Positions 1 to 56,860 of a stretch of 56,860 bases of DNA are shown here, one piece after another. Made by a program: the position numbers and the translations under genes. Location of the stretch: NCBI GenBank assembly GCA_030917925.1, contig JAUPTV010000034.1:1-56860 (forward strand), written 5' to 3'. Within the stretch, counting starts at the first letter, position 1. Each line of letters starts with the position of its first letter. Source of the DNA: Pseudomonadota bacterium (GTDB lineage Bacteria > Pseudomonadota > Gammaproteobacteria > Competibacterales > Competibacteraceae). Under the pieces are notes generated by a model. That model ran no database searches. It was not told the origin of the DNA and was given only the letters and a program-made list of their open reading frames with translations.

Positions 1-1701
1 GGCGGTCAGCGTCACTTCAATCTCTTCCAGTTCCTCAACTTCCTCCGGCAACCACTGGTCCAGCACTGTCCCCACTTGGTCAACGCGCCGCACCGAGGAC
101 CCGAAGAAGCGGAATCGCACCGGTTCGCCGACCACCAGCCCGACTTCCTGCGCCGGTAACTCCGCCTGAGTGCCTTCCTCCATGCCAAAAGGCGCGATGC
201 ACAACGCTTCAATGGGCGGCTCCATCCCTGGCACAGCGGGCATAGCGCTTTCCATCCCGACGTAATAGGCTTTCGCCGTACCGCCGCGAATGCGCACGCC
301 GCCGCCCCGCCGGACATGGCCGTAATAAGCCGCGCCACGCGCCACCGCCAGATCAAAATCAGTGCCCGCCAGCAACCGCACTGGTGGAGCGCCTTCCGCC
401 GTCAGCCAGCTATTCAGCACCGCCAGCGTCCGCTCCAGCAACACGGGGGCCTTGAACACCCCACCGTTGAACAGTACCGCCGTCGGATGCAGGAACGTTG
501 CGCCTTCTGGTAACGAATCCGCGAACCCGGCCAAATTCCGGGTCGCGCCAGCCTGACGTCCGAGAAACGCCGCCAGATGGCGGGTCATGGCAGCATCCTG
601 GGCATAAGGCAGCCCCAGTTTGGTCAACGCCGCCCGCGCCCGGACCGTGGGTCGCACAGCAGCGTCCACCTGCGGGAAAAAGCCTTCCACCAGAGTCCGC
701 GTGACCTCTTCGCGGGTCAATTCGGTGCGCAGCGTGCCGCCGATCAACCGGGAACCCCGACTGGGCACGACAACCGGCGCACGTTCAACGCTGGCGTCAC
801 TGAGCAGCAGTTCCTTGGCGTTGCGGCAACCGTGCATCAGCGCCTGCAACTGCCAGGGATCAAGCGACGTACCCTGTTCCGCCAGCTTGGCGCGAACCGT
901 ATGCGCCAGCGCCAGATCCATATTGTCGCCGCCCAGCAGAATGTGGTCGCCGACCGCAATCCGCACCAGATCCAGCGAGCCATCACGTTCAGTGACCGCG
1001 ATCAGCGAAAAGTCCGTAGTGCCGCCGCCCAGGTCGATCACCAGAATAATATCGCCGACCTTAACCTGCTTGCGCCATGCATCGCCGTTGGCCAGAATCC
1101 AGTGATACAGCGCAGCCTGCGGTTCTTCCAGCAAGACCAGTTGCTTCAAACCCACTGCCTCAGCGGCCTCGGCGGTCAACTCCCGCGCCACCGGATCGAA
1201 GGAGGCCGGTACCGTGAGCACCACGTCCTGATCGGTTAATGGCGCGTCAGGATGCTGCTGATCCCAAGCGGCGCGCAGATGCTCCAGATAGTGGGTTGAG
1301 GCTTGCAAGGGCGAAATGCGGGCGACTTCCTCCGGAGCTTCGACCGGTAAAAGGGCCGCTCGCCGATCCACGCCGGGATGGCATAGCCAACTCTTGGCGC
1401 TGGCAACCAGCCGGATGGGTGTGCGTCCGCCCATGGTCCGGGCCAATTCGCCGACGACAAAGGCGGGCGACTGGCCCCACGGCAACACCCGGTCCTCTGC
1501 CCGTAATTCATCAGGATGCGCCAGGTACAGAAACGAGGGCAGCATCGACCGTTCTTCAACCGCACCGGGCGCAGTCAATTGTGGAATAGCCGCGATCTGT
1601 TCGGCCACGGTATCGTGGTCACTGGCAGTCAGATCGACGGCGGCCATGACGCAGTGCGTGGTACCCAGATCGATGCCGACCGCATAGCGGATTTTGCTCA
1701 C
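1..1701 (-). CDS. Hsp70-like (DnaK-family) ATPase, partial, C-terminus off the window
   Basis: The open frame runs from a GTG at 1701 down to base 1, so 567 codons are present and the C-terminal end is missing. The N-terminus shows the Hsp70/actin phosphate loop GIDLGTTHCVM and, near residue 220, a second phosphate motif IDLGGGTTDFSL, both typical of Hsp70 ATPase domains. The part seen covers the nucleotide-binding domain and the start of a divergent substrate-side region, not a canonical DnaK peptide-binding domain. The GTG overlaps the TGA of the upstream DUF2760 gene in the sequence GTGA, which implies translational coupling. Family knowledge: such Hsp70 paralogues often sit beside DUF2760 genes; the client is unknown. 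The ATPase fold is certain; the role in the cell is not. Confidence 0.9.
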   Translation of the reverse strand, partial: MSKIRYAVGIDLGTTHCVMAAVDLTASDHDTVAEQIAAIPQLTAPGAVEERSMLPSFLYLAHPDELRAEDRVLPWGQSPAFVVGELARTMGGRTPIRLVASAKSWLCHPGVDRRAALLPVEAPEEVARISPLQASTHYLEHLRAAWDQQHPDAPLTDQDVVLTVPASFDPVARELTAEAAEAVGLKQLVLLEEPQAALYHWILANGDAWRKQVKVGDIILVIDLGGGTTDFSLIAVTERDGSLDLVRIAVGDHILLGGDNMDLALAHTVRAKLAEQGTSLDPWQLQALMHGCRNAKELLLSDASVERAPVVVPSRGSRLIGGTLRTELTREEVTRTLVEGFFPQVDAAVRPTVRARAALTKLGLPYAQDAAMTRHLAAFLGRQAGATRNLAGFADSLPEGATFLHPTAVLFNGGVFKAPVLLERTLAVLNSWLTAEGAPPVRLLAGTDFDLAVARGAAYYGHVRRGGGVRIRGGTAKAYYVGMESAMPAVPGMEPPIEALCIAPFGMEEGTQAELPAQEVGLVVGEPVRFRFFGSSVRRVDQVGTVLDQWLPEEVEELEEIEVTLTA

Positions 1702-2252
1702 AGCTCAACCTCCGCCGGGGCCAGCACCCGGACATCATGGCCCTCAGCCAATTTGGGCAGCGTCATCTGCCGAACTCGCCAGCCGCGATGCATCAGGGTG
1801 CCAGTGAATGGCGGCTGGCCGACGACATGGCCGGTTAACCTTACTGCCGTCGCATCAAAGCCGGCGGGCAGCGTGAGTCGCACACCCTCGGCTTCTTCGC
1901 GCACCGGTTCGATGTCCAGGTACTCACGGATCACCTTGCGGCAACCCTCATGGACGACCCGCGCCGCGCCGCCAATGTCGGCATCGGAATAAGCGGTGAC
2001 GTTTTCCTCCAGGAAATCCACAAATCGTCCTTCGTGTTGCAACAGAGCCAGTAATTGCAGCGCCGAATCGGGTAATGCATCACGCAGGGCGGCGGGCTTG
2101 GGCAGTTCGGTAACTGCTGGCGCAGGCGCAGTGAGTTCACTGCGTTCCAGCCGTTGTACGCTACTGGCGAAATGATGATCGACCAGTATTCGCCAACCGG
2201 CGCGTAGCGCCAGCGCCAGCCGGGAAAAAAGACCAGAAGTTGAATCGCTCAT
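1698..2252 (-). CDS. DUF2760 domain protein
   Basis: This encodes 184 residues with no signal peptide or obvious membrane span. The middle and C-terminal part, with ALLQHEGRFVDFLEE and DIGGAARVVHEGC, matches what I recall of the DUF2760 family. A GAGGA ribosome-binding site lies seven bases before the ATG at 2252. The gene ends inside the start codon of the Hsp70-like gene, so the two are very likely made together. No enzymatic motif is visible. An adaptor or regulator of the neighbouring Hsp70-like ATPase is a reasonable inference from the coupling, but nothing in the sequence shows it directly. Confidence 0.8.
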   Translation of the reverse strand: MSDSTSGLFSRLALALRAGWRILVDHHFASSVQRLERSELTAPAPAVTELPKPAALRDALPDSALQLLALLQHEGRFVDFLEENVTAYSDADIGGAARVVHEGCRKVIREYLDIEPVREEAEGVRLTLPAGFDATAVRLTGHVVGQPPFTGTLMHRGWRVRQMTLPKLAEGHDVRVLAPAEVEL

Positions 2253-2489
2253 GAAAAAATCCTCAAATTGAACTGATTTGTCGAGTATCCTATCATGCGT
2301 TAGCGAACTGTCCCCATCATCAGCAAACGATTCCGGTCCGCGCTGGATTTTATCGATGATGACTCTTGGCGCACGTCGCAGAGTTAGCTAGATTTATCGA
2401 GAAGAGCTTGGTTCAGCCCTGATTATTTTTATCGCCCGGTTTTGCCGTTGGCGTCAACAGATACGCAAGATCATCCCAGGAGTGGCAGC

Positions 2490-2855
2490 ATGGCCCGCAT
2501 ACTAATCGTTGACGACTCGCCCACCCAGATGCTGAGTCTCAGCAGAATTCTCAAAAAGCATGGACACGAGGTTCTGAGCGCTACGGACGGCGAGGAGGGC
2601 GTTGCCGTTGCCTTGGCTGAAGTGCCCGATTTGGTGCTAATGGATGTCGTGATGCCCAAGATCAACGGGTTTCAGGCGACCCGGCAGATCACCAAGAACG
2701 CTTCGACCGAGCATATCCCGGTAATTATCGTGACCACCAAGGATCAGGAAACCGACAAGATCTGGGGGGCGCGGCAAGGTGCGAAAGGTTATGTCATTAA
2801 GCCGGTCGAGGAAGGCACTCTGATGGAAACCATTAATCAGTTCCTCCCCAAATAA
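2490..2855 (+). CDS. pilH: PilH-type single-domain response regulator
   Basis: A CheY-like receiver of 121 residues and nothing else. The acidic pocket DD (residues 8-9), the phospho-acceptor Asp52 in LVLMDVVMP, and Lys104 in VIKP are all present. The stretch NGFQATRQITK and IIVTTKDQETDKIWGARQGA closely resembles PilH of the twitching-motility chemosensory pathway. I placed the start at 2490 because an AGGAG site lies seven bases upstream; a longer frame beginning at 2442 lacks such a site and adds residues not seen in the family. No pilG, pilI, pilJ or chpA gene is adjacent, so the cognate kinase must be elsewhere. It is convergent with the cobalamin genes. Confidence 0.88.
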   Translation: MARILIVDDSPTQMLSLSRILKKHGHEVLSATDGEEGVAVALAEVPDLVLMDVVMPKINGFQATRQITKNASTEHIPVIIVTTKDQETDKIWGARQGAKGYVIKPVEEGTLMETINQFLPK

Positions 2856-2873
2856 CTTCCGGATCAATGGCTT

Positions 2874-3575
2874 TCAATCCGAACTTCCGGCCCGAATCAC
2901 CAGAAACAGCGCAAAATACGGTCCCGGTGTGGCCGGAATATCCGCGAAGCGCCGGATAATCTGTTGCGCAGGCCGACTCGCCTGTTCGATGTATAGCGTA
3001 TCCTCGGCCCGTCCGGTTTCCCGCAACAATTCCAGCAGGCGTGGTCGATGTCGGCCCGGTTTGAGAATGGCCACGCTATCGCTGTTCAGCAGTGCCTGAC
3101 GCAAGGCGTCATCCCCGGCGGTGGCTGGAATCACGGTCAACCGCTGTTCGCCGGTCATCAGGGGCAGGGCAGCGGCGGCAGCAGCAGCGTTGACTGAGTT
3201 GATGCCGGGAATCACGACGCAGGGAAACCGCTCGCCAAGGCGGTGTAGCAGGTAGCTGAAACTGCCATAGAACAACGGGTCGCCTTCGCACAGAATCGCT
3301 ACATCTCGCCCGGCGTCCAGTTCTTCAGCAATCCGAATCGCCGCAGCATCATATCCGGCATTGACCGGGCCGCGATCCAGCATACAGGGCATGGTAATCG
3401 GAATTTCCCGTTTGCCTTCCAGCCAGGCGGCGGCAATATCGCGGGCCTGGGCGCTGCCTTGCGGGGTCGCGGGATAGGCCACCACCGGGACGCTTTGCAG
3501 AATCCGCACGGCTTTCAGCGTCAACAGTTCCGGGTCGCCCGGCCCGACGCCCACTCCATATAAAGTACCTGTCAT
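2874..3575 (-). CDS. cbiL: Precorrin-2/cobalt-factor II C20-methyltransferase
   Basis: A 233-residue SAM-dependent tetrapyrrole methylase that adds the C20 methyl group early in corrin-ring synthesis. The N-terminal GVGVGPGDPELLTLKA and the central CEGDPLFYGSF loop are the family's SAM-binding motifs. The length fits CobI/CbiL. Its ATG overlaps the TGA of the preceding cbiET gene by four bases, so it is the last gene of a minus-strand set cbiX-cbiC-cbiET-cbiL. I prefer the cbi name because the set includes a CbiX cobalt chelatase, which points to the early-cobalt (anaerobic-type) route; cobI is the equivalent name in the late-cobalt route. Confidence 0.92.
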   Translation of the reverse strand: MTGTLYGVGVGPGDPELLTLKAVRILQSVPVVAYPATPQGSAQARDIAAAWLEGKREIPITMPCMLDRGPVNAGYDAAAIRIAEELDAGRDVAILCEGDPLFYGSFSYLLHRLGERFPCVVIPGINSVNAAAAAAALPLMTGEQRLTVIPATAGDDALRQALLNSDSVAILKPGRHRPRLLELLRETGRAEDTLYIEQASRPAQQIIRRFADIPATPGPYFALFLVIRAGSSD

Positions 3576-4819
3576 CTCGGCTTCTCCAACTTCATCAACA
3601 ATACCGGCAAGTACGGGCGCATCACCCGCTGCCCGGCCAAGCGTTCACTGCGGGCGATGCTTAACTCGGTCCACTCGGCCTCGCGGTCGCCGACAAAACT
3701 ATGCAGTTCCACCCGGCTATCCTCGGTCACGGCGCTGGCGACCAGTCGCCCGCCCGGCAGCAACCGCGTCCAGACCGTATCCAGCATCTCGCGCAAACTA
3801 CCACTGCTCCCGCCGATGAACACCGCCGCCGGGTCCGGCAAATCCACCAGCACTGCCGGGGCGCGGCCAGAGACGATGTGCAGATTGGCCACCACGCCGA
3901 ACCGTTCGCGGTTAATGCCGAGATGTTCCAACCGGTCGGGATGACACTCGATGGCGTAGACATCGCCGAGTGCATTCCAGCGCGCCCATTCCACGGATAC
4001 ACCGCCACAGCCCGCTCCCACATCCCAGCCCACTTCACCGGCACGCGGTGCCAGCAGCGAGAGAATCGTTAACCGCACTTCCCGCTTGCTGAGTAACCCT
4101 TTGCCGGGTTCGGCCCCGGTGCTGAATCGCTCGTCGGGGATGCCGGGGAATTCGGGTAAAACGCCGCCGGGTCCATGCGTTTCAACAATGACGACGTTCA
4201 GCGGGGAAAATTCCATTGTCGCCGCCGCCAGTTCCGTCGCCTGAAAAGCGCGGAACCGTTCGCCCGGCATTCCCAAATTCTCAGCGACCCACAGCGCCGA
4301 TTCGCCAAATCCGGCATCAACCAGCAACCGGGCTATGGCTATCGGTGAATTCTCCCGGTCGGTGAGCAGAGCGTAGAGCTGACCGCCTTGCAAAGCGGTG
4401 CGCAACGTCGCCAGTGGCCGTCCATGCAGACTGAGTAATCGGGCTTGTTGCCACGGTCGGCCCAATCGGGCAAAAGCGGCCTGCAGGCTGGAGACGTTGG
4501 GATGAAAGACCAGATGTTCCGGCGACAGGTCACGCAGCAGGGTCTGACCGATGCCGTAGAACAGCGGATCGCCGGAAGCCAGCAGGGCGATGCGTTGACC
4601 GGCATGGGCGCAGAGTAGATTTCGCAGGCCGCTCATGGGACTGGGATAAGGGATTTTCTCTCCGGTCACAGTCGGGAAAGCCGCCAGATGCGCCGTTGCG
4701 CCGATGATGCATTCCGCCTGCTCCAGCGCCGCCCGCGCCGTTGGACTCAATGCGCCGATTTCAATGCCCATGCCGACGACGTGAATCGGGGAACCGGGCC
4801 AGTCCAGCAACATCGTCAT
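3572..4819 (-). CDS. cbiET: Precorrin-6Y C5,15-methyltransferase (decarboxylating), fused CbiE-CbiT
   Basis: A two-domain enzyme of 415 residues that methylates C5 and C15 of the corrin ring and removes the C12 acetate carboxyl. Residues 1 to about 205 are the CbiE-type tetrapyrrole methylase with SGDPLFYG at 82-89. Residues about 230-415 are the CbiT-type methyltransferase with the SAM loop GWDVGAGCGG at 264-273. The start at 4819 shares its A with the TGA of cbiC, giving a TGATG junction; a longer frame to 4945 would run inside cbiC. The fused form is the one usually called CobL. It overlaps cbiL by four bases downstream. Confidence 0.92.
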   Translation of the reverse strand: MTMLLDWPGSPIHVVGMGIEIGALSPTARAALEQAECIIGATAHLAAFPTVTGEKIPYPSPMSGLRNLLCAHAGQRIALLASGDPLFYGIGQTLLRDLSPEHLVFHPNVSSLQAAFARLGRPWQQARLLSLHGRPLATLRTALQGGQLYALLTDRENSPIAIARLLVDAGFGESALWVAENLGMPGERFRAFQATELAAATMEFSPLNVVIVETHGPGGVLPEFPGIPDERFSTGAEPGKGLLSKREVRLTILSLLAPRAGEVGWDVGAGCGGVSVEWARWNALGDVYAIECHPDRLEHLGINRERFGVVANLHIVSGRAPAVLVDLPDPAAVFIGGSSGSLREMLDTVWTRLLPGGRLVASAVTEDSRVELHSFVGDREAEWTELSIARSERLAGQRVMRPYLPVLLMKLEKPR

Positions 4820-5466
4820 CAAAACCGAATGCCGTGCGCCATCCGCGCCAGGGCGTTCAGCGTCGCTGCCGCCAGACTGCTGCCGCCCCGCCGACCGAGC
4901 AGGGTAATGCAGGGTGTTTGCAATTCGCCCGGTGCCACGTCCCACAGCGCCTGCTTGGATTCAGCGGCGTTGATAAAGCCCACCGGCATCCCGATGATCA
5001 GCGCCGGACGGGGTGCGCCTTCATCCAGGAGTTCCAGTAAATGAAACAGGGCGGTGGGGGCGTTGCCGATCACGACAATCGAACCGGCCAGATGCGCCGG
5101 CCATTCGGCCATCGCCGCCATGGAACGGGTTTCACCAGTTTCACGGGCGCGTTCCGCGACGTTCGGCGCGTTCAGGAAGCAATGCACCGGCCCCTGGAGA
5201 TAGCGCTTGCTGATGCCGTGACTGACCATTTCAATATCGCACAGCACCGCCGCGCTCTGGGCCAGCGCCGCCCGTCCCGCTTCGATTGCGCCGGGACTGA
5301 AATGGAGATCATGGACGATATTCGGATCGCCGGACGTGTGAACCAGGCGCATAGCGACTTGTTGCTGATCCGCATCGAAGCGGGACAGATCCGTTAACTG
5401 GCGAATTTGCACGAACGACTGGCGTTCAATGTCGTCGGGATCACGAAGATAATCAAAGCGGGGCAT
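4819..5466 (-). CDS. cbiC: Precorrin-8X methylmutase
   Basis: A 215-residue enzyme that moves the methyl group from C11 to C12 to give hydrogenobyrinate or its cobalt form. The motif RLVHTSGDPNIV carries the catalytic histidine at residue 43, and NAPTALFHLLEL with LGRRGGSS near the C-terminus are also family hallmarks. A GGAG site lies five bases before the ATG. The stop codon overlaps the start of cbiET. The space between this gene and cbiX (5467-5523) is filled by a short GC-rich repeat. CobH is the equivalent name in the aerobic route. Confidence 0.93.
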   Translation of the reverse strand: MPRFDYLRDPDDIERQSFVQIRQLTDLSRFDADQQQVAMRLVHTSGDPNIVHDLHFSPGAIEAGRAALAQSAAVLCDIEMVSHGISKRYLQGPVHCFLNAPNVAERARETGETRSMAAMAEWPAHLAGSIVVIGNAPTALFHLLELLDEGAPRPALIIGMPVGFINAAESKQALWDVAPGELQTPCITLLGRRGGSSLAAATLNALARMAHGIRF

Positions 5467-5480
5467 GGCAACTCCAGGAT

Positions 5481-5523
5481 AATCCCCTCTCGCGGTGGAA
5501 AAGGGATGGGGGTGAGAGGGAAT
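5481..5523. repeat. Short GC-rich palindromic repeat between cbiX and cbiC
   Basis: A stretch beginning with TCCCCTCTCGC and ending with GTGAGAGGGAA folds back on itself. A close relative occurs at 45501-45540. It occupies almost all of the space between two genes of the cobalamin set. It looks like a dispersed REP-type element; it has no T-run, so termination is doubtful. Confidence 0.6.
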
Positions 5524-6393
5524 TCAGTGGTGATCCGTGGTTTGCTGCACGCCCTGCCAGTCTTCCCGACCAATCATGGGCGTCCGGTACGCGCAGAACT
5601 GACAGTTCATCTGCGCCGCGCCGTCTTCCGCCTCGGTCAGCCGTTCCAGGAAGGTCGCGACCACCAGTGGATGGGCGTTCAAATAGGGCGCGACGATGGC
5701 CTGAACGTCGGGATGGCGGTGTTGATAGGCGTCTACCGTCGCCTGCACCTGCTCGACCAGTCGACCGGTGAACAGCAAATAGGGGAAAACGATGACCTGC
5801 TTAAAACCGAGTCGGTGCGTGCGTTCCAGTGCATCCGCCATCAATGGTGCCGATACCGCCGTATAAGCCGTTTCCGCCCAGCCAAAGCCCAGACCTTCCC
5901 ACAACATGCGGGTGATCTTGCTGATGTTGGAATTGGCGTCCGGATCGGAACTGCCGCGCCCGATGACCATGAGCAGCGTATCCCGCCGGTCATAGCCTGG
6001 TCCAAAACCGGCTTCGCTGCTCTCGATGCGTTCGCCAGCGACGTGCAGCAGGTTCGGATGAATGCCCAAATCCGCGCCAAAGGTGATGTCAACGTCCGGG
6101 TGTTCCGTCTGAAAAGCCTTGAGCATGACCGGAATATCATTTTTGACATGACCGGCGGCCATCAACAGCGCGGGCAGGGCAGTGATGCAGCGGAAGCCTT
6201 GTTGCTGCAGCGTATCCAGCGCCGCCGGGATACCCGGCTCAACCAGTTCCAGAAAAGCCGCCAGACAGGTTCGATCAGGCAGAGCCTGTTGTAACTGGTC
6301 AGCCAGATGGTGAAATTCGGCAACGCCGGCAGCGCGGCGCGTGCCGTGGCCGATCAGTAGAACAGCGGGAGGCGAAGAGATCGTAGGGGACAT
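5524..6393 (-). CDS. cbiX: Sirohydrochlorin cobaltochelatase, long form with Fe-S motif
   Basis: A 289-residue chelatase that inserts cobalt into sirohydrochlorin, committing it to B12. The N-terminal AVLLIGHGTRR holds the likely metal-binding His16, and a second homologous half follows. Near the C-terminus MNCQFC (Cys264 and Cys267) fits the MXCXXC motif that houses a 4Fe-4S cluster in the long CbiX form of Bacillus megaterium (established knowledge). The histidine-rich tail of that protein is reduced here to a final HH. I placed the start at 6393, just before the conserved domain; the frame extends to 6498 but the added residues look non-homologous and overlap the kinase gene. It leads the ring-modifying genes downstream. 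Confidence 0.9.
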   Translation of the reverse strand: MSPTISSPPAVLLIGHGTRRAAGVAEFHHLADQLQQALPDRTCLAAFLELVEPGIPAALDTLQQQGFRCITALPALLMAAGHVKNDIPVMLKAFQTEHPDVDITFGADLGIHPNLLHVAGERIESSEAGFGPGYDRRDTLLMVIGRGSSDPDANSNISKITRMLWEGLGFGWAETAYTAVSAPLMADALERTHRLGFKQVIVFPYLLFTGRLVEQVQATVDAYQHRHPDVQAIVAPYLNAHPLVVATFLERLTEAEDGAAQMNCQFCAYRTPMIGREDWQGVQQTTDHH

Positions 6394-6451
6394 GAGGGTC
6401 TTTAAAGTGGTAGCGATCAGGTCGGGATTGTACCGGCCAAATAGCGATGGT

Positions 6452-8278
6452 TCATCCAGCCGACCTGAGCAGCAGGCACAACTTCCGGGCCAGTTCAATC
6501 TTATGGTAAGGCTTGGTCAGCACGTCAACGCCTTCCGTGATCCGGCCATCGCCCACCAGCGCATGTTCCGTATAGCCCGAAGTAAACAGCACGGGTAGAC
6601 CGGGGTGGCGACGTTGCGCCTCAGCGGCCAGTTGCACCCCATCCATATCGCCGGGCAGCACGATGTCGGTAAACAGGAGATCGATGTCCGGCGTGGCATC
6701 CAGAATTTGTAGGGCCATAGCCGCTGTACCGGCCTGGCGAACGGCATAATTCAGTCGTTCCAGCGCCGCTACGGCAAACAACCGGACGTTGGCGTCATCT
6801 TCAACGACCAGAATGAGTTCACCCTGCCCCTGAAGGTGCATATCGGATGCCGAAGGTTCGGTCGGCGTGTTCACATCCTGATATTCGATTCGGGGTAGAT
6901 ATAACTGCACATTAGCGCCCCGGCCCGGTTCGCTATCAATGGTGATATGGCCACCGGACTGCTTGACCAGGCCGTAGACCATGCTCAGACCCAGACCACT
7001 GCCCCGTCCGGCATCCTTGGTGCTGAAAAACGGTTCGAAGGCGTGTTCCAGCACGTCCCGGGACATGCCCGATCCGGTATCCCGAACCGCCAGCATCACA
7101 TAGGGGCCAGGCCGCACGTCTTCCTGATACAGGGCGACTTGGGCTTCATCCAGCAGGACGTTCGCCGTTTCTATCAACAGTCGGCCACCGCGCGGCATGG
7201 CGTCACGCGCGTTGATGACCAGATTAAGGAGCGCGTTCTCAATTTGGCCAGGATCCACCAGCGTCATGGCCAGGTTGGTCGATAGCGCTTTGTCAACACG
7301 GATGGCCGAACCCAGTGTGCGCTGCATCAAATCCAGCATTCCCAACACCAGTTGATTCAGATGAGTCGGTTGCGCCAGTAAGGGCTGGCGGCGGGCGAAC
7401 GCCAGCAATCGTCGGCTGAGATTCGCGCCCCGGTCGACCGATTTCAGCGCCTGCTGCGTCAGATCCAGCAACCGGGGCTGAGCGGTCAGTTGTTCGTGGA
7501 GCAGTTCCAGATTGCCCATGATGACCGCAAGCAGGTTATTAAAATCATGGGCAATGCCGCCTGTGAGCTGGCCAATGGCCTGCATCTTTTGCGCCTGGCG
7601 GAATTGGGAGTCAGCCTGTTTGCGTTCGGTGACATCGCGGACGACGACCATCGTGGCGAGTTTGTCATCGAAGCGCACATCCAGGGGTACGGTGCGGGAT
7701 TCGAACCAGCGTGGCCCCGAACGGGTCTTTAGCTCGTACTCGGCGACCTGAATCTGCTGGATCTCCAGTGCGCCCCGAATCAGGTCGAGAAAGAACTCCG
7801 CTTTGTCCGGGTCATGGACGTCATGGAGTCGTTTGCCCTTGAGACAGGTCGAGGTGGTCAAGGATCCATTGCGCGGGTCGGCCAGTACATCGCAATAGAG
7901 ACCGTTCTCATCGACGATGAAGACCCGGTCGGGCAGGGCATGGATCACGGCCCGCAAGCGCGCTTCGCTGGTGCGCAGGGCGTTTTCCGTCTGGCGGCGC
8001 ACGTCGATTTCGCGTAGTAGCGTCGCATTAGCAGTGGCCAAAGCCCTGGCGCGGCGCTGGGCGATGAAGTAGGCGCTCACCAGCAGGCTCAGCATCGTCA
8101 ATGACAGGCCCCAGACCAGAATATCCGCCAGTAGCATCGTGGGGGAGTGTGATTCCATAAGGAACGTCAGAGCCGTACCGATGGCAATGAAGCCCGGCAC
8201 GGTTATCAATGGGTGGGAAAGCAGCCATTGGCGTATCAGCGTGGGCGGCTTGACCGGTTCGGCGGAGGATATGTCCAT
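6452..8278 (-). CDS. Membrane-bound hybrid sensor histidine kinase (PAS, kinase, receiver)
   Basis: This has 608 residues. Two membrane spans lie near 22-41 and 49-73 with a very short loop between them, so there is almost no periplasmic sensor. A coiled linker leads to a PAS domain at about 103-222. The HisKA domain carries [11 protein letters not shown] with the phospho-histidine at 244. The ATPase domain shows [10 protein letters not shown] (352-361), DTGSGM and GSGLGL. A C-terminal receiver has Asp538 in FTDIVLPGD. This is the family of blue-light and nitrogen-type hybrid kinases without an output domain. It is strikingly similar to the kinase at 8432-11095 from the PAS domain onward, which points to a gene duplication. 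The signal and final target are unknown. Confidence 0.92.
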
Positions 8279-8431
8279 ATTGTTATTGTTATGGGTACAG
8301 GCTAACAGTGGGCCTTGATAAAGAACGGGAACGCTTGCGCCCTACTCGTTCAGTCAGACTATCGGTATCAGTATAGTCATTGCTGATAAAAAGCCCGGAG
8401 TATTGCATGATTTTTGTTTTAGTCGATTTCA

Positions 8432-11095
8432 TCAAGGTTTAGCGTGCCGATTGAGCAAGGTGCGCAGCTTGTTGCCGAGTTCAGCCTTGCGATAAGGTTT
8501 AGTCAGCATTTCCACACCGTCGGATAACTCACGGCCGCTGACCAGCATGTGTTCGGTATAGCCGGAAGTGAACAGGACCGGCAATCCAGGACGGCGGTGC
8601 ATCGCCTCGGTGGCCAGTTGCACGCCATCCCGGTCGCCGGGCAGCACAATATCGGTAAAGAGCAGGGCAATCTCGGGGTTGGCGTCAAGAATTTCCAGGG
8701 CATGTTCTGCGTCGCCGGCTTGATAGGTTTGATAGCCGAGACTGTGCAGAGCCTTGACCGCGAACAGGCACACATCGACGTCATCTTCAACGACCAGAAT
8801 CAGCTCGCCGCGCCCCTTGTACACTGGGCTGGCGTCGGATGTTTCCAGTGCGGCCGGTGCGGTCGTGTGAATGCGCGGCAGGTACAGTCGCACCGTGGCA
8901 CCACGGCCCAGTTCGCTGTAAATGGAAACATGGCCCCCGGACTGTTTGACCAGACCGTAAACGATGCTTAATCCCAGACCACTGCCTTTGCTGGTTTCCT
9001 TGGTGGTGAAAAAGGGTTCAAACGCCCGTTCCAGCACCTCGGGGGCCATGCCCATGCCGGAATCGCTGACCGTTAACACCACATAGGCACCCGGCTGTAC
9101 GTCCTGATGGGTGGCGGCATAGTCTTCATCGAGGAAGGCATTCGTGGTTTCCAGCACCAGTCGTCCGGACTGCGGCATGGCGTCGCGGGCGTTGATGACC
9201 AGATTAAGCAGGCTGCTTTCGAACTGGTCAGGATCGACGAAGGTTTGCTCCAAGTCCGGCGCGAGGAGCGTGTGAATCTGGATATTAGCCCCCAGGGTGC
9301 GGCGAATCAGTTCGATCATGCCCAGCACCAGCTTGTTCAAATCGGTCGGTTGCGCTTGCAGGGGTTGGCGGCGGGCGAAGATCAACAGCCGCCGGGTCAG
9401 GGCTGCGCCCCGGTCGACGGCGCGCAGGGCTTGCAGCGCCAGTTCGTACAAGCGGGGATGCACCACCAGTTGCTCATGCAACAGTTCCAGATTGCCCATG
9501 ATAACCGCAAGCAGATTGTTGAAATCATGAGCAATACCGCCGGTGAGTTGACCGATGGCCTGCATTTTCTGGGCTTGACGAAGTTGAGTTTCCGCCTGTT
9601 TGCGCTTGGTGATGTCGCGGGCGACCACAATCGCAGCGCGTTTTTCCACCGGTGGGCTTTCCGGCAGATCAAACAAGGGCAGTTGCGCCCGATTAACCGT
9701 GGTCAAGCGCTGATCAATCATGGGGATATCCAGCGGCGCGGTGCGTGATTCAAACCAGCGTAATCCCGATGTAGTGGATAGCTCGTATTCAGCGACTTGA
9801 ATTTGTTGAGTCTCCAGCGCCCGGTGGATGACCTCGATAAAAAACTTCGCCATTTCCGGGGAATGAACCTCACTCAGCAGTTTGCCGCGAACCGGAATCA
9901 TCCCGGATACGGTGTTCGCCGGTGGTTGGCCCGGAAGCTCTCGGCGTGAACGGAGTTCCTGACGGGGGGCCTCCGCCGGAAATCGTCCAGGAACCGGCGT
10001 GATTCGGTGGGTATCCCACTCCCGTCCGGCTGCGAGAACCTCACGATAGCGGCCTTCAGCGTCGAGCACGAACACCAGATCCGGAATGGCCCGGGTCATG
10101 GCGCGGATGCGCGCTTCGCTTTCCCGCAAGGCTTTTTCCGTCTGGTTACGAAATTCGATTTCCTGCGTCAGGGAGGCATTGGTTATGGCCAATTGCGTGG
10201 TGCGTTCAGCAACCCGTTGTTCCAGCAGGGCGTTGGCATCGCGCAATTCCGCCTGCGCCTGTTGAATCTTGGCGCGCATGTGGTTGAAAGAGCGGGTGAG
10301 TTCGCCCAGTTCGTCATTACGACTGATCGGGAGATCATCGGTCGGGTAGCCGCCTTCCAGGCGTCGGGTGGCCTCGGCCAGCGCAGCGATGGGGCGGGCC
10401 AGGGACCGGGCGCGGTTTCTGGACATGAGGTAGGCGACGATCAGCATCGCCAGCGCGGTGATGATCAGGATCACGGTGGTCGCGATGCTGGCGATCCAGG
10501 CCGCCTCTGCGTCCTTTTCCAAGCGGGCTTCAGCCTCGGTGACCATAATCGTCGCCAGGGCAATGACGCGATTGGCCAATGGATCGGCGTCCAGGGCCAT
10601 GAGTTGTTGGGCAAGGGGATCGACCGGTTCGGTTGCGGCTTGCGGGAAATGTTCAGGAGTCGCTGCGGTCTGCACCCGTTTTTGGACGGTCTGTAATTTG
10701 GTTAACAGCGCTTGCAACTCCTGGAGGCGCTCTGGAACGCAGGCTTTCCTGGACAGACCCTGGCACTGTTTCATGACGGCGACGGCGGGCTGAATGTCCT
10801 GATCCCAGGCCTGGCGCCAGTCTTGTAAAAAGTGCGGATCGCCCAGACTGACCCAGCCGCGCAGGCTGGCCATGGAATACTGCACCCCGGCCAGGACTCG
10901 CAAGGAAGCCTGGGCCATGGGCGCGCCTTCATGCGCCAGCAGCACGATCCGGCTGCGCAGTTCGTAGGTGGCAACCAGGGCGGCCAGCAGGATGACGATG
11001 CCAACCAGCGCTACGGACAGGTGGGATAGCAGCAGTTGTCGGTGCAGCGGGCGTTCTTTCACCGCACGTTCAGCATTCCGGGGAAGGGGATTCAT
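8432..11095 (-). CDS. Membrane-bound hybrid sensor histidine kinase (HAMP, PAS, kinase, receiver)
   Basis: This has 887 residues. The first membrane span is at about 22-44 and the second at about 201-224. Between them is a roughly 155-residue, mostly helical periplasmic region resembling the four-helix sensor of chemoreceptors. A HAMP domain (about 225-280) and a coiled coil follow, then a PAS domain (about 325-495) with a proline-rich insertion at 366-400. The kinase core shows [11 protein letters not shown] with the phospho-histidine at 523, [10 protein letters not shown] and GSGLGL. A receiver with FTDIVLPGD closes the protein. It starts nine bases after the receiver gene at 11105, so the two are probably co-transcribed. 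The core is a paralogue of the next kinase downstream. Confidence 0.92.
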   Translation of the reverse strand: MNPLPRNAERAVKERPLHRQLLLSHLSVALVGIVILLAALVATYELRSRIVLLAHEGAPMAQASLRVLAGVQYSMASLRGWVSLGDPHFLQDWRQAWDQDIQPAVAVMKQCQGLSRKACVPERLQELQALLTKLQTVQKRVQTAATPEHFPQAATEPVDPLAQQLMALDADPLANRVIALATIMVTEAEARLEKDAEAAWIASIATTVILIITALAMLIVAYLMSRNRARSLARPIAALAEATRRLEGGYPTDDLPISRNDELGELTRSFNHMRAKIQQAQAELRDANALLEQRVAERTTQLAITNASLTQEIEFRNQTEKALRESEARIRAMTRAIPDLVFVLDAEGRYREVLAAGREWDTHRITPVPGRFPAEAPRQELRSRRELPGQPPANTVSGMIPVRGKLLSEVHSPEMAKFFIEVIHRALETQQIQVAEYELSTTSGLRWFESRTAPLDIPMIDQRLTTVNRAQLPLFDLPESPPVEKRAAIVVARDITKRKQAETQLRQAQKMQAIGQLTGGIAHDFNNLLAVIMGNLELLHEQLVVHPRLYELALQALRAVDRGAALTRRLLIFARRQPLQAQPTDLNKLVLGMIELIRRTLGANIQIHTLLAPDLEQTFVDPDQFESSLLNLVINARDAMPQSGRLVLETTNAFLDEDYAATHQDVQPGAYVVLTVSDSGMGMAPEVLERAFEPFFTTKETSKGSGLGLSIVYGLVKQSGGHVSIYSELGRGATVRLYLPRIHTTAPAALETSDASPVYKGRGELILVVEDDVDVCLFAVKALHSLGYQTYQAGDAEHALEILDANPEIALLFTDIVLPGDRDGVQLATEAMHRRPGLPVLFTSGYTEHMLVSGRELSDGVEMLTKPYRKAELGNKLRTLLNRHAKP

Positions 11096-11104
11096 GGACG
11101 CGGA

Positions 11105-11503
11105 TTATCGCGTTGCAGCGCCAGTCGCAGGAGGCTGGCCGCTGAGCAGGGCGCGCAGGCGGGCCAGGCTGAACGGTTTGACCAGGGTCGTCACAGTGCG
11201 CAATCCGTTAAACTCCGCCAAAATCTTGGCGTCGCTGGCGTAGTCTGGGTTATAGCCCGTGGTGATGATCAGATCTGCCGAATAGCCTTGTTGCAACAAC
11301 CAGAGCAGCAGTTCGTTCCCATCCATGTCGGGCATCACCATGTCGAGCATGATCGTCGTGGGCAGGAAGTCGGGATAGCATTCCTGGCAGGTCTTGCCGT
11401 CCATCGTAACCCGCACCTCATAACCCAGCGTCTGGGCCACCTGGGAGACGAATTCTCCGAATGCAGGTTCATCATCAACAATCAGCAGGCGTTTCTCATT
11501 CAT
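11105..11503 (-). CDS. Single-domain response regulator
   Basis: A 132-residue receiver with acidic residues DDE at 10-12, phospho-acceptor Asp54 in TIMLDMVMPDMDG and the conserved lysine in TLVKPFSLARL. No output domain is present. It is the first gene of a minus-strand run of receiver, kinase, kinase, so it probably takes phosphate from one of the two hybrid kinases or competes with their own receivers. It is not close to PilH in sequence. The upstream region 11504-11777 is AT-rich and holds no gene I can support. Confidence 0.88.
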   Translation of the reverse strand: MNEKRLLIVDDEPAFGEFVSQVAQTLGYEVRVTMDGKTCQECYPDFLPTTIMLDMVMPDMDGNELLLWLLQQGYSADLIITTGYNPDYASDAKILAEFNGLRTVTTLVKPFSLARLRALLSGQPPATGAATR

Positions 11504-11777
11504 AAGGATTCCGGCGCCAGGGTTGGCGATTGAGCGATAGATTTCTTTAGAGTAACAATAACTAACAATTTTGTTTTATCGAAAATAGGTAAAGTTTCAG
11601 AAACCGCCAAAGGAAAAACAATAGACGCTGCTAGTTTAAAAGCCAAAGGGCCAACATGAAAGGTTAGTAACGGAAACCCGATGATCGGGCAGCGGGCGTG
11701 GCAGTAGGGAGTGTAGATCCGGTCGGTACAAATGTGGATTGACGCCATGACCAGTCGGGCGTTAGCATCACCTGACA

Positions 11778-11973
11778 AACAACATGGGTTTCCCACGGAC
11801 ATTGGGTCCGATGGGAGGGAATCTGGTGAAGCGGTAATAGCGCCGCTGATTCCAGAGCTGCCCCCGCAACTGTAAACAGCGAGTCGCGCCCCCCGCGAGC
11901 CACTGGCCAATCAGGCTGGGAAGGCTGGGCGAGCGACGAAGACCTGTAAGCCAGGAGACCTGCCGATGTTGTT
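11778..11973 (+). ncRNA. Cobalamin riboswitch
   Basis: The strand carries the conserved core GCCCCCGCAACTGTAA and the B12 box AGCCAGGAGACCTGCC at 11949-11964, preceded by GGGAATCTGGTG. The ends pair exactly as a P1 stem: AACAACAT at 11778-11785 with ATGTTGTT at 11966-11973. Adenosylcobalamin binding to this RNA class lowers expression of the gene that follows. The next genes are the cobalt transporter cbiMNQO, a well-known target. An open frame that begins at 11966 inside the riboswitch is not a gene. Confidence 0.95.
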
Positions 11974-12073
11974 CATCCACGTATTTCCGGGCGGGGTGCT
12001 CCGGGGTTGCGGACGGTCTCCTGCCGAGTGTGCGCTGCCTGCCAGTTCCGGTAGCCCTTCTTCAAGAAGCCTC

Positions 12074-12108
12074 CTCCCCTTGAACCTGCTGCTCCAAAAC
12101 CAGGGGAG
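12074..12108 (+). promoter_or_regulatory. Candidate Shine-Dalgarno-sequestering hairpin of the riboswitch
   Basis: CTCCCCT at 12074-12080 is exactly complementary to AGGGGAG at 12102-12108, which is the likely ribosome-binding site of cbiM. The loop is 21 bases. No T-run follows. This would be the expression platform by which the riboswitch blocks translation rather than ending transcription. The pairing is visible; the switching role is inferred. Confidence 0.55.
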
Positions 12109-12119
12109 ATCCTTTTGCC

Positions 12120-12806
12120 ATGCATATTACCGAAGGTTTTTTGCCGCCGCTACATGCCGCGGCATGGACCGCCGTCGCCTTGCCCTTTGTCATCGTCAGC
12201 GCCTGGCGGGTCAATCGCCTGATGCAGGATCAGCCGCAAACCAAGTTGCTGCTGGCGGCGGCAGGCGCGTTCGCTTTCCTGATCTCGTCGCTCAAGTTGC
12301 CCTCGGTGACCGGGAGCTGTTCTCATGCGACGGGCACCGGGCTGGGGGCGATCCTGTTTGGCCCGGCGGTGATGGCATTGCTGGGAACGCTGGTTTTGCT
12401 GTTTCAGGCGCTGCTGTTAGCGCATGGCGGCATCACGACCTTGGGCGCGAATGTCTTTTCCATGGCGATTGTGGGTCCCTGGGTCGCCTATACGGTGTTA
12501 CGCAGTACGCAGTGGCTGGGGGCGTCGTTGGCGCTGAGTGTGTTTCTGGCCGCGATGCTAGGCGATTGGGCCACCTATCTGACCACAGCGGGACAACTCG
12601 CTCTGGCCTTTCCCGATCCCGTGAGCGGGATAACGGGATCATTCCTCAAATTCGCCGGCGTATTTGCTCCGACCCAGTTGCCGTTGGCAGTCGTGGAAGG
12701 GCTGTTGACGGTGGTGATCGTCAATTTCCTGCGGGAATACAGCGGCGAAGAATTGCAAAGTCTCCAGTTCCTGCGTCCGGCGCTGGCGACGGAGACCCGG
12801 ACATGA
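12120..12806 (+). CDS. cbiM: Cobalt ECF transporter, substrate-capture subunit CbiM
   Basis: A polytopic membrane protein of 228 residues that captures Co2+ for the cbiMNQO transporter. It begins [10 protein letters not shown], where the free N-terminus and His2 form part of the metal site in this family, so the ATG at 12120 is firmly placed. Further family signs are [17 protein letters not shown] and several hydrophobic helices. The ribosome-binding site AGGGGAG can be hidden by an upstream hairpin. The last codon overlaps the start of cbiN by four bases (ATGA). It is controlled by the cobalamin riboswitch 150 bases upstream. Confidence 0.95.
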
Positions 12807-13108
12807 AAGCGCAAAATATCGGACTGTTGCTGCTGGCGGTCGCGTTGATTGTCGGTTCGGTATGGATCGGCAGTCACCAAGAGGGCGCTGAATTTGCCGG
12901 AACCGATGGGCAGGCGATGGCCCTTGTCGCCGCGTTGCATCCGGATTATCAACCGTGGTTTGACTTCGTGTGGGAACCGCCGCCGGAAATTGCCAGCGGT
13001 CTGTTTGCACTACAGGCGGCGCTGGGCGCGGGAATTCTGGGTTATTACCTCGGCTTCCGGCGCGGTCGGGCGCAGGGTCGGCGGGATCGTGCTGATGCGG
13101 GCGATTGA
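12803..13108 (+). CDS. cbiN: Cobalt ECF transporter auxiliary subunit CbiN
   Basis: A 101-residue protein with two membrane spans (about 7-23 and 70-88) joined by a soluble loop containing [10 protein letters not shown] and [15 protein letters not shown], the CbiN signature. CbiN transiently loads cobalt through CbiM. The ATG overlaps the cbiM stop. A much longer frame upstream in the same phase is an artefact running through cbiM and the riboswitch. The C-terminal tail is rich in arginine, as expected for a cytoplasmic end. Confidence 0.93.
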
Positions 13109-13844
13109 TCATCATGCCTGGACGAATCGCTGGCGCGACCGGCATCCCCTGGAAAAGTTGTTGCCCGCCTTCACGCTCCTGTTATTGACGCTGTTTCTGC
13201 CGCCGCTGACCACCGGGCCGCTGGTGCTGATCGGCATGGCGCTGGCGACGGTGTGGGGCGCAGGCGTACCGGTGCGGGCGTTCGTGAGCGTGATGACAAT
13301 TCCTGCCGCCTTTCTGTTAGCCGGTGCGCCGTTTCTGGCGATCTCGGTGAATTTTGTCGATGGGTTCAGTGTGCAACTTGCCCCGGCTGGCGGGTGGCTG
13401 GCGCTGGAAACTACGGTGCGGGCGCTGGCGGCGGTCAGTTGTCTGGCGTTTTTGACCCTGACCACACCGCTGACCGATTGGGCACCATTGCTGCGGCGAC
13501 TGGGAACACCGGCCAGTGTGGTGGAATTGATGTTGCTGATGTACCGGTTGATTTTTGTGTTTGCCGAGCGAGCGTTGACCGGGCAACAGGCGCAAGCGGC
13601 GCGGCTGGGTTATGCGCGCTTTGATCGGAGCCTGCATTCGACGGGTCTGTTGGCGGGTAATCTGTTCCAACGGGCGCTGGATCGGGCGCAACGGTTGGAA
13701 CGGGGCTTGGCAGCGCGGGGATACACGGGCGAGTTGCGGGTGTTGACGCCGGAGCGTCCGCTGTCATGGCCGCATCTGGCGACAGTGATGACGCTGGTCG
13801 GGGGGATCGGCCTGCTGGGCGGGTTGCTGCGTGAATGGTTATGA
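13095..13844 (+). CDS. cbiQ: Cobalt ECF transporter transmembrane coupling subunit CbiQ
   Basis: A 249-residue EcfT-type membrane protein that couples ATP hydrolysis by CbiO to cobalt movement. It begins MRAIDHHAW, close to the usual CbiQ start, and has four to five hydrophobic spans. The C-terminal cytoplasmic coupling helices hold the motif QAQAARLGYARF and the A-R-G box ERGLAARGYTGELR. The start at 13095 overlaps cbiN by 14 bases; an in-frame GTG at 13089 is also possible. The stop codon overlaps the start of cbiO in ATGA. Confidence 0.93.
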   Translation: MRAIDHHAWTNRWRDRHPLEKLLPAFTLLLLTLFLPPLTTGPLVLIGMALATVWGAGVPVRAFVSVMTIPAAFLLAGAPFLAISVNFVDGFSVQLAPAGGWLALETTVRALAAVSCLAFLTLTTPLTDWAPLLRRLGTPASVVELMLLMYRLIFVFAERALTGQQAQAARLGYARFDRSLHSTGLLAGNLFQRALDRAQRLERGLAARGYTGELRVLTPERPLSWPHLATVMTLVGGIGLLGGLLREWL

Positions 13845-14680
13845 CGGTGCCGCTGCTGGCGGTTCACGAACTGGAGTATCGGTATCCGGGGGGCGTGGTG
13901 GCGCTGCGCGATCTGCATTTGCAGATCCGCAAGGGGCAGAAGCTGGCCATTCTCGGCGCGAACGGCTCCGGCAAGACCACGCTGCTGCTGCATTTGAATG
14001 GCACGTTCCGGCCCACGCACGGCGAAATCCGGCTTGACGGTCAGCCCGTGAGCTATGCCCGTCAGGCGCTGAACGACTGGCGGCGGCGGGTGGGGCTGGT
14101 GTTGCAGGAGCCGGATGATCAGTTGTTCGCCGCCACCGTGGAACAGGACATTTCATTCGGGCCGTTGAACCTGGGGCTGTCGGCGGCGGAGACCCGCGAG
14201 CGGGTGCAAGAGGCGCTGGAGGCATTGCGGATAGCCCACTTGGCGCAACGGGCGACGCATACCCTCAGTTTTGGCCAGAAGAAACGGGCGGCGATTGCCG
14301 GGATTGTAGCGATGCGCCCGGAAGTGCTGGTACTGGACGAACCGACTGCCGGTCTTGATCCGCATGGGGTCACGCATTTACTGGGCGTCCTGCGGCAATT
14401 GCACGAGGCCGGCGCGACCTTGGTCTTTTCCACCCACGATGTGGAACTAGCCTACACCTGGGCCGATGAAGTCGCGATTTTCCACGAAGGCGCGGTGCGG
14501 ATTCAGGGCGAGACGACGGCAGTACTGAGCAATCGGGAACTGTTGCATCAAGCGCGGTTGCGACCGCCGTTGCTGTTGGAAGTGGCGCAGGTGTTAGGCG
14601 TAGATCGCGAATCGCTCCCCCGAACCCGCGAGGCGCTATTGGAAATCGCCACCCGCTACTCGCTACTCGCTAATCCCTGA
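13841..14680 (+). CDS. cbiO: Cobalt ECF transporter ATP-binding subunit CbiO
   Basis: A 279-residue ABC ATPase. Walker A is GANGSGKT at residues 39-46, the Q-loop is LQEPDDQLF, the signature is [13 protein letters not shown], and Walker B is [13 protein letters not shown]. It powers cobalt uptake with CbiM, CbiN and CbiQ. I chose ATG 13841 for its four-base overlap with cbiQ; ATG 13835 is two codons earlier. The last eight codons (RYSLLANP) are written by a dispersed repeat, and the 3' end overlaps the convergent PdxA-family gene by 25 bases. Confidence 0.94.
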
Positions 14681-14681
14681 T
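14656..14681. repeat. Dispersed CGCTACTCGCTA repeat at the overlapping 3' ends of cbiO and the PdxA gene
   Basis: The run CTACTCGCTACTCGCTAATC contains a tandem CTACTCG. A near copy, TTCGCTACTCGCTATTCCCC, occurs at 42681-42700. Here it supplies the final codons and stop of both convergent genes, so it probably arrived by insertion at their original ends. Confidence 0.5.
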
Positions 14682-15693
14682 AATTCGGCGCATATTCCGC
14701 TGCCAGCCGGATCGCTTCGACCATGCTCAGCGGATTAGCCTGGCCCGTACCGGCCAGATTGAAGGCAGTGCCGTGATCGACCGAGGTGCGGATAAAGGGC
14801 AGGCCGATGGTGACCGCGATGGTGCGGTAGAAATCCACCATTTTGGTCGCGATGTGTCCCTGGTCGTGATAGAGCGACAGCACGGCGTCAAAGGCACCTT
14901 CCCGGGCCAGATGGAAGACGGAATCGGCGGCGATGGGGCCGACGACATCCAGACCGAGGGCGCGGGCGTCAGCGATGGCGGGTTCCAGTTCCCGGGTTTC
15001 CTGATGGCCGAACAGGCCATGTTCGCCGCAATGGGGGTTAAGTCCGGCGACCGCCAGTCGGGTGCGGGATATACCCAGAGCCTTGAGCGCCTCGGCGCAC
15101 CGCTCGAGGTAGTCGAGAACCCGCTTGCGCGTGACCAGTTTGATCGCCCCTGCCAGGGAAACATGTCGGCTGAGGAAGAAGACTTTCAGGTTAAAAACCT
15201 GAAACAGGGTTAATGGATCGGCGATGCCGGTCAGGCGGCCCAGCAGTTCGGTGTGCCCGATGTCGCGGATACCGGCGGCTTTGAGCGCTTCCTTGTTGAT
15301 CGGCGTGGTGGCCAGTGCGTCGATGCTGCCCGCCTGGCATAACTCTACGGCCTTGACGATAAACTCGTAAGCGGCCCGTCCTGCCTGGGCCTGCGCCTGA
15401 CCAAAAGGTGCCGTGCGGGCGTCGATGTTGGCCAGATCGACCAGATCGATGCCGCCGTGCTGGTAAACACCTTCAGCCGGGTCATTCACGATGTGAATAT
15501 CCAGGTTAGTCAGCCCGGTAATTTGTAACGCTCGCCGCAGGGCGCTGGCTTCGCCGATGACCAGAGGGCGGGCGGTTTCATAAATCGCCGGTTGCGCCAG
15601 CGCCATGGCGACAATTTCCGGGCCGATGCCCGTAATATCGCCCAAGGGAATACCAATAAGACTGCGGCATGGGGTTTTAGCGTTTCTTTCCAT
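14656..15693 (-). CDS. pdxA: 4-hydroxythreonine-4-phosphate dehydrogenase family protein (PdxA or PdxA2-type)
   Basis: This has 345 residues. Family marks are [15 protein letters not shown] at the N-terminus, [13 protein letters not shown], the metal-binding [22 protein letters not shown], and [16 protein letters not shown]. PdxA oxidises 4-phosphohydroxythreonine in vitamin B6 synthesis. The loop reads GDITGIGPE where classical PdxA has GDPAGIGPE, and no rsmA, surA or pdxJ is adjacent, so a PdxA2 role in sugar-acid breakdown is possible. I placed the start at 15693 because the upstream 46 codons of the frame run through a repeat element. Its C-terminus is encoded by a repeat and overlaps cbiO. 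Confidence 0.82.
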
Positions 15694-15743
15694 CTTCCTG
15701 CTCTGACGTTGGTTGGCGTGGTCTTTCCATAAGCATAAGAGAT

Positions 15744-15853
15744 TGCCTAAAAACTTCGTAATGATTTTTAAGAAAATTTTGATGTGGAACCGGCTTTCGG
15801 CGGGTTTAAGTCGGCTGGAAGCCGGCTCCACTCAATCAGTGAGTTTTTAGACA
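15744..15853. repeat. MITE-like element with terminal and internal inverted repeats
   Basis: The 110-base unit is bounded by TGCCTAAAAACT (15744-15755) and AGTTTTTAGACA (15842-15853), which pair at 11 of 12 positions. Inside, TGGAACCGGCTT (15785-15796) pairs with AAGCCGGCTCCA (15819-15830) apart from one wobble. There is no coding capacity. It fills the centre of the 399-base gap between the PdxA gene and fadN. The rest of that gap (15854-16080) shows no gene. Confidence 0.55.
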
Positions 15854-16092
15854 GCCTTTAAACCGAAACCATGGCACCAGGAGCCACACTTTTTTTTCGC
15901 GCATGTTGACAAATGGATGATGCCACGCTTCATCGGTTTGTTGGTTATTGACTTAAAAAAATCGGCGATTAGCCAAATCGAGAAAGCCGGGGGCTATGCT
16001 CCAGCTTTATTTTTGGCGTCATTATTTCCCAGCCTCCTTGTTCGGGCGTTGGGGTAAAGAGGCGTTTTGACAGCCTGAGAGGATATTTTCGC

Positions 16093-18453
16093 ATGAATAA
16101 CGCAGCAGCCATCCGCCGGGTGGCGGTTCTGGGCGCGGGGGTGATGGGGGCGCAAATCGCCGCTCATCTGGCCAACGCCGAAGTGCCAGTAGTGTTGTTT
16201 GACCTGCCGGCTAAAGACGGCGATCCCAACGGGATTGTCACCAAAGCTATCGCCAGCCTGGCCAAAATGAGTCCCGCGCCGTTCGCGTTCAAGGAACGGG
16301 CCTCGCTGATTCAACCGGCCAACTATGACCAGCATCTGGAAGAATTGCGGAATTGCGACCTGCTGATTGAAGCCATCGCCGAGCGCCCGGACTGGAAAGC
16401 CGATCTGTACAAGCGGGTGACGCCCTATCTCAATGACCGGGCGATTCTGGCCACGAATACCTCCGGCCTGCGCCTGAGTCAGTTGGCCGAATCGGTGCCG
16501 GAGAATGTGCGTTCGCGCTTCTGCGGCATCCATTTTTTCAATCCGCCGCGCTATATGGCGCTGGTGGAAGTTATTCCCTGCCAGACCACTGACTCGGCGA
16601 TTCTTGATTTGCTGGAAACGTTCCTGGTCAGCACCCTGGGCAAGGGCGTGGTTCGCGCCAAGGACACGCCTAACTTTGTCGCTAACCGCATTGGCGTGTT
16701 TTCCATGGCGGCGACGATTCATCACACGCAAGCCTTCGGGCTGAGTCTGGATTTGGTGGATGCGCTGACCGGTCCGGCGATTGGCCGACCCAAGAGCGCC
16801 ACTTATCGCACCGCCGATGTGGTGGGTCTGGATACCATGGGCCATGTGTTCAAAGGATCGGCGCTGACGTTGCAGGATGATCCGTGGCGGCAGTATTTCA
16901 ATCCGCCGGTCTGGCTGACGACGCTGATTGAGAAGGGCGCACTGGGGCAGAAAACCAAGGTCGGCATTTACGCCAACAAGGGTAAGCAGGTGCTGGACCC
17001 GGCGACTGGCGAGTATCGGGATGCGGGAGCCAAGCCGGATGACGCGGTGCAGGCGATTCTGAAGATCAAAAATCCTGCCGAGAAATTCGCCGCGCTACGC
17101 GCCAGCGACCATCCCCAGGCGCAATTTCTGTGGGCGATTCATCGCGATGCGTTCCATTACGCGGCAACGCTGCTGGCGGACATTGCCGATAACGCCCGCG
17201 ATGTCGATTTTGCCATTCGCTGGGGCTTTGGCTGGAGCAAGGGGCCGTTTGAAATCTGGCAGGCGGCGGGTTGGAAGCAGGTCACGGCCTGGATTGAAGA
17301 AGATATTGCGGCGGGCAAGGCCATGACCCGGACGCCCTTGCCGCCCTGGGTTCGGCAAGTGGATGGGGTTCATCGGCCCGAAGGCTCCTATTCAGCAGCG
17401 GAAGATGCTTACAAGCCGCGTTCGGCGTTGCCGGTTTATCAGCGCCAACTCCATCCCGAGCAGGTATTGGGCGAAGCGCCGCATCGTTACGGCCAGACGG
17501 TGTTTGAAAATACCGGCGTGCGACTGTGGACGACCGGTGATGACATTGGCGTTCTCAGCTTTAAGACCAAGCTGCATGTCATCGGCGATGATGTGCTGGA
17601 CGGTGTACTGGAGGCGCTGAAAATCGCTGAACAGCAATTCAGTGGGCTGGTGCTGTGGCAAACCGCAGCGCCGTTCAGCGCTGGAGCCAATCTGGCACCG
17701 GTCGTCCCGGTGTTGATGGCGGGCGATTTTGCCGTCATTGACCGCATCGTCGCCCAATTCCAGGAAACCACGGCGGCGCTGCGCTATTCGGCGATTCCGG
17801 TAGTTGCGGCGGCGCAAGGGTTGGCGCTGGGCGGCGGTTGCGAGTTTCTGATGCATTGCGACCGGGTGGTGGCGGCGCTGGAGAGCTATATCGGCCTGGT
17901 GGAAGTGGGCGTTGGCCTGATTCCGGCCGGCGGTGGGTGCAAGGAGTTTGCCTTACGCGCCATGACCGAGGCGAAAGGCGGCGATTTGCTGCCGTTCCTG
18001 CGCCCGTATTTCGAAGCGATGGCGATGGCCAAGGTCTCGCGCAGCGCCGAGGAAGCCCGGCAAATCGGGTATCTGAAAGCGTCCGATGTGATCGTGTTCA
18101 ATCCCAATGAGTTGCTCTACGTCGCCAAGGCACAGGTAAGGGCATTGGCGGAAACCGGCTATCGGCCGCCACAACCCCGGCAAATTCGGGTAGCCGGACG
18201 CACCGGGATAGCTGCCTGTCAAATGGCGTTGGTCAATATGCGCGATGGCGGGTTCATCTCGCCCCATGACTACCGGTTGGGGTTGAGTATTGCCGAGGCG
18301 TTGTGCGGCGGCGATGTCGATCCGAACACCATGGTCGATGAGGCATGGCTGCTGGGTCTGGAGCGCCGCAATTTTGTGGAACTGGCTAAGACTCCGCTGA
18401 CCCAGGCCCGGATTGAGCAGATGCTCAAGACCGGCAAGCCACTGCGTAATTGA
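16093..18453 (+). CDS. fadN: 3-hydroxyacyl-CoA dehydrogenase / enoyl-CoA hydratase, FadN type
   Basis: A bifunctional beta-oxidation enzyme of 786 residues in the FadN order: dehydrogenase first, hydratase last. The NAD fold is at the N-terminus (VAVLGAGVMGAQIAAHL). IHFFNPPRYMALVEVI and DTPNFVANRIG belong to the dehydrogenase core. The crotonase part has GLALGGGCEFLMHCD and GLVEVGVGLIPAGGG near residues 575-615. An AGAGGA site lies nine bases before the ATG. It is followed after 18 bases by the thiolase gene, so hydration, oxidation and thiolysis of acyl-CoA are encoded together. No acyl-CoA dehydrogenase is adjacent. Confidence 0.93.
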   Translation: MNNAAAIRRVAVLGAGVMGAQIAAHLANAEVPVVLFDLPAKDGDPNGIVTKAIASLAKMSPAPFAFKERASLIQPANYDQHLEELRNCDLLIEAIAERPDWKADLYKRVTPYLNDRAILATNTSGLRLSQLAESVPENVRSRFCGIHFFNPPRYMALVEVIPCQTTDSAILDLLETFLVSTLGKGVVRAKDTPNFVANRIGVFSMAATIHHTQAFGLSLDLVDALTGPAIGRPKSATYRTADVVGLDTMGHVFKGSALTLQDDPWRQYFNPPVWLTTLIEKGALGQKTKVGIYANKGKQVLDPATGEYRDAGAKPDDAVQAILKIKNPAEKFAALRASDHPQAQFLWAIHRDAFHYAATLLADIADNARDVDFAIRWGFGWSKGPFEIWQAAGWKQVTAWIEEDIAAGKAMTRTPLPPWVRQVDGVHRPEGSYSAAEDAYKPRSALPVYQRQLHPEQVLGEAPHRYGQTVFENTGVRLWTTGDDIGVLSFKTKLHVIGDDVLDGVLEALKIAEQQFSGLVLWQTAAPFSAGANLAPVVPVLMAGDFAVIDRIVAQFQETTAALRYSAIPVVAAAQGLALGGGCEFLMHCDRVVAALESYIGLVEVGVGLIPAGGGCKEFALRAMTEAKGGDLLPFLRPYFEAMAMAKVSRSAEEARQIGYLKASDVIVFNPNELLYVAKAQVRALAETGYRPPQPRQIRVAGRTGIAACQMALVNMRDGGFISPHDYRLGLSIAEALCGGDVDPNTMVDEAWLLGLERRNFVELAKTPLTQARIEQMLKTGKPLRN

Positions 18454-18471
18454 TTGATGGGAGCAACTTTT

Positions 18472-19668
18472 ATGAGCAAGCAAGTACAGGATGCTTATAT
18501 CGTCGCCGCCGTGCGGACGCCGGTGGGCAAAGTGCGCGGCGTCTTTCGCAATACCCGCCCGGATGATCTGCTGGCGCATGTGCTGCGTGGGGTGCTGAAT
18601 CAATGTCCGGGGCTGGACCCGAAACTGATCGGCGATGTGATCGTGGGTTGCGCCATGCCAGAAGGCGAGCAGGGCATGAACGTGGCGCGGATCGGGTTAT
18701 TGCTGGCCGGGCTGCCGGACAGTGTGCCGGGCATCACCATCAACCGGTTCTGCGCCTCCGGGGTGCAGGCGGTGGCGCAGGCCGCCGACCGGATTCGCTT
18801 GGGCGAGGCGGATGTGATGCTGGCCGCCGGTACGGAAACCATGACGATGATTCCAATGGGCGGCAACAAAATCGCCTTAAATCCCGAAGTGTTCGCCCGT
18901 GATGAGAATGTCGGCATTGCCTACGGCATGGGGCTGACTGCGGAGCGTGTAGCCGAGCAGTGGAAAATTTCCCGCGAGGATCAGGACGCTTTCGCTGTGG
19001 AGAGTCATCGTCGGGCGATTGCCGCCATTGCCGATGGGGAATTTAAATCGGAAATTCTCCCGTACACCGTGCAGGATCGGTCGCCGGATGTGCAGACCAT
19101 GCAGGTGCGCATTCGGGAACGGGTCTTCGAGAATGATGAAGGTCCGCGTCCTGATAGCAATTTGCCGGGGCTGGCGAAGTTGAAGCCGGTATTTGCCGCC
19201 AGAGGCAGCGTGACCGCCGGTAACAGTTCGCAGATGAGCGATGGCGCGGCAGCGGTGCTGGTGATGAGCGAGCGGATGGTGAAGCAATTGAATTTGCAGC
19301 CGCTGGCGCGGTTCGTCAGTTATGCCGTCGCGGGTGTTCCTGCGCACATTATGGGTATCGGCCCGATTGCCGCGATTCCCAAGGCGCTGGAACTGGCGGG
19401 ATTGCGGCAGGAGGATATGGACTGGATCGAGTTGAATGAGGCGTTCGCCGCGCAGAGTCTGGCAGTGTTGCGGGAACTCCATCTCGATCCGGCCAAAGTG
19501 AATCCACTCGGCGGCGCGATTGCCCTGGGGCATCCATTGGGCGCAACCGGAGCCATTCGGGTGGCTACGTTGACGCATGGGTTGCGGCGGCGCGGCGGGA
19601 AATACGGCATGGTGACGATGTGTATTGGCACCGGCATGGGCGCGGCGGGGGTGTTTGAAGCGCTGTAA
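18472..19668 (+). CDS. fadA: Acetyl-CoA C-acyltransferase (3-ketoacyl-CoA thiolase)
   Basis: This 398-residue thiolase cleaves 3-ketoacyl-CoA to acetyl-CoA and a shortened acyl-CoA. The active-site cysteine is Cys94 in NRFCASGVQA. The substrate loop and histidine appear in LGGAIALGHPLGATGA, and the second catalytic cysteine in MCIGTGMGAAGVFE. I chose ATG 18472, preceded nine bases upstream by GATGGGAG, over the frame opening at 18454. It forms an operon with fadN and is followed by a clear terminator. The function is certain; fadA versus fadI naming is by context only. Confidence 0.93.
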   Translation: MSKQVQDAYIVAAVRTPVGKVRGVFRNTRPDDLLAHVLRGVLNQCPGLDPKLIGDVIVGCAMPEGEQGMNVARIGLLLAGLPDSVPGITINRFCASGVQAVAQAADRIRLGEADVMLAAGTETMTMIPMGGNKIALNPEVFARDENVGIAYGMGLTAERVAEQWKISREDQDAFAVESHRRAIAAIADGEFKSEILPYTVQDRSPDVQTMQVRIRERVFENDEGPRPDSNLPGLAKLKPVFAARGSVTAGNSSQMSDGAAAVLVMSERMVKQLNLQPLARFVSYAVAGVPAHIMGIGPIAAIPKALELAGLRQEDMDWIELNEAFAAQSLAVLRELHLDPAKVNPLGGAIALGHPLGATGAIRVATLTHGLRRRGGKYGMVTMCIGTGMGAAGVFEAL

Positions 19669-19691
19669 TTCGCGCTGGATGAATTCTGTAG

Positions 19692-19726
19692 AAAAAGCCC
19701 GTCGGCGTGAGTCGGTGGGCTTTTTT
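19692..19726 (+). terminator. Rho-independent terminator after fadNA
   Basis: AAAAAGCCC at 19692-19700 pairs with GGGCTTTTTT at 19717-19726, with a loop of 16 bases that can pair further inside. The T-run completes a standard intrinsic terminator 24 bases after the thiolase stop. Confidence 0.85.
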
Positions 19727-19784
19727 ATCGGGATTTTGCGCTATGCTGATTGCCTTTCAGGCTATCAGGAGGGGAGGGATCATT

Positions 19785-20543
19785 ATGACGGCAATTCGTG
19801 CAGAGGCCGGGCGCGGTTGGGGCTGGATCGTTGAAGGCTGGCAATTGTTCGCCAAAGCGCCGGGGTTGTGGGTGGTCATGCTGCTCGTTTATCTGGCGAT
19901 CAGCGTGGTGCTGTCGCTAATTCCGTTGCTGGGCATGATCGGCCATACCCTGCTGAATCCGGTATTGGCTGCCGGGATGCTGTATGGCGCGGCGGCGCAG
20001 GCGCGGGGCGAGACGCTGGAAGTTGGTCATCTGTTCCAGGGATTTCGGGATCAGGAACGGATGGGACCCTTGATTCTGCTTGGTTTGTTCAGCGTGGCGG
20101 GCGGGGTGTTGATGGTGCTGGTGATCATGATTTTTGTCGGCGGCAGCGTGGCGACCGGGGTCGTTTTGGACAGTACGGGATCGGAGATGCCTGCTGAAGC
20201 GATGGGCGGTATTCTGGCGGGCGTGGGTCTGATCGTTGCGTTCATCCTGCTGGCCATTGGTTTTGTGGTTGCCATGGCGCTGTTCTATGGCGTGCCGCTG
20301 GTCATGCTGGGCCGACAAAACGCTTGGCCGGCGATACAAGCCAGTATCGTGGCTTGTTGGATCAATATGTTGCCTTTTCTGGTCTTCGGACTGATTTATG
20401 TCGTACTGGCGATTGTTGCCGCCATTCCCTTCGGTCTGGGGTTCCTGATCCTCGGGCCAGTGACCGTCTGTGCGATTTACGCCAGTTATCGGGAAGTGTT
20501 TGAAGAGACCACCCGACCTGCGAGCATCCGGTTGGACAAGTAG
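19785..20543 (+). CDS. BPSS1780-family integral membrane protein
   Basis: A 252-residue protein with five to six strongly hydrophobic segments. The N-terminal GWGWIVEGWQLFAKAPGLWVV and the ending VCAIYASYREVFE match the family known as BPSS1780, whose function is unknown. The AGGAGGGGAG site at 19767-19776 supports ATG 19785. It stands alone after the fadNA terminator and is convergent with the PilZ gene across a palindromic repeat. No transporter or enzyme motif is visible. Confidence 0.78.
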   Translation: MTAIRAEAGRGWGWIVEGWQLFAKAPGLWVVMLLVYLAISVVLSLIPLLGMIGHTLLNPVLAAGMLYGAAAQARGETLEVGHLFQGFRDQERMGPLILLGLFSVAGGVLMVLVIMIFVGGSVATGVVLDSTGSEMPAEAMGGILAGVGLIVAFILLAIGFVVAMALFYGVPLVMLGRQNAWPAIQASIVACWINMLPFLVFGLIYVVLAIVAAIPFGLGFLILGPVTVCAIYASYREVFEETTRPASIRLDK

Positions 20544-20553
20544 CAGAAGATTC

Positions 20554-20605
20554 AAGGATCCCCTCCTTGGTTAAGGAGGGGTGGCGCGTAGCGCCGGGGT
20601 GGTTT
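20554..20605. repeat. Palindromic repeat between two convergent genes
   Basis: CCCCTCC and GGAGGGG around TTGGTTAA form a stem, followed by the small palindrome GGCGCGTAGCGCC. Repeats of this style are common in proteobacterial genomes. Its position between convergent genes suggests it also ends transcription from both sides, though there is no T-run. Confidence 0.55.
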
Positions 20606-20609
20606 GATT

Positions 20610-20969
20610 CTAGAACTTGAATTCTTCGATCAGCAGTTGCAATTGCAGCAGTGCTGACGCCCCGATATTCAGGATGCGAAAACCGGTATCGTAGAAGTCC
20701 GGATTCACATCCCGACCACACCACAGGCTCTCCGCTTCCAGAAAAATCCGCTGGTGCGCGGCATTTTCCTTGGGCACATCCAGCCATAGCCGGTAGGACC
20801 GGCTGGGCGGAATAGGCTTGTCGCTGACCAGGCGAATGCCATCCTTGTTAATATCTACAATATGGCCCAGTAATTCCTGGGTATCCTGATCGTAGACCCG
20901 CAGGTACATCACCAGATACCAGCGTTTTTGTCGGCGCTGGTCGGCGCTGGACGGTTCGTTAGGACTCAT
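20610..20969 (-). CDS. PilZ-domain protein
   Basis: A 119-residue single-domain protein. The N-terminal RRQKRWYLVMYLRVYD and the motif DINKDGIRLVS correspond to the RxxxR and D-x-S/N-x-x-G c-di-GMP binding motifs of PilZ, though the arginine motif is approximate. It would act as a cytosolic c-di-GMP effector. ATG 20969 is preceded by GAGG at five bases; an in-frame GTG at 20975 is less well spaced. No cyclase or phosphodiesterase gene of the GGDEF/EAL type is nearby. Confidence 0.8.
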   Translation of the reverse strand: MSPNEPSSADQRRQKRWYLVMYLRVYDQDTQELLGHIVDINKDGIRLVSDKPIPPSRSYRLWLDVPKENAAHQRIFLEAESLWCGRDVNPDFYDTGFRILNIGASALLQLQLLIEEFKF

Positions 20970-21007
20970 AGTCACCTCGTAACTTCGGAGCAGGTTTTGG
21001 GAAAGGG

Positions 21008-21637
21008 TCAGGTGGGTACAGCCGGGTTCAGGCTATAGGTGACGGTCAGGCTGGCCTGATCCAGGACATGACCGGCAATAGCCGCCAGGGCGTCGGGGCC
21101 AGTGAAATCGCCCTCTACCGGGCAGCGGTCGATATCGAGTGCGTACAGGGTGAAGATATAGTGATGAACGATGCTATCGTTCCAGGGCGGACAGGGGCCA
21201 TCGTAGCCGAAGTAGCGGCCAGCCATGGCCGGATCGCTGGCAAACCACTCCCGATAATTGTTGATGCCCTGACGTGTTCCCCGTGGCCCCTCGGGTCCCG
21301 GCTTGCCGCCGGGGGTGACGCCCTCCGAAAATTCACCGGCCAGGATATGGTCGGGCGTCGGCGCCAGATCGACGAGAATCCAGTGATAGAAATCCGTGCG
21401 CAGTAAATCGGCGGGTACTTGCCGACCTTCCTGGTTGACATCGTCCGCCTGGGTGGGCACGTCCTGGTCGTGGCAAATCAGCGCCAGAGAACGGGTTTCC
21501 GGTGGCAACTCGCTCCAGGCCAGCGGCGGGTTGGTGTTAGAACCCAGTACAACGTGTTGCTCGGGATCGGGTATTCCAAACGCATACTCGGCGGGGATCG
21601 GTTGATGGTCACGCAAAACAGGGCTGGTGAGTTTCAT
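21008..21637 (-). CDS. YbhB/YbcL-family (PEBP-like, Raf kinase inhibitor-like) protein
   Basis: This has 209 residues, slightly longer than the usual 160-190. Family marks are the opening FGIPD region, NTNPPLAWSELPPETRSLALICHDQD with the ligand-site DQD, FYHWILVDL, GYDGPCPPWNDSIVHHYIFTLYALD, and a conserved C-terminal helix. PEBP-like proteins bind anionic ligands; the bacterial role is unclear. AAGGAG six bases before ATG 21637 fixes the start. It is divergent from trkH. Confidence 0.9.
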   Translation of the reverse strand: MKLTSPVLRDHQPIPAEYAFGIPDPEQHVVLGSNTNPPLAWSELPPETRSLALICHDQDVPTQADDVNQEGRQVPADLLRTDFYHWILVDLAPTPDHILAGEFSEGVTPGGKPGPEGPRGTRQGINNYREWFASDPAMAGRYFGYDGPCPPWNDSIVHHYIFTLYALDIDRCPVEGDFTGPDALAAIAGHVLDQASLTVTYSLNPAVPT

Positions 21638-21836
21638 CTGGTTCTCCTTGGGCAAGGCGCATCGGCGTCGTTCAGAGCGCCGGTCGCTGGTCACGAATCC
21701 GGCGGCGAGAATCCGGGATTGACCCGGTATGAGTCTCTCTACTCATAATAACCCATACATCGGTCACACGATAATCGGCTGTACAGGTTAGCGGATTTTC
21801 CAGTTAAAGTTGCAGGAACGTGATTAGGATTTATTG

Positions 21837-23348
21837 ATGAGTGATCAAGCAGCGAAGCTTGGCGGGAAAGCGTCGCCATTGGCCTATCGTCGGGCACCGT
21901 TCAAAACCTGGCTGTATATGGTCGGCGTATTGCTGATTCTGTTCAGCGCGACCTTGCTGCCGCCGATTGCGGTGGCCTGGTATTACGATGGTTACGCGGT
22001 GATGTTGCCTTTCGCCCAGACGCTCGGGGCGTCGCTGGGGCTGGGGCTGATTTGCTGGTTGCCGTTGCGCCGGTTTAAGGTCGATTTGCGCAATCGCGAT
22101 GGGTTTATCCTGGTGGTGGCGTTCTGGGTCTTGTCCTCGCTGTTGGGCGCATTACCATTCATCCTGTCAGATCAGCCGCAAGTGCGTTTTGTCGATGCCG
22201 TGTTTGAAACCGTTTCCGGTTTGACCACGACCGGCGCTTCGGTGCTGATCGGCCTCGACCATTTACCCAGAGCCATCCTCTACTACCGTGCGCAACTACA
22301 CTTTTTGGGGGGCATTGGCATTGTGGTGCTGGCGGTGGCGCTGTTGCCGATGTTGGGGATTGGTGGGATGCAGCTCTATCGGGCGTCAACGCCTGGCCCG
22401 ATGAAGGATGAGAAGCTGACGCCCCGGATTACCGAGACCGCCAAGAACCTGTGGTTTATTTACGTTGGACTGAACATTGCCTGCTTTCTGGCGTACTGGT
22501 TGGCGGGGATGAGTCCGTTCGATGCCATCTGCTACAGCTTTACCACGATTGCCTTGGGCGGTTTTGCGCCCCATGACGCCAGCATCGGCTATTTCCAGAA
22601 TCCGTTGTTTGAGTGGATCACGATATTTTTCATGCTGGTGGCGATGGTCAATTTTGCCCTGTATTTTCTGGCGTGGCGCGTGCGCAGTCTTAGTGCGGTG
22701 TTTCTGGATGCTGAATTCCGGTTTTGTATGCAGGTGGTGGCTGGCATTGTGGCACTGGCCTGTCTGCATCTTTACTTGAATGAAACGTCATGGTGGGATT
22801 CCATTCACTTAGGGACTTTTCAGGGTATTTCGATTATTACCGGCACGGGTTTAGTCACGGCAGGTTATCCAGCTCACGAGAGCTGGCCAGCATTCGTTCC
22901 CCTGCTATTGTTGCTGGGCAGTTTTTTCGGTGGTTGCGTCGGTTCAACCTGTGGCGGCATCAAGGCCATTCGGTTTTTGTTGCTGTATAAGCAGAGCGTG
23001 CGTGAAACCCGCTTGCTGGTTCGGCCCACGGCGCAGATTTCAGTGAAGCTGAACGATCATCCGGTTCCTGATCGGGTGATGCAGGCAGTTTGGGGATTTT
23101 ATTATCTGTACATTTTCAGCTATTGCGCATTCTCGTTGGCGCTGGCGGCTACCGGCGTCGATTTGGTGACGGCGTTCGGCACGACAGCGGCCTGTCTGAA
23201 TAATATGGGCGTGGGATTAGGCGATACGGCGTCGGGATTCAGTACGCTTAATGACACGGCAACCTGGTTGATGTCGTTAGCCATGTTGGTGGGACGGCTG
23301 GAAATCTTTCCGTTGTTGTTGCTGTTTTTGCCAGATTTTTGGAGATAA
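21837..23348 (+). CDS. trkH: TrkH-family potassium uptake channel subunit, copy 1
   Basis: A 503-residue membrane protein with the four pore-loop repeats of TrkH/KtrB. Filter segments are SGLTTTGASVL, TTIALGGFA, TGTGLVTAG and TTAACLNNMGVGL. GSFFGGCVGSTCGGIKAIR precedes the last repeat. It works with a TrkA-type gating ring, which is not in this window. AGGA lies seven bases before ATG 21837. A second, very similar trkH follows after two bases. Confidence 0.93.
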   Translation: MSDQAAKLGGKASPLAYRRAPFKTWLYMVGVLLILFSATLLPPIAVAWYYDGYAVMLPFAQTLGASLGLGLICWLPLRRFKVDLRNRDGFILVVAFWVLSSLLGALPFILSDQPQVRFVDAVFETVSGLTTTGASVLIGLDHLPRAILYYRAQLHFLGGIGIVVLAVALLPMLGIGGMQLYRASTPGPMKDEKLTPRITETAKNLWFIYVGLNIACFLAYWLAGMSPFDAICYSFTTIALGGFAPHDASIGYFQNPLFEWITIFFMLVAMVNFALYFLAWRVRSLSAVFLDAEFRFCMQVVAGIVALACLHLYLNETSWWDSIHLGTFQGISIITGTGLVTAGYPAHESWPAFVPLLLLLGSFFGGCVGSTCGGIKAIRFLLLYKQSVRETRLLVRPTAQISVKLNDHPVPDRVMQAVWGFYYLYIFSYCAFSLALAATGVDLVTAFGTTAACLNNMGVGLGDTASGFSTLNDTATWLMSLAMLVGRLEIFPLLLLFLPDFWR

Positions 23349-23350
23349 AT

Positions 23351-24856
23351 GTGGTTAAGTCAGGAATAGCTACTGATAAAACTTGGCTGGCGGTTCAGCA
23401 ACGTTCGCCCCTCAAGACCTCGCTGTACATGGTGGGCGTATTACTGATCCTGTTTAGTGTAACCCAGTTGCCACCGATGGCCGTAGCGTGGTTTTACGAT
23501 GGTTATGATGTGGTTTTACCGTTCGCCCATGCCATGGGGGTCATGTTGGCACTGGGGCTGCTGTGCTGGTTGCCGGTCTGTCGGTTTAAGCCAGAACTGC
23601 GTAATCGGGATGGTTTTGTCGTGGTAGTGGCGTTCTGGTTTTTGTTGTCACTGATTGGCGCGTTGCCGTTTATGCTATCGGATAATCCGCACATGCCATT
23701 GGTGGATGCGGTGTTTGAGACCGTTTCTGGTCTGACAACGACCGGTGGTACGGTGCTGTCAGGTCTCGATACCATGCCCAAGGCTATCTTGTATTACCGG
23801 GCGCAACTGAATTTCCTGGGCGGTATGGGCATTGTGGTGCTGGCTGTGGCTTTGCTACCCATGCTGGGCATCGGCGGGATGCAGCTTTATAAGGCAGAAA
23901 CGCCAGGACCGATGAAGGATGAAAAGCTCACTCCACGGATTACCGAGACCGCTAAAAACCTGTGGTTCATCTACGTCGGTTTAAATGTGATCTGTACACT
24001 GTCGTATTGGGCAGCAGGGATGAATTTTTTTGACGCCATCTGCCATAGTTTTGCCACATTAGCGCTAGGTGGCTTTTCTACACATGATGCCAGTATCGGC
24101 TATTTTAACAGTCCGACTATCGAACTAATGGCGGGGTTTTTCTCGCTGGTGGCCGCAGTCAATTTCGCGCTGTTTTTCCTGGCTTGGCGTTCCCGTAGTC
24201 TCAGCGCTATTTTCCGGGATGCCGAATTCAGATTCTGCATGACGGTGATGGGTGGGATTATCGCTATGACCTGTATTTTCCTGTATTACAGCGGAAAATT
24301 TCCATTGTGGGAGTCCTTTTACCACGGCTTTTTTCAAGCAGCATCGGTGATTACCGACAACGGACTAGGAACGATTGGTTATCCAGGAGACTGGCCGATC
24401 TTTGTGCCGTTGTTGTTGTTGCTGGGCAGTTTCTTCGGCGGTTGTGTCGGTTCGACCTGCGGTGGCATCAAGGCGATTCGCTTTCTTTTGTTATACAAGC
24501 AGAGCGTGCGCGAAGCCCGGTTGCTGATTCGTCCATCCGCGCAGATCGCGGTTAAGCTGGGCAACCATCCCATTCCCGACCGAGTGATGCAAGCGGTGTG
24601 GGGGTTTTATTATTTGTATATCTTTAGTTATTGCTTCTTCTCGTTGGCGCTGACGGCGACCGGCGTAGATATGGTGACGGCGTTTGGCACCACAGCGGCG
24701 TGCTTGAACAATATGGGCATTGGATTAGGTGAAACAGCGGTCGGATTCGGTCCGTTGAACGATACGGCGACCTGGTTAATGTCGCTGGCGATGTTAGTTG
24801 GACGGCTGGAAGTATTTCCATTGCTGCTGCTGTTTTTGCCGGATTTCTGGAAGTAA
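23351..24856 (+). CDS. trkH: TrkH-family potassium uptake channel subunit, copy 2
   Basis: A 501-residue paralogue of the preceding gene, nearly colinear, so a tandem duplication. Filter segments are SGLTTTGGTVL, ATLALGGFS, TDNGLGTIG and TTAACLNNMGIGL; the third differs from copy 1 (TGTGLVTAG) in polarity. I chose GTG 23351 because GGAG lies six bases upstream; the TTG at 23339 lies inside copy 1. The two genes are separated by two bases and must share a transcript. Different kinetics or ion preference is an inference. Confidence 0.9.
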   Translation: MVKSGIATDKTWLAVQQRSPLKTSLYMVGVLLILFSVTQLPPMAVAWFYDGYDVVLPFAHAMGVMLALGLLCWLPVCRFKPELRNRDGFVVVVAFWFLLSLIGALPFMLSDNPHMPLVDAVFETVSGLTTTGGTVLSGLDTMPKAILYYRAQLNFLGGMGIVVLAVALLPMLGIGGMQLYKAETPGPMKDEKLTPRITETAKNLWFIYVGLNVICTLSYWAAGMNFFDAICHSFATLALGGFSTHDASIGYFNSPTIELMAGFFSLVAAVNFALFFLAWRSRSLSAIFRDAEFRFCMTVMGGIIAMTCIFLYYSGKFPLWESFYHGFFQAASVITDNGLGTIGYPGDWPIFVPLLLLLGSFFGGCVGSTCGGIKAIRFLLLYKQSVREARLLIRPSAQIAVKLGNHPIPDRVMQAVWGFYYLYIFSYCFFSLALTATGVDMVTAFGTTAACLNNMGIGLGETAVGFGPLNDTATWLMSLAMLVGRLEVFPLLLLFLPDFWK

Positions 24857-24878
24857 GATATCAGGGGACAGGCTTAAA

Positions 24879-26462
24879 ATGAACGACAAACCGGGCTATC
24901 TTGGCGAACAACCGCCCGCGCAATTCAACATGGCGCGGTATTGTCTGAAGGCGGCGGTGCAGGCGACGCCGGATAAAGTCGCGCTGATCGTGGTGTCTGA
25001 CGCCCATGCGCCGGTTGATGAAGCCGAACAGTGGACCTACCGGCAACTGGATGAAGCGGTGCGGCGCACGGCAGCAGGGTTGCGGCGTCTGGGCGTGAAG
25101 CCGGGTGAGCGGATCATGATTCGCATGGGCAATACCAGCGACTATGCGTTGATGTTCTTTGGCGCTATCGCCGCCGGCATCGTCGCTTTACCTTCTTCAG
25201 CACAACTGACCGAAGAGGAAGCAGATTTCCTGCTGGCCGATTCCGGCGCGCAATTGCTGGCCCTGTCGGATGATCTGGCCATTGCGCCGCCTTTTGGCGT
25301 GCGGGTGCTGGGACCGGCGGACATTGCGACCTTGCGCACTGGTGAACCGATGGATTACGCCGATACAGCGGCGGATGATCCGGCCTTTTTGGTCTATACC
25401 TCTGGCACTACCGGACGACCCAAGGGCGTATTGCACGCCCAGCGTTCGGCCTGGGGGCGACGACCGATGTACCAAGGCTGGTATGGCATTCGCCCGGATG
25501 ACGTGATGCTTCACGCCGGTGCGTTCAACTGGACCTATACGCTGGGCGTCGGGCTGACCGATCCCTGGGCGAATGGGGCGACGACCGTGCTGTATAACGG
25601 CCCCCGCGATGTCACCGTCTGGCCACTATTGCTGGAACGGTTCAAAGCAACGCTGTTTGCCGCCGTGCCTGGCCTGTATCGGCAAGTGCTGAAATACAAC
25701 GATCTGCGCACTTTCGACCTGTCCCGCTTGCGGCATGGATTGACCGCTGGCGAGGCGCTGAGTGTGGCGTTGCTGGAACAGTGGCGGACCGTGACCGGCA
25801 AGGAATTGTATGAAGCGCTGGGCATGAGCGAGTGTTCAACTTATATCTCCTCGTCGCCGCAGGTTCCGGTGAAGCCGGGCAGTCCCGGTAAAGCGCAGGC
25901 GGGCCGTTGCATCGCGGTGTTGCCGGTGGATCGAGAAGCGGGTAATGAACCGCTGCCGCCCGGTGAAATGGGCCTGCTGGCGGTGCATCGCACCGATCCG
26001 GGGTTAATGCTGGGTTATTGGAACCGGCCTGATGAGGAGGAATTGGTGTACCGGGGTGACTGGTTCATTGGCGGCGATCTGGCGCATTTCGACGCCGATG
26101 GCTACCTGATTTACCACGGGCGCAATGACGACGTGATGAACGCTATGGGCTACCGGGTGTCGCCGCTGGAAGTGGAACATTGCCTGAGCCAGCATCCGGC
26201 GGTGGCGGAAGTCGCGGTCACTGAGTTACAGGTACGGGAGAGCGTCAGTATCATCGCCGCCTTTGTCGTGCCGCGTGATCCTGATGAACCGGATGGCCTG
26301 GATGCCGCGCCATTGTTGGCCTATGCTCATCACCATCTGGCGGCCTATAAATGCCCTCGTGAAATTATTTTTACCGATGCCCTGCCGCGCACGGCCAACG
26401 GTAAGGTATTACGTCGTGAATTGGCGCAATGGCGGCGGAGTTCCTCAGCGCAAAACTATTGA
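24879..26462 (+). CDS. AMP-dependent acyl-CoA synthetase/ligase
   Basis: This 527-residue adenylating enzyme activates a carboxylic acid to its CoA thioester via an acyl-AMP. Core motifs are LVYTSGTTGRPKGVLHAQRS (A3), EALGMSECS (A5), GDWFIGGDLAHFDADGYL (A7) and GRNDDVMNAMGYRVSPLEVE (A8). The catalytic lysine is in LPRTANGKVLRREL (A10). The closest memory match is the medium-chain and aryl-CoA synthetase branch; the substrate cannot be set from sequence. It follows the trkH pair by 22 bases on the same strand, with no clear functional tie. fadNA lies 5 kb upstream. Confidence 0.9.
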   Translation: MNDKPGYLGEQPPAQFNMARYCLKAAVQATPDKVALIVVSDAHAPVDEAEQWTYRQLDEAVRRTAAGLRRLGVKPGERIMIRMGNTSDYALMFFGAIAAGIVALPSSAQLTEEEADFLLADSGAQLLALSDDLAIAPPFGVRVLGPADIATLRTGEPMDYADTAADDPAFLVYTSGTTGRPKGVLHAQRSAWGRRPMYQGWYGIRPDDVMLHAGAFNWTYTLGVGLTDPWANGATTVLYNGPRDVTVWPLLLERFKATLFAAVPGLYRQVLKYNDLRTFDLSRLRHGLTAGEALSVALLEQWRTVTGKELYEALGMSECSTYISSSPQVPVKPGSPGKAQAGRCIAVLPVDREAGNEPLPPGEMGLLAVHRTDPGLMLGYWNRPDEEELVYRGDWFIGGDLAHFDADGYLIYHGRNDDVMNAMGYRVSPLEVEHCLSQHPAVAEVAVTELQVRESVSIIAAFVVPRDPDEPDGLDAAPLLAYAHHHLAAYKCPREIIFTDALPRTANGKVLRRELAQWRRSSSAQNY

Positions 26463-26567
26463 GTAATTAGCAGTATTTGGCTATGTAGCCGTTTCGCCTG
26501 TTCGTACAGTATGCTGGCATTTTTTTAACAGCTTTTACAGTCTTGGAAATTCACATCAGAGGGTCCA

Positions 26568-26981
26568 ATGATTATGCCTTTGCTCACTTGGAATGAAAAC
26601 ATGATGATAGGTATTCAAAGCATAGATAACCAGCATCAACGCTGGATTGATTTAATTAATGATCTGCATGAAACCATGCAACGAGGGAAGGGTAGTGAAG
26701 CGATTAATCAGACGTTGGCTTCCATGCTGGATTACACTCGTGTACACTTTTCTGATGAAGAAAAACTTTTATCAACGCATTCTTATCCAGGATATGTTCA
26801 GCATAAGCAACTACATGATGGGTTCATAAATAGAATAAAGGAATTGCAGGATCGGTTACAAAAGGGTCATATTATATTAACGATTTCAGTCATGAAATCG
26901 CTAAGGGATTGGTTGAAAAATCATATTCAAAAGGTAGACCGGCAATATGCGCCTTTCCTGAAATCAAAAGGAATTGTTTGA
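26568..26981 (+). CDS. Bacteriohemerythrin
   Basis: A 137-residue single-domain hemerythrin that would bind O2 at a di-iron site in the cytosol. The iron ligands are visible as the histidine in IDNQHQRW, HFSDEE with the following glutamate, HKQLHDGF and NHIQKVDRQY, in the usual spacing. An AGAGGG site precedes ATG 26568; ATG 26574 is an alternative two codons later. The gene is AT-rich compared with its neighbours and sits beside an IS remnant, which suggests recent transfer. Confidence 0.9.
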   Translation: MIMPLLTWNENMMIGIQSIDNQHQRWIDLINDLHETMQRGKGSEAINQTLASMLDYTRVHFSDEEKLLSTHSYPGYVQHKQLHDGFINRIKELQDRLQKGHIILTISVMKSLRDWLKNHIQKVDRQYAPFLKSKGIV

Positions 26982-27048
26982 TATCACCCACTGACAGGAG
27001 CCGACGGGAACTAGTTGTGTCTGAATCACCGATTTCACGGATGAAACC

Positions 27049-27275
27049 ACTAACCAGCCAAATGAACCTTACGCCAGATGCGCCGTTTCTCCGCGCCATA
27101 CCCTTTCAAGCCCGTGGAATCGACCACCATGTCGATCGGTCCACGCCGCGACTAACGGGGAATCTGCACTGTCAGCGTTTTCGCCCGGCGCGACATCAGG
27201 GTAGGGTCAGGAATCGACAGCGCTACCCCCATCCACTGCACGATAGAACCGGCCAGTCCTTCCACACTTCAACCA
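27049..27275 (-). pseudogene. Remnant of an IS5-type transposase
   Basis: On the minus strand the fragment reads GSIVQWMGVALSIPDPTLMS, then RRAKTLTVQIPR, a stop, then RRGPIDMVVDSTGLK, then a short in-frame deletion, then GAEKRRIWRKVHLAG. This matches the DDE-domain start of IS5-group transposases (DSTGLK followed by KRRTWRKLHLA in intact ones). The stop codon, the missing residues between DSTGLK and KRR, and the absent ends show it is dead. The surrounding gap 26982-27471 has no intact gene. No clear terminal repeats or target duplication are visible. Confidence 0.8.
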
Positions 27276-27471
27276 CTTTGACTATCCCATAGGCTATTTA
27301 TGTACCAATGCCCATTAAACGCAAAGTAGCCACCTTAAGTTCGGCTAAAATCTGTCTTGACCATGGGGTCCACTTTAGAGGCATTCATATTGAATTGATC
27401 GATTGACCAAGATACAATCAACCTTGCTGAAATTTTTCCATTTGAAAATTACTATCCGGAGGAATAAAGAT

Positions 27472-28188
27472 ATGCGTACTACTCTGCTTACTGGTAGCGT
27501 TTCGTTAACTGCTGTGTTGTTCTGGGGCATTGCTCAAGCAGATACTTTACAGCTTACTACCGAGGAATATCCTCCCTTCAACTTCAAAAAAAATGGGGAA
27601 ATAGTCGGTCACTCCACGGAAATCGTACAGCAAGTAATGGATAAAGCGGCTATTAAATACCGTATTGATCTCATGAGTTGGACAGACGCCTATAACAAGG
27701 CACTTAATGAAAACATGACTTGTGTCTTTACCACAACGCACACTCCACAGCGAGATGCGCTTTTTCAGTGGGTTGAACCCTTGGCAGTTAGCCGGATCGG
27801 CGTTGCGGCTCTCAAGGACAAAAAAATAATGATCAAAAATGTCGAGGATTTGAAAAATTATAAAGTAGGCACTTATCAGGATGATGCGGGAGAACAGATA
27901 CTGAAAAGCGCGGGTGTTCCAGTGTTATCGGTAAAAGACAATGCTGATAACCTTAATCGTATCAAGGATGGGTCGATAGACCTTTGGGTAGTCAATCAAG
28001 CAGTATTCGAGAAGGAATGGCAAGATGATGGCCTGCAATATATCTATACCATCAGCGAAAACCCTATGAGTATCGCTTGTAATAAACAAGTTCCTGCTCC
28101 CATGATCGACAAGATACAACAAGCGCTGGATGGCCTGATTAAAGACGGCTCCGTGGAGAAAATCAAGGCTAAATATGCAGGTCAGTAG
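27472..28188 (+). CDS. Periplasmic solute-binding protein, family 3 type
   Basis: A 238-residue protein with a signal peptide (1-23, cut after AQA). The mature part has the family-3 pattern: QLTTEEYPPFNFKKNGEIVGHSTEIVQ, MSWTDAYNKAL, VGTYQDDAGEQILK and DLWVVNQAVFEKEW. Such proteins deliver amino acids or similar small molecules to ABC permeases or sensors. No permease or ATPase gene is adjacent, so this is an orphan binding protein. GGAGGA lies eight bases before ATG 27472. The gene is AT-rich and lies next to a transposase remnant. The ligand is unknown. Confidence 0.85.
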   Translation: MRTTLLTGSVSLTAVLFWGIAQADTLQLTTEEYPPFNFKKNGEIVGHSTEIVQQVMDKAAIKYRIDLMSWTDAYNKALNENMTCVFTTTHTPQRDALFQWVEPLAVSRIGVAALKDKKIMIKNVEDLKNYKVGTYQDDAGEQILKSAGVPVLSVKDNADNLNRIKDGSIDLWVVNQAVFEKEWQDDGLQYIYTISENPMSIACNKQVPAPMIDKIQQALDGLIKDGSVEKIKAKYAGQ

Positions 28189-28276
28189 TCGATTAGCCTG
28201 ATTTAACCGTTCAGCCCCCCTTTTTGCAAAGGAGAAGGTGAACACTTAGGCAATTCGCAAAACGGCTTCCCCCACG

Positions 28277-28312
28277 AATAGGGCGGATTACGCTTCGCTA
28301 ATCCGCCCTATT
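28277..28312. terminator. Perfect 14-bp stem-loop between two convergent genes
   Basis: AATAGGGCGGATTA at 28277-28290 pairs perfectly with TAATCCGCCCTATT at 28299-28312 around CGCTTCGC. It sits between the solute-binding gene and the convergent malic enzyme gene, so it can end both transcripts. The same sequence is a common dispersed repeat in proteobacteria, so it may also be a mobile REP copy. Confidence 0.7.
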
Positions 28313-28370
28313 TGTTGCCTTGGAAATGCTAAAACCTAGCCGGAATCAGTATTAAGGTGAGCGTTTCCGA

Positions 28371-30653
28371 TCAACCGGGTTGCCGACTCAGCAAATGCTC
28401 CTGCGCATCGACCGCCGCAATCGCAGTCATATTGATGATCCGCCGCGCACTCGCTGAGCGGGTCAAAATATGCGCCGGTTTAGCCAAACCGAGGGTAATC
28501 GGCCCCACTGAAACGCTGTGGGTGATCTCCTGGAGCAGGTTGTGCGAGATGTTCGCGGCGTCAGCGTTGGGCATGATTAACAGGTTCGCCGCGCCCTGCA
28601 ACGGTGAATTCAGGAACACCCGCTTGCGCAGTTCCTCGGATAACGCCGCATCCCCACGCATTTCACCATCCACTTCCAGATCAGGCGCACGTTGGCGAAT
28701 CAGTTGCAGCGCCTCGGCCATTTTTCGTGCCTGCTGCGATTTGTGGGAACCGAAGCTGGAATGGGATAACAGGGCGACTTTCGGCGGCAAAAAGCGGCTG
28801 ACTTCTTCCGCCGCCAGCAAGGTAATATCGGCGATCTGTTCAGCGGTCGGGTCGGCGTTAATATCGGTATCGCAGAAGAACAGCGGTCCTTGCGAACTGA
28901 TCAGCATATTCATCGCCGCCGGCGTCCTCACGCCTTCGCGCAGACCGACGATATCCAGCACATATTCCACATGATCCGGATAGCCGCCGATCAAGCCACA
29001 CAGCAGCGCGTCGCCATAGCCCAGACGTAGCAACAGCGCCCCAATCACCGTAGCGCGGGTGTTGACCCGGACGCGGGCTTTGTTGGGATCGACGCCATAA
29101 CGTCCGCGCAACCGATGGTATTCCTGCCAGCATTCCTCGTAGTGCGGATTGTTCTGGGGGTCGATAACTTCAAAGTCCTGCTCGGGGCGGATGCGCAGAC
29201 CTAGCTCAGTGATGCGCTGTTCGATCCGCCAGCGCCGGCCAATGAGAATCGGCCGCGCCAAACCTTCGTCGATAACGCCTTGCACCGCCCAGAGCACCCG
29301 TTCTTCCTCAGCCTGGGCGTAAATCACTCGCTTGGGATCAGCCTTGGCGCGGTTAAACACCGGGCGCATGATCAGGCCGGAACGATAGACCCGCTGACTC
29401 AGTTGGGTGCGATAGGCGGCAAAGTCCTGAATCGGGCGGGTCGCAACGCCACTCTCCATCGCCGCTTTGGCAACGGCCAGTGGCAGGGTCAGCAACAGAC
29501 GCGGCTCGAACGGTTTGGGAATCAGGTATTCCGGCCCGAAGTTGATCGGCTGATCACTGTAAGCGGCGGTTTCTTCCTGGGAATGCGGTTCACAGGCGAG
29601 TTCCGCCAGGGCGCGAACGCAGGCCAGTTGCATTTCCTGATTGATCGTGGTCGCGCCCACGTCCAGCGCTCCCCGGAAAATATAGGGAAAGCAGAGAACG
29701 TTGTTGACCTGATTGGGATAGTCCGACCGGCCGGTAGCGATAATCGCGTCGGGCCGGGCGGCCTTGGCGACTTCCGGCATGATTTCCGGGATGGGATTAG
29801 CCAGCGCCAGAATCAGCGGTCGCCCCGCCATGGTCTTGACCATCTCGCCGGTCAGCACCCCGGCCTTGGACAGTCCCAGAAAGATATCAGCGCCCACAAT
29901 GGCGTCGGCGAGGGTGCGCGCCGGGGTATCGGCGGCATAAGCGGCTTTCTCCGGATCCAGCGGACCCCGGCCTTGATAGATCACGCCTTGGCTATCGCAC
30001 ACGATGACATTTTTGCGATCCAGTCCCAGCCCAACCAGCAGATCGAGACAGGCGATGCCTGCCGCGCCCGCCCCGGAGGTGACCACTTTCACCCGGCCCA
30101 TTTCCTTACCGATCAGCAACAGGGCATTCAATACGGCGGCGGCGGTAATGATCGCGGTGCCGTGCTGATCGTCGTGGAACACCGGAATGTTCATCCGCTC
30201 GCGCAACTTGCGCTCAACCTGGAAGCATTCCGGGGCCTTGATGTCTTCCAGGTTGATGCCGCCAAAGGTGGGTTCCAGACTGGCAATGATCTCAACCAGT
30301 TTATCGGGGTCGCGCTCGCTGATTTCGATGTCGAACACATCGATACCGGCGAATTTCTTGAACAGGACGCCTTTGCCTTCCATCACCGGTTTCGACGCCA
30401 GCGGGCCGATGTCGCCCAGGCCCAATACCGCCGTGCCATTGGTGATGACCGCGACCAGATTGCCACGGGCGGTGACGGTGGACACTTCGCGGGGATCTTC
30501 GACAATCGCTTCACAAGCGGCAGCGACGCCCGGCGAATAGGCCAGCGCCAGATCAAACTGGTTGGCGAGCGGCTTGGTTGGAGTGACTTCGATCTTGCCG
30601 TAGGGGAGCATGCGGTGGTAGCGCAGGGCGCGTTCGTTGAAATCGTCAGCCAT
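28371..30653 (-). CDS. maeB: NADP-dependent malic enzyme with phosphotransacetylase-like domain
   Basis: This has 760 residues. It decarboxylates malate to pyruvate and makes NADPH. Residues 1 to about 430 are the malic enzyme ([62 protein letters not shown]). About 430-760 are a phosphotransacetylase-like domain that is regulatory in known MaeB proteins and binds acetyl-CoA. The start at 30653 ([13 protein letters not shown]) matches the family. It is divergent from a small XRE regulator. In a fatty-acid-using cell it would link C4 acids to pyruvate and NADPH. Confidence 0.94.
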
Positions 30654-30773
30654 GATGCAAGGGTTCCTGGGGGGTGATGGCGGGGGATTCCGCCTAAATG
30701 ACATTAAATGTGATTTATTTTACATCAATTTTAATTTATAGTAACTGAACTTTCCTCTTTAAGACCAATTCCT

Positions 30774-31019
30774 ATGCTAACTGCAGCCCAGTTGAAAGCA
30801 GCGCGAGCGTTATTGAGCATGGACCAGCGCGCCCTTGCCGAAGCGGCTGAATTATCACTGCCCACCATCCAGCGTATGGAAGGCAGCGACGGCGCTATTC
30901 GTGGCAACATTGATTCTCTGGTCAAGCTCATCGCGGCGCTGGAAACGGCTGGTGTGGAGTTAATCAGCGAAGGCGCAGTCAGCGAAGGTGGCGGGCGCGG
31001 GGTTCGGCTGAAAGGCTAG
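30774..31019 (+). CDS. Small XRE-family helix-turn-helix regulator
   Basis: An 81-residue protein, almost all of it a Cro/CI-type DNA-binding domain: KAARALLSMDQRALAEAAEL then SLPTIQRMEGSDGAIRG then a last helix ending VELISEG. It is divergent from maeB with a 120-base AT-rich spacer and lies 53 bases upstream of the SulP gene. Control of either neighbour is plausible. No partner toxin gene is adjacent, so an antitoxin role lacks support. Confidence 0.85.
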   Translation: MLTAAQLKAARALLSMDQRALAEAAELSLPTIQRMEGSDGAIRGNIDSLVKLIAALETAGVELISEGAVSEGGGRGVRLKG

Positions 31020-31072
31020 GAAGCTATCGACGCCAACCGGGTATTCCACACCGGATCATCCTGATAATCCTG

Positions 31073-32848
31073 ATGAAACCCGATCAGAAGCATCCCTTTT
31101 ACCTGCCCTTCGGTTCGGCGCTGCGCGACAAGCTCAGGGGCGGTTATGACCTTGCAAAATTGCGAGCAGATCTGCTGGCCGGGGTTACGGTCGGCATTGT
31201 CGCCGTACCGCTGACCATGGCGTTGGCGATTGGCAGTGGCGTACCTCCACAATATGGCCTGTACACCGCGATTGTCGCCGGGTTGCTGATTGCGCTGACG
31301 GGTGGTTCCCGCTACAGCGTCTCCGGGCCGACTGCCGCTTTTATCGTTATTCTCCATCCGATTGCCGAAAAGTACGGTCTGGGTGGACTGGTCACGGCAG
31401 GGTTCATGGCCGGAATGATGATGATCACGATGGGCGTCGCCCGGATGGGCAAGTTGATTCAGTTCATTCCCCATCCGGTGACGACCGGGTTTGCAACCGG
31501 CATCGCGGTGGTCATTGCCAGCCTGCAATTCAAGGATTTTTTCGGCCTGCAACTGGCCGTGCAACCCGAGCATTTTCTGGAGCGGTTGTGGTGGGTCGGT
31601 CACGCATTGCCCAACTTTCACACGCCTGATCTGGTGATCGGCGCTGCGACGCTGACCTTGTTATTGTGGTGGCCGCGTCTGAAAACCGGCTGGCCTGCGC
31701 CACTGATCGGGGTTATCGCCGCGACCACGCTGGCCTGGCTACTCAACCGGTTCGTCGAAGGTTTCGAGGTGGCGACCATCGCTTCCCGCTTTAGCTATGT
31801 GCGAGACGGGCACATCCTGCCCGGCATTCCGGCATTCCTGCCGCACTTTTTGCCGCCATGGCAATTACCCGGCCTGGATGGTCAACCGCTGGGGCTGTCG
31901 TTGAGCCTGGTCAAGGAACTGCTCGGACCGGCGATGGCGATTGCCCTACTGGGCGCGATGAAGTCGCTGTTATGCGCGGTGGTCGCTGACGGCATGACCG
32001 GGACCAAGCATGATCCCGATGCGGAACTGATTGGGCAGGGTATCGGTAACGTGGTCGCACCGTTCTTTGGCGGCATTGCGGCTTCCGGGGCGCTGGCCCG
32101 CACCGTGTCCAATATCCGTGCTGGCGCTCGCAGCCCCTTGGCGGCCGTGTTCAATGCTCTGTTTGTTCTGCTGGTGTTGCTGGCGCTGGCCCCCCTGCTC
32201 GGGTATATGCCGATGGCCGGGCTGGCGGCTTTGTTGCTACAGGGTGCCTGGAATATGAGCGAACACCAGCATTTCCGCCACATTTTCCGGGTTGCGTCCG
32301 GCAGCGATATTCTGGTGTTGCTGGTCTGTTTCGGCTTGACCGTCATTTTCGATATGGTGATGGCGATCAGCGTGGGCGTCGTCCTTGCATCGCTGCTATT
32401 TATGAGCCGTATGGCGGAATTGAGTGGGGGCAAGCATGTCGAGGCCGATCATCCCCATTTGGAGAGTCCGTTGCCGGAAGGGGTGCGGCTTTATGAAGTC
32501 ACCGGTTCGCTGTTTTTCGGCGCGGCGGAAAAGGCGATGAGCGCCTTGCATGACATCGGTGCCCGGCCACGAGCGGTGATTATCGACATCAGCGGCGTCA
32601 CGGTGATGGATGTATCCGGGCTGGTGGCGCTGGATTCGGCGATTGAGCGCTTGCTCGGCGATGGCGTGCTGGTGGCGGTTGCCGGCGTCCACGGTCAGCC
32701 CGCATTGTTAATGCGGCGGGCAGGTTTACGCAACATGCCTGGCAAGCTATTGTTATCAGCAAGCCTGCCGCAGGCGTTGATGCGAGTGCGGCGCTATTTG
32801 GGCGAGTCGGCTTCCGGTCAATCGCTACTGACCGACGCCATCACTTGA
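31073..32848 (+). CDS. SulP-family anion transporter with STAS domain
   Basis: This 591-residue protein has about 400 residues of membrane spans with SulP hallmarks (LLAGVTVGIVAVPLTMALAI, GSRYSVSGPTAAF, ASGALARTVSNIRAGARSP) and a C-terminal STAS domain (about 470-575) with VIIDISGVTVMDVSG. Members carry sulfate, bicarbonate or C4-dicarboxylates; DauA is the closest type I recall, but the anion is not readable. No strong ribosome-binding site precedes ATG 31073. It lies 41 bases upstream of the hydrogenase-4-like operon on the same strand, so a shared transcript and a linked role are possible. Confidence 0.92.
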   Translation: MKPDQKHPFYLPFGSALRDKLRGGYDLAKLRADLLAGVTVGIVAVPLTMALAIGSGVPPQYGLYTAIVAGLLIALTGGSRYSVSGPTAAFIVILHPIAEKYGLGGLVTAGFMAGMMMITMGVARMGKLIQFIPHPVTTGFATGIAVVIASLQFKDFFGLQLAVQPEHFLERLWWVGHALPNFHTPDLVIGAATLTLLLWWPRLKTGWPAPLIGVIAATTLAWLLNRFVEGFEVATIASRFSYVRDGHILPGIPAFLPHFLPPWQLPGLDGQPLGLSLSLVKELLGPAMAIALLGAMKSLLCAVVADGMTGTKHDPDAELIGQGIGNVVAPFFGGIAASGALARTVSNIRAGARSPLAAVFNALFVLLVLLALAPLLGYMPMAGLAALLLQGAWNMSEHQHFRHIFRVASGSDILVLLVCFGLTVIFDMVMAISVGVVLASLLFMSRMAELSGGKHVEADHPHLESPLPEGVRLYEVTGSLFFGAAEKAMSALHDIGARPRAVIIDISGVTVMDVSGLVALDSAIERLLGDGVLVAVAGVHGQPALLMRRAGLRNMPGKLLLSASLPQALMRVRRYLGESASGQSLLTDAIT

Positions 32849-32889
32849 AATATAAAGATGAATCGGACTTTCTCTTAGACGCCTAACGA

Positions 32890-34920
32890 GTGGATCTCGC
32901 CATTATGCCGTTGCCTGTACTCTTGATGTTATCCATGGCCCTGCTGGCCATCAGTATTTACGCGGTCGCGGTCGCCCGTCAACCGGGCGGCAGTCGTCGG
33001 GTCTATGGTGCCGCACTGGCGATTAGCACACTCGCTTTGATTCTGACGCTGACGCATCTGCTCACCGCGCCGGAACCTGTGACATTGACCTTGCCGCTGG
33101 GTCTGCCTTGGCTGGGCGCACATTTCCGCCTGGACGCGCTATCGGCCTTTTTCCTGATCGTGGTCAATCTGGGGGGCGGCGTCGCCAGCTTGTTCGCCCT
33201 TGGTTACGGCCAGCACGAACGCGCCCCGGAGCGGGTGTTGCCGTTTTTTCCGGCGTTTCTGGCCGGAATGAGCCTGGTGGTGCTGGCCGATGACGCCTTT
33301 ACCTTCCTGTTCGCCTGGGAATTTATGTCGCTGACCTCGTGGGCGCTGGTGATGGCGCATCATCAGGAACCCGCGAACGCTCGCGCCGGTTATCTGTATC
33401 TGGTCATGGCCTGTTTCGGGACGCTGGCGCTGTTACTGGCCTTTGGGGTGATGGCCGGGCCGAATGGCGGTTACGATTTCGCGACGATTCGCGCCGGTGA
33501 CATGTCGCCGGGCGTGGCGACCGCCGCCTTATTCTTGGCGCTGCTCGGTGCGGGTTCCAAGGCCGGACTGGTGCCGCTGCATGTCTGGTTGCCGCTGGCG
33601 CATCCTGCCGCGCCCAGTCATGTGTCGGCATTGATGAGCGGCGTGATGACCAAGGTAGCGATCTATGGCTTTATCCGCATCGTGTTCGATCTGGTTAGCC
33701 AGCCGATTCCCTGGTGGGGGGGCGGACTGGTGTTGGCGCTGGGCGGGATCACGGCGGCGTTGGGCGTGTTGTACGCCCTGATGCAGCATGATTTGAAACG
33801 GTTGCTGGCGTATCACACTGTGGAAAATATCGGGATTATTTTCATCGGTCTGGGGCTGGCCATCGCGTTTCAGGCGAATCTTATGTACGCCAGCGCGGCA
33901 ATGGCGCTGACTGCCGCGCTGTTTCATGTCCTCAATCATTCGCTGTTCAAAAGTCTGCTGTTTCTGGGCACCGGTGCGGTGCTGACGGCAACCGGCGAAC
34001 GGGATATGGAACGGCTGGGCGGGTTGATTCACCCCATGCCGTGGACCGCGCTGGCGTTTCTGATCGGTGCGGCAGCGATTTCCGCATTACCGCCGCTCAA
34101 TGGCTTTGTCTCGGAATGGCTGACTTTTCAGGCGATTCTGTTGACCCCGGAATTGCCGCAATGGCTGCTCAAGTTTCTGGCTCCAGCGGTGGGCGCATTA
34201 TTAGCGCTGTCCGCTGCGCTGGCCGCCGCCTGTTTCGTCAAAGCCTTCGGCATCACCTTTCTCGGTCGTCCGCGTTCGCCTGCCGCCGCTCAGGCGCAGG
34301 AAACCGACCGCTATTCACTGGCCGCGATGTTCACACTGGCGGCGCTTTGTCTGCTGGCCGGGATTCTGCCGGGTCTGGTCGTGGATGGACTCGGGCCGGT
34401 CGTTGGACTGTTGAATGGCGAAGCCCGTTTGGTGGCGCAACACAATCAACCGTGGTTGACGCTGGCACCGATTGTCGATGCGAAAAGTTCCTATAACGGC
34501 TTGCTGGTGTTGACGTTCATGGCGCTGTCGGGAACGGCCGCCGCCTTCCTGATTCATCGGCTGGCTTCGAATGCCCTGCGGCGCGGTCCGGCCTGGGATT
34601 GCGGCTTTCCTGACGCCAGCCCGGCAACCCAGTACACCGCTGGCAGCTTTGCCCAGCCGATCCGCCGGGTGTTTGGCAGCATCGTGTTTCAGGCCAGGGA
34701 GCAGGTGACGATGCCGCCGCCGGGCAATGGCAGTCCGGCGAAGCTGGAGGTGAAGATGCGCGATCCAGTCTGGGATTATGCCTATATGCCGATCACCACC
34801 GCAGTCGTCGCAGCGTCGACCCGCGCCAACGATCTGCAATATCTGACGATTCGTCGCTACCTGAGCCTGGTGTTTGGCGCACTGGTGGCCTTGCTGTTGG
34901 GGATGGCGCTATGGCGTTGA
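32890..34920 (+). CDS. hyfB: Hydrogenase-4-like complex subunit B (antiporter-like)
   Basis: A 676-residue membrane protein of the NuoL/MrpA family, with about sixteen helices. Conserved proton-path signs include LFAWEFMSLTSWALV, LLGAGSKAGLVPLHVWLPLAHPAAPSHVSALMSGVMTKV and LLAYHTVENIGIIFIGLG. The extended C-terminus is typical of HyfB. It would pump protons or sodium. The start is GTG 32890, with ATG 32905 as an alternative. It overlaps the next gene by ten bases. The large subunit at 37997 lacks the metal site, so the name describes ancestry, not hydrogenase activity. Confidence 0.9.
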   Translation: MDLAIMPLPVLLMLSMALLAISIYAVAVARQPGGSRRVYGAALAISTLALILTLTHLLTAPEPVTLTLPLGLPWLGAHFRLDALSAFFLIVVNLGGGVASLFALGYGQHERAPERVLPFFPAFLAGMSLVVLADDAFTFLFAWEFMSLTSWALVMAHHQEPANARAGYLYLVMACFGTLALLLAFGVMAGPNGGYDFATIRAGDMSPGVATAALFLALLGAGSKAGLVPLHVWLPLAHPAAPSHVSALMSGVMTKVAIYGFIRIVFDLVSQPIPWWGGGLVLALGGITAALGVLYALMQHDLKRLLAYHTVENIGIIFIGLGLAIAFQANLMYASAAMALTAALFHVLNHSLFKSLLFLGTGAVLTATGERDMERLGGLIHPMPWTALAFLIGAAAISALPPLNGFVSEWLTFQAILLTPELPQWLLKFLAPAVGALLALSAALAAACFVKAFGITFLGRPRSPAAAQAQETDRYSLAAMFTLAALCLLAGILPGLVVDGLGPVVGLLNGEARLVAQHNQPWLTLAPIVDAKSSYNGLLVLTFMALSGTAAAFLIHRLASNALRRGPAWDCGFPDASPATQYTAGSFAQPIRRVFGSIVFQAREQVTMPPPGNGSPAKLEVKMRDPVWDYAYMPITTAVVAASTRANDLQYLTIRRYLSLVFGALVALLLGMALWR

Positions 34921-35867
34921 TCATGGATTACCTGGTGCAGGGTGGCCAGATGCTGCTCATGTTGTTACTGGCACCGCTGTTGACCGGCTGGGTGCGCGTC
35001 CTCAAGGCGCAGTTGCTGCGGCGGCGCGGGCCATCCCTCCTGCAACCTTACCGCGATTTGCTGAAACTGTTGCGCAAGGAAGTCGTGCTGGCCGATTCGG
35101 CGTCCTGGCTGTTTCGCGTCGCGCCCTACATCATCTTTGCCGCAATCTGGGTAGCCGCTTCGCTGATTCCCACCTTCGCGGGCGGTCTGCTGTTCAACTG
35201 GACGGCGGATTTGATCGCGATTGTCGCGCTACTCGGCGCTGCCCGGTTTTTCCTGGCGCTGGCCGGTCTGGATGTCGGGACGAGTTTTGGCGGTATCGGC
35301 TCCAGCCGCGAGATGATGATTGCCTCGCTGGCGGAACCGGCCATGTTGATGGTGGTGTTTACCCTGTCGCTGTTGGCTGGGAGTACGGGACTGACCACAG
35401 TTGCCCACTTCATGCAGGTCGCAGATGTCGGTCTGCGCGTCTCATTGGCGCTGGCGCTGCTGGCGCTGCTGATGGTGGCGATTGCCGAAAACGCCCGCAT
35501 TCCGGTGGACAATCCGGCCACTCATCTGGAGTTGACCATGGTGCATGAAGCGATGGTGCTGGAATATTCCGGGCGGCATCTGGCGCTGATCGAACTGGCC
35601 GCTTCGCTCAAGCTATTGTTATATATCTCGCTGATTAGCTGCATCTTTGCGCCCTGGGGCATGGCCAGCGTGGGCGAGGAGGGGATGGTGTATCTGGTCG
35701 GAATTGCAGCGTATATCGGTAAGCTGGCGGTCGGCGGATTCTTGCTGGCGCTGTTCGAGACCAGTATCGCCAAGATGCGGGTCTTCCGCGTGGATCAATT
35801 TCTGGGGGCCGCGCTGATGCTGGGACTGCTCGGCGCTCTGTTGCTGTTTGTTTCGCGGAGTCTGTAA
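34911..35867 (+). CDS. hyfC: Hydrogenase-4-like complex subunit C (NuoH-like)
   Basis: A 318-residue membrane subunit related to NuoH/HycD that joins the soluble arm to the ion-pumping arm. Family marks are LLLAPLLTGWVRVLKAQLLRRRGPS, LLKLLRKEVV, IAENARIPVDNPATHLELTMVHEAM and the C-terminal ALFETSIAKMRVFRVDQFLG. The charged loops expected to line the quinone or substrate cavity are conserved. It overlaps hyfB by ten bases and ends directly before hyfE. Confidence 0.93.
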   Translation: MALIMDYLVQGGQMLLMLLLAPLLTGWVRVLKAQLLRRRGPSLLQPYRDLLKLLRKEVVLADSASWLFRVAPYIIFAAIWVAASLIPTFAGGLLFNWTADLIAIVALLGAARFFLALAGLDVGTSFGGIGSSREMMIASLAEPAMLMVVFTLSLLAGSTGLTTVAHFMQVADVGLRVSLALALLALLMVAIAENARIPVDNPATHLELTMVHEAMVLEYSGRHLALIELAASLKLLLYISLISCIFAPWGMASVGEEGMVYLVGIAAYIGKLAVGGFLLALFETSIAKMRVFRVDQFLGAALMLGLLGALLLFVSRSL

Positions 35868-36533
35868 ATGCACAGTCTGGAATTTGATATTGCCCACTTC
35901 CTGGCCGGCGGTATGGTGGTCATCAGCCTGCTGTTGCTCTATCAGGATCGGCTGTATGCGCTGATTAATGTGTTTGCCCTGCATTCGCTGGCGCTGGCGC
36001 TAGCGGTCGGCTGGCAAGCCTATATTCAGGACGCGCATCACCTTTACGTCACGGCGGGCATTGCGCTGCTGTTCAAGACAATCTTCATTCCGGTCGCACT
36101 GCATCGGATCATTCGGAAACTGGGCATACATCGCACCCTGGAAGTAGTCGGCGGCGTCGGGCGGGATATGCTGGCGGGCGCGGCGCTGGTGGCGCTGGCG
36201 ATTCTGGTGATGTTGCCGGTCACGGCGGGCGCGGATGCGCTGTCGCGGGAAGATCTGGCATTCGCTCTGGCGGTGGTGTTACTGGGTCTGCTGCTGATGA
36301 TCAGTCGGCATAACGCGGTCAGTCTGGTCATTGGCTTCATGTCGCTGGAGAACGGGCTGGTACTGGCCGCGGCCGGGGCGCGCGGGATGCCGCTGGCGGT
36401 GGAAATCAGCGTGGCTTTTTCAGTGCTGATTGCGTTGATCGTGATCGGCGTGTTCCTGTTTCGCATTCGCGAACGGTTTGACAGTGTGGATATGCAGGCG
36501 ATGGATGCCTTCCGGGAGGAGCGGCGGCGATGA
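35868..36533 (+). CDS. hyfE: Hydrogenase-4-like complex subunit E
   Basis: A 221-residue membrane protein with six to seven spans, related to NuoK fused to a NuoJ-like part. ALHRIIRKLGIHRTLE and ISRHNAVSLVIGFMSLENGLVLAAAGARGMP are recognisable HyfE features, the latter holding the conserved glutamate. The ATG begins one base after the hyfC stop, and the TGA overlaps the next start by four bases. It forms part of the ion-translocating arm. Confidence 0.92.
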   Translation: MHSLEFDIAHFLAGGMVVISLLLLYQDRLYALINVFALHSLALALAVGWQAYIQDAHHLYVTAGIALLFKTIFIPVALHRIIRKLGIHRTLEVVGGVGRDMLAGAALVALAILVMLPVTAGADALSREDLAFALAVVLLGLLLMISRHNAVSLVIGFMSLENGLVLAAAGARGMPLAVEISVAFSVLIALIVIGVFLFRIRERFDSVDMQAMDAFREERRR

Positions 36534-37987
36534 ACAGCACGTTGGGGTTTATCGCGATGACGGCCTTGCTGGCAGTTCCAGCCGTGTCGGCGCTGTTGCT
36601 GGCGCTGCGGTCCAGTTATCACATCGGCGCACGGCTGAATGTCGGCGCGGCGCTGCTCTGTTTACTGGCGGCTATCATCTTGTTAGGCGCACGGCCGGAA
36701 GACAATCTCTACCTGCGGGTGGACGATTTCAATATCTATCTGATCGTTCTGAATAATCTGGTCAGTTTCACCACCAGCTTGTTCAGCGCCGGGTACATCG
36801 GCCACGAACTGGCAATCGGGCGGTTGACGCCGAAGTATTTGCGTTTCTATCACGCCATGTATCAGGCGCTGTTGTTCTCGATGAATCTGGGATTGCTGGC
36901 GAATAACATCGGGTTGCTGTGGGTGGCGATTGAACTGGCGACGCTGGTGACGGTGTTGATGGTCGGTATTTACCGCACGCGCGCCGCGCTGGAAGCCGCC
37001 TGGAAGTACTTTATTCTCGGCAGTCTGGGCATTGCGCTGGCGCTGTTCGGGACGATTCTGGTGTATCTGGCCGCACAGCCGGTAATGGGGCCGGGTTTGC
37101 CGGCGATGGCCTGGGATCAGTTGCTGATTCACGCCAAGGCGTTTGATCCGGCCCTGCTGAATCTGGCATTCATCTTTCTGCTGCTCGGTTACGGCACCAA
37201 AGCCGGACTGGTCCCACTACATGCCTGGCTGCCGGATGCCCATGCGGAAGGTCCAACGCCGATTTCCGCAGTACTGTCCGGTCTATTGCTGAATGTGGCG
37301 CTGTATGCGGTGTTGCGCTTCAAAATGTTGATGAGCGCCAACCCGGAAGCCTTGGCACCGGGACCGCTGATGGTCGCGATGGGTTTATTGTCGCTGCTGT
37401 TCGCCGGGTTCATGTTCTATCGGCGGGGTGACATCAAACGCCTGTTTGCGTATTCGTCGATTGAACATATGGGCATTATCACCTTTGCGTTTGGCATGGG
37501 CGGCCCACTGGCCAACTTTGCCGGTTTGCTGCACATGACGATGCACAGCCTCACCAAGTCAGCGATTTTCTTCGCGGTCGGCCACATTTCCCAGGTCAAG
37601 GGCACGCAGCGGATTTCCACGATTCGCGGCTTGACTGCGACGCATCCGCTGATTGGTTGGGGACTGGTCGCGGGTGTGATTGCCATTGCCGGGATGCCGC
37701 CGTTCGGGGTGTTCATGAGCGAGTTTCTGGTGGTGAGTTCCACCTTTGCCCGGGAACCATGGCTGGCGTTGCCGCTGGTACTGGGATTGCTGCTCGGGTT
37801 TGGGACGTTGCTTTGGCGCTTGCAGGGTCTGGCGTTCGGCGAATCGCAGGGCGCTAATAACCCATCGCCGCCCTGGGTGAATACCCTGCCGATGCTGGCG
37901 CATCTGGCGCTGGTGTTCATTGCGGGATTCTGGTTGCCGGGACCGCTGGTAGTCTGGTTCCAGCATGTCGCCGCGTTGCTGGGTTAA
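36530..37987 (+). CDS. hyfF: Hydrogenase-4-like complex subunit F (antiporter-like)
   Basis: A 485-residue NuoN/NuoM-like antiporter subunit. Conserved stretches are LLWVAIELATLVTVLMVG, LLGYGTKAGLVPLHAWLPDAHAEGPTPISAVLSG and LFAYSSIEHMGIITFAFG, with the lysine and glutamate residues of the proton path. Together with HyfB it gives the complex two antiporter-like modules; hyfD, the third module in E. coli hydrogenase 4, is absent. It overlaps hyfE by four bases. Confidence 0.93.
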   Translation: MNSTLGFIAMTALLAVPAVSALLLALRSSYHIGARLNVGAALLCLLAAIILLGARPEDNLYLRVDDFNIYLIVLNNLVSFTTSLFSAGYIGHELAIGRLTPKYLRFYHAMYQALLFSMNLGLLANNIGLLWVAIELATLVTVLMVGIYRTRAALEAAWKYFILGSLGIALALFGTILVYLAAQPVMGPGLPAMAWDQLLIHAKAFDPALLNLAFIFLLLGYGTKAGLVPLHAWLPDAHAEGPTPISAVLSGLLLNVALYAVLRFKMLMSANPEALAPGPLMVAMGLLSLLFAGFMFYRRGDIKRLFAYSSIEHMGIITFAFGMGGPLANFAGLLHMTMHSLTKSAIFFAVGHISQVKGTQRISTIRGLTATHPLIGWGLVAGVIAIAGMPPFGVFMSEFLVVSSTFAREPWLALPLVLGLLLGFGTLLWRLQGLAFGESQGANNPSPPWVNTLPMLAHLALVFIAGFWLPGPLVVWFQHVAALLG

Positions 37988-37996
37988 GGAGTGGAG

Positions 37997-39517
37997 ATGA
38001 ACGCAACGGCTTCATTGCAGACAGTTCTGGAAGCGGGTCAGCCTGTCGCTGAACATCGCCCCTGGCCACGGGTGATCGTGACGCCGGAACTGTGGACGAC
38101 CCTGAGTGAAGGTTTGGCCCGTGGTTCCTGGACACTGTTGGGATTGTGGGGTGAAAGCGGGACGGTCCATCTGGCGGTGTACGAAGCGCCGGGGGAATTT
38201 GGCATCGCCAGCCTGCCCTGTCCAGATGGGCGGTTCCCTTCCGTTGGTCGTCTGCACCCGCCAGCGCAACGACTGGAGCGGACCATCGCGGATTTGGTGG
38301 GACTACAACCAGTAGATGCACCGGATAGTCGTCCCTGGCTGGATCATGACCGCTGGCCGGTGCGTCATCCACTGGGGTCAGCGACTCCGCCCAGTCAGAC
38401 GTTGCCGCCGTACCGATTCCTGCCGGTGATTGGTGAGAGTCTCCATCAGATTCCGGTCGGGCCGGTTCATGCCGGCATCATTGAACCGGGGCATTTCCGC
38501 TTTACCGCGAATGGTGAGGCCGTGGTGCGATTGGAAGAGCGGCTCGGCTACGTCCATAAGGGGATTGAAAGTCTGTTGCAGGGCGCGTCGCTGGAAAAGG
38601 CGGCGCGCTTGGTCGGCAGAGTGTCGGGTGATAGTACGGTCGCTTATGCGCTGGCGTTCGCCCGAGCCGTTGAAGCGGCGACCGAAACCGAAATTCCGGT
38701 ACGGGCGCACGGGTTGCGGGCGTTGATGGCGGAGTTGGAGCGGCTGGCTAATCACTTTGGCGATATTGGCGCGATTTGTAATGATGCGGCTTTTGCGCTG
38801 ATGCTGGCGCATTGCGCGGTGTTGCGCGAGCAGGTGTTACGCGCCAGCATGGCGTGTTTCGGGCATCGTCTGCTGATGGACCGCATTGTTCCGGGCGGCG
38901 TCGCTACGGATTTGCCCGTGGACGGCATAGCCATTTTGCGGGAATTCATCGCCGGGTGCCGCCGCCAGTTTCCGCCCCTGGTTGAGCTGTACGACAACAC
39001 CGCTTCGCTGCAACAACGCACGGTGGACACCGGCTTTGTCAAACCAGCGCTGATTCAGCAATTTGGTTGCGGCGGTCCGATTGGCCGCGCTGGTGGACGC
39101 ACCTTTGATGCCCGCTGTCAGCCCGGTTATCCGCCTTACGATGAGCTGGAATTCACCATACCCCGGCGGACGGACAGCGATGTCAACAGTCGGATCTGGT
39201 TGCGTATTGGCGAAGTCGAGCAGAGTCTGGCGCTGATTGAACAGATTCTGGAACGACTGCCTTCAGGTCCAGTGCATGGCGCATTGAACATGCCGGGCCG
39301 GATGGGTGAAGGTGTGGCGCTGGTGGAAGGCTTTCGCGGTGATATTCTGGTCTGGCTACGCCTGAATGCCGACAGTACCGTGGCGCGTTGTCATCCCCGC
39401 GATCCGTCCTGGTTTCAGTGGCCGGTGCTGGAAGCGGCGATTGAAAACAATATTGTGGCGGATTTCCCGCTGTGTAATAAATCATTCAACGGCTCCTATT
39501 CGGGCCACGATCTGTAG
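37997..39517 (+). CDS. hyfG: Hydrogenase-4-like large subunit (NuoC-NuoD fusion) lacking NiFe ligands
   Basis: This 506-residue protein fuses a NuoC-like part (1 to about 170) to a NuoD/hydrogenase large-subunit part (about 175-500) with GYVHKGIESLLQGAS. True hydrogenases of this family bind Ni-Fe by RVCGIC and DPCxxC. Here these read RVSGDS (residues 208-213) and DPSWFQ (469-474), so all four cysteines are gone. The protein is otherwise intact and in frame, so this is a functional change, not decay. It resembles the energy-converting hydrogenase-related (Ehr) complexes. AGGAG five bases upstream supports ATG 37997 over GTG 37991. The substrate is unknown; a quinone is a guess by analogy with NuoD. 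Confidence 0.92.
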   Translation: MNATASLQTVLEAGQPVAEHRPWPRVIVTPELWTTLSEGLARGSWTLLGLWGESGTVHLAVYEAPGEFGIASLPCPDGRFPSVGRLHPPAQRLERTIADLVGLQPVDAPDSRPWLDHDRWPVRHPLGSATPPSQTLPPYRFLPVIGESLHQIPVGPVHAGIIEPGHFRFTANGEAVVRLEERLGYVHKGIESLLQGASLEKAARLVGRVSGDSTVAYALAFARAVEAATETEIPVRAHGLRALMAELERLANHFGDIGAICNDAAFALMLAHCAVLREQVLRASMACFGHRLLMDRIVPGGVATDLPVDGIAILREFIAGCRRQFPPLVELYDNTASLQQRTVDTGFVKPALIQQFGCGGPIGRAGGRTFDARCQPGYPPYDELEFTIPRRTDSDVNSRIWLRIGEVEQSLALIEQILERLPSGPVHGALNMPGRMGEGVALVEGFRGDILVWLRLNADSTVARCHPRDPSWFQWPVLEAAIENNIVADFPLCNKSFNGSYSGHDL

Positions 39518-39528
39518 GCAATGCCGCC

Positions 39529-40041
39529 ATGCGCAAATTGTTGTTCCAGAATTTATGGCGGTCGCCGCTGACGGAACCGGCTCCAGCCCCTTCCGAACAG
39601 GCGCTGGCCGAACTGGGCGCTAAGGTCGATCAGGTCGCCCGGCAACGGTTGGGCCGCAGTCTGGCGATTCGCCAGGTTGATGCCGGTTCCTGCAACGGTT
39701 GCGAACTGGAAATTCACGCCCTGAATAATGCCTTTTACGACATCGAGCGCTTTGGTTTTCATTTCGTTGCTTCGCCGCGCCATGCTGATGTGTTACTGGT
39801 CACCGGGCCGGTGACGGTGAATATGCGCGAGGCGCTGGAGCGGACTTACGCTGCAACGCCTGATCCCAAGTGGGTGGTTGCGGTGGGGGATTGTGGGCGG
39901 GATGGCGGGGTTTTCGCGGGTAGTTACGCCTGTGTCGGTGGGGTCGGCGCGGTGATTCCGGTCGATCTGCATATTCCCGGTTGTCCGCCCAGTCCACTAC
40001 AATTGCTGGAAGGTTTGTTAGCCCTGTTGCAAATTCAATAA
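39529..40041 (+). CDS. hyfI: Hydrogenase-4-like small subunit (NuoB-like, Fe-S)
   Basis: A 170-residue NuoB/HycG-type subunit. The four cysteines expected to bind the proximal 4Fe-4S cluster are present: two in DAGSCNGCELEIHAL, one in AVGDCGRDGGVF and one in HIPGCPPSP. So electron transfer to or from the cluster is retained even though the large subunit has lost its metal site. It is the last gene of hyfBCEFGI. No ferredoxin subunit (hyfA or hyfH) and no maturation genes are in the window. Confidence 0.93.
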   Translation: MRKLLFQNLWRSPLTEPAPAPSEQALAELGAKVDQVARQRLGRSLAIRQVDAGSCNGCELEIHALNNAFYDIERFGFHFVASPRHADVLLVTGPVTVNMREALERTYAATPDPKWVVAVGDCGRDGGVFAGSYACVGGVGAVIPVDLHIPGCPPSPLQLLEGLLALLQIQ

Positions 40042-40073
40042 ACAGGGCGTTGCCTGAACCGGAATTCTTGCCT

Positions 40074-40901
40074 ATGCTAATGTTGCCTGATGATTTTCAA
40101 CCGGCTACCCAGCCACTGACCGAGAGTGAGCAATCACCAGCTTGGTGGCTGATTTTTGCAAATAATCAACTCCTGGTTCGTCCATCCGCTACCGCATTGG
40201 AATTACCATGGGCGTCGGTTTGGCCCTTCGCCAAGTGGGCGACGCGGCGGCGACTCTACCTGGGGAAGTTACGCGGCCAACCCTGTTACGCGGCTGAAGC
40301 GGCTACAGCGGAACCGCCGCCGGGTTGGATGTTTGAGGGGTTGCGCGGACTGTGGACACGACTGGACGACGGGTTGCTGGGTGTGGCCAGCCAGGCGTTG
40401 CAGCTCATTGAATGGGATCGCAGCCATCAATTTTGTGGCCAGTGCGGGACGCCGACAGAGCGGCGTGCGGAGGAACGGGCGCGGCGCTGTCCGGCCTGTG
40501 AGTTCATGGCCTATCCGCGCCTGTCGCCGGTGGTCATGGTGCGGATTGTCCACGAAGGCCGGATTTTGTTAGCCAGGGCACCGCGCTTCGCATCGGGGAT
40601 GTACAGTGTGCTGGCGGGATTTGTTGAAACCGGGGAAACGCTCGAACAGGCGATTCATCGGGAGATTGCTGAGGAAGTCGGCCTCCAGGTGCAAAACTTG
40701 CGATATTTTGCCAGCCAGTCCTGGCCATTTCCTCACTCGCTGATGATCGCCTTTACGGCGGATTACGCCAGCGGCGAGATACAGGTCGATGGACGGGAAA
40801 TTCTTGAAGCTCACTGGTTTACGCCAGATGAAATGCCGGGCCTGCCCAGTCCAATGAGCATGGCCTGGCGGTTGATTCAGGATTACCTGGAACATCACTA
40901 A
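40074..40901 (+). CDS. nudC: NAD(+) diphosphatase / NAD-capped RNA hydrolase
   Basis: A 275-residue Nudix enzyme that splits NAD(H) to NMN(H) and AMP and, in known NudC, removes NAD caps from RNA. A zinc ribbon is visible as FCGQCG and CPACEF. The Nudix box is GFVETGETLEQAIHREIAEE, followed by the NudC-specific SQSWPFPHSLM. ATG 40074 and ATG 40080 are both possible; the longer frame to 39981 lies within hyfI. It follows hyfI by 32 bases and may be read from the same transcript by chance. Confidence 0.93.
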   Translation: MLMLPDDFQPATQPLTESEQSPAWWLIFANNQLLVRPSATALELPWASVWPFAKWATRRRLYLGKLRGQPCYAAEAATAEPPPGWMFEGLRGLWTRLDDGLLGVASQALQLIEWDRSHQFCGQCGTPTERRAEERARRCPACEFMAYPRLSPVVMVRIVHEGRILLARAPRFASGMYSVLAGFVETGETLEQAIHREIAEEVGLQVQNLRYFASQSWPFPHSLMIAFTADYASGEIQVDGREILEAHWFTPDEMPGLPSPMSMAWRLIQDYLEHH

Positions 40902-40971
40902 TAACCCATTCTTCGCACCTGGATGCAGGTGGGCGAGAATAACCATGCGAAGCTGAGCCGGGAGGCGCTTC

Positions 40972-41661
40972 ATGTTCGAACGATCGGCTTTATCCGACGG
41001 TGTTACCGCCCAGTCTGATGAACAAAACCGGTTAAAAGCGCGGTTTTTGGGGTTATGGGAGCGCTATTTCGGCAGGAGTGAACCGACCAGCGAGTTCGTA
41101 CTGAATCGATTGGTTGCCTTGTATGCAGAACCCCATCGCCATTACCATACCCTGAATCATATTCAACATTGTTTACGCCAGTTCGATCAGGTTGTTGAAT
41201 GGATACAGGATCCCGATGCTGTCGAACTGGCATTGTGGTTCCATGACGCGATTTATGTGTCGGGCGCGAAAGATAACGAGCGACGTAGCGCTGATTTATT
41301 CCTGGAATATGCCAATGAACGCATCGACGCCGGTTTTCGACAGCAGATTGACGATTTGATCATGGTGACGACGCATAGCGGGTTGCCCAGTCGGCCTGAT
41401 GAACAGTTCATCGTCGATATTGATCTGTCCAGCTTTGGCCTGCCCTGGGAAGCTTTTATGCAGGATGGCCTGCGTATCCGCGCTGAATTCGCCGAGGTGG
41501 CGGATGATGAGTACTATCCAGGGCATCTGCGGTTTCTGCGAGCATTGTGGGAGCGTCCGTCGTTTTTTTTAACGGACTGTTTTCGTCAATGCTACGAGCA
41601 CACGGCGCGGGCGAATATTGAGAGACTCATCAACGAGTTGGCGATGCGCGGTTATGCTTGA
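40972..41661 (+). CDS. Predicted metal-dependent HD phosphohydrolase
   Basis: This has 229 residues. HRHYHTLNHIQHCL and ALWFHDAIYVSGAKDNE give the paired histidines and HD of the HD superfamily. A later DIDLSSFGLPWEAF is typical of the COG4339-type predicted phosphohydrolases. The substrate, perhaps a nucleotide, is unknown. GGAGG six bases before ATG 40972 supports the start. Its end overlaps the possible early start of the cyclase-FHA gene, so the two are probably coupled. Confidence 0.85.
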   Translation: MFERSALSDGVTAQSDEQNRLKARFLGLWERYFGRSEPTSEFVLNRLVALYAEPHRHYHTLNHIQHCLRQFDQVVEWIQDPDAVELALWFHDAIYVSGAKDNERRSADLFLEYANERIDAGFRQQIDDLIMVTTHSGLPSRPDEQFIVDIDLSSFGLPWEAFMQDGLRIRAEFAEVADDEYYPGHLRFLRALWERPSFFLTDCFRQCYEHTARANIERLINELAMRGYA

Positions 41662-41695
41662 ATCCGGGACTGGCAGTCTTGCAGGGATCCAGTTG

Positions 41696-42655
41696 ATGAA
41701 ACGAAAACTGAGTGAATGGGCGTCCACCTTGAACGAAAAGACTACTGTGCGCCATCAGGAACAGGCGACTCTGTTATTTGCTGATATTTGCGGCAGCACC
41801 CGGCTGTTCGAGAAATATGGCGATCTACGCGCCCGGCAAATTGAAACCCTGGTATTGGATTTGTTGACGGCGCGTACCCTGGCTTACCGTGGGGTGGTCA
41901 TCAAAACCATTGGCGACGAAATCATGAGCCGGTTTCCTGATGCGGAAACCGGCGTCAATGCGGCCTGCGAGATGCAACAAGCGGTTAAGGATGATCTGAT
42001 GTTGGTGGATCTGGGTCTGGCGATTCGCATTGGCCTGCATCATGGGCCGGTGTTGCTCGAGAAAGATGATGTGTTTGGCGATGCCGTTAATGTAGCGGCC
42101 CGGATGGTCGCCTTGGCCAAGGCTGACCAGATTATTACTACGCGGGAGACCCTGGATAATTTGTCGACCCACCTTCGGCAAAAAACGCGCGGTCTGGGTT
42201 ATGCGTGGGTGCGGGGCAAGCAGAATGAAATGGAAATTGCCGAAGTCATTTGGTATGAGTCGGATGAAGGGTTGACCCAGATGTCTGGTGGGGAGACTCA
42301 AAAAGTTATTCTCAATCAGTTGTATGCCCGACTCGTATTGGACTATCGCGGCAGGACGATTGAACTGGAGCCTTCTCTTCAGATGTTTAAGATTGGTCGA
42401 GGTCCTAAAAGCGATTTGGTTGTGGATCGGGAACTGGTTTCCCGGAGTCATGCGGCGATTGAATTCAGACAGGGCAAGTTTATTCTGGCGGATCACAGTA
42501 CGAATGGGACTTATTTGCTGCTGGATAATGGTGCCCGCTTTTTCGTCAGACGCGAAGAATTCACCCTTCAGGAACGGGGAACGATCTGTTTAGGACAGGC
42601 GGCTTTTGAACATAATCCGGATGTTATCCGTTATGAATGCAAATATGTGGCTTGA
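41696..42655 (+). CDS. Class III nucleotidyl cyclase with C-terminal FHA domain
   Basis: This has 319 residues. The cyclase domain (about 20-190) keeps both metal aspartates (LLFADICGSTRLF and KTIGDEIMSRF) and the transition-state pair in GDAVNVAARM. So it looks active; the ATP/GTP choice is unclear. The FHA domain (about 215-310) has FKIGRG, SRSHAAIEF and STNGTYL, the phosphothreonine-binding core. The pairing suggests cyclase output tuned by a Ser/Thr kinase, but no such kinase is in the window. ATG 41696 has AGGGA at eight bases; ATG 41654, overlapping the HD gene stop, is an alternative. Confidence 0.85.
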   Translation: MKRKLSEWASTLNEKTTVRHQEQATLLFADICGSTRLFEKYGDLRARQIETLVLDLLTARTLAYRGVVIKTIGDEIMSRFPDAETGVNAACEMQQAVKDDLMLVDLGLAIRIGLHHGPVLLEKDDVFGDAVNVAARMVALAKADQIITTRETLDNLSTHLRQKTRGLGYAWVRGKQNEMEIAEVIWYESDEGLTQMSGGETQKVILNQLYARLVLDYRGRTIELEPSLQMFKIGRGPKSDLVVDRELVSRSHAAIEFRQGKFILADHSTNGTYLLLDNGARFFVRREEFTLQERGTICLGQAAFEHNPDVIRYECKYVA

Positions 42656-42701
42656 GGGGATTAGCGAAGTAAACAGAAAATTCGCTACTCGCTATTCCCC
42701 T
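42655..42701. terminator. Bidirectional hairpin between cyclase-FHA and ABC genes
   Basis: AGGGGATTAGCGA (42655-42667) pairs with TCGCTATTCCCCT (42689-42701) with one mismatch and is followed by TTT. It lies between convergent genes. Its right arm holds the CGCTACTCGCTA repeat also seen at the cbiO 3' end. Confidence 0.6.
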
Positions 42702-42708
42702 TTGCTTG

Positions 42709-43443
42709 TTAAAGCACCTGTTTTAAAAACGCCTGCGCCCGAGGTTCTTTCGGTGCCGTGAAGAATTCAGCAGGCGGAGCATCTTCCAGCACCTTGCCGG
42801 CGTCCATAAACAACACCCGGTGCGCCACTTCACGGGCAAAGCCCATTTCATGCGTAACCACAGCCATGGTCATGCCTTCGCGGGCTAACTGCTTCATCAC
42901 GTCCAATACCTCGCCAACCATCTCCGGGTCCAGAGCACTGGTCGGTTCGTCAAACAGCATCACCTTGGGGTCCATGGCCAGTGCGCGGGCAATCGCGACC
43001 CGCTGTTGTTGACCGCCCGACAGCCGGGAAGGGTATTCATTGGCCTTTTCGGCAATACCTACTTTGGTCAGCAGCGCCATCGCTTTATCGTGCGCTTCTG
43101 TCGCTTTGCGTTTGCGCACAACGCGCTGCGCCAGGGTGACATTTTCCAGCACGGTCTTGTGCGGGAACAGGTTGAAGTGCTGGAACACCATCCCGACTTC
43201 GCGCCGCACCGCATTGAGATTGGTCTTGCTGCCGGCGATATCGATGCCATCGATAATCACCTGGCCGTCGTCGAATTCTTCCAGTCCATTCAGGCAGCGC
43301 AAAAACGTGGACTTGCCGGAGCCGGACGGGCCGATAATGACAACCACTTCGGCCTTGGCGACCTGGGTAGAGACGTCATCGACGGCCCGCACGATTTGGC
43401 CGCGTCCTTCGAAGATCTTAATCAGCTTATTGACTTTAATCAC
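42709..43443 (-). CDS. Polar amino-acid ABC transporter ATP-binding protein
   Basis: A 244-residue ABC ATPase of the GlnQ/HisP type. Walker A is GPSGSGKST, the Q-loop is [18 protein letters not shown], the signature is [15 protein letters not shown], and Walker B is [20 protein letters not shown]. It powers the permease at 43436-44407, with which it overlaps by eight bases; the binding protein at 44411 completes the system. The whole set is transcribed leftwards. Confidence 0.94.
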
Positions 43444-44407
43444 TACGAGCGAACCTCCGTTCCAGCCAGAAGAGCAGTTGCGAAAGTACTGAGGTGACGA
43501 CCAGGTAGAGCAGGGCGACGGTGAACCAGATTTCGAAGGTGGCGAAACTGGAGGTGATGATTTCCCGCCCGCTCTTGGTCAGATCGGTGATGGCGATGAC
43601 TGACACCAGCGACGAGTCCTTGATCAGGCTGATGAACTGCCCGGCCAGCGGCGGCAAGACTCGCTTGAAAGCCTGCGGCAGGACGATGTGGGTCATGGTC
43701 TCGGCGGCGCTCATGCCCAGGGAACGGGCGGCTTCGCTCTGTCCCTTCGGAATGGATTGAATCCCGGCGCGAATAATCTCGGCGGTGTATGCGCCGACAA
43801 ACAGCGCCAGCGCACCAATGCCTGCGACGATCCGGTCCAGGTGTAAGACCGTGCCGATGAAGAAGTAGAAGATAAAGATTTGCACCAGCAGGGGCGTGCC
43901 GCGAATCAGTTCGATGTACAGCACGGACAGCCCGCGCAGCGCCGGGTTCTTCGAGATGCGGCACAGGCCGGTGATGAGTCCAATGATGAGGCCGAAGAAG
44001 CCGGAAATGAAGGAAATCCAGATCGTGACCCACAGGCCCTGGGTCAGTGGACCCACTTGCCAACTACCCCGTTGCGCGCCGATCTCCTCATCTGCATTGA
44101 CCTGAGCGCCGTCAGTCACCTTGAGCGTGGCCGTTTCGACGGTAATGACCGCTGGTTGCCCACCCGGTTGTGGTTGCAGAGTCACCTGGCTGGTATCGCC
44201 GTTGGCATTAACCTTGATCACCGTGCCGGCAAAGGGCGCGGTCTGGAGGTCTTGCTCCTGGTAGGCGAAGTACTGCGGAATCCGTTCCCAGCGCCATTCA
44301 TAGTTGACGCGCTTGGTAGCAATCCACAGACCTATCGTCAATCCCAGCAGGATCAGAACCAGCAGCCCCTGCCAGGGCCACTGGGCAGACGAATGTTTGA
44401 GAGCCAC
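43436..44407 (-). CDS. Polar amino-acid ABC transporter permease with extra periplasmic domain
   Basis: This 323-residue permease has one span at about 14-32, a periplasmic insert at about 35-118, and then the usual permease core. The core holds the coupling loop [30 protein letters not shown]. The insert reads [17 protein letters not shown] then [18 protein letters not shown], a beta-rich pattern like a biotinyl-lipoyl or HlyD-type fold. Ordinary permeases of this family are about 220 residues. The insert might contact the binding protein. It follows the binding-protein gene by three bases. Confidence 0.9.
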
Positions 44408-44410
44408 GGC

Positions 44411-45208
44411 TTACTGCACGTCTTTCAGCCAGTCGGTGTTTTTGAACCACTTCTGGTACAACTTGTCGTGCGATCCGTCCTTTTTGACCTTGACCAGAAA
44501 TGTGTTAATCGCTTTGAGGAAATCGGGATTGCCTTGAGCGATGGCCCAGCCAATGGGTTCATCGGTAAACGGCTTGTCGAGGAAGACCAGTTTGCCTTCG
44601 CCGCGCTGGACGTTGGCGACCAGGTTGTAGGGAGCGTCGTAGATGAAGGCGTCAACCTTGCCATTGACGACTTCCATGACGCCTTCGGCTTCCGTTTCGT
44701 AGGAAAAGTATTTGGCTTTGGGGATGTGTTTCTTGGCAGCGATTTCGCCAGTGGTACCGAGCTTGGAGGCAATCTTGTAGCTCTTATTATTCAAGTCCTT
44801 GTAGGATTTGACCTTATCCGCCAAGTCCTTACGCAGCAGCACGGTTTGGCCGATCAGCATGTACGGTTCGGAAAAATCTACCTTTTGCTTGCGTTCATCG
44901 GTGATGGTCATACCGCTCATGATGATGTCGCATTTGTCGGTAATCAGCGCCGGGATGATGCCGTCCCAGGCGGTGCTGATCAGATCCAGCTTGGGTGCGC
45001 CGAGATCCTTGGCCATTAACGCCGCCAGATCGGGATCAAAGCCGATAATTTCGCCGCGCTTGTTGGTCAGTTCAAAGGGCATGTAGGCGGGTTCCAGACA
45101 GACCCGCAGGCCGTCCTTCTGGATCTGCTCCAGTTTACCAGCCCAGGCGGGCGACAGATTCAAGCTGAACAGAGCGACGGCGGCGAGGGCAATAAGGCGG
45201 TTTTTCAT
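44411..45208 (-). CDS. Polar amino-acid ABC transporter substrate-binding protein
   Basis: A 265-residue periplasmic binding protein with signal peptide 1-23 (cut after AWA). Family-3 marks are VCLEPAYMPFELTNKRGEIIGFDPDLA, STAWDGIIPALITDKCDII and YDAPYNLVANVQRGEGKLV. It captures an amino acid for the permease and ATPase downstream. The astC-type gene about 340 bases upstream hints at arginine or ornithine, but the pocket is not read here. AGGAG precedes ATG 45208; the frame up to 45250 is not needed. Confidence 0.92.
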   Translation of the reverse strand: MKNRLIALAAVALFSLNLSPAWAGKLEQIQKDGLRVCLEPAYMPFELTNKRGEIIGFDPDLAALMAKDLGAPKLDLISTAWDGIIPALITDKCDIIMSGMTITDERKQKVDFSEPYMLIGQTVLLRKDLADKVKSYKDLNNKSYKIASKLGTTGEIAAKKHIPKAKYFSYETEAEGVMEVVNGKVDAFIYDAPYNLVANVQRGEGKLVFLDKPFTDEPIGWAIAQGNPDFLKAINTFLVKVKKDGSHDKLYQKWFKNTDWLKDVQ

Positions 45209-45273
45209 GGATGGCGTTCTCCTGAGTATGATGGTCGGTATCACTGTCATTAAAGATTCATCATAGTTTATTT

Positions 45274-45429
45274 TTAGGTTGATTTGCCCTCATCCAGTAA
45301 TTCTTTGATCACCATTTCCGCACCGCAGTCCGGGCAACGCGGCATTTCCTCGATGGGGATGTAAATAATTTCGGTGTGGCGGCATCGCAGACACTCCACT
45401 TGTACAGGTTCAGCTCTATCGCGTTGCAT
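45274..45429 (-). CDS. Small zinc-ribbon protein
   Basis: A 51-residue gene starting MQRDRAEPVQVECLRC. Two CxxC pairs (CLRC at 13-16 and CPDC at 32-35) form a zinc ribbon, and the C-terminus is acidic and lysine-rich. An AAGGA site lies eight bases before ATG 45429. It sits between the ABC transporter and astC on the same strand. Small ribbons like this often bind nucleic acid or a partner protein; the function here is unknown. Confidence 0.7.
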   Translation of the reverse strand: MQRDRAEPVQVECLRCRHTEIIYIPIEEMPRCPDCGAEMVIKELLDEGKST

Positions 45430-45500
45430 GATATAAGTCCTTGGAAATTTTCCGAAAACGCCCCGCGCCGAGTGGCAGAGGCCGTCATAGAGAAACGAAA

Positions 45501-45540
45501 TTCCCCTCTCCCACGGAGAGAGGGGCTGGGGGAGAGGGTG
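45501..45540. repeat. Short GC-rich palindromic repeat downstream of astC
   Basis: CCCCTCTC and GAGAGAGGGG around CCACG form a hairpin, followed by CTGGGGGAGAGGG. It resembles the repeat at 5481-5523. It lies just beyond the astC stop codon and may double as a weak terminator. Confidence 0.6.
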
Positions 45541-45542
45541 TT

Positions 45543-46835
<1,293 letters not shown>

Positions 46836-47219
46836 TTACTTGGCCGCACAGTGTTTTTCGGCAACCCGGTCCAATGCCACGGCTGTAGCATCAAATGATC
46901 TCTTGAATTCCTTGACATCATCGCCTTTCCAGGTTTCTTTTTCCCAAATAGCTGCCATGTCCTTAACCGCATCTGAAAAGTCGGCATCGCCCGCTTGTTT
47001 AGCGAACTCCTGCAGAATAGACACTAGGTCGCTCATGTCTTTTTCCATCTTCTCGTTATCCGAGAAGTCGCCTTTCGTGCTGCTGATATAATCAGCCGCC
47101 CCCCGGAGAGCAGTTGAAAACTCTTTCATGTCGGTACAGGAAGGCGTATCAGCAGCGATGACCGGAGTAGCGCCTATTACGCCAAAGAACAGACTAGCGG
47201 CAAAAATAATCTTCTTCAT
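46836..47219 (-). CDS. Small exported protein, unknown family
   Basis: This has 127 residues with a signal peptide (MKKIIFAASLFFGVIGATPVIA). The mature part is helical and charged, with one cysteine near each end (SCTDMKE and KHCAAK) that could form a disulfide. I do not recognise the family. A clear terminator follows. It is the first (leftmost) of four neighbouring small exported proteins on the minus strand, in a stretch poorer in GC than the core. Confidence 0.75.
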   Translation of the reverse strand: MKKIIFAASLFFGVIGATPVIAADTPSCTDMKEFSTALRGAADYISSTKGDFSDNEKMEKDMSDLVSILQEFAKQAGDADFSDAVKDMAAIWEKETWKGDDVKEFKRSFDATAVALDRVAEKHCAAK

Positions 47220-47396
47220 CGGTTTTCCTCACAGGTGAAATGAAAGAAAAAAGTTGAAAATCAATCTGAATCTTATTCAGATGATTGGCCTTGCCAGAAC
47301 AGAAAAGTCATTTCACAAAAATCAACTGATTGAGCGATCTGACTTTCCAAAAATAGTAAGAACGCAAGCAATAGACTGGGCATCTATTAGCTTGTC

Positions 47397-47753
47397 TTAC
47401 TCGCATTCAGAAACGGCCACCTCACAGTTGTCATTACCGCATTTTTCGACCGCCATCTCTTCAGCGGCTTCCAGAGTTTTTCCCCAGCCCGCGCCGTAGA
47501 ACTTTTTGGATGAGGCATAAGCGCCACAAGTTTCAAACCATGCAACGACTTCACATCCGGTGTTGCCTGCTTTTGAGCATAGCTTTATCGCAGCACGTTT
47601 AGCAGCTTCTTTCGAATCATAGCCGGTGACCAGTCCATAGCCTGGCTCAGTCTGGCCTTCCTCGTCATCAACAGCAATCGCGCCAATCGCAAAAGCGCTG
47701 ATCGGTAAAATCAGCAGAGTCGCCAAGATGAAAAGCTTTACTTTCCGCATCAT
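47397..47753 (-). CDS. Exported DUF4189-like protein
   Basis: A 118-residue protein with a signal peptide (about 1-22). The mature part IGAIAVDDEEGQTEPGYGLVTG, DSKEAAKRAAIKLC, CEVVAWFETCGAYAS and a last CGNDNCEVAVSEC fit the DUF4189 pattern of small cysteine-rich exported proteins. Several cysteines suggest disulfides. GAGGA precedes the ATG at 47753; a second ATG follows at once. The role is unknown. Confidence 0.8.
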   Translation of the reverse strand: MMRKVKLFILATLLILPISAFAIGAIAVDDEEGQTEPGYGLVTGYDSKEAAKRAAIKLCSKAGNTGCEVVAWFETCGAYASSKKFYGAGWGKTLEAAEEMAVEKCGNDNCEVAVSECE

Positions 47754-47801
47754 AGCACTTTTCCTCTTTAATCAGGCTTGATCTGGAATTATTCCTGATT
47801 T

Positions 47802-47835
47802 GATTAGTCTTCCCGATGGGTCAGGAAGACTAATC
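47802..47835 (-). terminator. Perfect 12-bp hairpin after the PAP-repeat protein
   Basis: GATTAGTCTTCC (47802-47813) pairs exactly with GGAAGACTAATC (47824-47835). It lies nine bases past the stop of the gene at 47845 in its direction of reading. There is no strong T-run, so it may be an attenuator or a stability stem. Confidence 0.6.
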
Positions 47836-47844
47836 TTCGAAAAA

Positions 47845-48378
47845 TTACCGCTTGAGATTGAAATCCTCTTTGTCTTTCTCACCTTCGCTGCGGTACCAGC
47901 CGGCTAACATTTTGCCATCGTCAGTGATTTTCCATTCCAGATCGCCGCGACTTTCTTCCCCTTTGCCGACCTTCGGGCGCTCGAACCATTTAGCTTTGAT
48001 CGTGTTTCCTTCGATTACACCCTCGAACTTTCCTTCTTGGGTAACGTCATCATCATCTTTGTACTGGTAGGTACCCGTAATCTTCTTCCCCGTTTGTTCG
48101 ATCACAATATCGTCATAATCATTAGAAGACCACTTTCCGCTGAGGTCGACGGCTGGCGCAGCGGCGGGTTTGGCCGGTTCAGGGGCAGGGGCTACAGCGG
48201 CGGGTTTGGCCGGTTCAGGGGCAGGGGCTACAGCGGCGGGTTTAGCCGGTTCAGGGGCAGGGGCTACAGCCGCTGGGGGCGTAGCGGCTAGAGCAGCGGG
48301 CGGGGTTTCACCAGTCCCCGCTGCATATACTGTACTGCAAGCGACCAGGATACTGATCGTACTCAACTTCTTTAGCAT
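47845..48378 (-). CDS. Exported protein with three PAP repeats and a beta-rich C-terminal domain
   Basis: This has 177 residues. A signal peptide (1 to about 20) is followed by a proline-alanine linker holding three exact 12-residue repeats AVAPAPEPAKPA. After that comes a beta-rich domain: LSGKWSSNDYDDIVIEQTGKKITGTY, GKFEGVIEGNTIKAKWFE and DGKMLAGWYRSEGEKD. It resembles a small lipocalin-like or META-like barrel, but I cannot name a family. AAGGAG precedes ATG 48378. The linker may span a cell-wall or protein surface. Confidence 0.75.
   Translation of the reverse strand: MLKKLSTISILVACSTVYAAGTGETPPAALAATPPAAVAPAPEPAKPAAVAPAPEPAKPAAVAPAPEPAKPAAAPAVDLSGKWSSNDYDDIVIEQTGKKITGTYQYKDDDDVTQEGKFEGVIEGNTIKAKWFERPKVGKGEESRGDLEWKITDDGKMLAGWYRSEGEKDKEDFNLKR
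48161..48268. repeat. Tandem 36-bp repeat, three copies, within the PAP gene
   Basis: Copies at 48161-48196, 48197-48232 and 48233-48268 differ by a single base. Each encodes one AVAPAPEPAKPA unit. Near-identity and in-frame length suggest recent expansion and possible copy-number change among strains. Confidence 0.9.
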
Positions 48379-48437
48379 TGTTATCTCCTTATGGGTTGAA
48401 TTCAAAGAATTCTTGGCGCTAGTGTCGAATCAGAATG

Positions 48438-48701
48438 TTACTTCCAACCCGATTTGGCATCACACTCTTTTTCCTCATTTGGATGGGTTTTTTCCCACTG
48501 AGTAATGGACTGTGTTTCATTGTCATCCATTTTCTCATTCATACATTCACAATACTTCTTGACCACTTCAGCCGGTTTGCCTTGATCCTGGTTGTCCTTA
48601 ACACATTGAGCAACCCATTTGGCGTCATCCGCGCCCGCAAAAACCAGGTTGCTTGTAGCCATGGCCGCGACGAAAAACAGGGTACTGATTTTCACATTCA
48701 T
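48438..48701 (-). CDS. Small exported cysteine-containing protein
   Basis: This has 87 residues with a signal peptide (about 1-22, ending VFAGA). The mature part has WVAQCVKDNQDQGKP and KKYCECMNEKMDDNE, with a final ECDAKSGWK, giving four cysteines. I do not recognise the family, but this pattern of short helical cysteine-rich exported proteins is common. GGAA precedes ATG 48701. Its neighbours on the same strand are also small exported proteins. Confidence 0.75.
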   Translation of the reverse strand: MNVKISTLFFVAAMATSNLVFAGADDAKWVAQCVKDNQDQGKPAEVVKKYCECMNEKMDDNETQSITQWEKTHPNEEKECDAKSGWK

Positions 48702-48797
48702 AGCAAATTTCCAGTCGGTCAAAAAAATTGGGAGAACACGGGGTTGATTCTGAAAAGAACGCGGTGCTCAATTTGAGAAAAAGCCGTGTAGCCTACC

Positions 48798-50387
48798 TCA
48801 GTCTTTAAACATGCGTGGAATCAACCCGGCAAAGCGTAGCAGACCGCGCAGGCGAACGCCAAAGTCTCGGCCATGCAGGAAATGTAATGCTCCCTTCAAA
48901 CCGTCGTAAAGCTGCTCATCGTAGGGATGCCAGAACAAATTACGCTTGGCAAAATGCAGTAGTTCCGTCGTCACCACTTGTGGCTGAGTCATCTCGTCAA
49001 AGCCCAATTCCCCATGACTACGGCCAATCCCGGATTCTTTAACCCCACCCCAGGGTGTTTCGGCCATGCCATGAGTCAACAGATGATCGTTGATGGTGAT
49101 GACGCCTGCATGAATGCGCCGACCCAGCGCCACCGCTTCGCGGGTATTGCGCGACCACACGGAACCCGTGAGGCCGAGACTGGAGTCATTGGCCAGTGCA
49201 ATCGCCTGTTCCATATCCTGCACTTTCATCACGCCCAGCACCGGCCCGAAGGTCTCTTCACGCATCAGCGCCATGGTGTGATCAACGTGGGTCAGTACGG
49301 TGACCGGGTAGAAATTGGCGTGGGCATGAGCGGGATCGATAGGTACCTGGGCGAGAATGACCGCGCCCTTGGCCAGTGCGTCGTCAACCTGCCGCTGGAT
49401 AGTCTTGATCTGGCGTTCGGTACACATCGCGCCGATGTCCACGTCGTGATCGGTATTCGGTCCCTGCCGCAACGCTTCCACCCGCCGTTTGAGCAAGTGG
49501 ATAAACGGTTCGTACACATCCTGATGGACATAAATGCGCTCGACGCCGCCGCAGGATTGACCGCTGTTCTGTAAACCGGCCCAGATCGCGCCATTGACCG
49601 CTCGCTCCAGATGGGCATCGGGACAGACCAGCATCGGGTCATTGCCGCCCAGTTCCAGCGAGACCGGCGTCAGCGTTTCGGCGGCCTTGGCCATCAGCGT
49701 CTTGCCGACTGGAACCGAGCCGGTAAAAAACAGCTTATCGACATGGTGATCCGGCTCCAGCAAAATCTGCCCGATAATGGCACCGGGGATATTGAGATGG
49801 GTAAAGACGTCGGCGGGCAGACCGGCGGCCTGGATCATCTCCTCAATTTTGCGCCCGACCATCTGGGTTTCCGGGGCGGTTTTAAAAATGACGGTGTTGC
49901 CGGCCAGCAGCGCCGGGACGATCTCATGCATCGGGATGCCGAGCGGGTAGTTCCACGGGGCGATGATGCCGATCACGCCGAAGGGTATGCGGAAAATGCG
50001 GCTACGCTTGTTTAGGAACAGCAGCGAACCGGCCCGCACCTTGCGCGGTTGGAGAAAGCGCCGGGCGTTTTTGGCGTAATAATCCGTGGCCATGGCGCTG
50101 GGCAGGACTTCGGTGGCCAGCGCCTCGACCCGCGTCTTGCCGACATCTTTGGCAATGGTGGCGCTCACGTTGTCAGCATGATCGACTAGATAATCGCGCA
50201 GGCGGAGCATGTAGCGCACTCGCTCTTCCAGCGGCAGTGCTGCCCAAGCCGGTTGCGCAGCGCGGGCGCGGTGAATGGCCTGGCGGGCTTCCTCGGCGGT
50301 GTTCATCTGCGAATAGCCAACGATGTCGCCGGTGGCCGGATTGACACAGACGGTTTGTTGAAGATCGAAAGTCTGGGGAGTGCTCAT
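48798..50387 (-). CDS. Aldehyde dehydrogenase
   Basis: A 529-residue NAD(P)-dependent enzyme that oxidises an aldehyde to an acid. The fold is intact: APWNYPLGIPMHEIVPAL, VSLELGGNDPML with the general-base glutamate, NSGQSCGGVERIY with the catalytic cysteine, and EETFGPVLGVM. A C-terminal tail of about 50 residues (LLRFAGLIPRMFKD) is longer than in standard members and hydrophobic, perhaps for membrane contact. The substrate is unknown. ATG 50387 matches the family start; the frame to 50495 adds nothing. Confidence 0.92.
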   Translation of the reverse strand: MSTPQTFDLQQTVCVNPATGDIVGYSQMNTAEEARQAIHRARAAQPAWAALPLEERVRYMLRLRDYLVDHADNVSATIAKDVGKTRVEALATEVLPSAMATDYYAKNARRFLQPRKVRAGSLLFLNKRSRIFRIPFGVIGIIAPWNYPLGIPMHEIVPALLAGNTVIFKTAPETQMVGRKIEEMIQAAGLPADVFTHLNIPGAIIGQILLEPDHHVDKLFFTGSVPVGKTLMAKAAETLTPVSLELGGNDPMLVCPDAHLERAVNGAIWAGLQNSGQSCGGVERIYVHQDVYEPFIHLLKRRVEALRQGPNTDHDVDIGAMCTERQIKTIQRQVDDALAKGAVILAQVPIDPAHAHANFYPVTVLTHVDHTMALMREETFGPVLGVMKVQDMEQAIALANDSSLGLTGSVWSRNTREAVALGRRIHAGVITINDHLLTHGMAETPWGGVKESGIGRSHGELGFDEMTQPQVVTTELLHFAKRNLFWHPYDEQLYDGLKGALHFLHGRDFGVRLRGLLRFAGLIPRMFKD

Positions 50388-50518
50388 CGGGTGGCCCTCG
50401 GGCAGTGGTTGTTTCCCGATATAGCCGGTTTGTCGCGATGTTGGCTTGTAAGAGATGGTTTTGTTGACGCGGGCGTCCGGTATCAACGGTATCAATTGAT
50501 GAAAATTTGGAGGCGATG

Positions 50519-50713
50519 ATGGAAAGTACAGCGTGGTGGGAAATTTTGTTGGGCGGCGTGGCGGCGCTGCTGGTGGTCCTGTGGTTCAGCCCAGGGGTCA
50601 AGGCGGCGCTGGAACGCAGCAAGACCGCGAAAAAGGATTGGCCATCAGCGCTGATCCCGATTGCCTTGGTCGTGCTGTTTATCCTGTTGCTGATTCAGAT
50701 CGTGCGCAGTTAG
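50519..50713 (+). CDS. Small two-span membrane protein
   Basis: This has 64 residues: a short start, a span at about 9-25, a charged loop (LERSKTAKKDW) and a second span at about 44-60. GGAGG five bases before ATG 50519 supports that start over ATG 50516. It is divergent from the aldehyde dehydrogenase and lies upstream of exbB. The family is unknown. Confidence 0.7.
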   Translation: MESTAWWEILLGGVAALLVVLWFSPGVKAALERSKTAKKDWPSALIPIALVVLFILLLIQIVRS

Positions 50714-50830
50714 CTCATCGCACGGTCAGCAAGCCTCAGGCGTTTTTTCAAGAGAGCTTGTAAGGGTTATGGAGCGATTTTCGGTAGAATGCCGCCACTC
50801 ATTCGCTATGGCGTACAGAAGGAGTTCAAT

Positions 50831-51451
50831 GTGGTTGATTTGATCAAGGCTGGCGGCTGGCTGATGGTGCCGATTCTGGCCTGTTCGCTGGCGGCAGCGA
50901 CACTGATTGTCGAGCGATTACTGGCGTTGCGCCGGGCGCGAGTCTTGCCGGAACAGTTGATTGTCATTCTCCACCGCTGGACCGAACGTGGCGCAGTGCA
51001 TCCAGCGGATATAAACAAGCTACCGCTCAATTCACCGTTGGGCCGCATCGTTGCTGCCGGACTGGCCAGCCGCCATCGCCACCGGACGCTGCTCCGGGAG
51101 CGCATTGAAGATGTGGGTCGGCATGTGGTGCATGAATTGGAGCGGTTTCTCAGTACCTTGGGCACCATCGCCAGCATTAGCCCCTTGCTGGGATTACTCG
51201 GTACCGTGACCGGCATGATCAAGGTCTTTGAGGTCGTCGCGGTGCAGGGCAACAGCAATTTCAGCTTGCTATCCACGGGTATCGCCGAGGCGCTGGTGAC
51301 GACCGCTGCCGGGTTGACCGTGGCGATTCCCAGCTTGCTGTTCTACCGTTATTTTCAGCGCCGAATTGATGAATTAGTGATTGAAATAGAACAGGAAACA
51401 CTGGAATTGATTGATTTGCTGGATACGGAAAAAGCCGAGCGTCCCGCATGA
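50831..51451 (+). CDS. exbB: ExbB/TolQ/MotA-type proton channel protein
   Basis: A 206-residue inner-membrane protein with three spans. It begins GGWLMVPILACSLAAATLIVERL, with later GTIASISPLLGLLGTVTGMIKVF and the conserved STGIAEALVTTAAGLTVAIPSLLFYRYF. It harvests the proton gradient with ExbD. I chose GTG 50831 because AAGGAG lies six bases upstream; ATG 50789 has no such site. The stop overlaps exbD by four bases. In gammaproteobacteria this pair often leads the lpxK-kdsB operon, as here. Confidence 0.93.
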   Translation: MVDLIKAGGWLMVPILACSLAAATLIVERLLALRRARVLPEQLIVILHRWTERGAVHPADINKLPLNSPLGRIVAAGLASRHRHRTLLRERIEDVGRHVVHELERFLSTLGTIASISPLLGLLGTVTGMIKVFEVVAVQGNSNFSLLSTGIAEALVTTAAGLTVAIPSLLFYRYFQRRIDELVIEIEQETLELIDLLDTEKAERPA

Positions 51452-51882
51452 ACCTGCGTCCTCGCCGCCGGGAAGACCCGGAATTGAATCTGGTGCCGAT
51501 GATCGACGTGGTGCTGGTGCTGCTGATCTTTTTCATGATCGCCACCAGCCTGCGGCGTGAATCGGCGCTGGAATTGCGCCTGCCGGAAGCATCAGGACTC
51601 CCCATGCCGGGGGATGTCGCGCAACTTGAAGTCAGCATCGACGCCGAGGGCCGCTATTCAGTCAACGGTCAAATGCTGCAACCCGTGGATACAGCCACCC
51701 TTAAAGCGCACCTCATCACACTCGCGGGCGGGCGGTCGTTGCCACTGATCTTGCGCGCCGATGGCCGGACGCCCCATCAGGCGGTCGTGACGGTGCTGGA
51801 TGTCGCCGGCCAACTGGGTTTGCAGCAATTAACTATTTCAACGGTGAGCGCCCCCCCGGCAGCGCCCGCCATGGAACCTTGA
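51448..51882 (+). CDS. exbD: ExbD/TolR-type biopolymer transport protein
   Basis: A 144-residue protein with one N-terminal span holding the critical aspartate in LNLVPMIDVVLVLLIFFMIATS, then a periplasmic domain. It pairs with ExbB. Whether it serves TonB or a lipid-related task is open; no tonB is adjacent. It overlaps exbB by four bases, and lpxK follows within two bases. Confidence 0.93.
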   Translation: MNLRPRRREDPELNLVPMIDVVLVLLIFFMIATSLRRESALELRLPEASGLPMPGDVAQLEVSIDAEGRYSVNGQMLQPVDTATLKAHLITLAGGRSLPLILRADGRTPHQAVVTVLDVAGQLGLQQLTISTVSAPPAAPAMEP

Positions 51883-51884
51883 AC

Positions 51885-53126
51885 ATGACCTGGCTGGATC
51901 GTCACGGCTATTCTCTCAATCTGACGGCGGTGCTGCTATGGCCGCTGAGTATCCTGTTTGGCACGGTGGTCTGTGTGCGGCGGCGGCTCTATCAAATCGG
52001 CTTTTTGAAAAGCCAGAGCGTTGGGGCGCCGGTGATCATCGTCGGCAATATCAGCGTTGGCGGTGCCGGCAAGACGCCTCTTGTGGCGCGTCTGGTGGAA
52101 TTGTTGCGGGAAGCGGGCTATAAGCCGGGCATCGTCAGCCGGGGTTATGGCGGTCAGTCCAAAGAATGGCCGCGCCACGTCACCGTGGACAGCAAACCAG
52201 GCGATGTTGGCGATGAACCCGTGCTGTTGGCGCAACGCTGCCGCTGTCCCATTGTGGTCGATCCGGATCGCGTCGCCGCCGCCAGGGCGCTATTTGCCCG
52301 CTATGATTGCAACGTTATCGTCAGCGATGATGGCTTGCAGCATTACCGTCTCCAGCGCGACATCGAAATTGCCGTAGTGGATGGTCTGCGCCGCCTGGGT
52401 AATGGTGCCTGTTTTCCCGCCGGACCTTTACGGGAACGACCATCCCGGTTGGGCGAGGTGGATTTCGTCATCGGCAACGGCGCGGCTCGGGGACACGAAT
52501 ATCTCATGAGCCTGCGCGGTGATACGGCGATCAACCTGGTGGATCCCTGCATCACCTCGACACTGGCCGGGTTCCGGCGCACGACCGTCCATGCGGTGGC
52601 CGGCATCGGCGATCCGGGACGCTTTTTCGATCATCTGCGCCAAGCCCGGTTGCGGATCATCAAACATCCCTTTCCCGACCATCATCCCTTCCGCCCGGAA
52701 GATTTGCGCTTCCTGCAGGATTTGCCGGTGCTGATGACGGAAAAGGACGCGATCAAATGCCGGAGTTTCGCCAGTGAAAACTGGTGGGTCGCGCCCGTTA
52801 GCGCCCAACTTGATCCCGAATTTGAGGAGCAATTCCTTCGGCGGTTGGCGACCATCGCCATGGCCAAAGGCGTCCGGCGCGATAATCCGAGGCAGCGGAT
52901 GGCGGAGCGCGCCAAACCCGCTAACCCCGACATTTCATTATCATCACCGAGGTTGAAAAATGGACAAGAAGCTATTGGAAATTCTGGTGTGCCCGGTCAG
53001 CAAGGCTCCCCTGATTTACGATCAGGCCCGACAGGAACTGATTTGCCGGGAGAGTCGCCTGGCTTACCCGATTCGCGACGGCATCCCGGTGATGCTGGAA
53101 GCGGAGGCGCGGCGATTGACCGATGA
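51885..53126 (+). CDS. lpxK: Tetraacyldisaccharide 4'-kinase, C-terminally extended
   Basis: This phosphorylates the lipid A precursor at the 4' position on the inner membrane. An N-terminal anchor is followed by the Walker-type [44 protein letters not shown] and [24 protein letters not shown]. The typical length is about 330 residues; here the frame gives 413. The last 80 or so residues run out of frame through all of trm112 and look like random proline-glycine-serine sequence. So either the normal stop is lost or a base is off in this region. ATG 51885 has GGAA upstream. Confidence 0.88.
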
Positions 53127-53148
53127 GGAGGTTCCGGCTGGTGAGTGA
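52960..53148 (+). CDS. Trm112/YcaR-family protein
   Basis: A 62-residue protein starting [20 protein letters not shown] and ending with [14 protein letters not shown]. This is the YcaR/Trm112 zinc-ribbon-like family, though only one of the usual CxxC pairs is left and the second reads ELICRES. GAGG precedes the ATG. It lies between lpxK and kdsB, the usual place. It sits wholly inside the extended lpxK frame in another phase. The function in bacteria is unclear. Confidence 0.88.
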
Positions 53149-53926
53149 GGGAGTGCCTGATTTTCGGGTGGCGATTCCAGCCCGGTATGCTTCAACCCGG
53201 TTGCCGGGTAAACCATTGCGACTGCTGGCGGGTCGGCCCCTGATTGAACATGTCTACCAGCGGGCGCTGGCCAGTGGGGCGGTGGAAGTGGTGATTGCGA
53301 CCGACGATCCGCGCATCCGGGAAGTGGCTGAAGGCTTTGGCGCGACGGTGTGCATGACTTCGCCTGAACATCTTTCGGGAACAGACCGACTGGCGGAAGT
53401 TGCTGAACGATTGGGTTGGCCGGAAGACGCTGTTGTGGTCAATGTGCAGGGTGATGAACCGCATCTGCCATCAGCGCTGATTCAGCAGGTTGCAGCGGGA
53501 CTGGCGGCGCATCCTGACGCGGGTATCGCTACGGTTTGCGCCCGTATCCATGACCCCGGCGAGTTGTTTGATCCGAATGTGGTCAAGGTCGTGCGGGACG
53601 CTCAGGACTATGCCCTGTACTTCAGCCGTGCGCCGATTCCCTGGCATCGCGAGGCATTTGGGCAGGGCAGGGTAGGGGAGAGGGAACTGCCGACCGGTGA
53701 CTGGTTCCGGCATATCGGCCTGTACGCCTACCGGGTGGCGGTGTTGACCCGCTACCCGCATCTGTCGCCAGCGCCGGCTGAACAGATTGAGTCGCTGGAA
53801 CAGTTGCGGGCGTTATGGCACGGCATCCGCATTTATGTAGCCGAGGCGGTTGAAAAGCCGCCGCCGGGGGTGGATACCGAGGCGGATCTGGCGCGGGCTG
53901 AGGCGGAGTGCCAGCGTTCAGATTAA
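53141..53926 (+). CDS. kdsB: 3-deoxy-manno-octulosonate cytidylyltransferase
   Basis: A 261-residue enzyme that joins CMP to KDO for lipopolysaccharide. Key stretches are [39 protein letters not shown] and [13 protein letters not shown] chose GTG 53141 because AGGAGG lies nine bases upstream; ATG 53123 lacks a site. It overlaps trm112 by eight bases, and its 3' end overlaps the convergent small gene by nine. Confidence 0.93.
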
Positions 53927-54187
53927 TAAATCAAACGCCGCCAGTTCTGGCAATTCCGGATTGAGGCCATCGCGGCGATTGTTAAGCAGGTTGACGGTGA
54001 ACGTGCGGGGTTGGTGATCGCCGGCGTCGCCATACTGATTCGCCTGAAGGAAGCGGCGGTCGTCGCCATCGCGCAGAACCAGCGCCGGTTCATCGGCCAG
54101 GATATCAATGACCTGGCAGGCCGCGCCTTGATAGGTCAAGGTCTGGCCCAGCAGCTTTTTCAATGCATGGGGGTCAAGGTGCAGCAT
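53918..54187 (-). CDS. Small conserved-looking protein downstream of tyrA
   Basis: This has 89 residues: MLHLDPHALKKLLGQTLTYQ, a middle CQVIDILADEPALVLRDGDD and an ending FDLLI. There is no signal peptide. I do not recognise the family. It begins ten bases past the tyrA stop on the same strand, so it is probably co-transcribed, and it converges on kdsB with a nine-base overlap. The ribosome-binding site is weak. Confidence 0.65.
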   Translation of the reverse strand: MLHLDPHALKKLLGQTLTYQGAACQVIDILADEPALVLRDGDDRRFLQANQYGDAGDHQPRTFTVNLLNNRRDGLNPELPELAAFDLLI

Positions 54188-54197
54188 GGGCAATCGC

Positions 54198-55070
54198 TCA
54201 ATCGAGATAGAGGTTGTCACGGGCGCGTTTGGCCCGCTGGAAGGTGGCCAGCACCACATCATGGTCATCGGCGCGAATCGATTTCGCCAGATGTTCCAGG
54301 TCCGCCACGAAGAGCGCAATCATTTCCAGCAACTGGTCACGGTTGGCAACACAGATGTCGTGCCACATCTGCGGGTCGCTGGAGGCGATCCGGGTGAAGT
54401 CGCGGAAGCCGCCAGCAGCATAGCGGAAAATTTCGGCCCGGTCGTCGAGTCGCGCCAGGGTATCAACCAGCGTGTAGGCCAGCATGTGCGGTAAATGACT
54501 GGTCGCGGCCAGTACCGCATCATGGTGGCGCACGCCCATGTCCACGACCTCAGCGCCAGTGATTTCCCACATCCGGCGAATGAGTTGGTGCGCGATGGCA
54601 GACGTTTCTGCCAGGGGTGTCAGAATCACCCGCCGCCGCTGGAACAGGGTAGCGAACGAGGCTTCAACGCCGCTTTGCTCAGTGCCAGCGATGGGATGGC
54701 CGGGGACGAAATGTGGCGGAATATAGCCATAGACCCGCTCGACATCGGCCACGACACTGCCTTTGGCGCTACCGGCGTCGGTCAACACCGCATCGGGTTC
54801 CAGATGCGGGGCGATGACCCGCAATACCGCCGCCATCGCGCCCAGTGGTACGGCCAGCAGCACCACATCCGCGCCCGTCACCGCTTGCGCCGGATCAGTC
54901 ACATAGCGGTCGATCACACCCAGCCGCACTGCCGCCTGTAAATTAGCTTCGCCGCGCCCGCAGCCAATCACTTCGCCGACTTCACCGGCTTCTCGCAAAG
55001 CGCGGGCCAGCGAGCCGCCAATCAGGCCGACCCCGATGATGCATAAACGCCGAATCAGAGGTTGCGTCAT
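54198..55070 (-). CDS. tyrA: Prephenate (or arogenate) dehydrogenase
   Basis: A 290-residue enzyme that oxidises prephenate to 4-hydroxyphenylpyruvate for tyrosine. An N-terminal Rossmann motif CIIGVGLIGGSLARAL is followed by the catalytic-histidine loop FVPGHPIAGTEQSG and HHDAVLAATSHLPHMLAYTLVD. No chorismate mutase domain is fused. It starts seven bases past the hisC stop, so hisC and tyrA form an operon. Confidence 0.93.
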   Translation of the reverse strand: MTQPLIRRLCIIGVGLIGGSLARALREAGEVGEVIGCGRGEANLQAAVRLGVIDRYVTDPAQAVTGADVVLLAVPLGAMAAVLRVIAPHLEPDAVLTDAGSAKGSVVADVERVYGYIPPHFVPGHPIAGTEQSGVEASFATLFQRRRVILTPLAETSAIAHQLIRRMWEITGAEVVDMGVRHHDAVLAATSHLPHMLAYTLVDTLARLDDRAEIFRYAAGGFRDFTRIASSDPQMWHDICVANRDQLLEMIALFVADLEHLAKSIRADDHDVVLATFQRAKRARDNLYLD

Positions 55071-55077
55071 GGTCAGG

Positions 55078-56202
55078 TCAGCCCTTGAGGATGTCGCTCA
55101 GTGCGTCAATGCAGCGGGCATTTTCCGCCGCCGTACCGATGCTGATGCGCAGGTAATCGGGTAAATCGTAGTTATCGACGGGCCGAACGATCACGCCGCG
55201 TTTGAGCAGTTCCAGAAACACCTCCCGCCCTGGTCGGCCCACGTCCACGCACAGGAAATTGCCGACCGAGGGTAGCCAGCGCAACGGCCACTGGCGGCAA
55301 GCGTCGAGGAATTGCTGCATACCGGCGTCATTCAGCGCCCGACTGTGTTCCAGATGGCTGATATCATCCAGCGCCGCTGCCGCTGCAACCAGCGCCAAGC
55401 TGTTGACATTGAAGGGCTGGCGAACCCGGTTCAACAGATCAGCGGCCTGGGGATGGGAAACGGCGTAACCGACCCGCAAGCCGGCCAGGCCGTAAGCCTT
55501 GGAGAAGGTGCGGGTCACGATGAGATTGGGGAAGCGCTCAAGCCAGTGCAGGGCGTTGGGGCAGTCGGCGGCGGGATCGACATATTCGCCATACGCCTCG
55601 TCCACCACGACGATGACGGATTCGGGAACCGCCGCCAGAAACGCCTCCAGTTCCGCCGTCTTCAACCAGGTGCCGGTGGGGTTATTGGGATTGGCGATGA
55701 AGACCACGCGAGTGCGGTCGTTAATCAGCGCCAGCATCGCCGCCGGATCGTGACCGTGGGGCATGGCGTGATCGTCGGGATGCGCCTTGGCGATGCGGGC
55801 TGTCGCGCCGATGGCCTGGGTGACAATGGGATAGACCGCGAAGGCGTGTTCAGAAAAAACCGCTTCATGTTCCGGGGTCAGGAACGCCCGCGCCACCAGT
55901 TCCAGCACGTCGTTCGAGCCATTGCCCAGCGTCAGCATCGCCATGGACAGTCCCAATTTTGCGGATAAGGCCGACTTGAGTTCAAAGCCATTGCCGTCGG
56001 GGTAACGGGCCAAGCCGTTTAACGCTTCACGCACGGCGGTCAGCGCTCTGGGACTGGGACCGAGCGGGTTTTCGTTCGATGCCAGTTTGATAATGTCGGT
56101 CAGGCCATATTCCCGGCGTAATTCGCTTTCCGGTTTGCCCGGCTGATAGGGTTGCAGGGTGCGAACGCCAGGGGCGGCAAGGGAGAAGAAATCGCAGGTC
56201 AT
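55078..56202 (-). CDS. hisC: Histidinol-phosphate aminotransferase (aromatic transaminase type)
   Basis: A 374-residue class I PLP enzyme. KLASNENPLGPSP, GNGSNDVLELVARAFL, NPNNPTGTW, VVDEAYGEY and the PLP lysine in TRTFSKAYGLAGLRVGY are all present. Beside tyrA and pheA it probably acts on aromatic keto acids as well as, or instead of, histidinol phosphate. The usual order in many proteobacteria is pheA-hisC-tyrA; here an AT-rich insert separates pheA from hisC. Confidence 0.93.
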   Translation of the reverse strand: MTCDFFSLAAPGVRTLQPYQPGKPESELRREYGLTDIIKLASNENPLGPSPRALTAVREALNGLARYPDGNGFELKSALSAKLGLSMAMLTLGNGSNDVLELVARAFLTPEHEAVFSEHAFAVYPIVTQAIGATARIAKAHPDDHAMPHGHDPAAMLALINDRTRVVFIANPNNPTGTWLKTAELEAFLAAVPESVIVVVDEAYGEYVDPAADCPNALHWLERFPNLIVTRTFSKAYGLAGLRVGYAVSHPQAADLLNRVRQPFNVNSLALVAAAAALDDISHLEHSRALNDAGMQQFLDACRQWPLRWLPSVGNFLCVDVGRPGREVFLELLKRGVIVRPVDNYDLPDYLRISIGTAAENARCIDALSDILKG

Positions 56203-56223
56203 GTTGAGAGTACCGTGGTGAAT

Positions 56224-56529
56224 TTAACTTTGAAATTTATCGCATTGGGTCATCGCTGGGGAGTGTTGAAATCGCCAAGACGCCAAGTTATTTAGTTCTG
56301 TAATATCACCTTGTTGGCTCCACAAGAACCCTCGAAGAACCTTTTTTATTTCTATTAATTTTTCAGATGGCCATGTTCTATCAACAACTAAAATAATTGT
56401 TCTAGGTATCAATTTTTCATTATTTAATATTTCTCTAAAAAAATTAGAAGTTGGATAAGGACCTATAACAGTCATACATTCCAGTATATAACCATCCAGT
56501 TTCCCCCAAAGAAGTTGATCAAAAAACAT
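56224..56529 (-). CDS. AT-rich hypothetical protein inserted between pheA and hisC
   Basis: This has 101 residues. The first 70 look natural (MFFDQLLWGKLDGYILECM, IVVDRTWPSEKLIEIKKV-like pattern), but the last 20 or so are written through a CCAAGACGCCAA repeat, so the protein is probably truncated. GGAG eight bases before ATG 56529 supports expression. The base composition is far more AT-rich than its neighbours, a sign of transfer. I do not recognise the family. Confidence 0.5.
   Translation of the reverse strand: MFFDQLLWGKLDGYILECMTVIGPYPTSNFFREILNNEKLIPRTIILVVDRTWPSEKLIEIKKVLRGFLWSQQGDITELNNLASWRFQHSPAMTQCDKFQS
56275..56286 (+). repeat. Left copy of CCAAGACGCCAA inverted repeat
   Basis: The 12 bases CCAAGACGCCAA are exactly complementary to TTGGCGTCTTGG at 56766-56777. 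The two copies face each other across about 480 bases of AT-rich DNA. The block between them and beyond 56529 (56530-56797) holds no gene I can support; GTGGGCTGCCGCAAAAG at 56609-56625 might be an IS end. Confidence 0.6.
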
Positions 56530-56765
56530 TTTAATTTCTCCAATATTTTGATTGAACGAATTTTTCTTTACTCATCATGTATCAATTAAAAAAATCAGCA
56601 TCCTACTAGTGGGCTGCCGCAAAAGTTTTTCGAGACATCAGTTCATTTCCCTAGTGAAGCAACCAATCCGTAGCCATTCCTACAGCTCCCTACGGTCGCT
56701 CCAATGACCGTACCGACAGAGCTAACTCCTTCCACCCGCGACCGTTATAGCCCGAGTGAGCGTTT

Positions 56766-56777
56766 TTGGCGTCTTGG
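56766..56777 (-). repeat. Right copy of CCAAGACGCCAA inverted repeat
   Basis: TTGGCGTCTTGG is the exact reverse complement of the left copy at 56275-56286. It lies 20 bases from the pheA stop codon. Together the copies bound the insertion in the aromatic operon. Confidence 0.6.
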
Positions 56778-56797
56778 TGGTTCAGCTTTTTCCCTAA

Positions 56798-56860
56798 TTA
56801 CAACACACCCTTGGGATACGACCCCAGCACCCGGAACAGACTGGCTTGATCGCGTAATTC
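56798..56860 (-). CDS. pheA: PheA (chorismate mutase/prephenate dehydratase), last 20 residues only
   Basis: The frame enters from the right edge and reads ELRDQASLFRVLGSYPKGVL then stop. The ending VLGSYPK is the conserved C-terminus of prephenate dehydratase, the ACT-domain end. Its place upstream of hisC-tyrA in the reading direction fits the known pheA-hisC-tyrA order. Too little is present to judge the rest. Confidence 0.75.
   Translation of the reverse strand, partial: ELRDQASLFRVLGSYPKGVL

Follow-up and report, generated by a model that had tools for sequence, protein, structure and literature searches.

At the right end of one contig of a draft genome, AT-rich DNA separates two amino-acid biosynthesis genes, pheA and hisC, which raises the question of where this spacer came from and whether it is an insertion in its own right or the edge of something larger. 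The window, by which we mean the whole stretch of 56,860 bases analysed here, is the entire contig C249 of a draft of 299 contigs and 4.2 Mb (completeness 98.67%, contamination 0.89%). Read on the minus strand, its right end runs from a pheA-type 3′ end through the spacer to hisC and tyrA. The pheA-type stop codon occupies positions 56798-56800 and hisC starts at 56202 (minus strand), so that the gap spans 56203-56797; a sequence-only reading of this DNA had recognised an AT-rich spacer correctly but put it at about 570 bases, whereas its length is 595. GC content was 38.5% over the spacer as a whole, 28.8% in its core (56287-56606) and 51.8% in the pheA-side part (56607-56797), compared to 57.9% for the window. 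Because the contig ends at 56860, only the last 63 coding bases of pheA (56860 down to 56798) are present. The features on which the analysis rests are as follows:

54198-55070, minus strand: tyrA (prephenate dehydrogenase), from the list of open reading frames (ORFs) and a family search
55078-56202, minus strand: hisC (aminotransferase class I and II), from the ORF list and a family search
56203-56269, minus strand: hisC leader, by eye different from the relatives' leaders examined
56224-56529, minus strand: whole ORF of 101 aa, its last part running through the ISL3 end and the 12-mer repeat into the hisC leader
56270-56286, plus strand: dispersed repeat copy on the hisC side, inverted relative to the pheA-side copy (repeat search)
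56319-56341, plus strand: solo ISL3-family terminal repeat (TCCACAAGAACCCTCGAAGAACC), inner side facing lower coordinates (repeat search)
56342-56529, minus strand: AT-rich orphan coding remnant, the first 62 residues of the ORF, GC3 13%
56607-56629, plus strand: remnant, a 23-base piece identical to C87:2485-2507, where it lies directly beside an ISL3-type terminal repeat
56766-56782, minus strand: dispersed repeat copy on the pheA side, GAACCRCCAAGACGCCAA (repeat search)
56767-56860, minus strand: third pheA 3′ tail (c3) and the sequence after its stop; the coding part, 56798-56860, is truncated where the contig ends (DNA search)

The spacer is a patchwork of foreign scraps between two amino-acid genes. 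Promoter- and terminator-like sites were no more frequent in it than in shuffled sequence, and Rfam gave two matches, both far under their gathering scores. Its RNA fold had a z-score of −2.0 (none of 20 shuffles was as low), with the 12-mer arms paired in the fold.

Three copies of the pheA tail

One full pheA was found in the genome, at C135:30818-31939, behind a gene named gyrA by eye. A DNA search with the end of this intact gene returned three good places, namely itself (c1), C135:34042-34308 (c2, 91%) and C249:56767-56860 (c3, 90%), while the other 12 matches were pieces of 17-28 bases. The pheA piece at the window edge is probably a spare copy of the gene's end, one of three in the genome. 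If so, it cautions that an incomplete gene at the edge of a contig may be a duplicated end instead of the actual gene.

The second copy comprises 267 bases and is about 91% identical to c1; c3 and c2 are 90.6% identical over 96 bases. Between c1 and c2, 21 of 237 bases differ, distributed 4/0/17 over the three codon positions and changing 2 of 78 residues (binomial p 1e-5; NG86 dN 0.011, dS 0.43), and the differences of c3 from c1 (4/63) and from c2 (3/63) all fall on third positions. With nearly all changes confined to third codon positions, the tails probably accumulated them while still part of functional pheA genes in sibling lineages, and came together here only afterwards. Over the same 237 bases, identity to 19 relatives was 77.6-82.7% for c1 and 79.3-84.4% for c2, compared to the 91% between the two copies (in this comparison the value of 42.2% for the preceding 600 bases in G024 is artefactual, the gene there being longer by one codon). 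In a tree, c1 and c2 grouped with a support of 0.90 on 237 bases; the placing of c3, on 63 bases, had a support of 0.000.

Seventeen of the 21 differences between c1 and c2 depart from the relatives' majority in c1 and four in c2. The GC3 of c2 (68%) is also nearer to that of hisC (74%) and tyrA (70%) than the GC3 of c1 (56%), a hint that c1 may be the incoming tail. The intact pheA has a GC3 below that of its relatives from about codon 20 to its end, so that no crossover point is visible. Viruses were considered as carriers, and no viral contig encoding a pheA tail was found.

A predicted restriction-modification pair between two tails

The DNA between c1 and c2 carries a methylase of 382 aa (N6_N4_Mtase, E 7e-47) and a 288-aa endonuclease, which matched the NotI family (E 4.8e-7; 29.8 bits, cut-off 22) and a PADLOC type II restriction endonuclease (E 3.3e-13). 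Together they form a predicted NotI-type type II restriction-modification (RM) pair. A methylase next to a NotI-family endonuclease is the arrangement of such systems; unlike them, the pair here is chromosomal and lies between two pheA tails, on C135 and outside the window. Relatives of the methylase at about 72% are found on plasmids. No recombinase or integrase gene was seen between c1 and c2, either in the ORF list by eye or in family searches.

Behind c2, a 72-aa gene without a clear family precedes the end of C135, where, judged by eye, there may be an IS1-like start. This stretch (L059:15392-15780), comprising the 72-aa gene, a short truncated frame and the IS1-like start, could on visual inspection be a toxin-antitoxin pair interrupted by IS1. 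Just before c2, L059:15020-15043 (C135:34020-34043) resembles what we take to be the pattern of half an integron attC site. The RM unit was rejected as an integron cassette, as the attC-like stretch is single-copy in the genome at up to 3 mismatches. On the same contig (L059:7632-11861), GyrA has 1409 aa and, judged by eye, a possible intein-type insert near the active-site region.

The pheA-hisC junction in relatives

In G004, which belongs to the same genus, the junction is tight, with a pheA-hisC gap of 46 bases (49 counting the stop codon). A single contig of that genome (C50) holds the gyrA-pheA genes of C135 and the hisC-tyrA genes of the window side by side (blastn), so that the ends of the two contigs are expected to be neighbours. 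In G005, the two halves lie on different contigs. The sequence-only reading had proposed an insertion that splits a pheA-hisC-tyrA run, and this was borne out: the run is adjacent in G004, and the small gene of the spacer was absent from the other 38 of the 39 family genomes searched.

A survey of 30 hisC loci in relatives, one of which is the window itself, covered up to 1500 bases of upstream DNA. It found pheA upstream in 14 (11 at 28-376 bases, counting the stop codon, and three at 1071-1325) and no pheA within the fetched DNA in 15. At E 1e-5, a pheA match was present in 53 of 59 genomes. Six other genomes had two matches, which were a distant paralogue (29-35%) in G015, G022, G037 and G038, two pieces at contig ends in G034 and one gene in two frames in G035. 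At this limit, which misses tails as short as c3, no second close pheA tail was detected in the other genomes; the duplication was thus seen only in this genome among the 59.

Some minor observations concern the same junction. The two pheA frames of G035 (L078, contig C349) meet near codon 289, and the duplicated tail in the present genome begins at codon 284, which may be chance or a related event. By eye, a similar frame begins immediately after the stop codon of pheA, within the gap to hisC, at four loci (L088, L089, L090 and L095, from G021, G017, G033 and G036), and shorter look-alike pieces stand behind pheA at two more (L086 and L098).

A proposed composite insertion at the pheA 3′ end

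The explanation that we favour, with a probability of roughly 0.55, is that a larger composite insertion lies at the 3′ end of pheA, of which the spacer forms the hisC-side end. The order proposed would be gyrA, intact pheA (c1), the type II RM pair, c2, the small gene with the IS1-like start, the assembly gap, c3, the spacer patchwork, hisC and tyrA, where the patchwork would combine the remnant of an orphan gene with an ISL3 end. Insertions would have occurred serially, each with a replacement tail: cargo DNA with a pheA tail would arrive from sibling lineages and undergo one crossover with the resident tail, which would leave pheA complete but with its tail swapped and would move the former tail downstream. 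The spacer would then have decayed through ISL3 or MITE insertion and deletion. The codon pattern of the tails favours recombination with sibling-lineage DNA carrying both cargo and tail over a copied target that decayed in place. Counting against the composite insertion are the lack of a clear crossover point in the GC3 of intact pheA, of a recombinase gene seen between c1 and c2, and of a second close tail in the other genomes at the limit used. We infer that c3 lies in the same chromosome as C135. If all three tails do, the end of a core biosynthetic gene would be a serial landing site for an RM pair and small modules that leave the gene unbroken, and the synonymous differences of the tails would record the sibling lineages from which they came. 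If true, this would help to explain how modules lacking an integrase reach the same address repeatedly.

The main rival is a mixture of two strains in one draft, because no read or contig connects C135 physically with the window edge, and c3 comprises only 63 coding bases, too few to tell. One strain would carry pheA with the RM insertion and two tails (C135), and the other an intact pheA followed by the 595-base spacer and then hisC (window). In that case the spacer would amount to a small patch of foreign DNA within an otherwise normal operon. We regard this as possible, if somewhat doubtful. A draft of 299 contigs, in which both contigs break off at or close to this junction, speaks for it, while the contamination of 0.89% and the finding of hisC once and of full pheA once speak against it; even so, these values leave room for a mixture because a strain variant can appear as one contig end.

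A bolder extension of the composite insertion would have the pheA end and the motif GAACCGCCAAGACGCC act as a homing address that works without an integrase, at which RM and small modules ending in a pheA tail, moving among sibling species, are added by one homologous crossover and pile up serially, each tail breaking after GACGCC. All three tails continue with 30 alignable bases ending in TGAACCRCCAAGACGCC and then with three different sequences, while seven other places carrying the motif continue with AAG, a comparison that is biased because these places were found with a query ending in CCAA or by similarity, so that copies broken after GACGCC would have gone unnoticed. Were the extension true, the common breakpoint would imply that the dispersed motif takes an active part as a junction site instead of being a passive repeat, but we consider this extension unlikely.

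Another explanation is that the RM unit copied the resident pheA tail on entry and that the copies then drifted in place in this chromosome. Insertion with a long target duplication, leaving the RM pair flanked by a long direct repeat, has been reported for RM units (Nobusato et al. 2000, as cited in passages of PMC3031569 and PMC4978471), and here the RM genes are indeed flanked by a direct repeat of 267 bases of target DNA (about 91% identical). However, the repeat does not behave as a copy of the resident target made at insertion, as the synonymous pattern points to separate working genes: a dead tail is expected to gather amino-acid changes, yet c2 differs from c1 at only 2 of 78 residues with a dS of 0.43, and only 4 of the 21 differences are off the relatives' majority in c2. 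Unlike in the reported form, the copies are about 9% apart with nearly all differences synonymous, a third copy exists, and the DNA targeted belongs to the end of a biosynthetic gene, which remains whole. Duplication in place is therefore very unlikely.

A parallel for the crossover route proposed under the composite insertion is prophage e14 in icd of E. coli, where, in the parts of PMC6379469 that describe it (citing Hill et al. 1989), the gene's 3′ end is duplicated (163 bases), the incoming DNA supplying a near-equal replacement end and the old end remaining downstream. The present locus likewise has an intact pheA, downstream tail(s) and near-equal protein ends, in keeping with a supplied replacement and a displaced end. 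It departs from e14 in its serial copies and in that neither an integrase nor a phage gene was seen between c1 and c2, so the proposed route would do without an integrase in the RM unit; the stretch from the end of C135 to the window lies outside the assembly. The system thus resembles both e14 in icd and RM long target duplication and fits neither definition fully. Within the part of the literature covered, no report of pheA as a landing site was found.

The inverted 12-mers belong to a dispersed repeat

The 12-mer CCAAGACGCCAA sits at 56275-56286 (plus strand) and 56766-56777 (minus strand), within 17-base arms that are 88% complementary. The sequence-only reading had taken these inverted copies as the bounds of the spacer; the pair is present, but as element ends it did not hold up. 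Thirteen exact copies occur genome-wide compared to one for the reversed control, so the motif is not specific to the spacer, and the pheA-side copy is part of the stretch that follows each of the three pheA tails. Among other family genomes of the sample, 7 of 24 had one or two copies and 17 had none; outside the family, the 12-mer occurred in 3 of 15 genomes, one of them with 10 copies.

Twelve fetched loci were viewed, those at C266 and C284 not being among them. The longer form GAACCGCCAAGACGCCAAG was absent at up to 2 mismatches from two of these (L005 and L006) and present with 0 or 2 mismatches in the other 10, which represent seven separate places; for this form, five shuffles of the window gave about 2 matches per shuffle at up to 5 mismatches. 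At the seven places the arm is single, except on C252, where a weaker inverted partner (3 mismatches) lies about 580 bases off with a gene between. The arms are a dispersed repeat and not ends made for this insert. That they delimit one transposon-like unit carrying the small gene is hardly credible, and we rejected it: the inverted pair does enclose 479 bases, but the ends are not element-specific, arms are single at most places seen, one arm is common to all three tails, and by eye neither a flanking direct repeat nor a transposase in the spacer was seen.

An ISL3 end and a probably truncated gene

The 23-base ISL3-type repeat was present 25 times in the genome when up to 3 mismatches were allowed, against 0 for the control. 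It was also found in 14 other genomes of 40 searched, all 14 of the same family, which corresponds by group to 15 of 25 family genomes and 0 of 15 outside. Four ISL3 transposase matches were obtained, including one on C242, and at the three where the distance was read (C116, C58 and C269) the repeat lies 14-17 bases from the end of the match to the C-terminal end of the transposase. The spacer thus carries the family's terminal repeat as an exact 23-base copy; unlike an ISL3 element or a derived MITE, it has one end only, and no partner end in the window, no transposase and no target duplication were found.

Elsewhere in this genome, seven short inverted-repeat elements of 123-174 bases share the terminal repeat (L018, L017, L012, L020, L022, L023 and L028). 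Among these fetched loci, two (L017 and L018) have identical 8-base flanks and five do not, a form that, like the repeats adjoining transposase ends, matches the ISL3 family and its MITEs.

The small gene of the sequence-only reading, described as having a good ribosome-binding site, is indeed present, with GGAG eight bases upstream of the ATG. It had also been suggested that the gene may be clipped at the left 12-mer. The ORF does read through that 12-mer and a clipped cargo gene fits, but the clip lies at the ISL3 terminal repeat, which the ORF enters from residue 63 on, ahead of the 12-mer. Since it reads into this repeat, the gene was most likely cut by an ISL3 element or MITE.

A search with the N-terminal part found no relative. 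Pfam, PADLOC, NCBIfam and PHROGs gave no family for the gene at E up to 1, and plasmids and viral contigs gave no match. Against 369 genomes of the class the gene gave, besides its own, seven weak matches (E 0.011-0.045), of which five were short 27-31-bit pieces on re-alignment, judged by eye to be chance, and two (L115 and L120) were not reproduced. The single match in a collection of genome contigs comes down to a short word shared with an unrelated Asticcacaulis protein, a PDB match (E 0.27) was discarded, and a single-sequence fold with a mean pLDDT of 49.9 was set aside.

Other repeats in the window

Two adjacent TrkH-type cation transporter genes (21834-24856) share 74% DNA identity over 1448 aligned positions, a tandem duplication, and two neighbouring hybrid histidine kinase genes (6452-11095) share 69.5% over about 1.2 kb. 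A coding tandem repeat with a unit of about 36 bases lies at 48159-48276.
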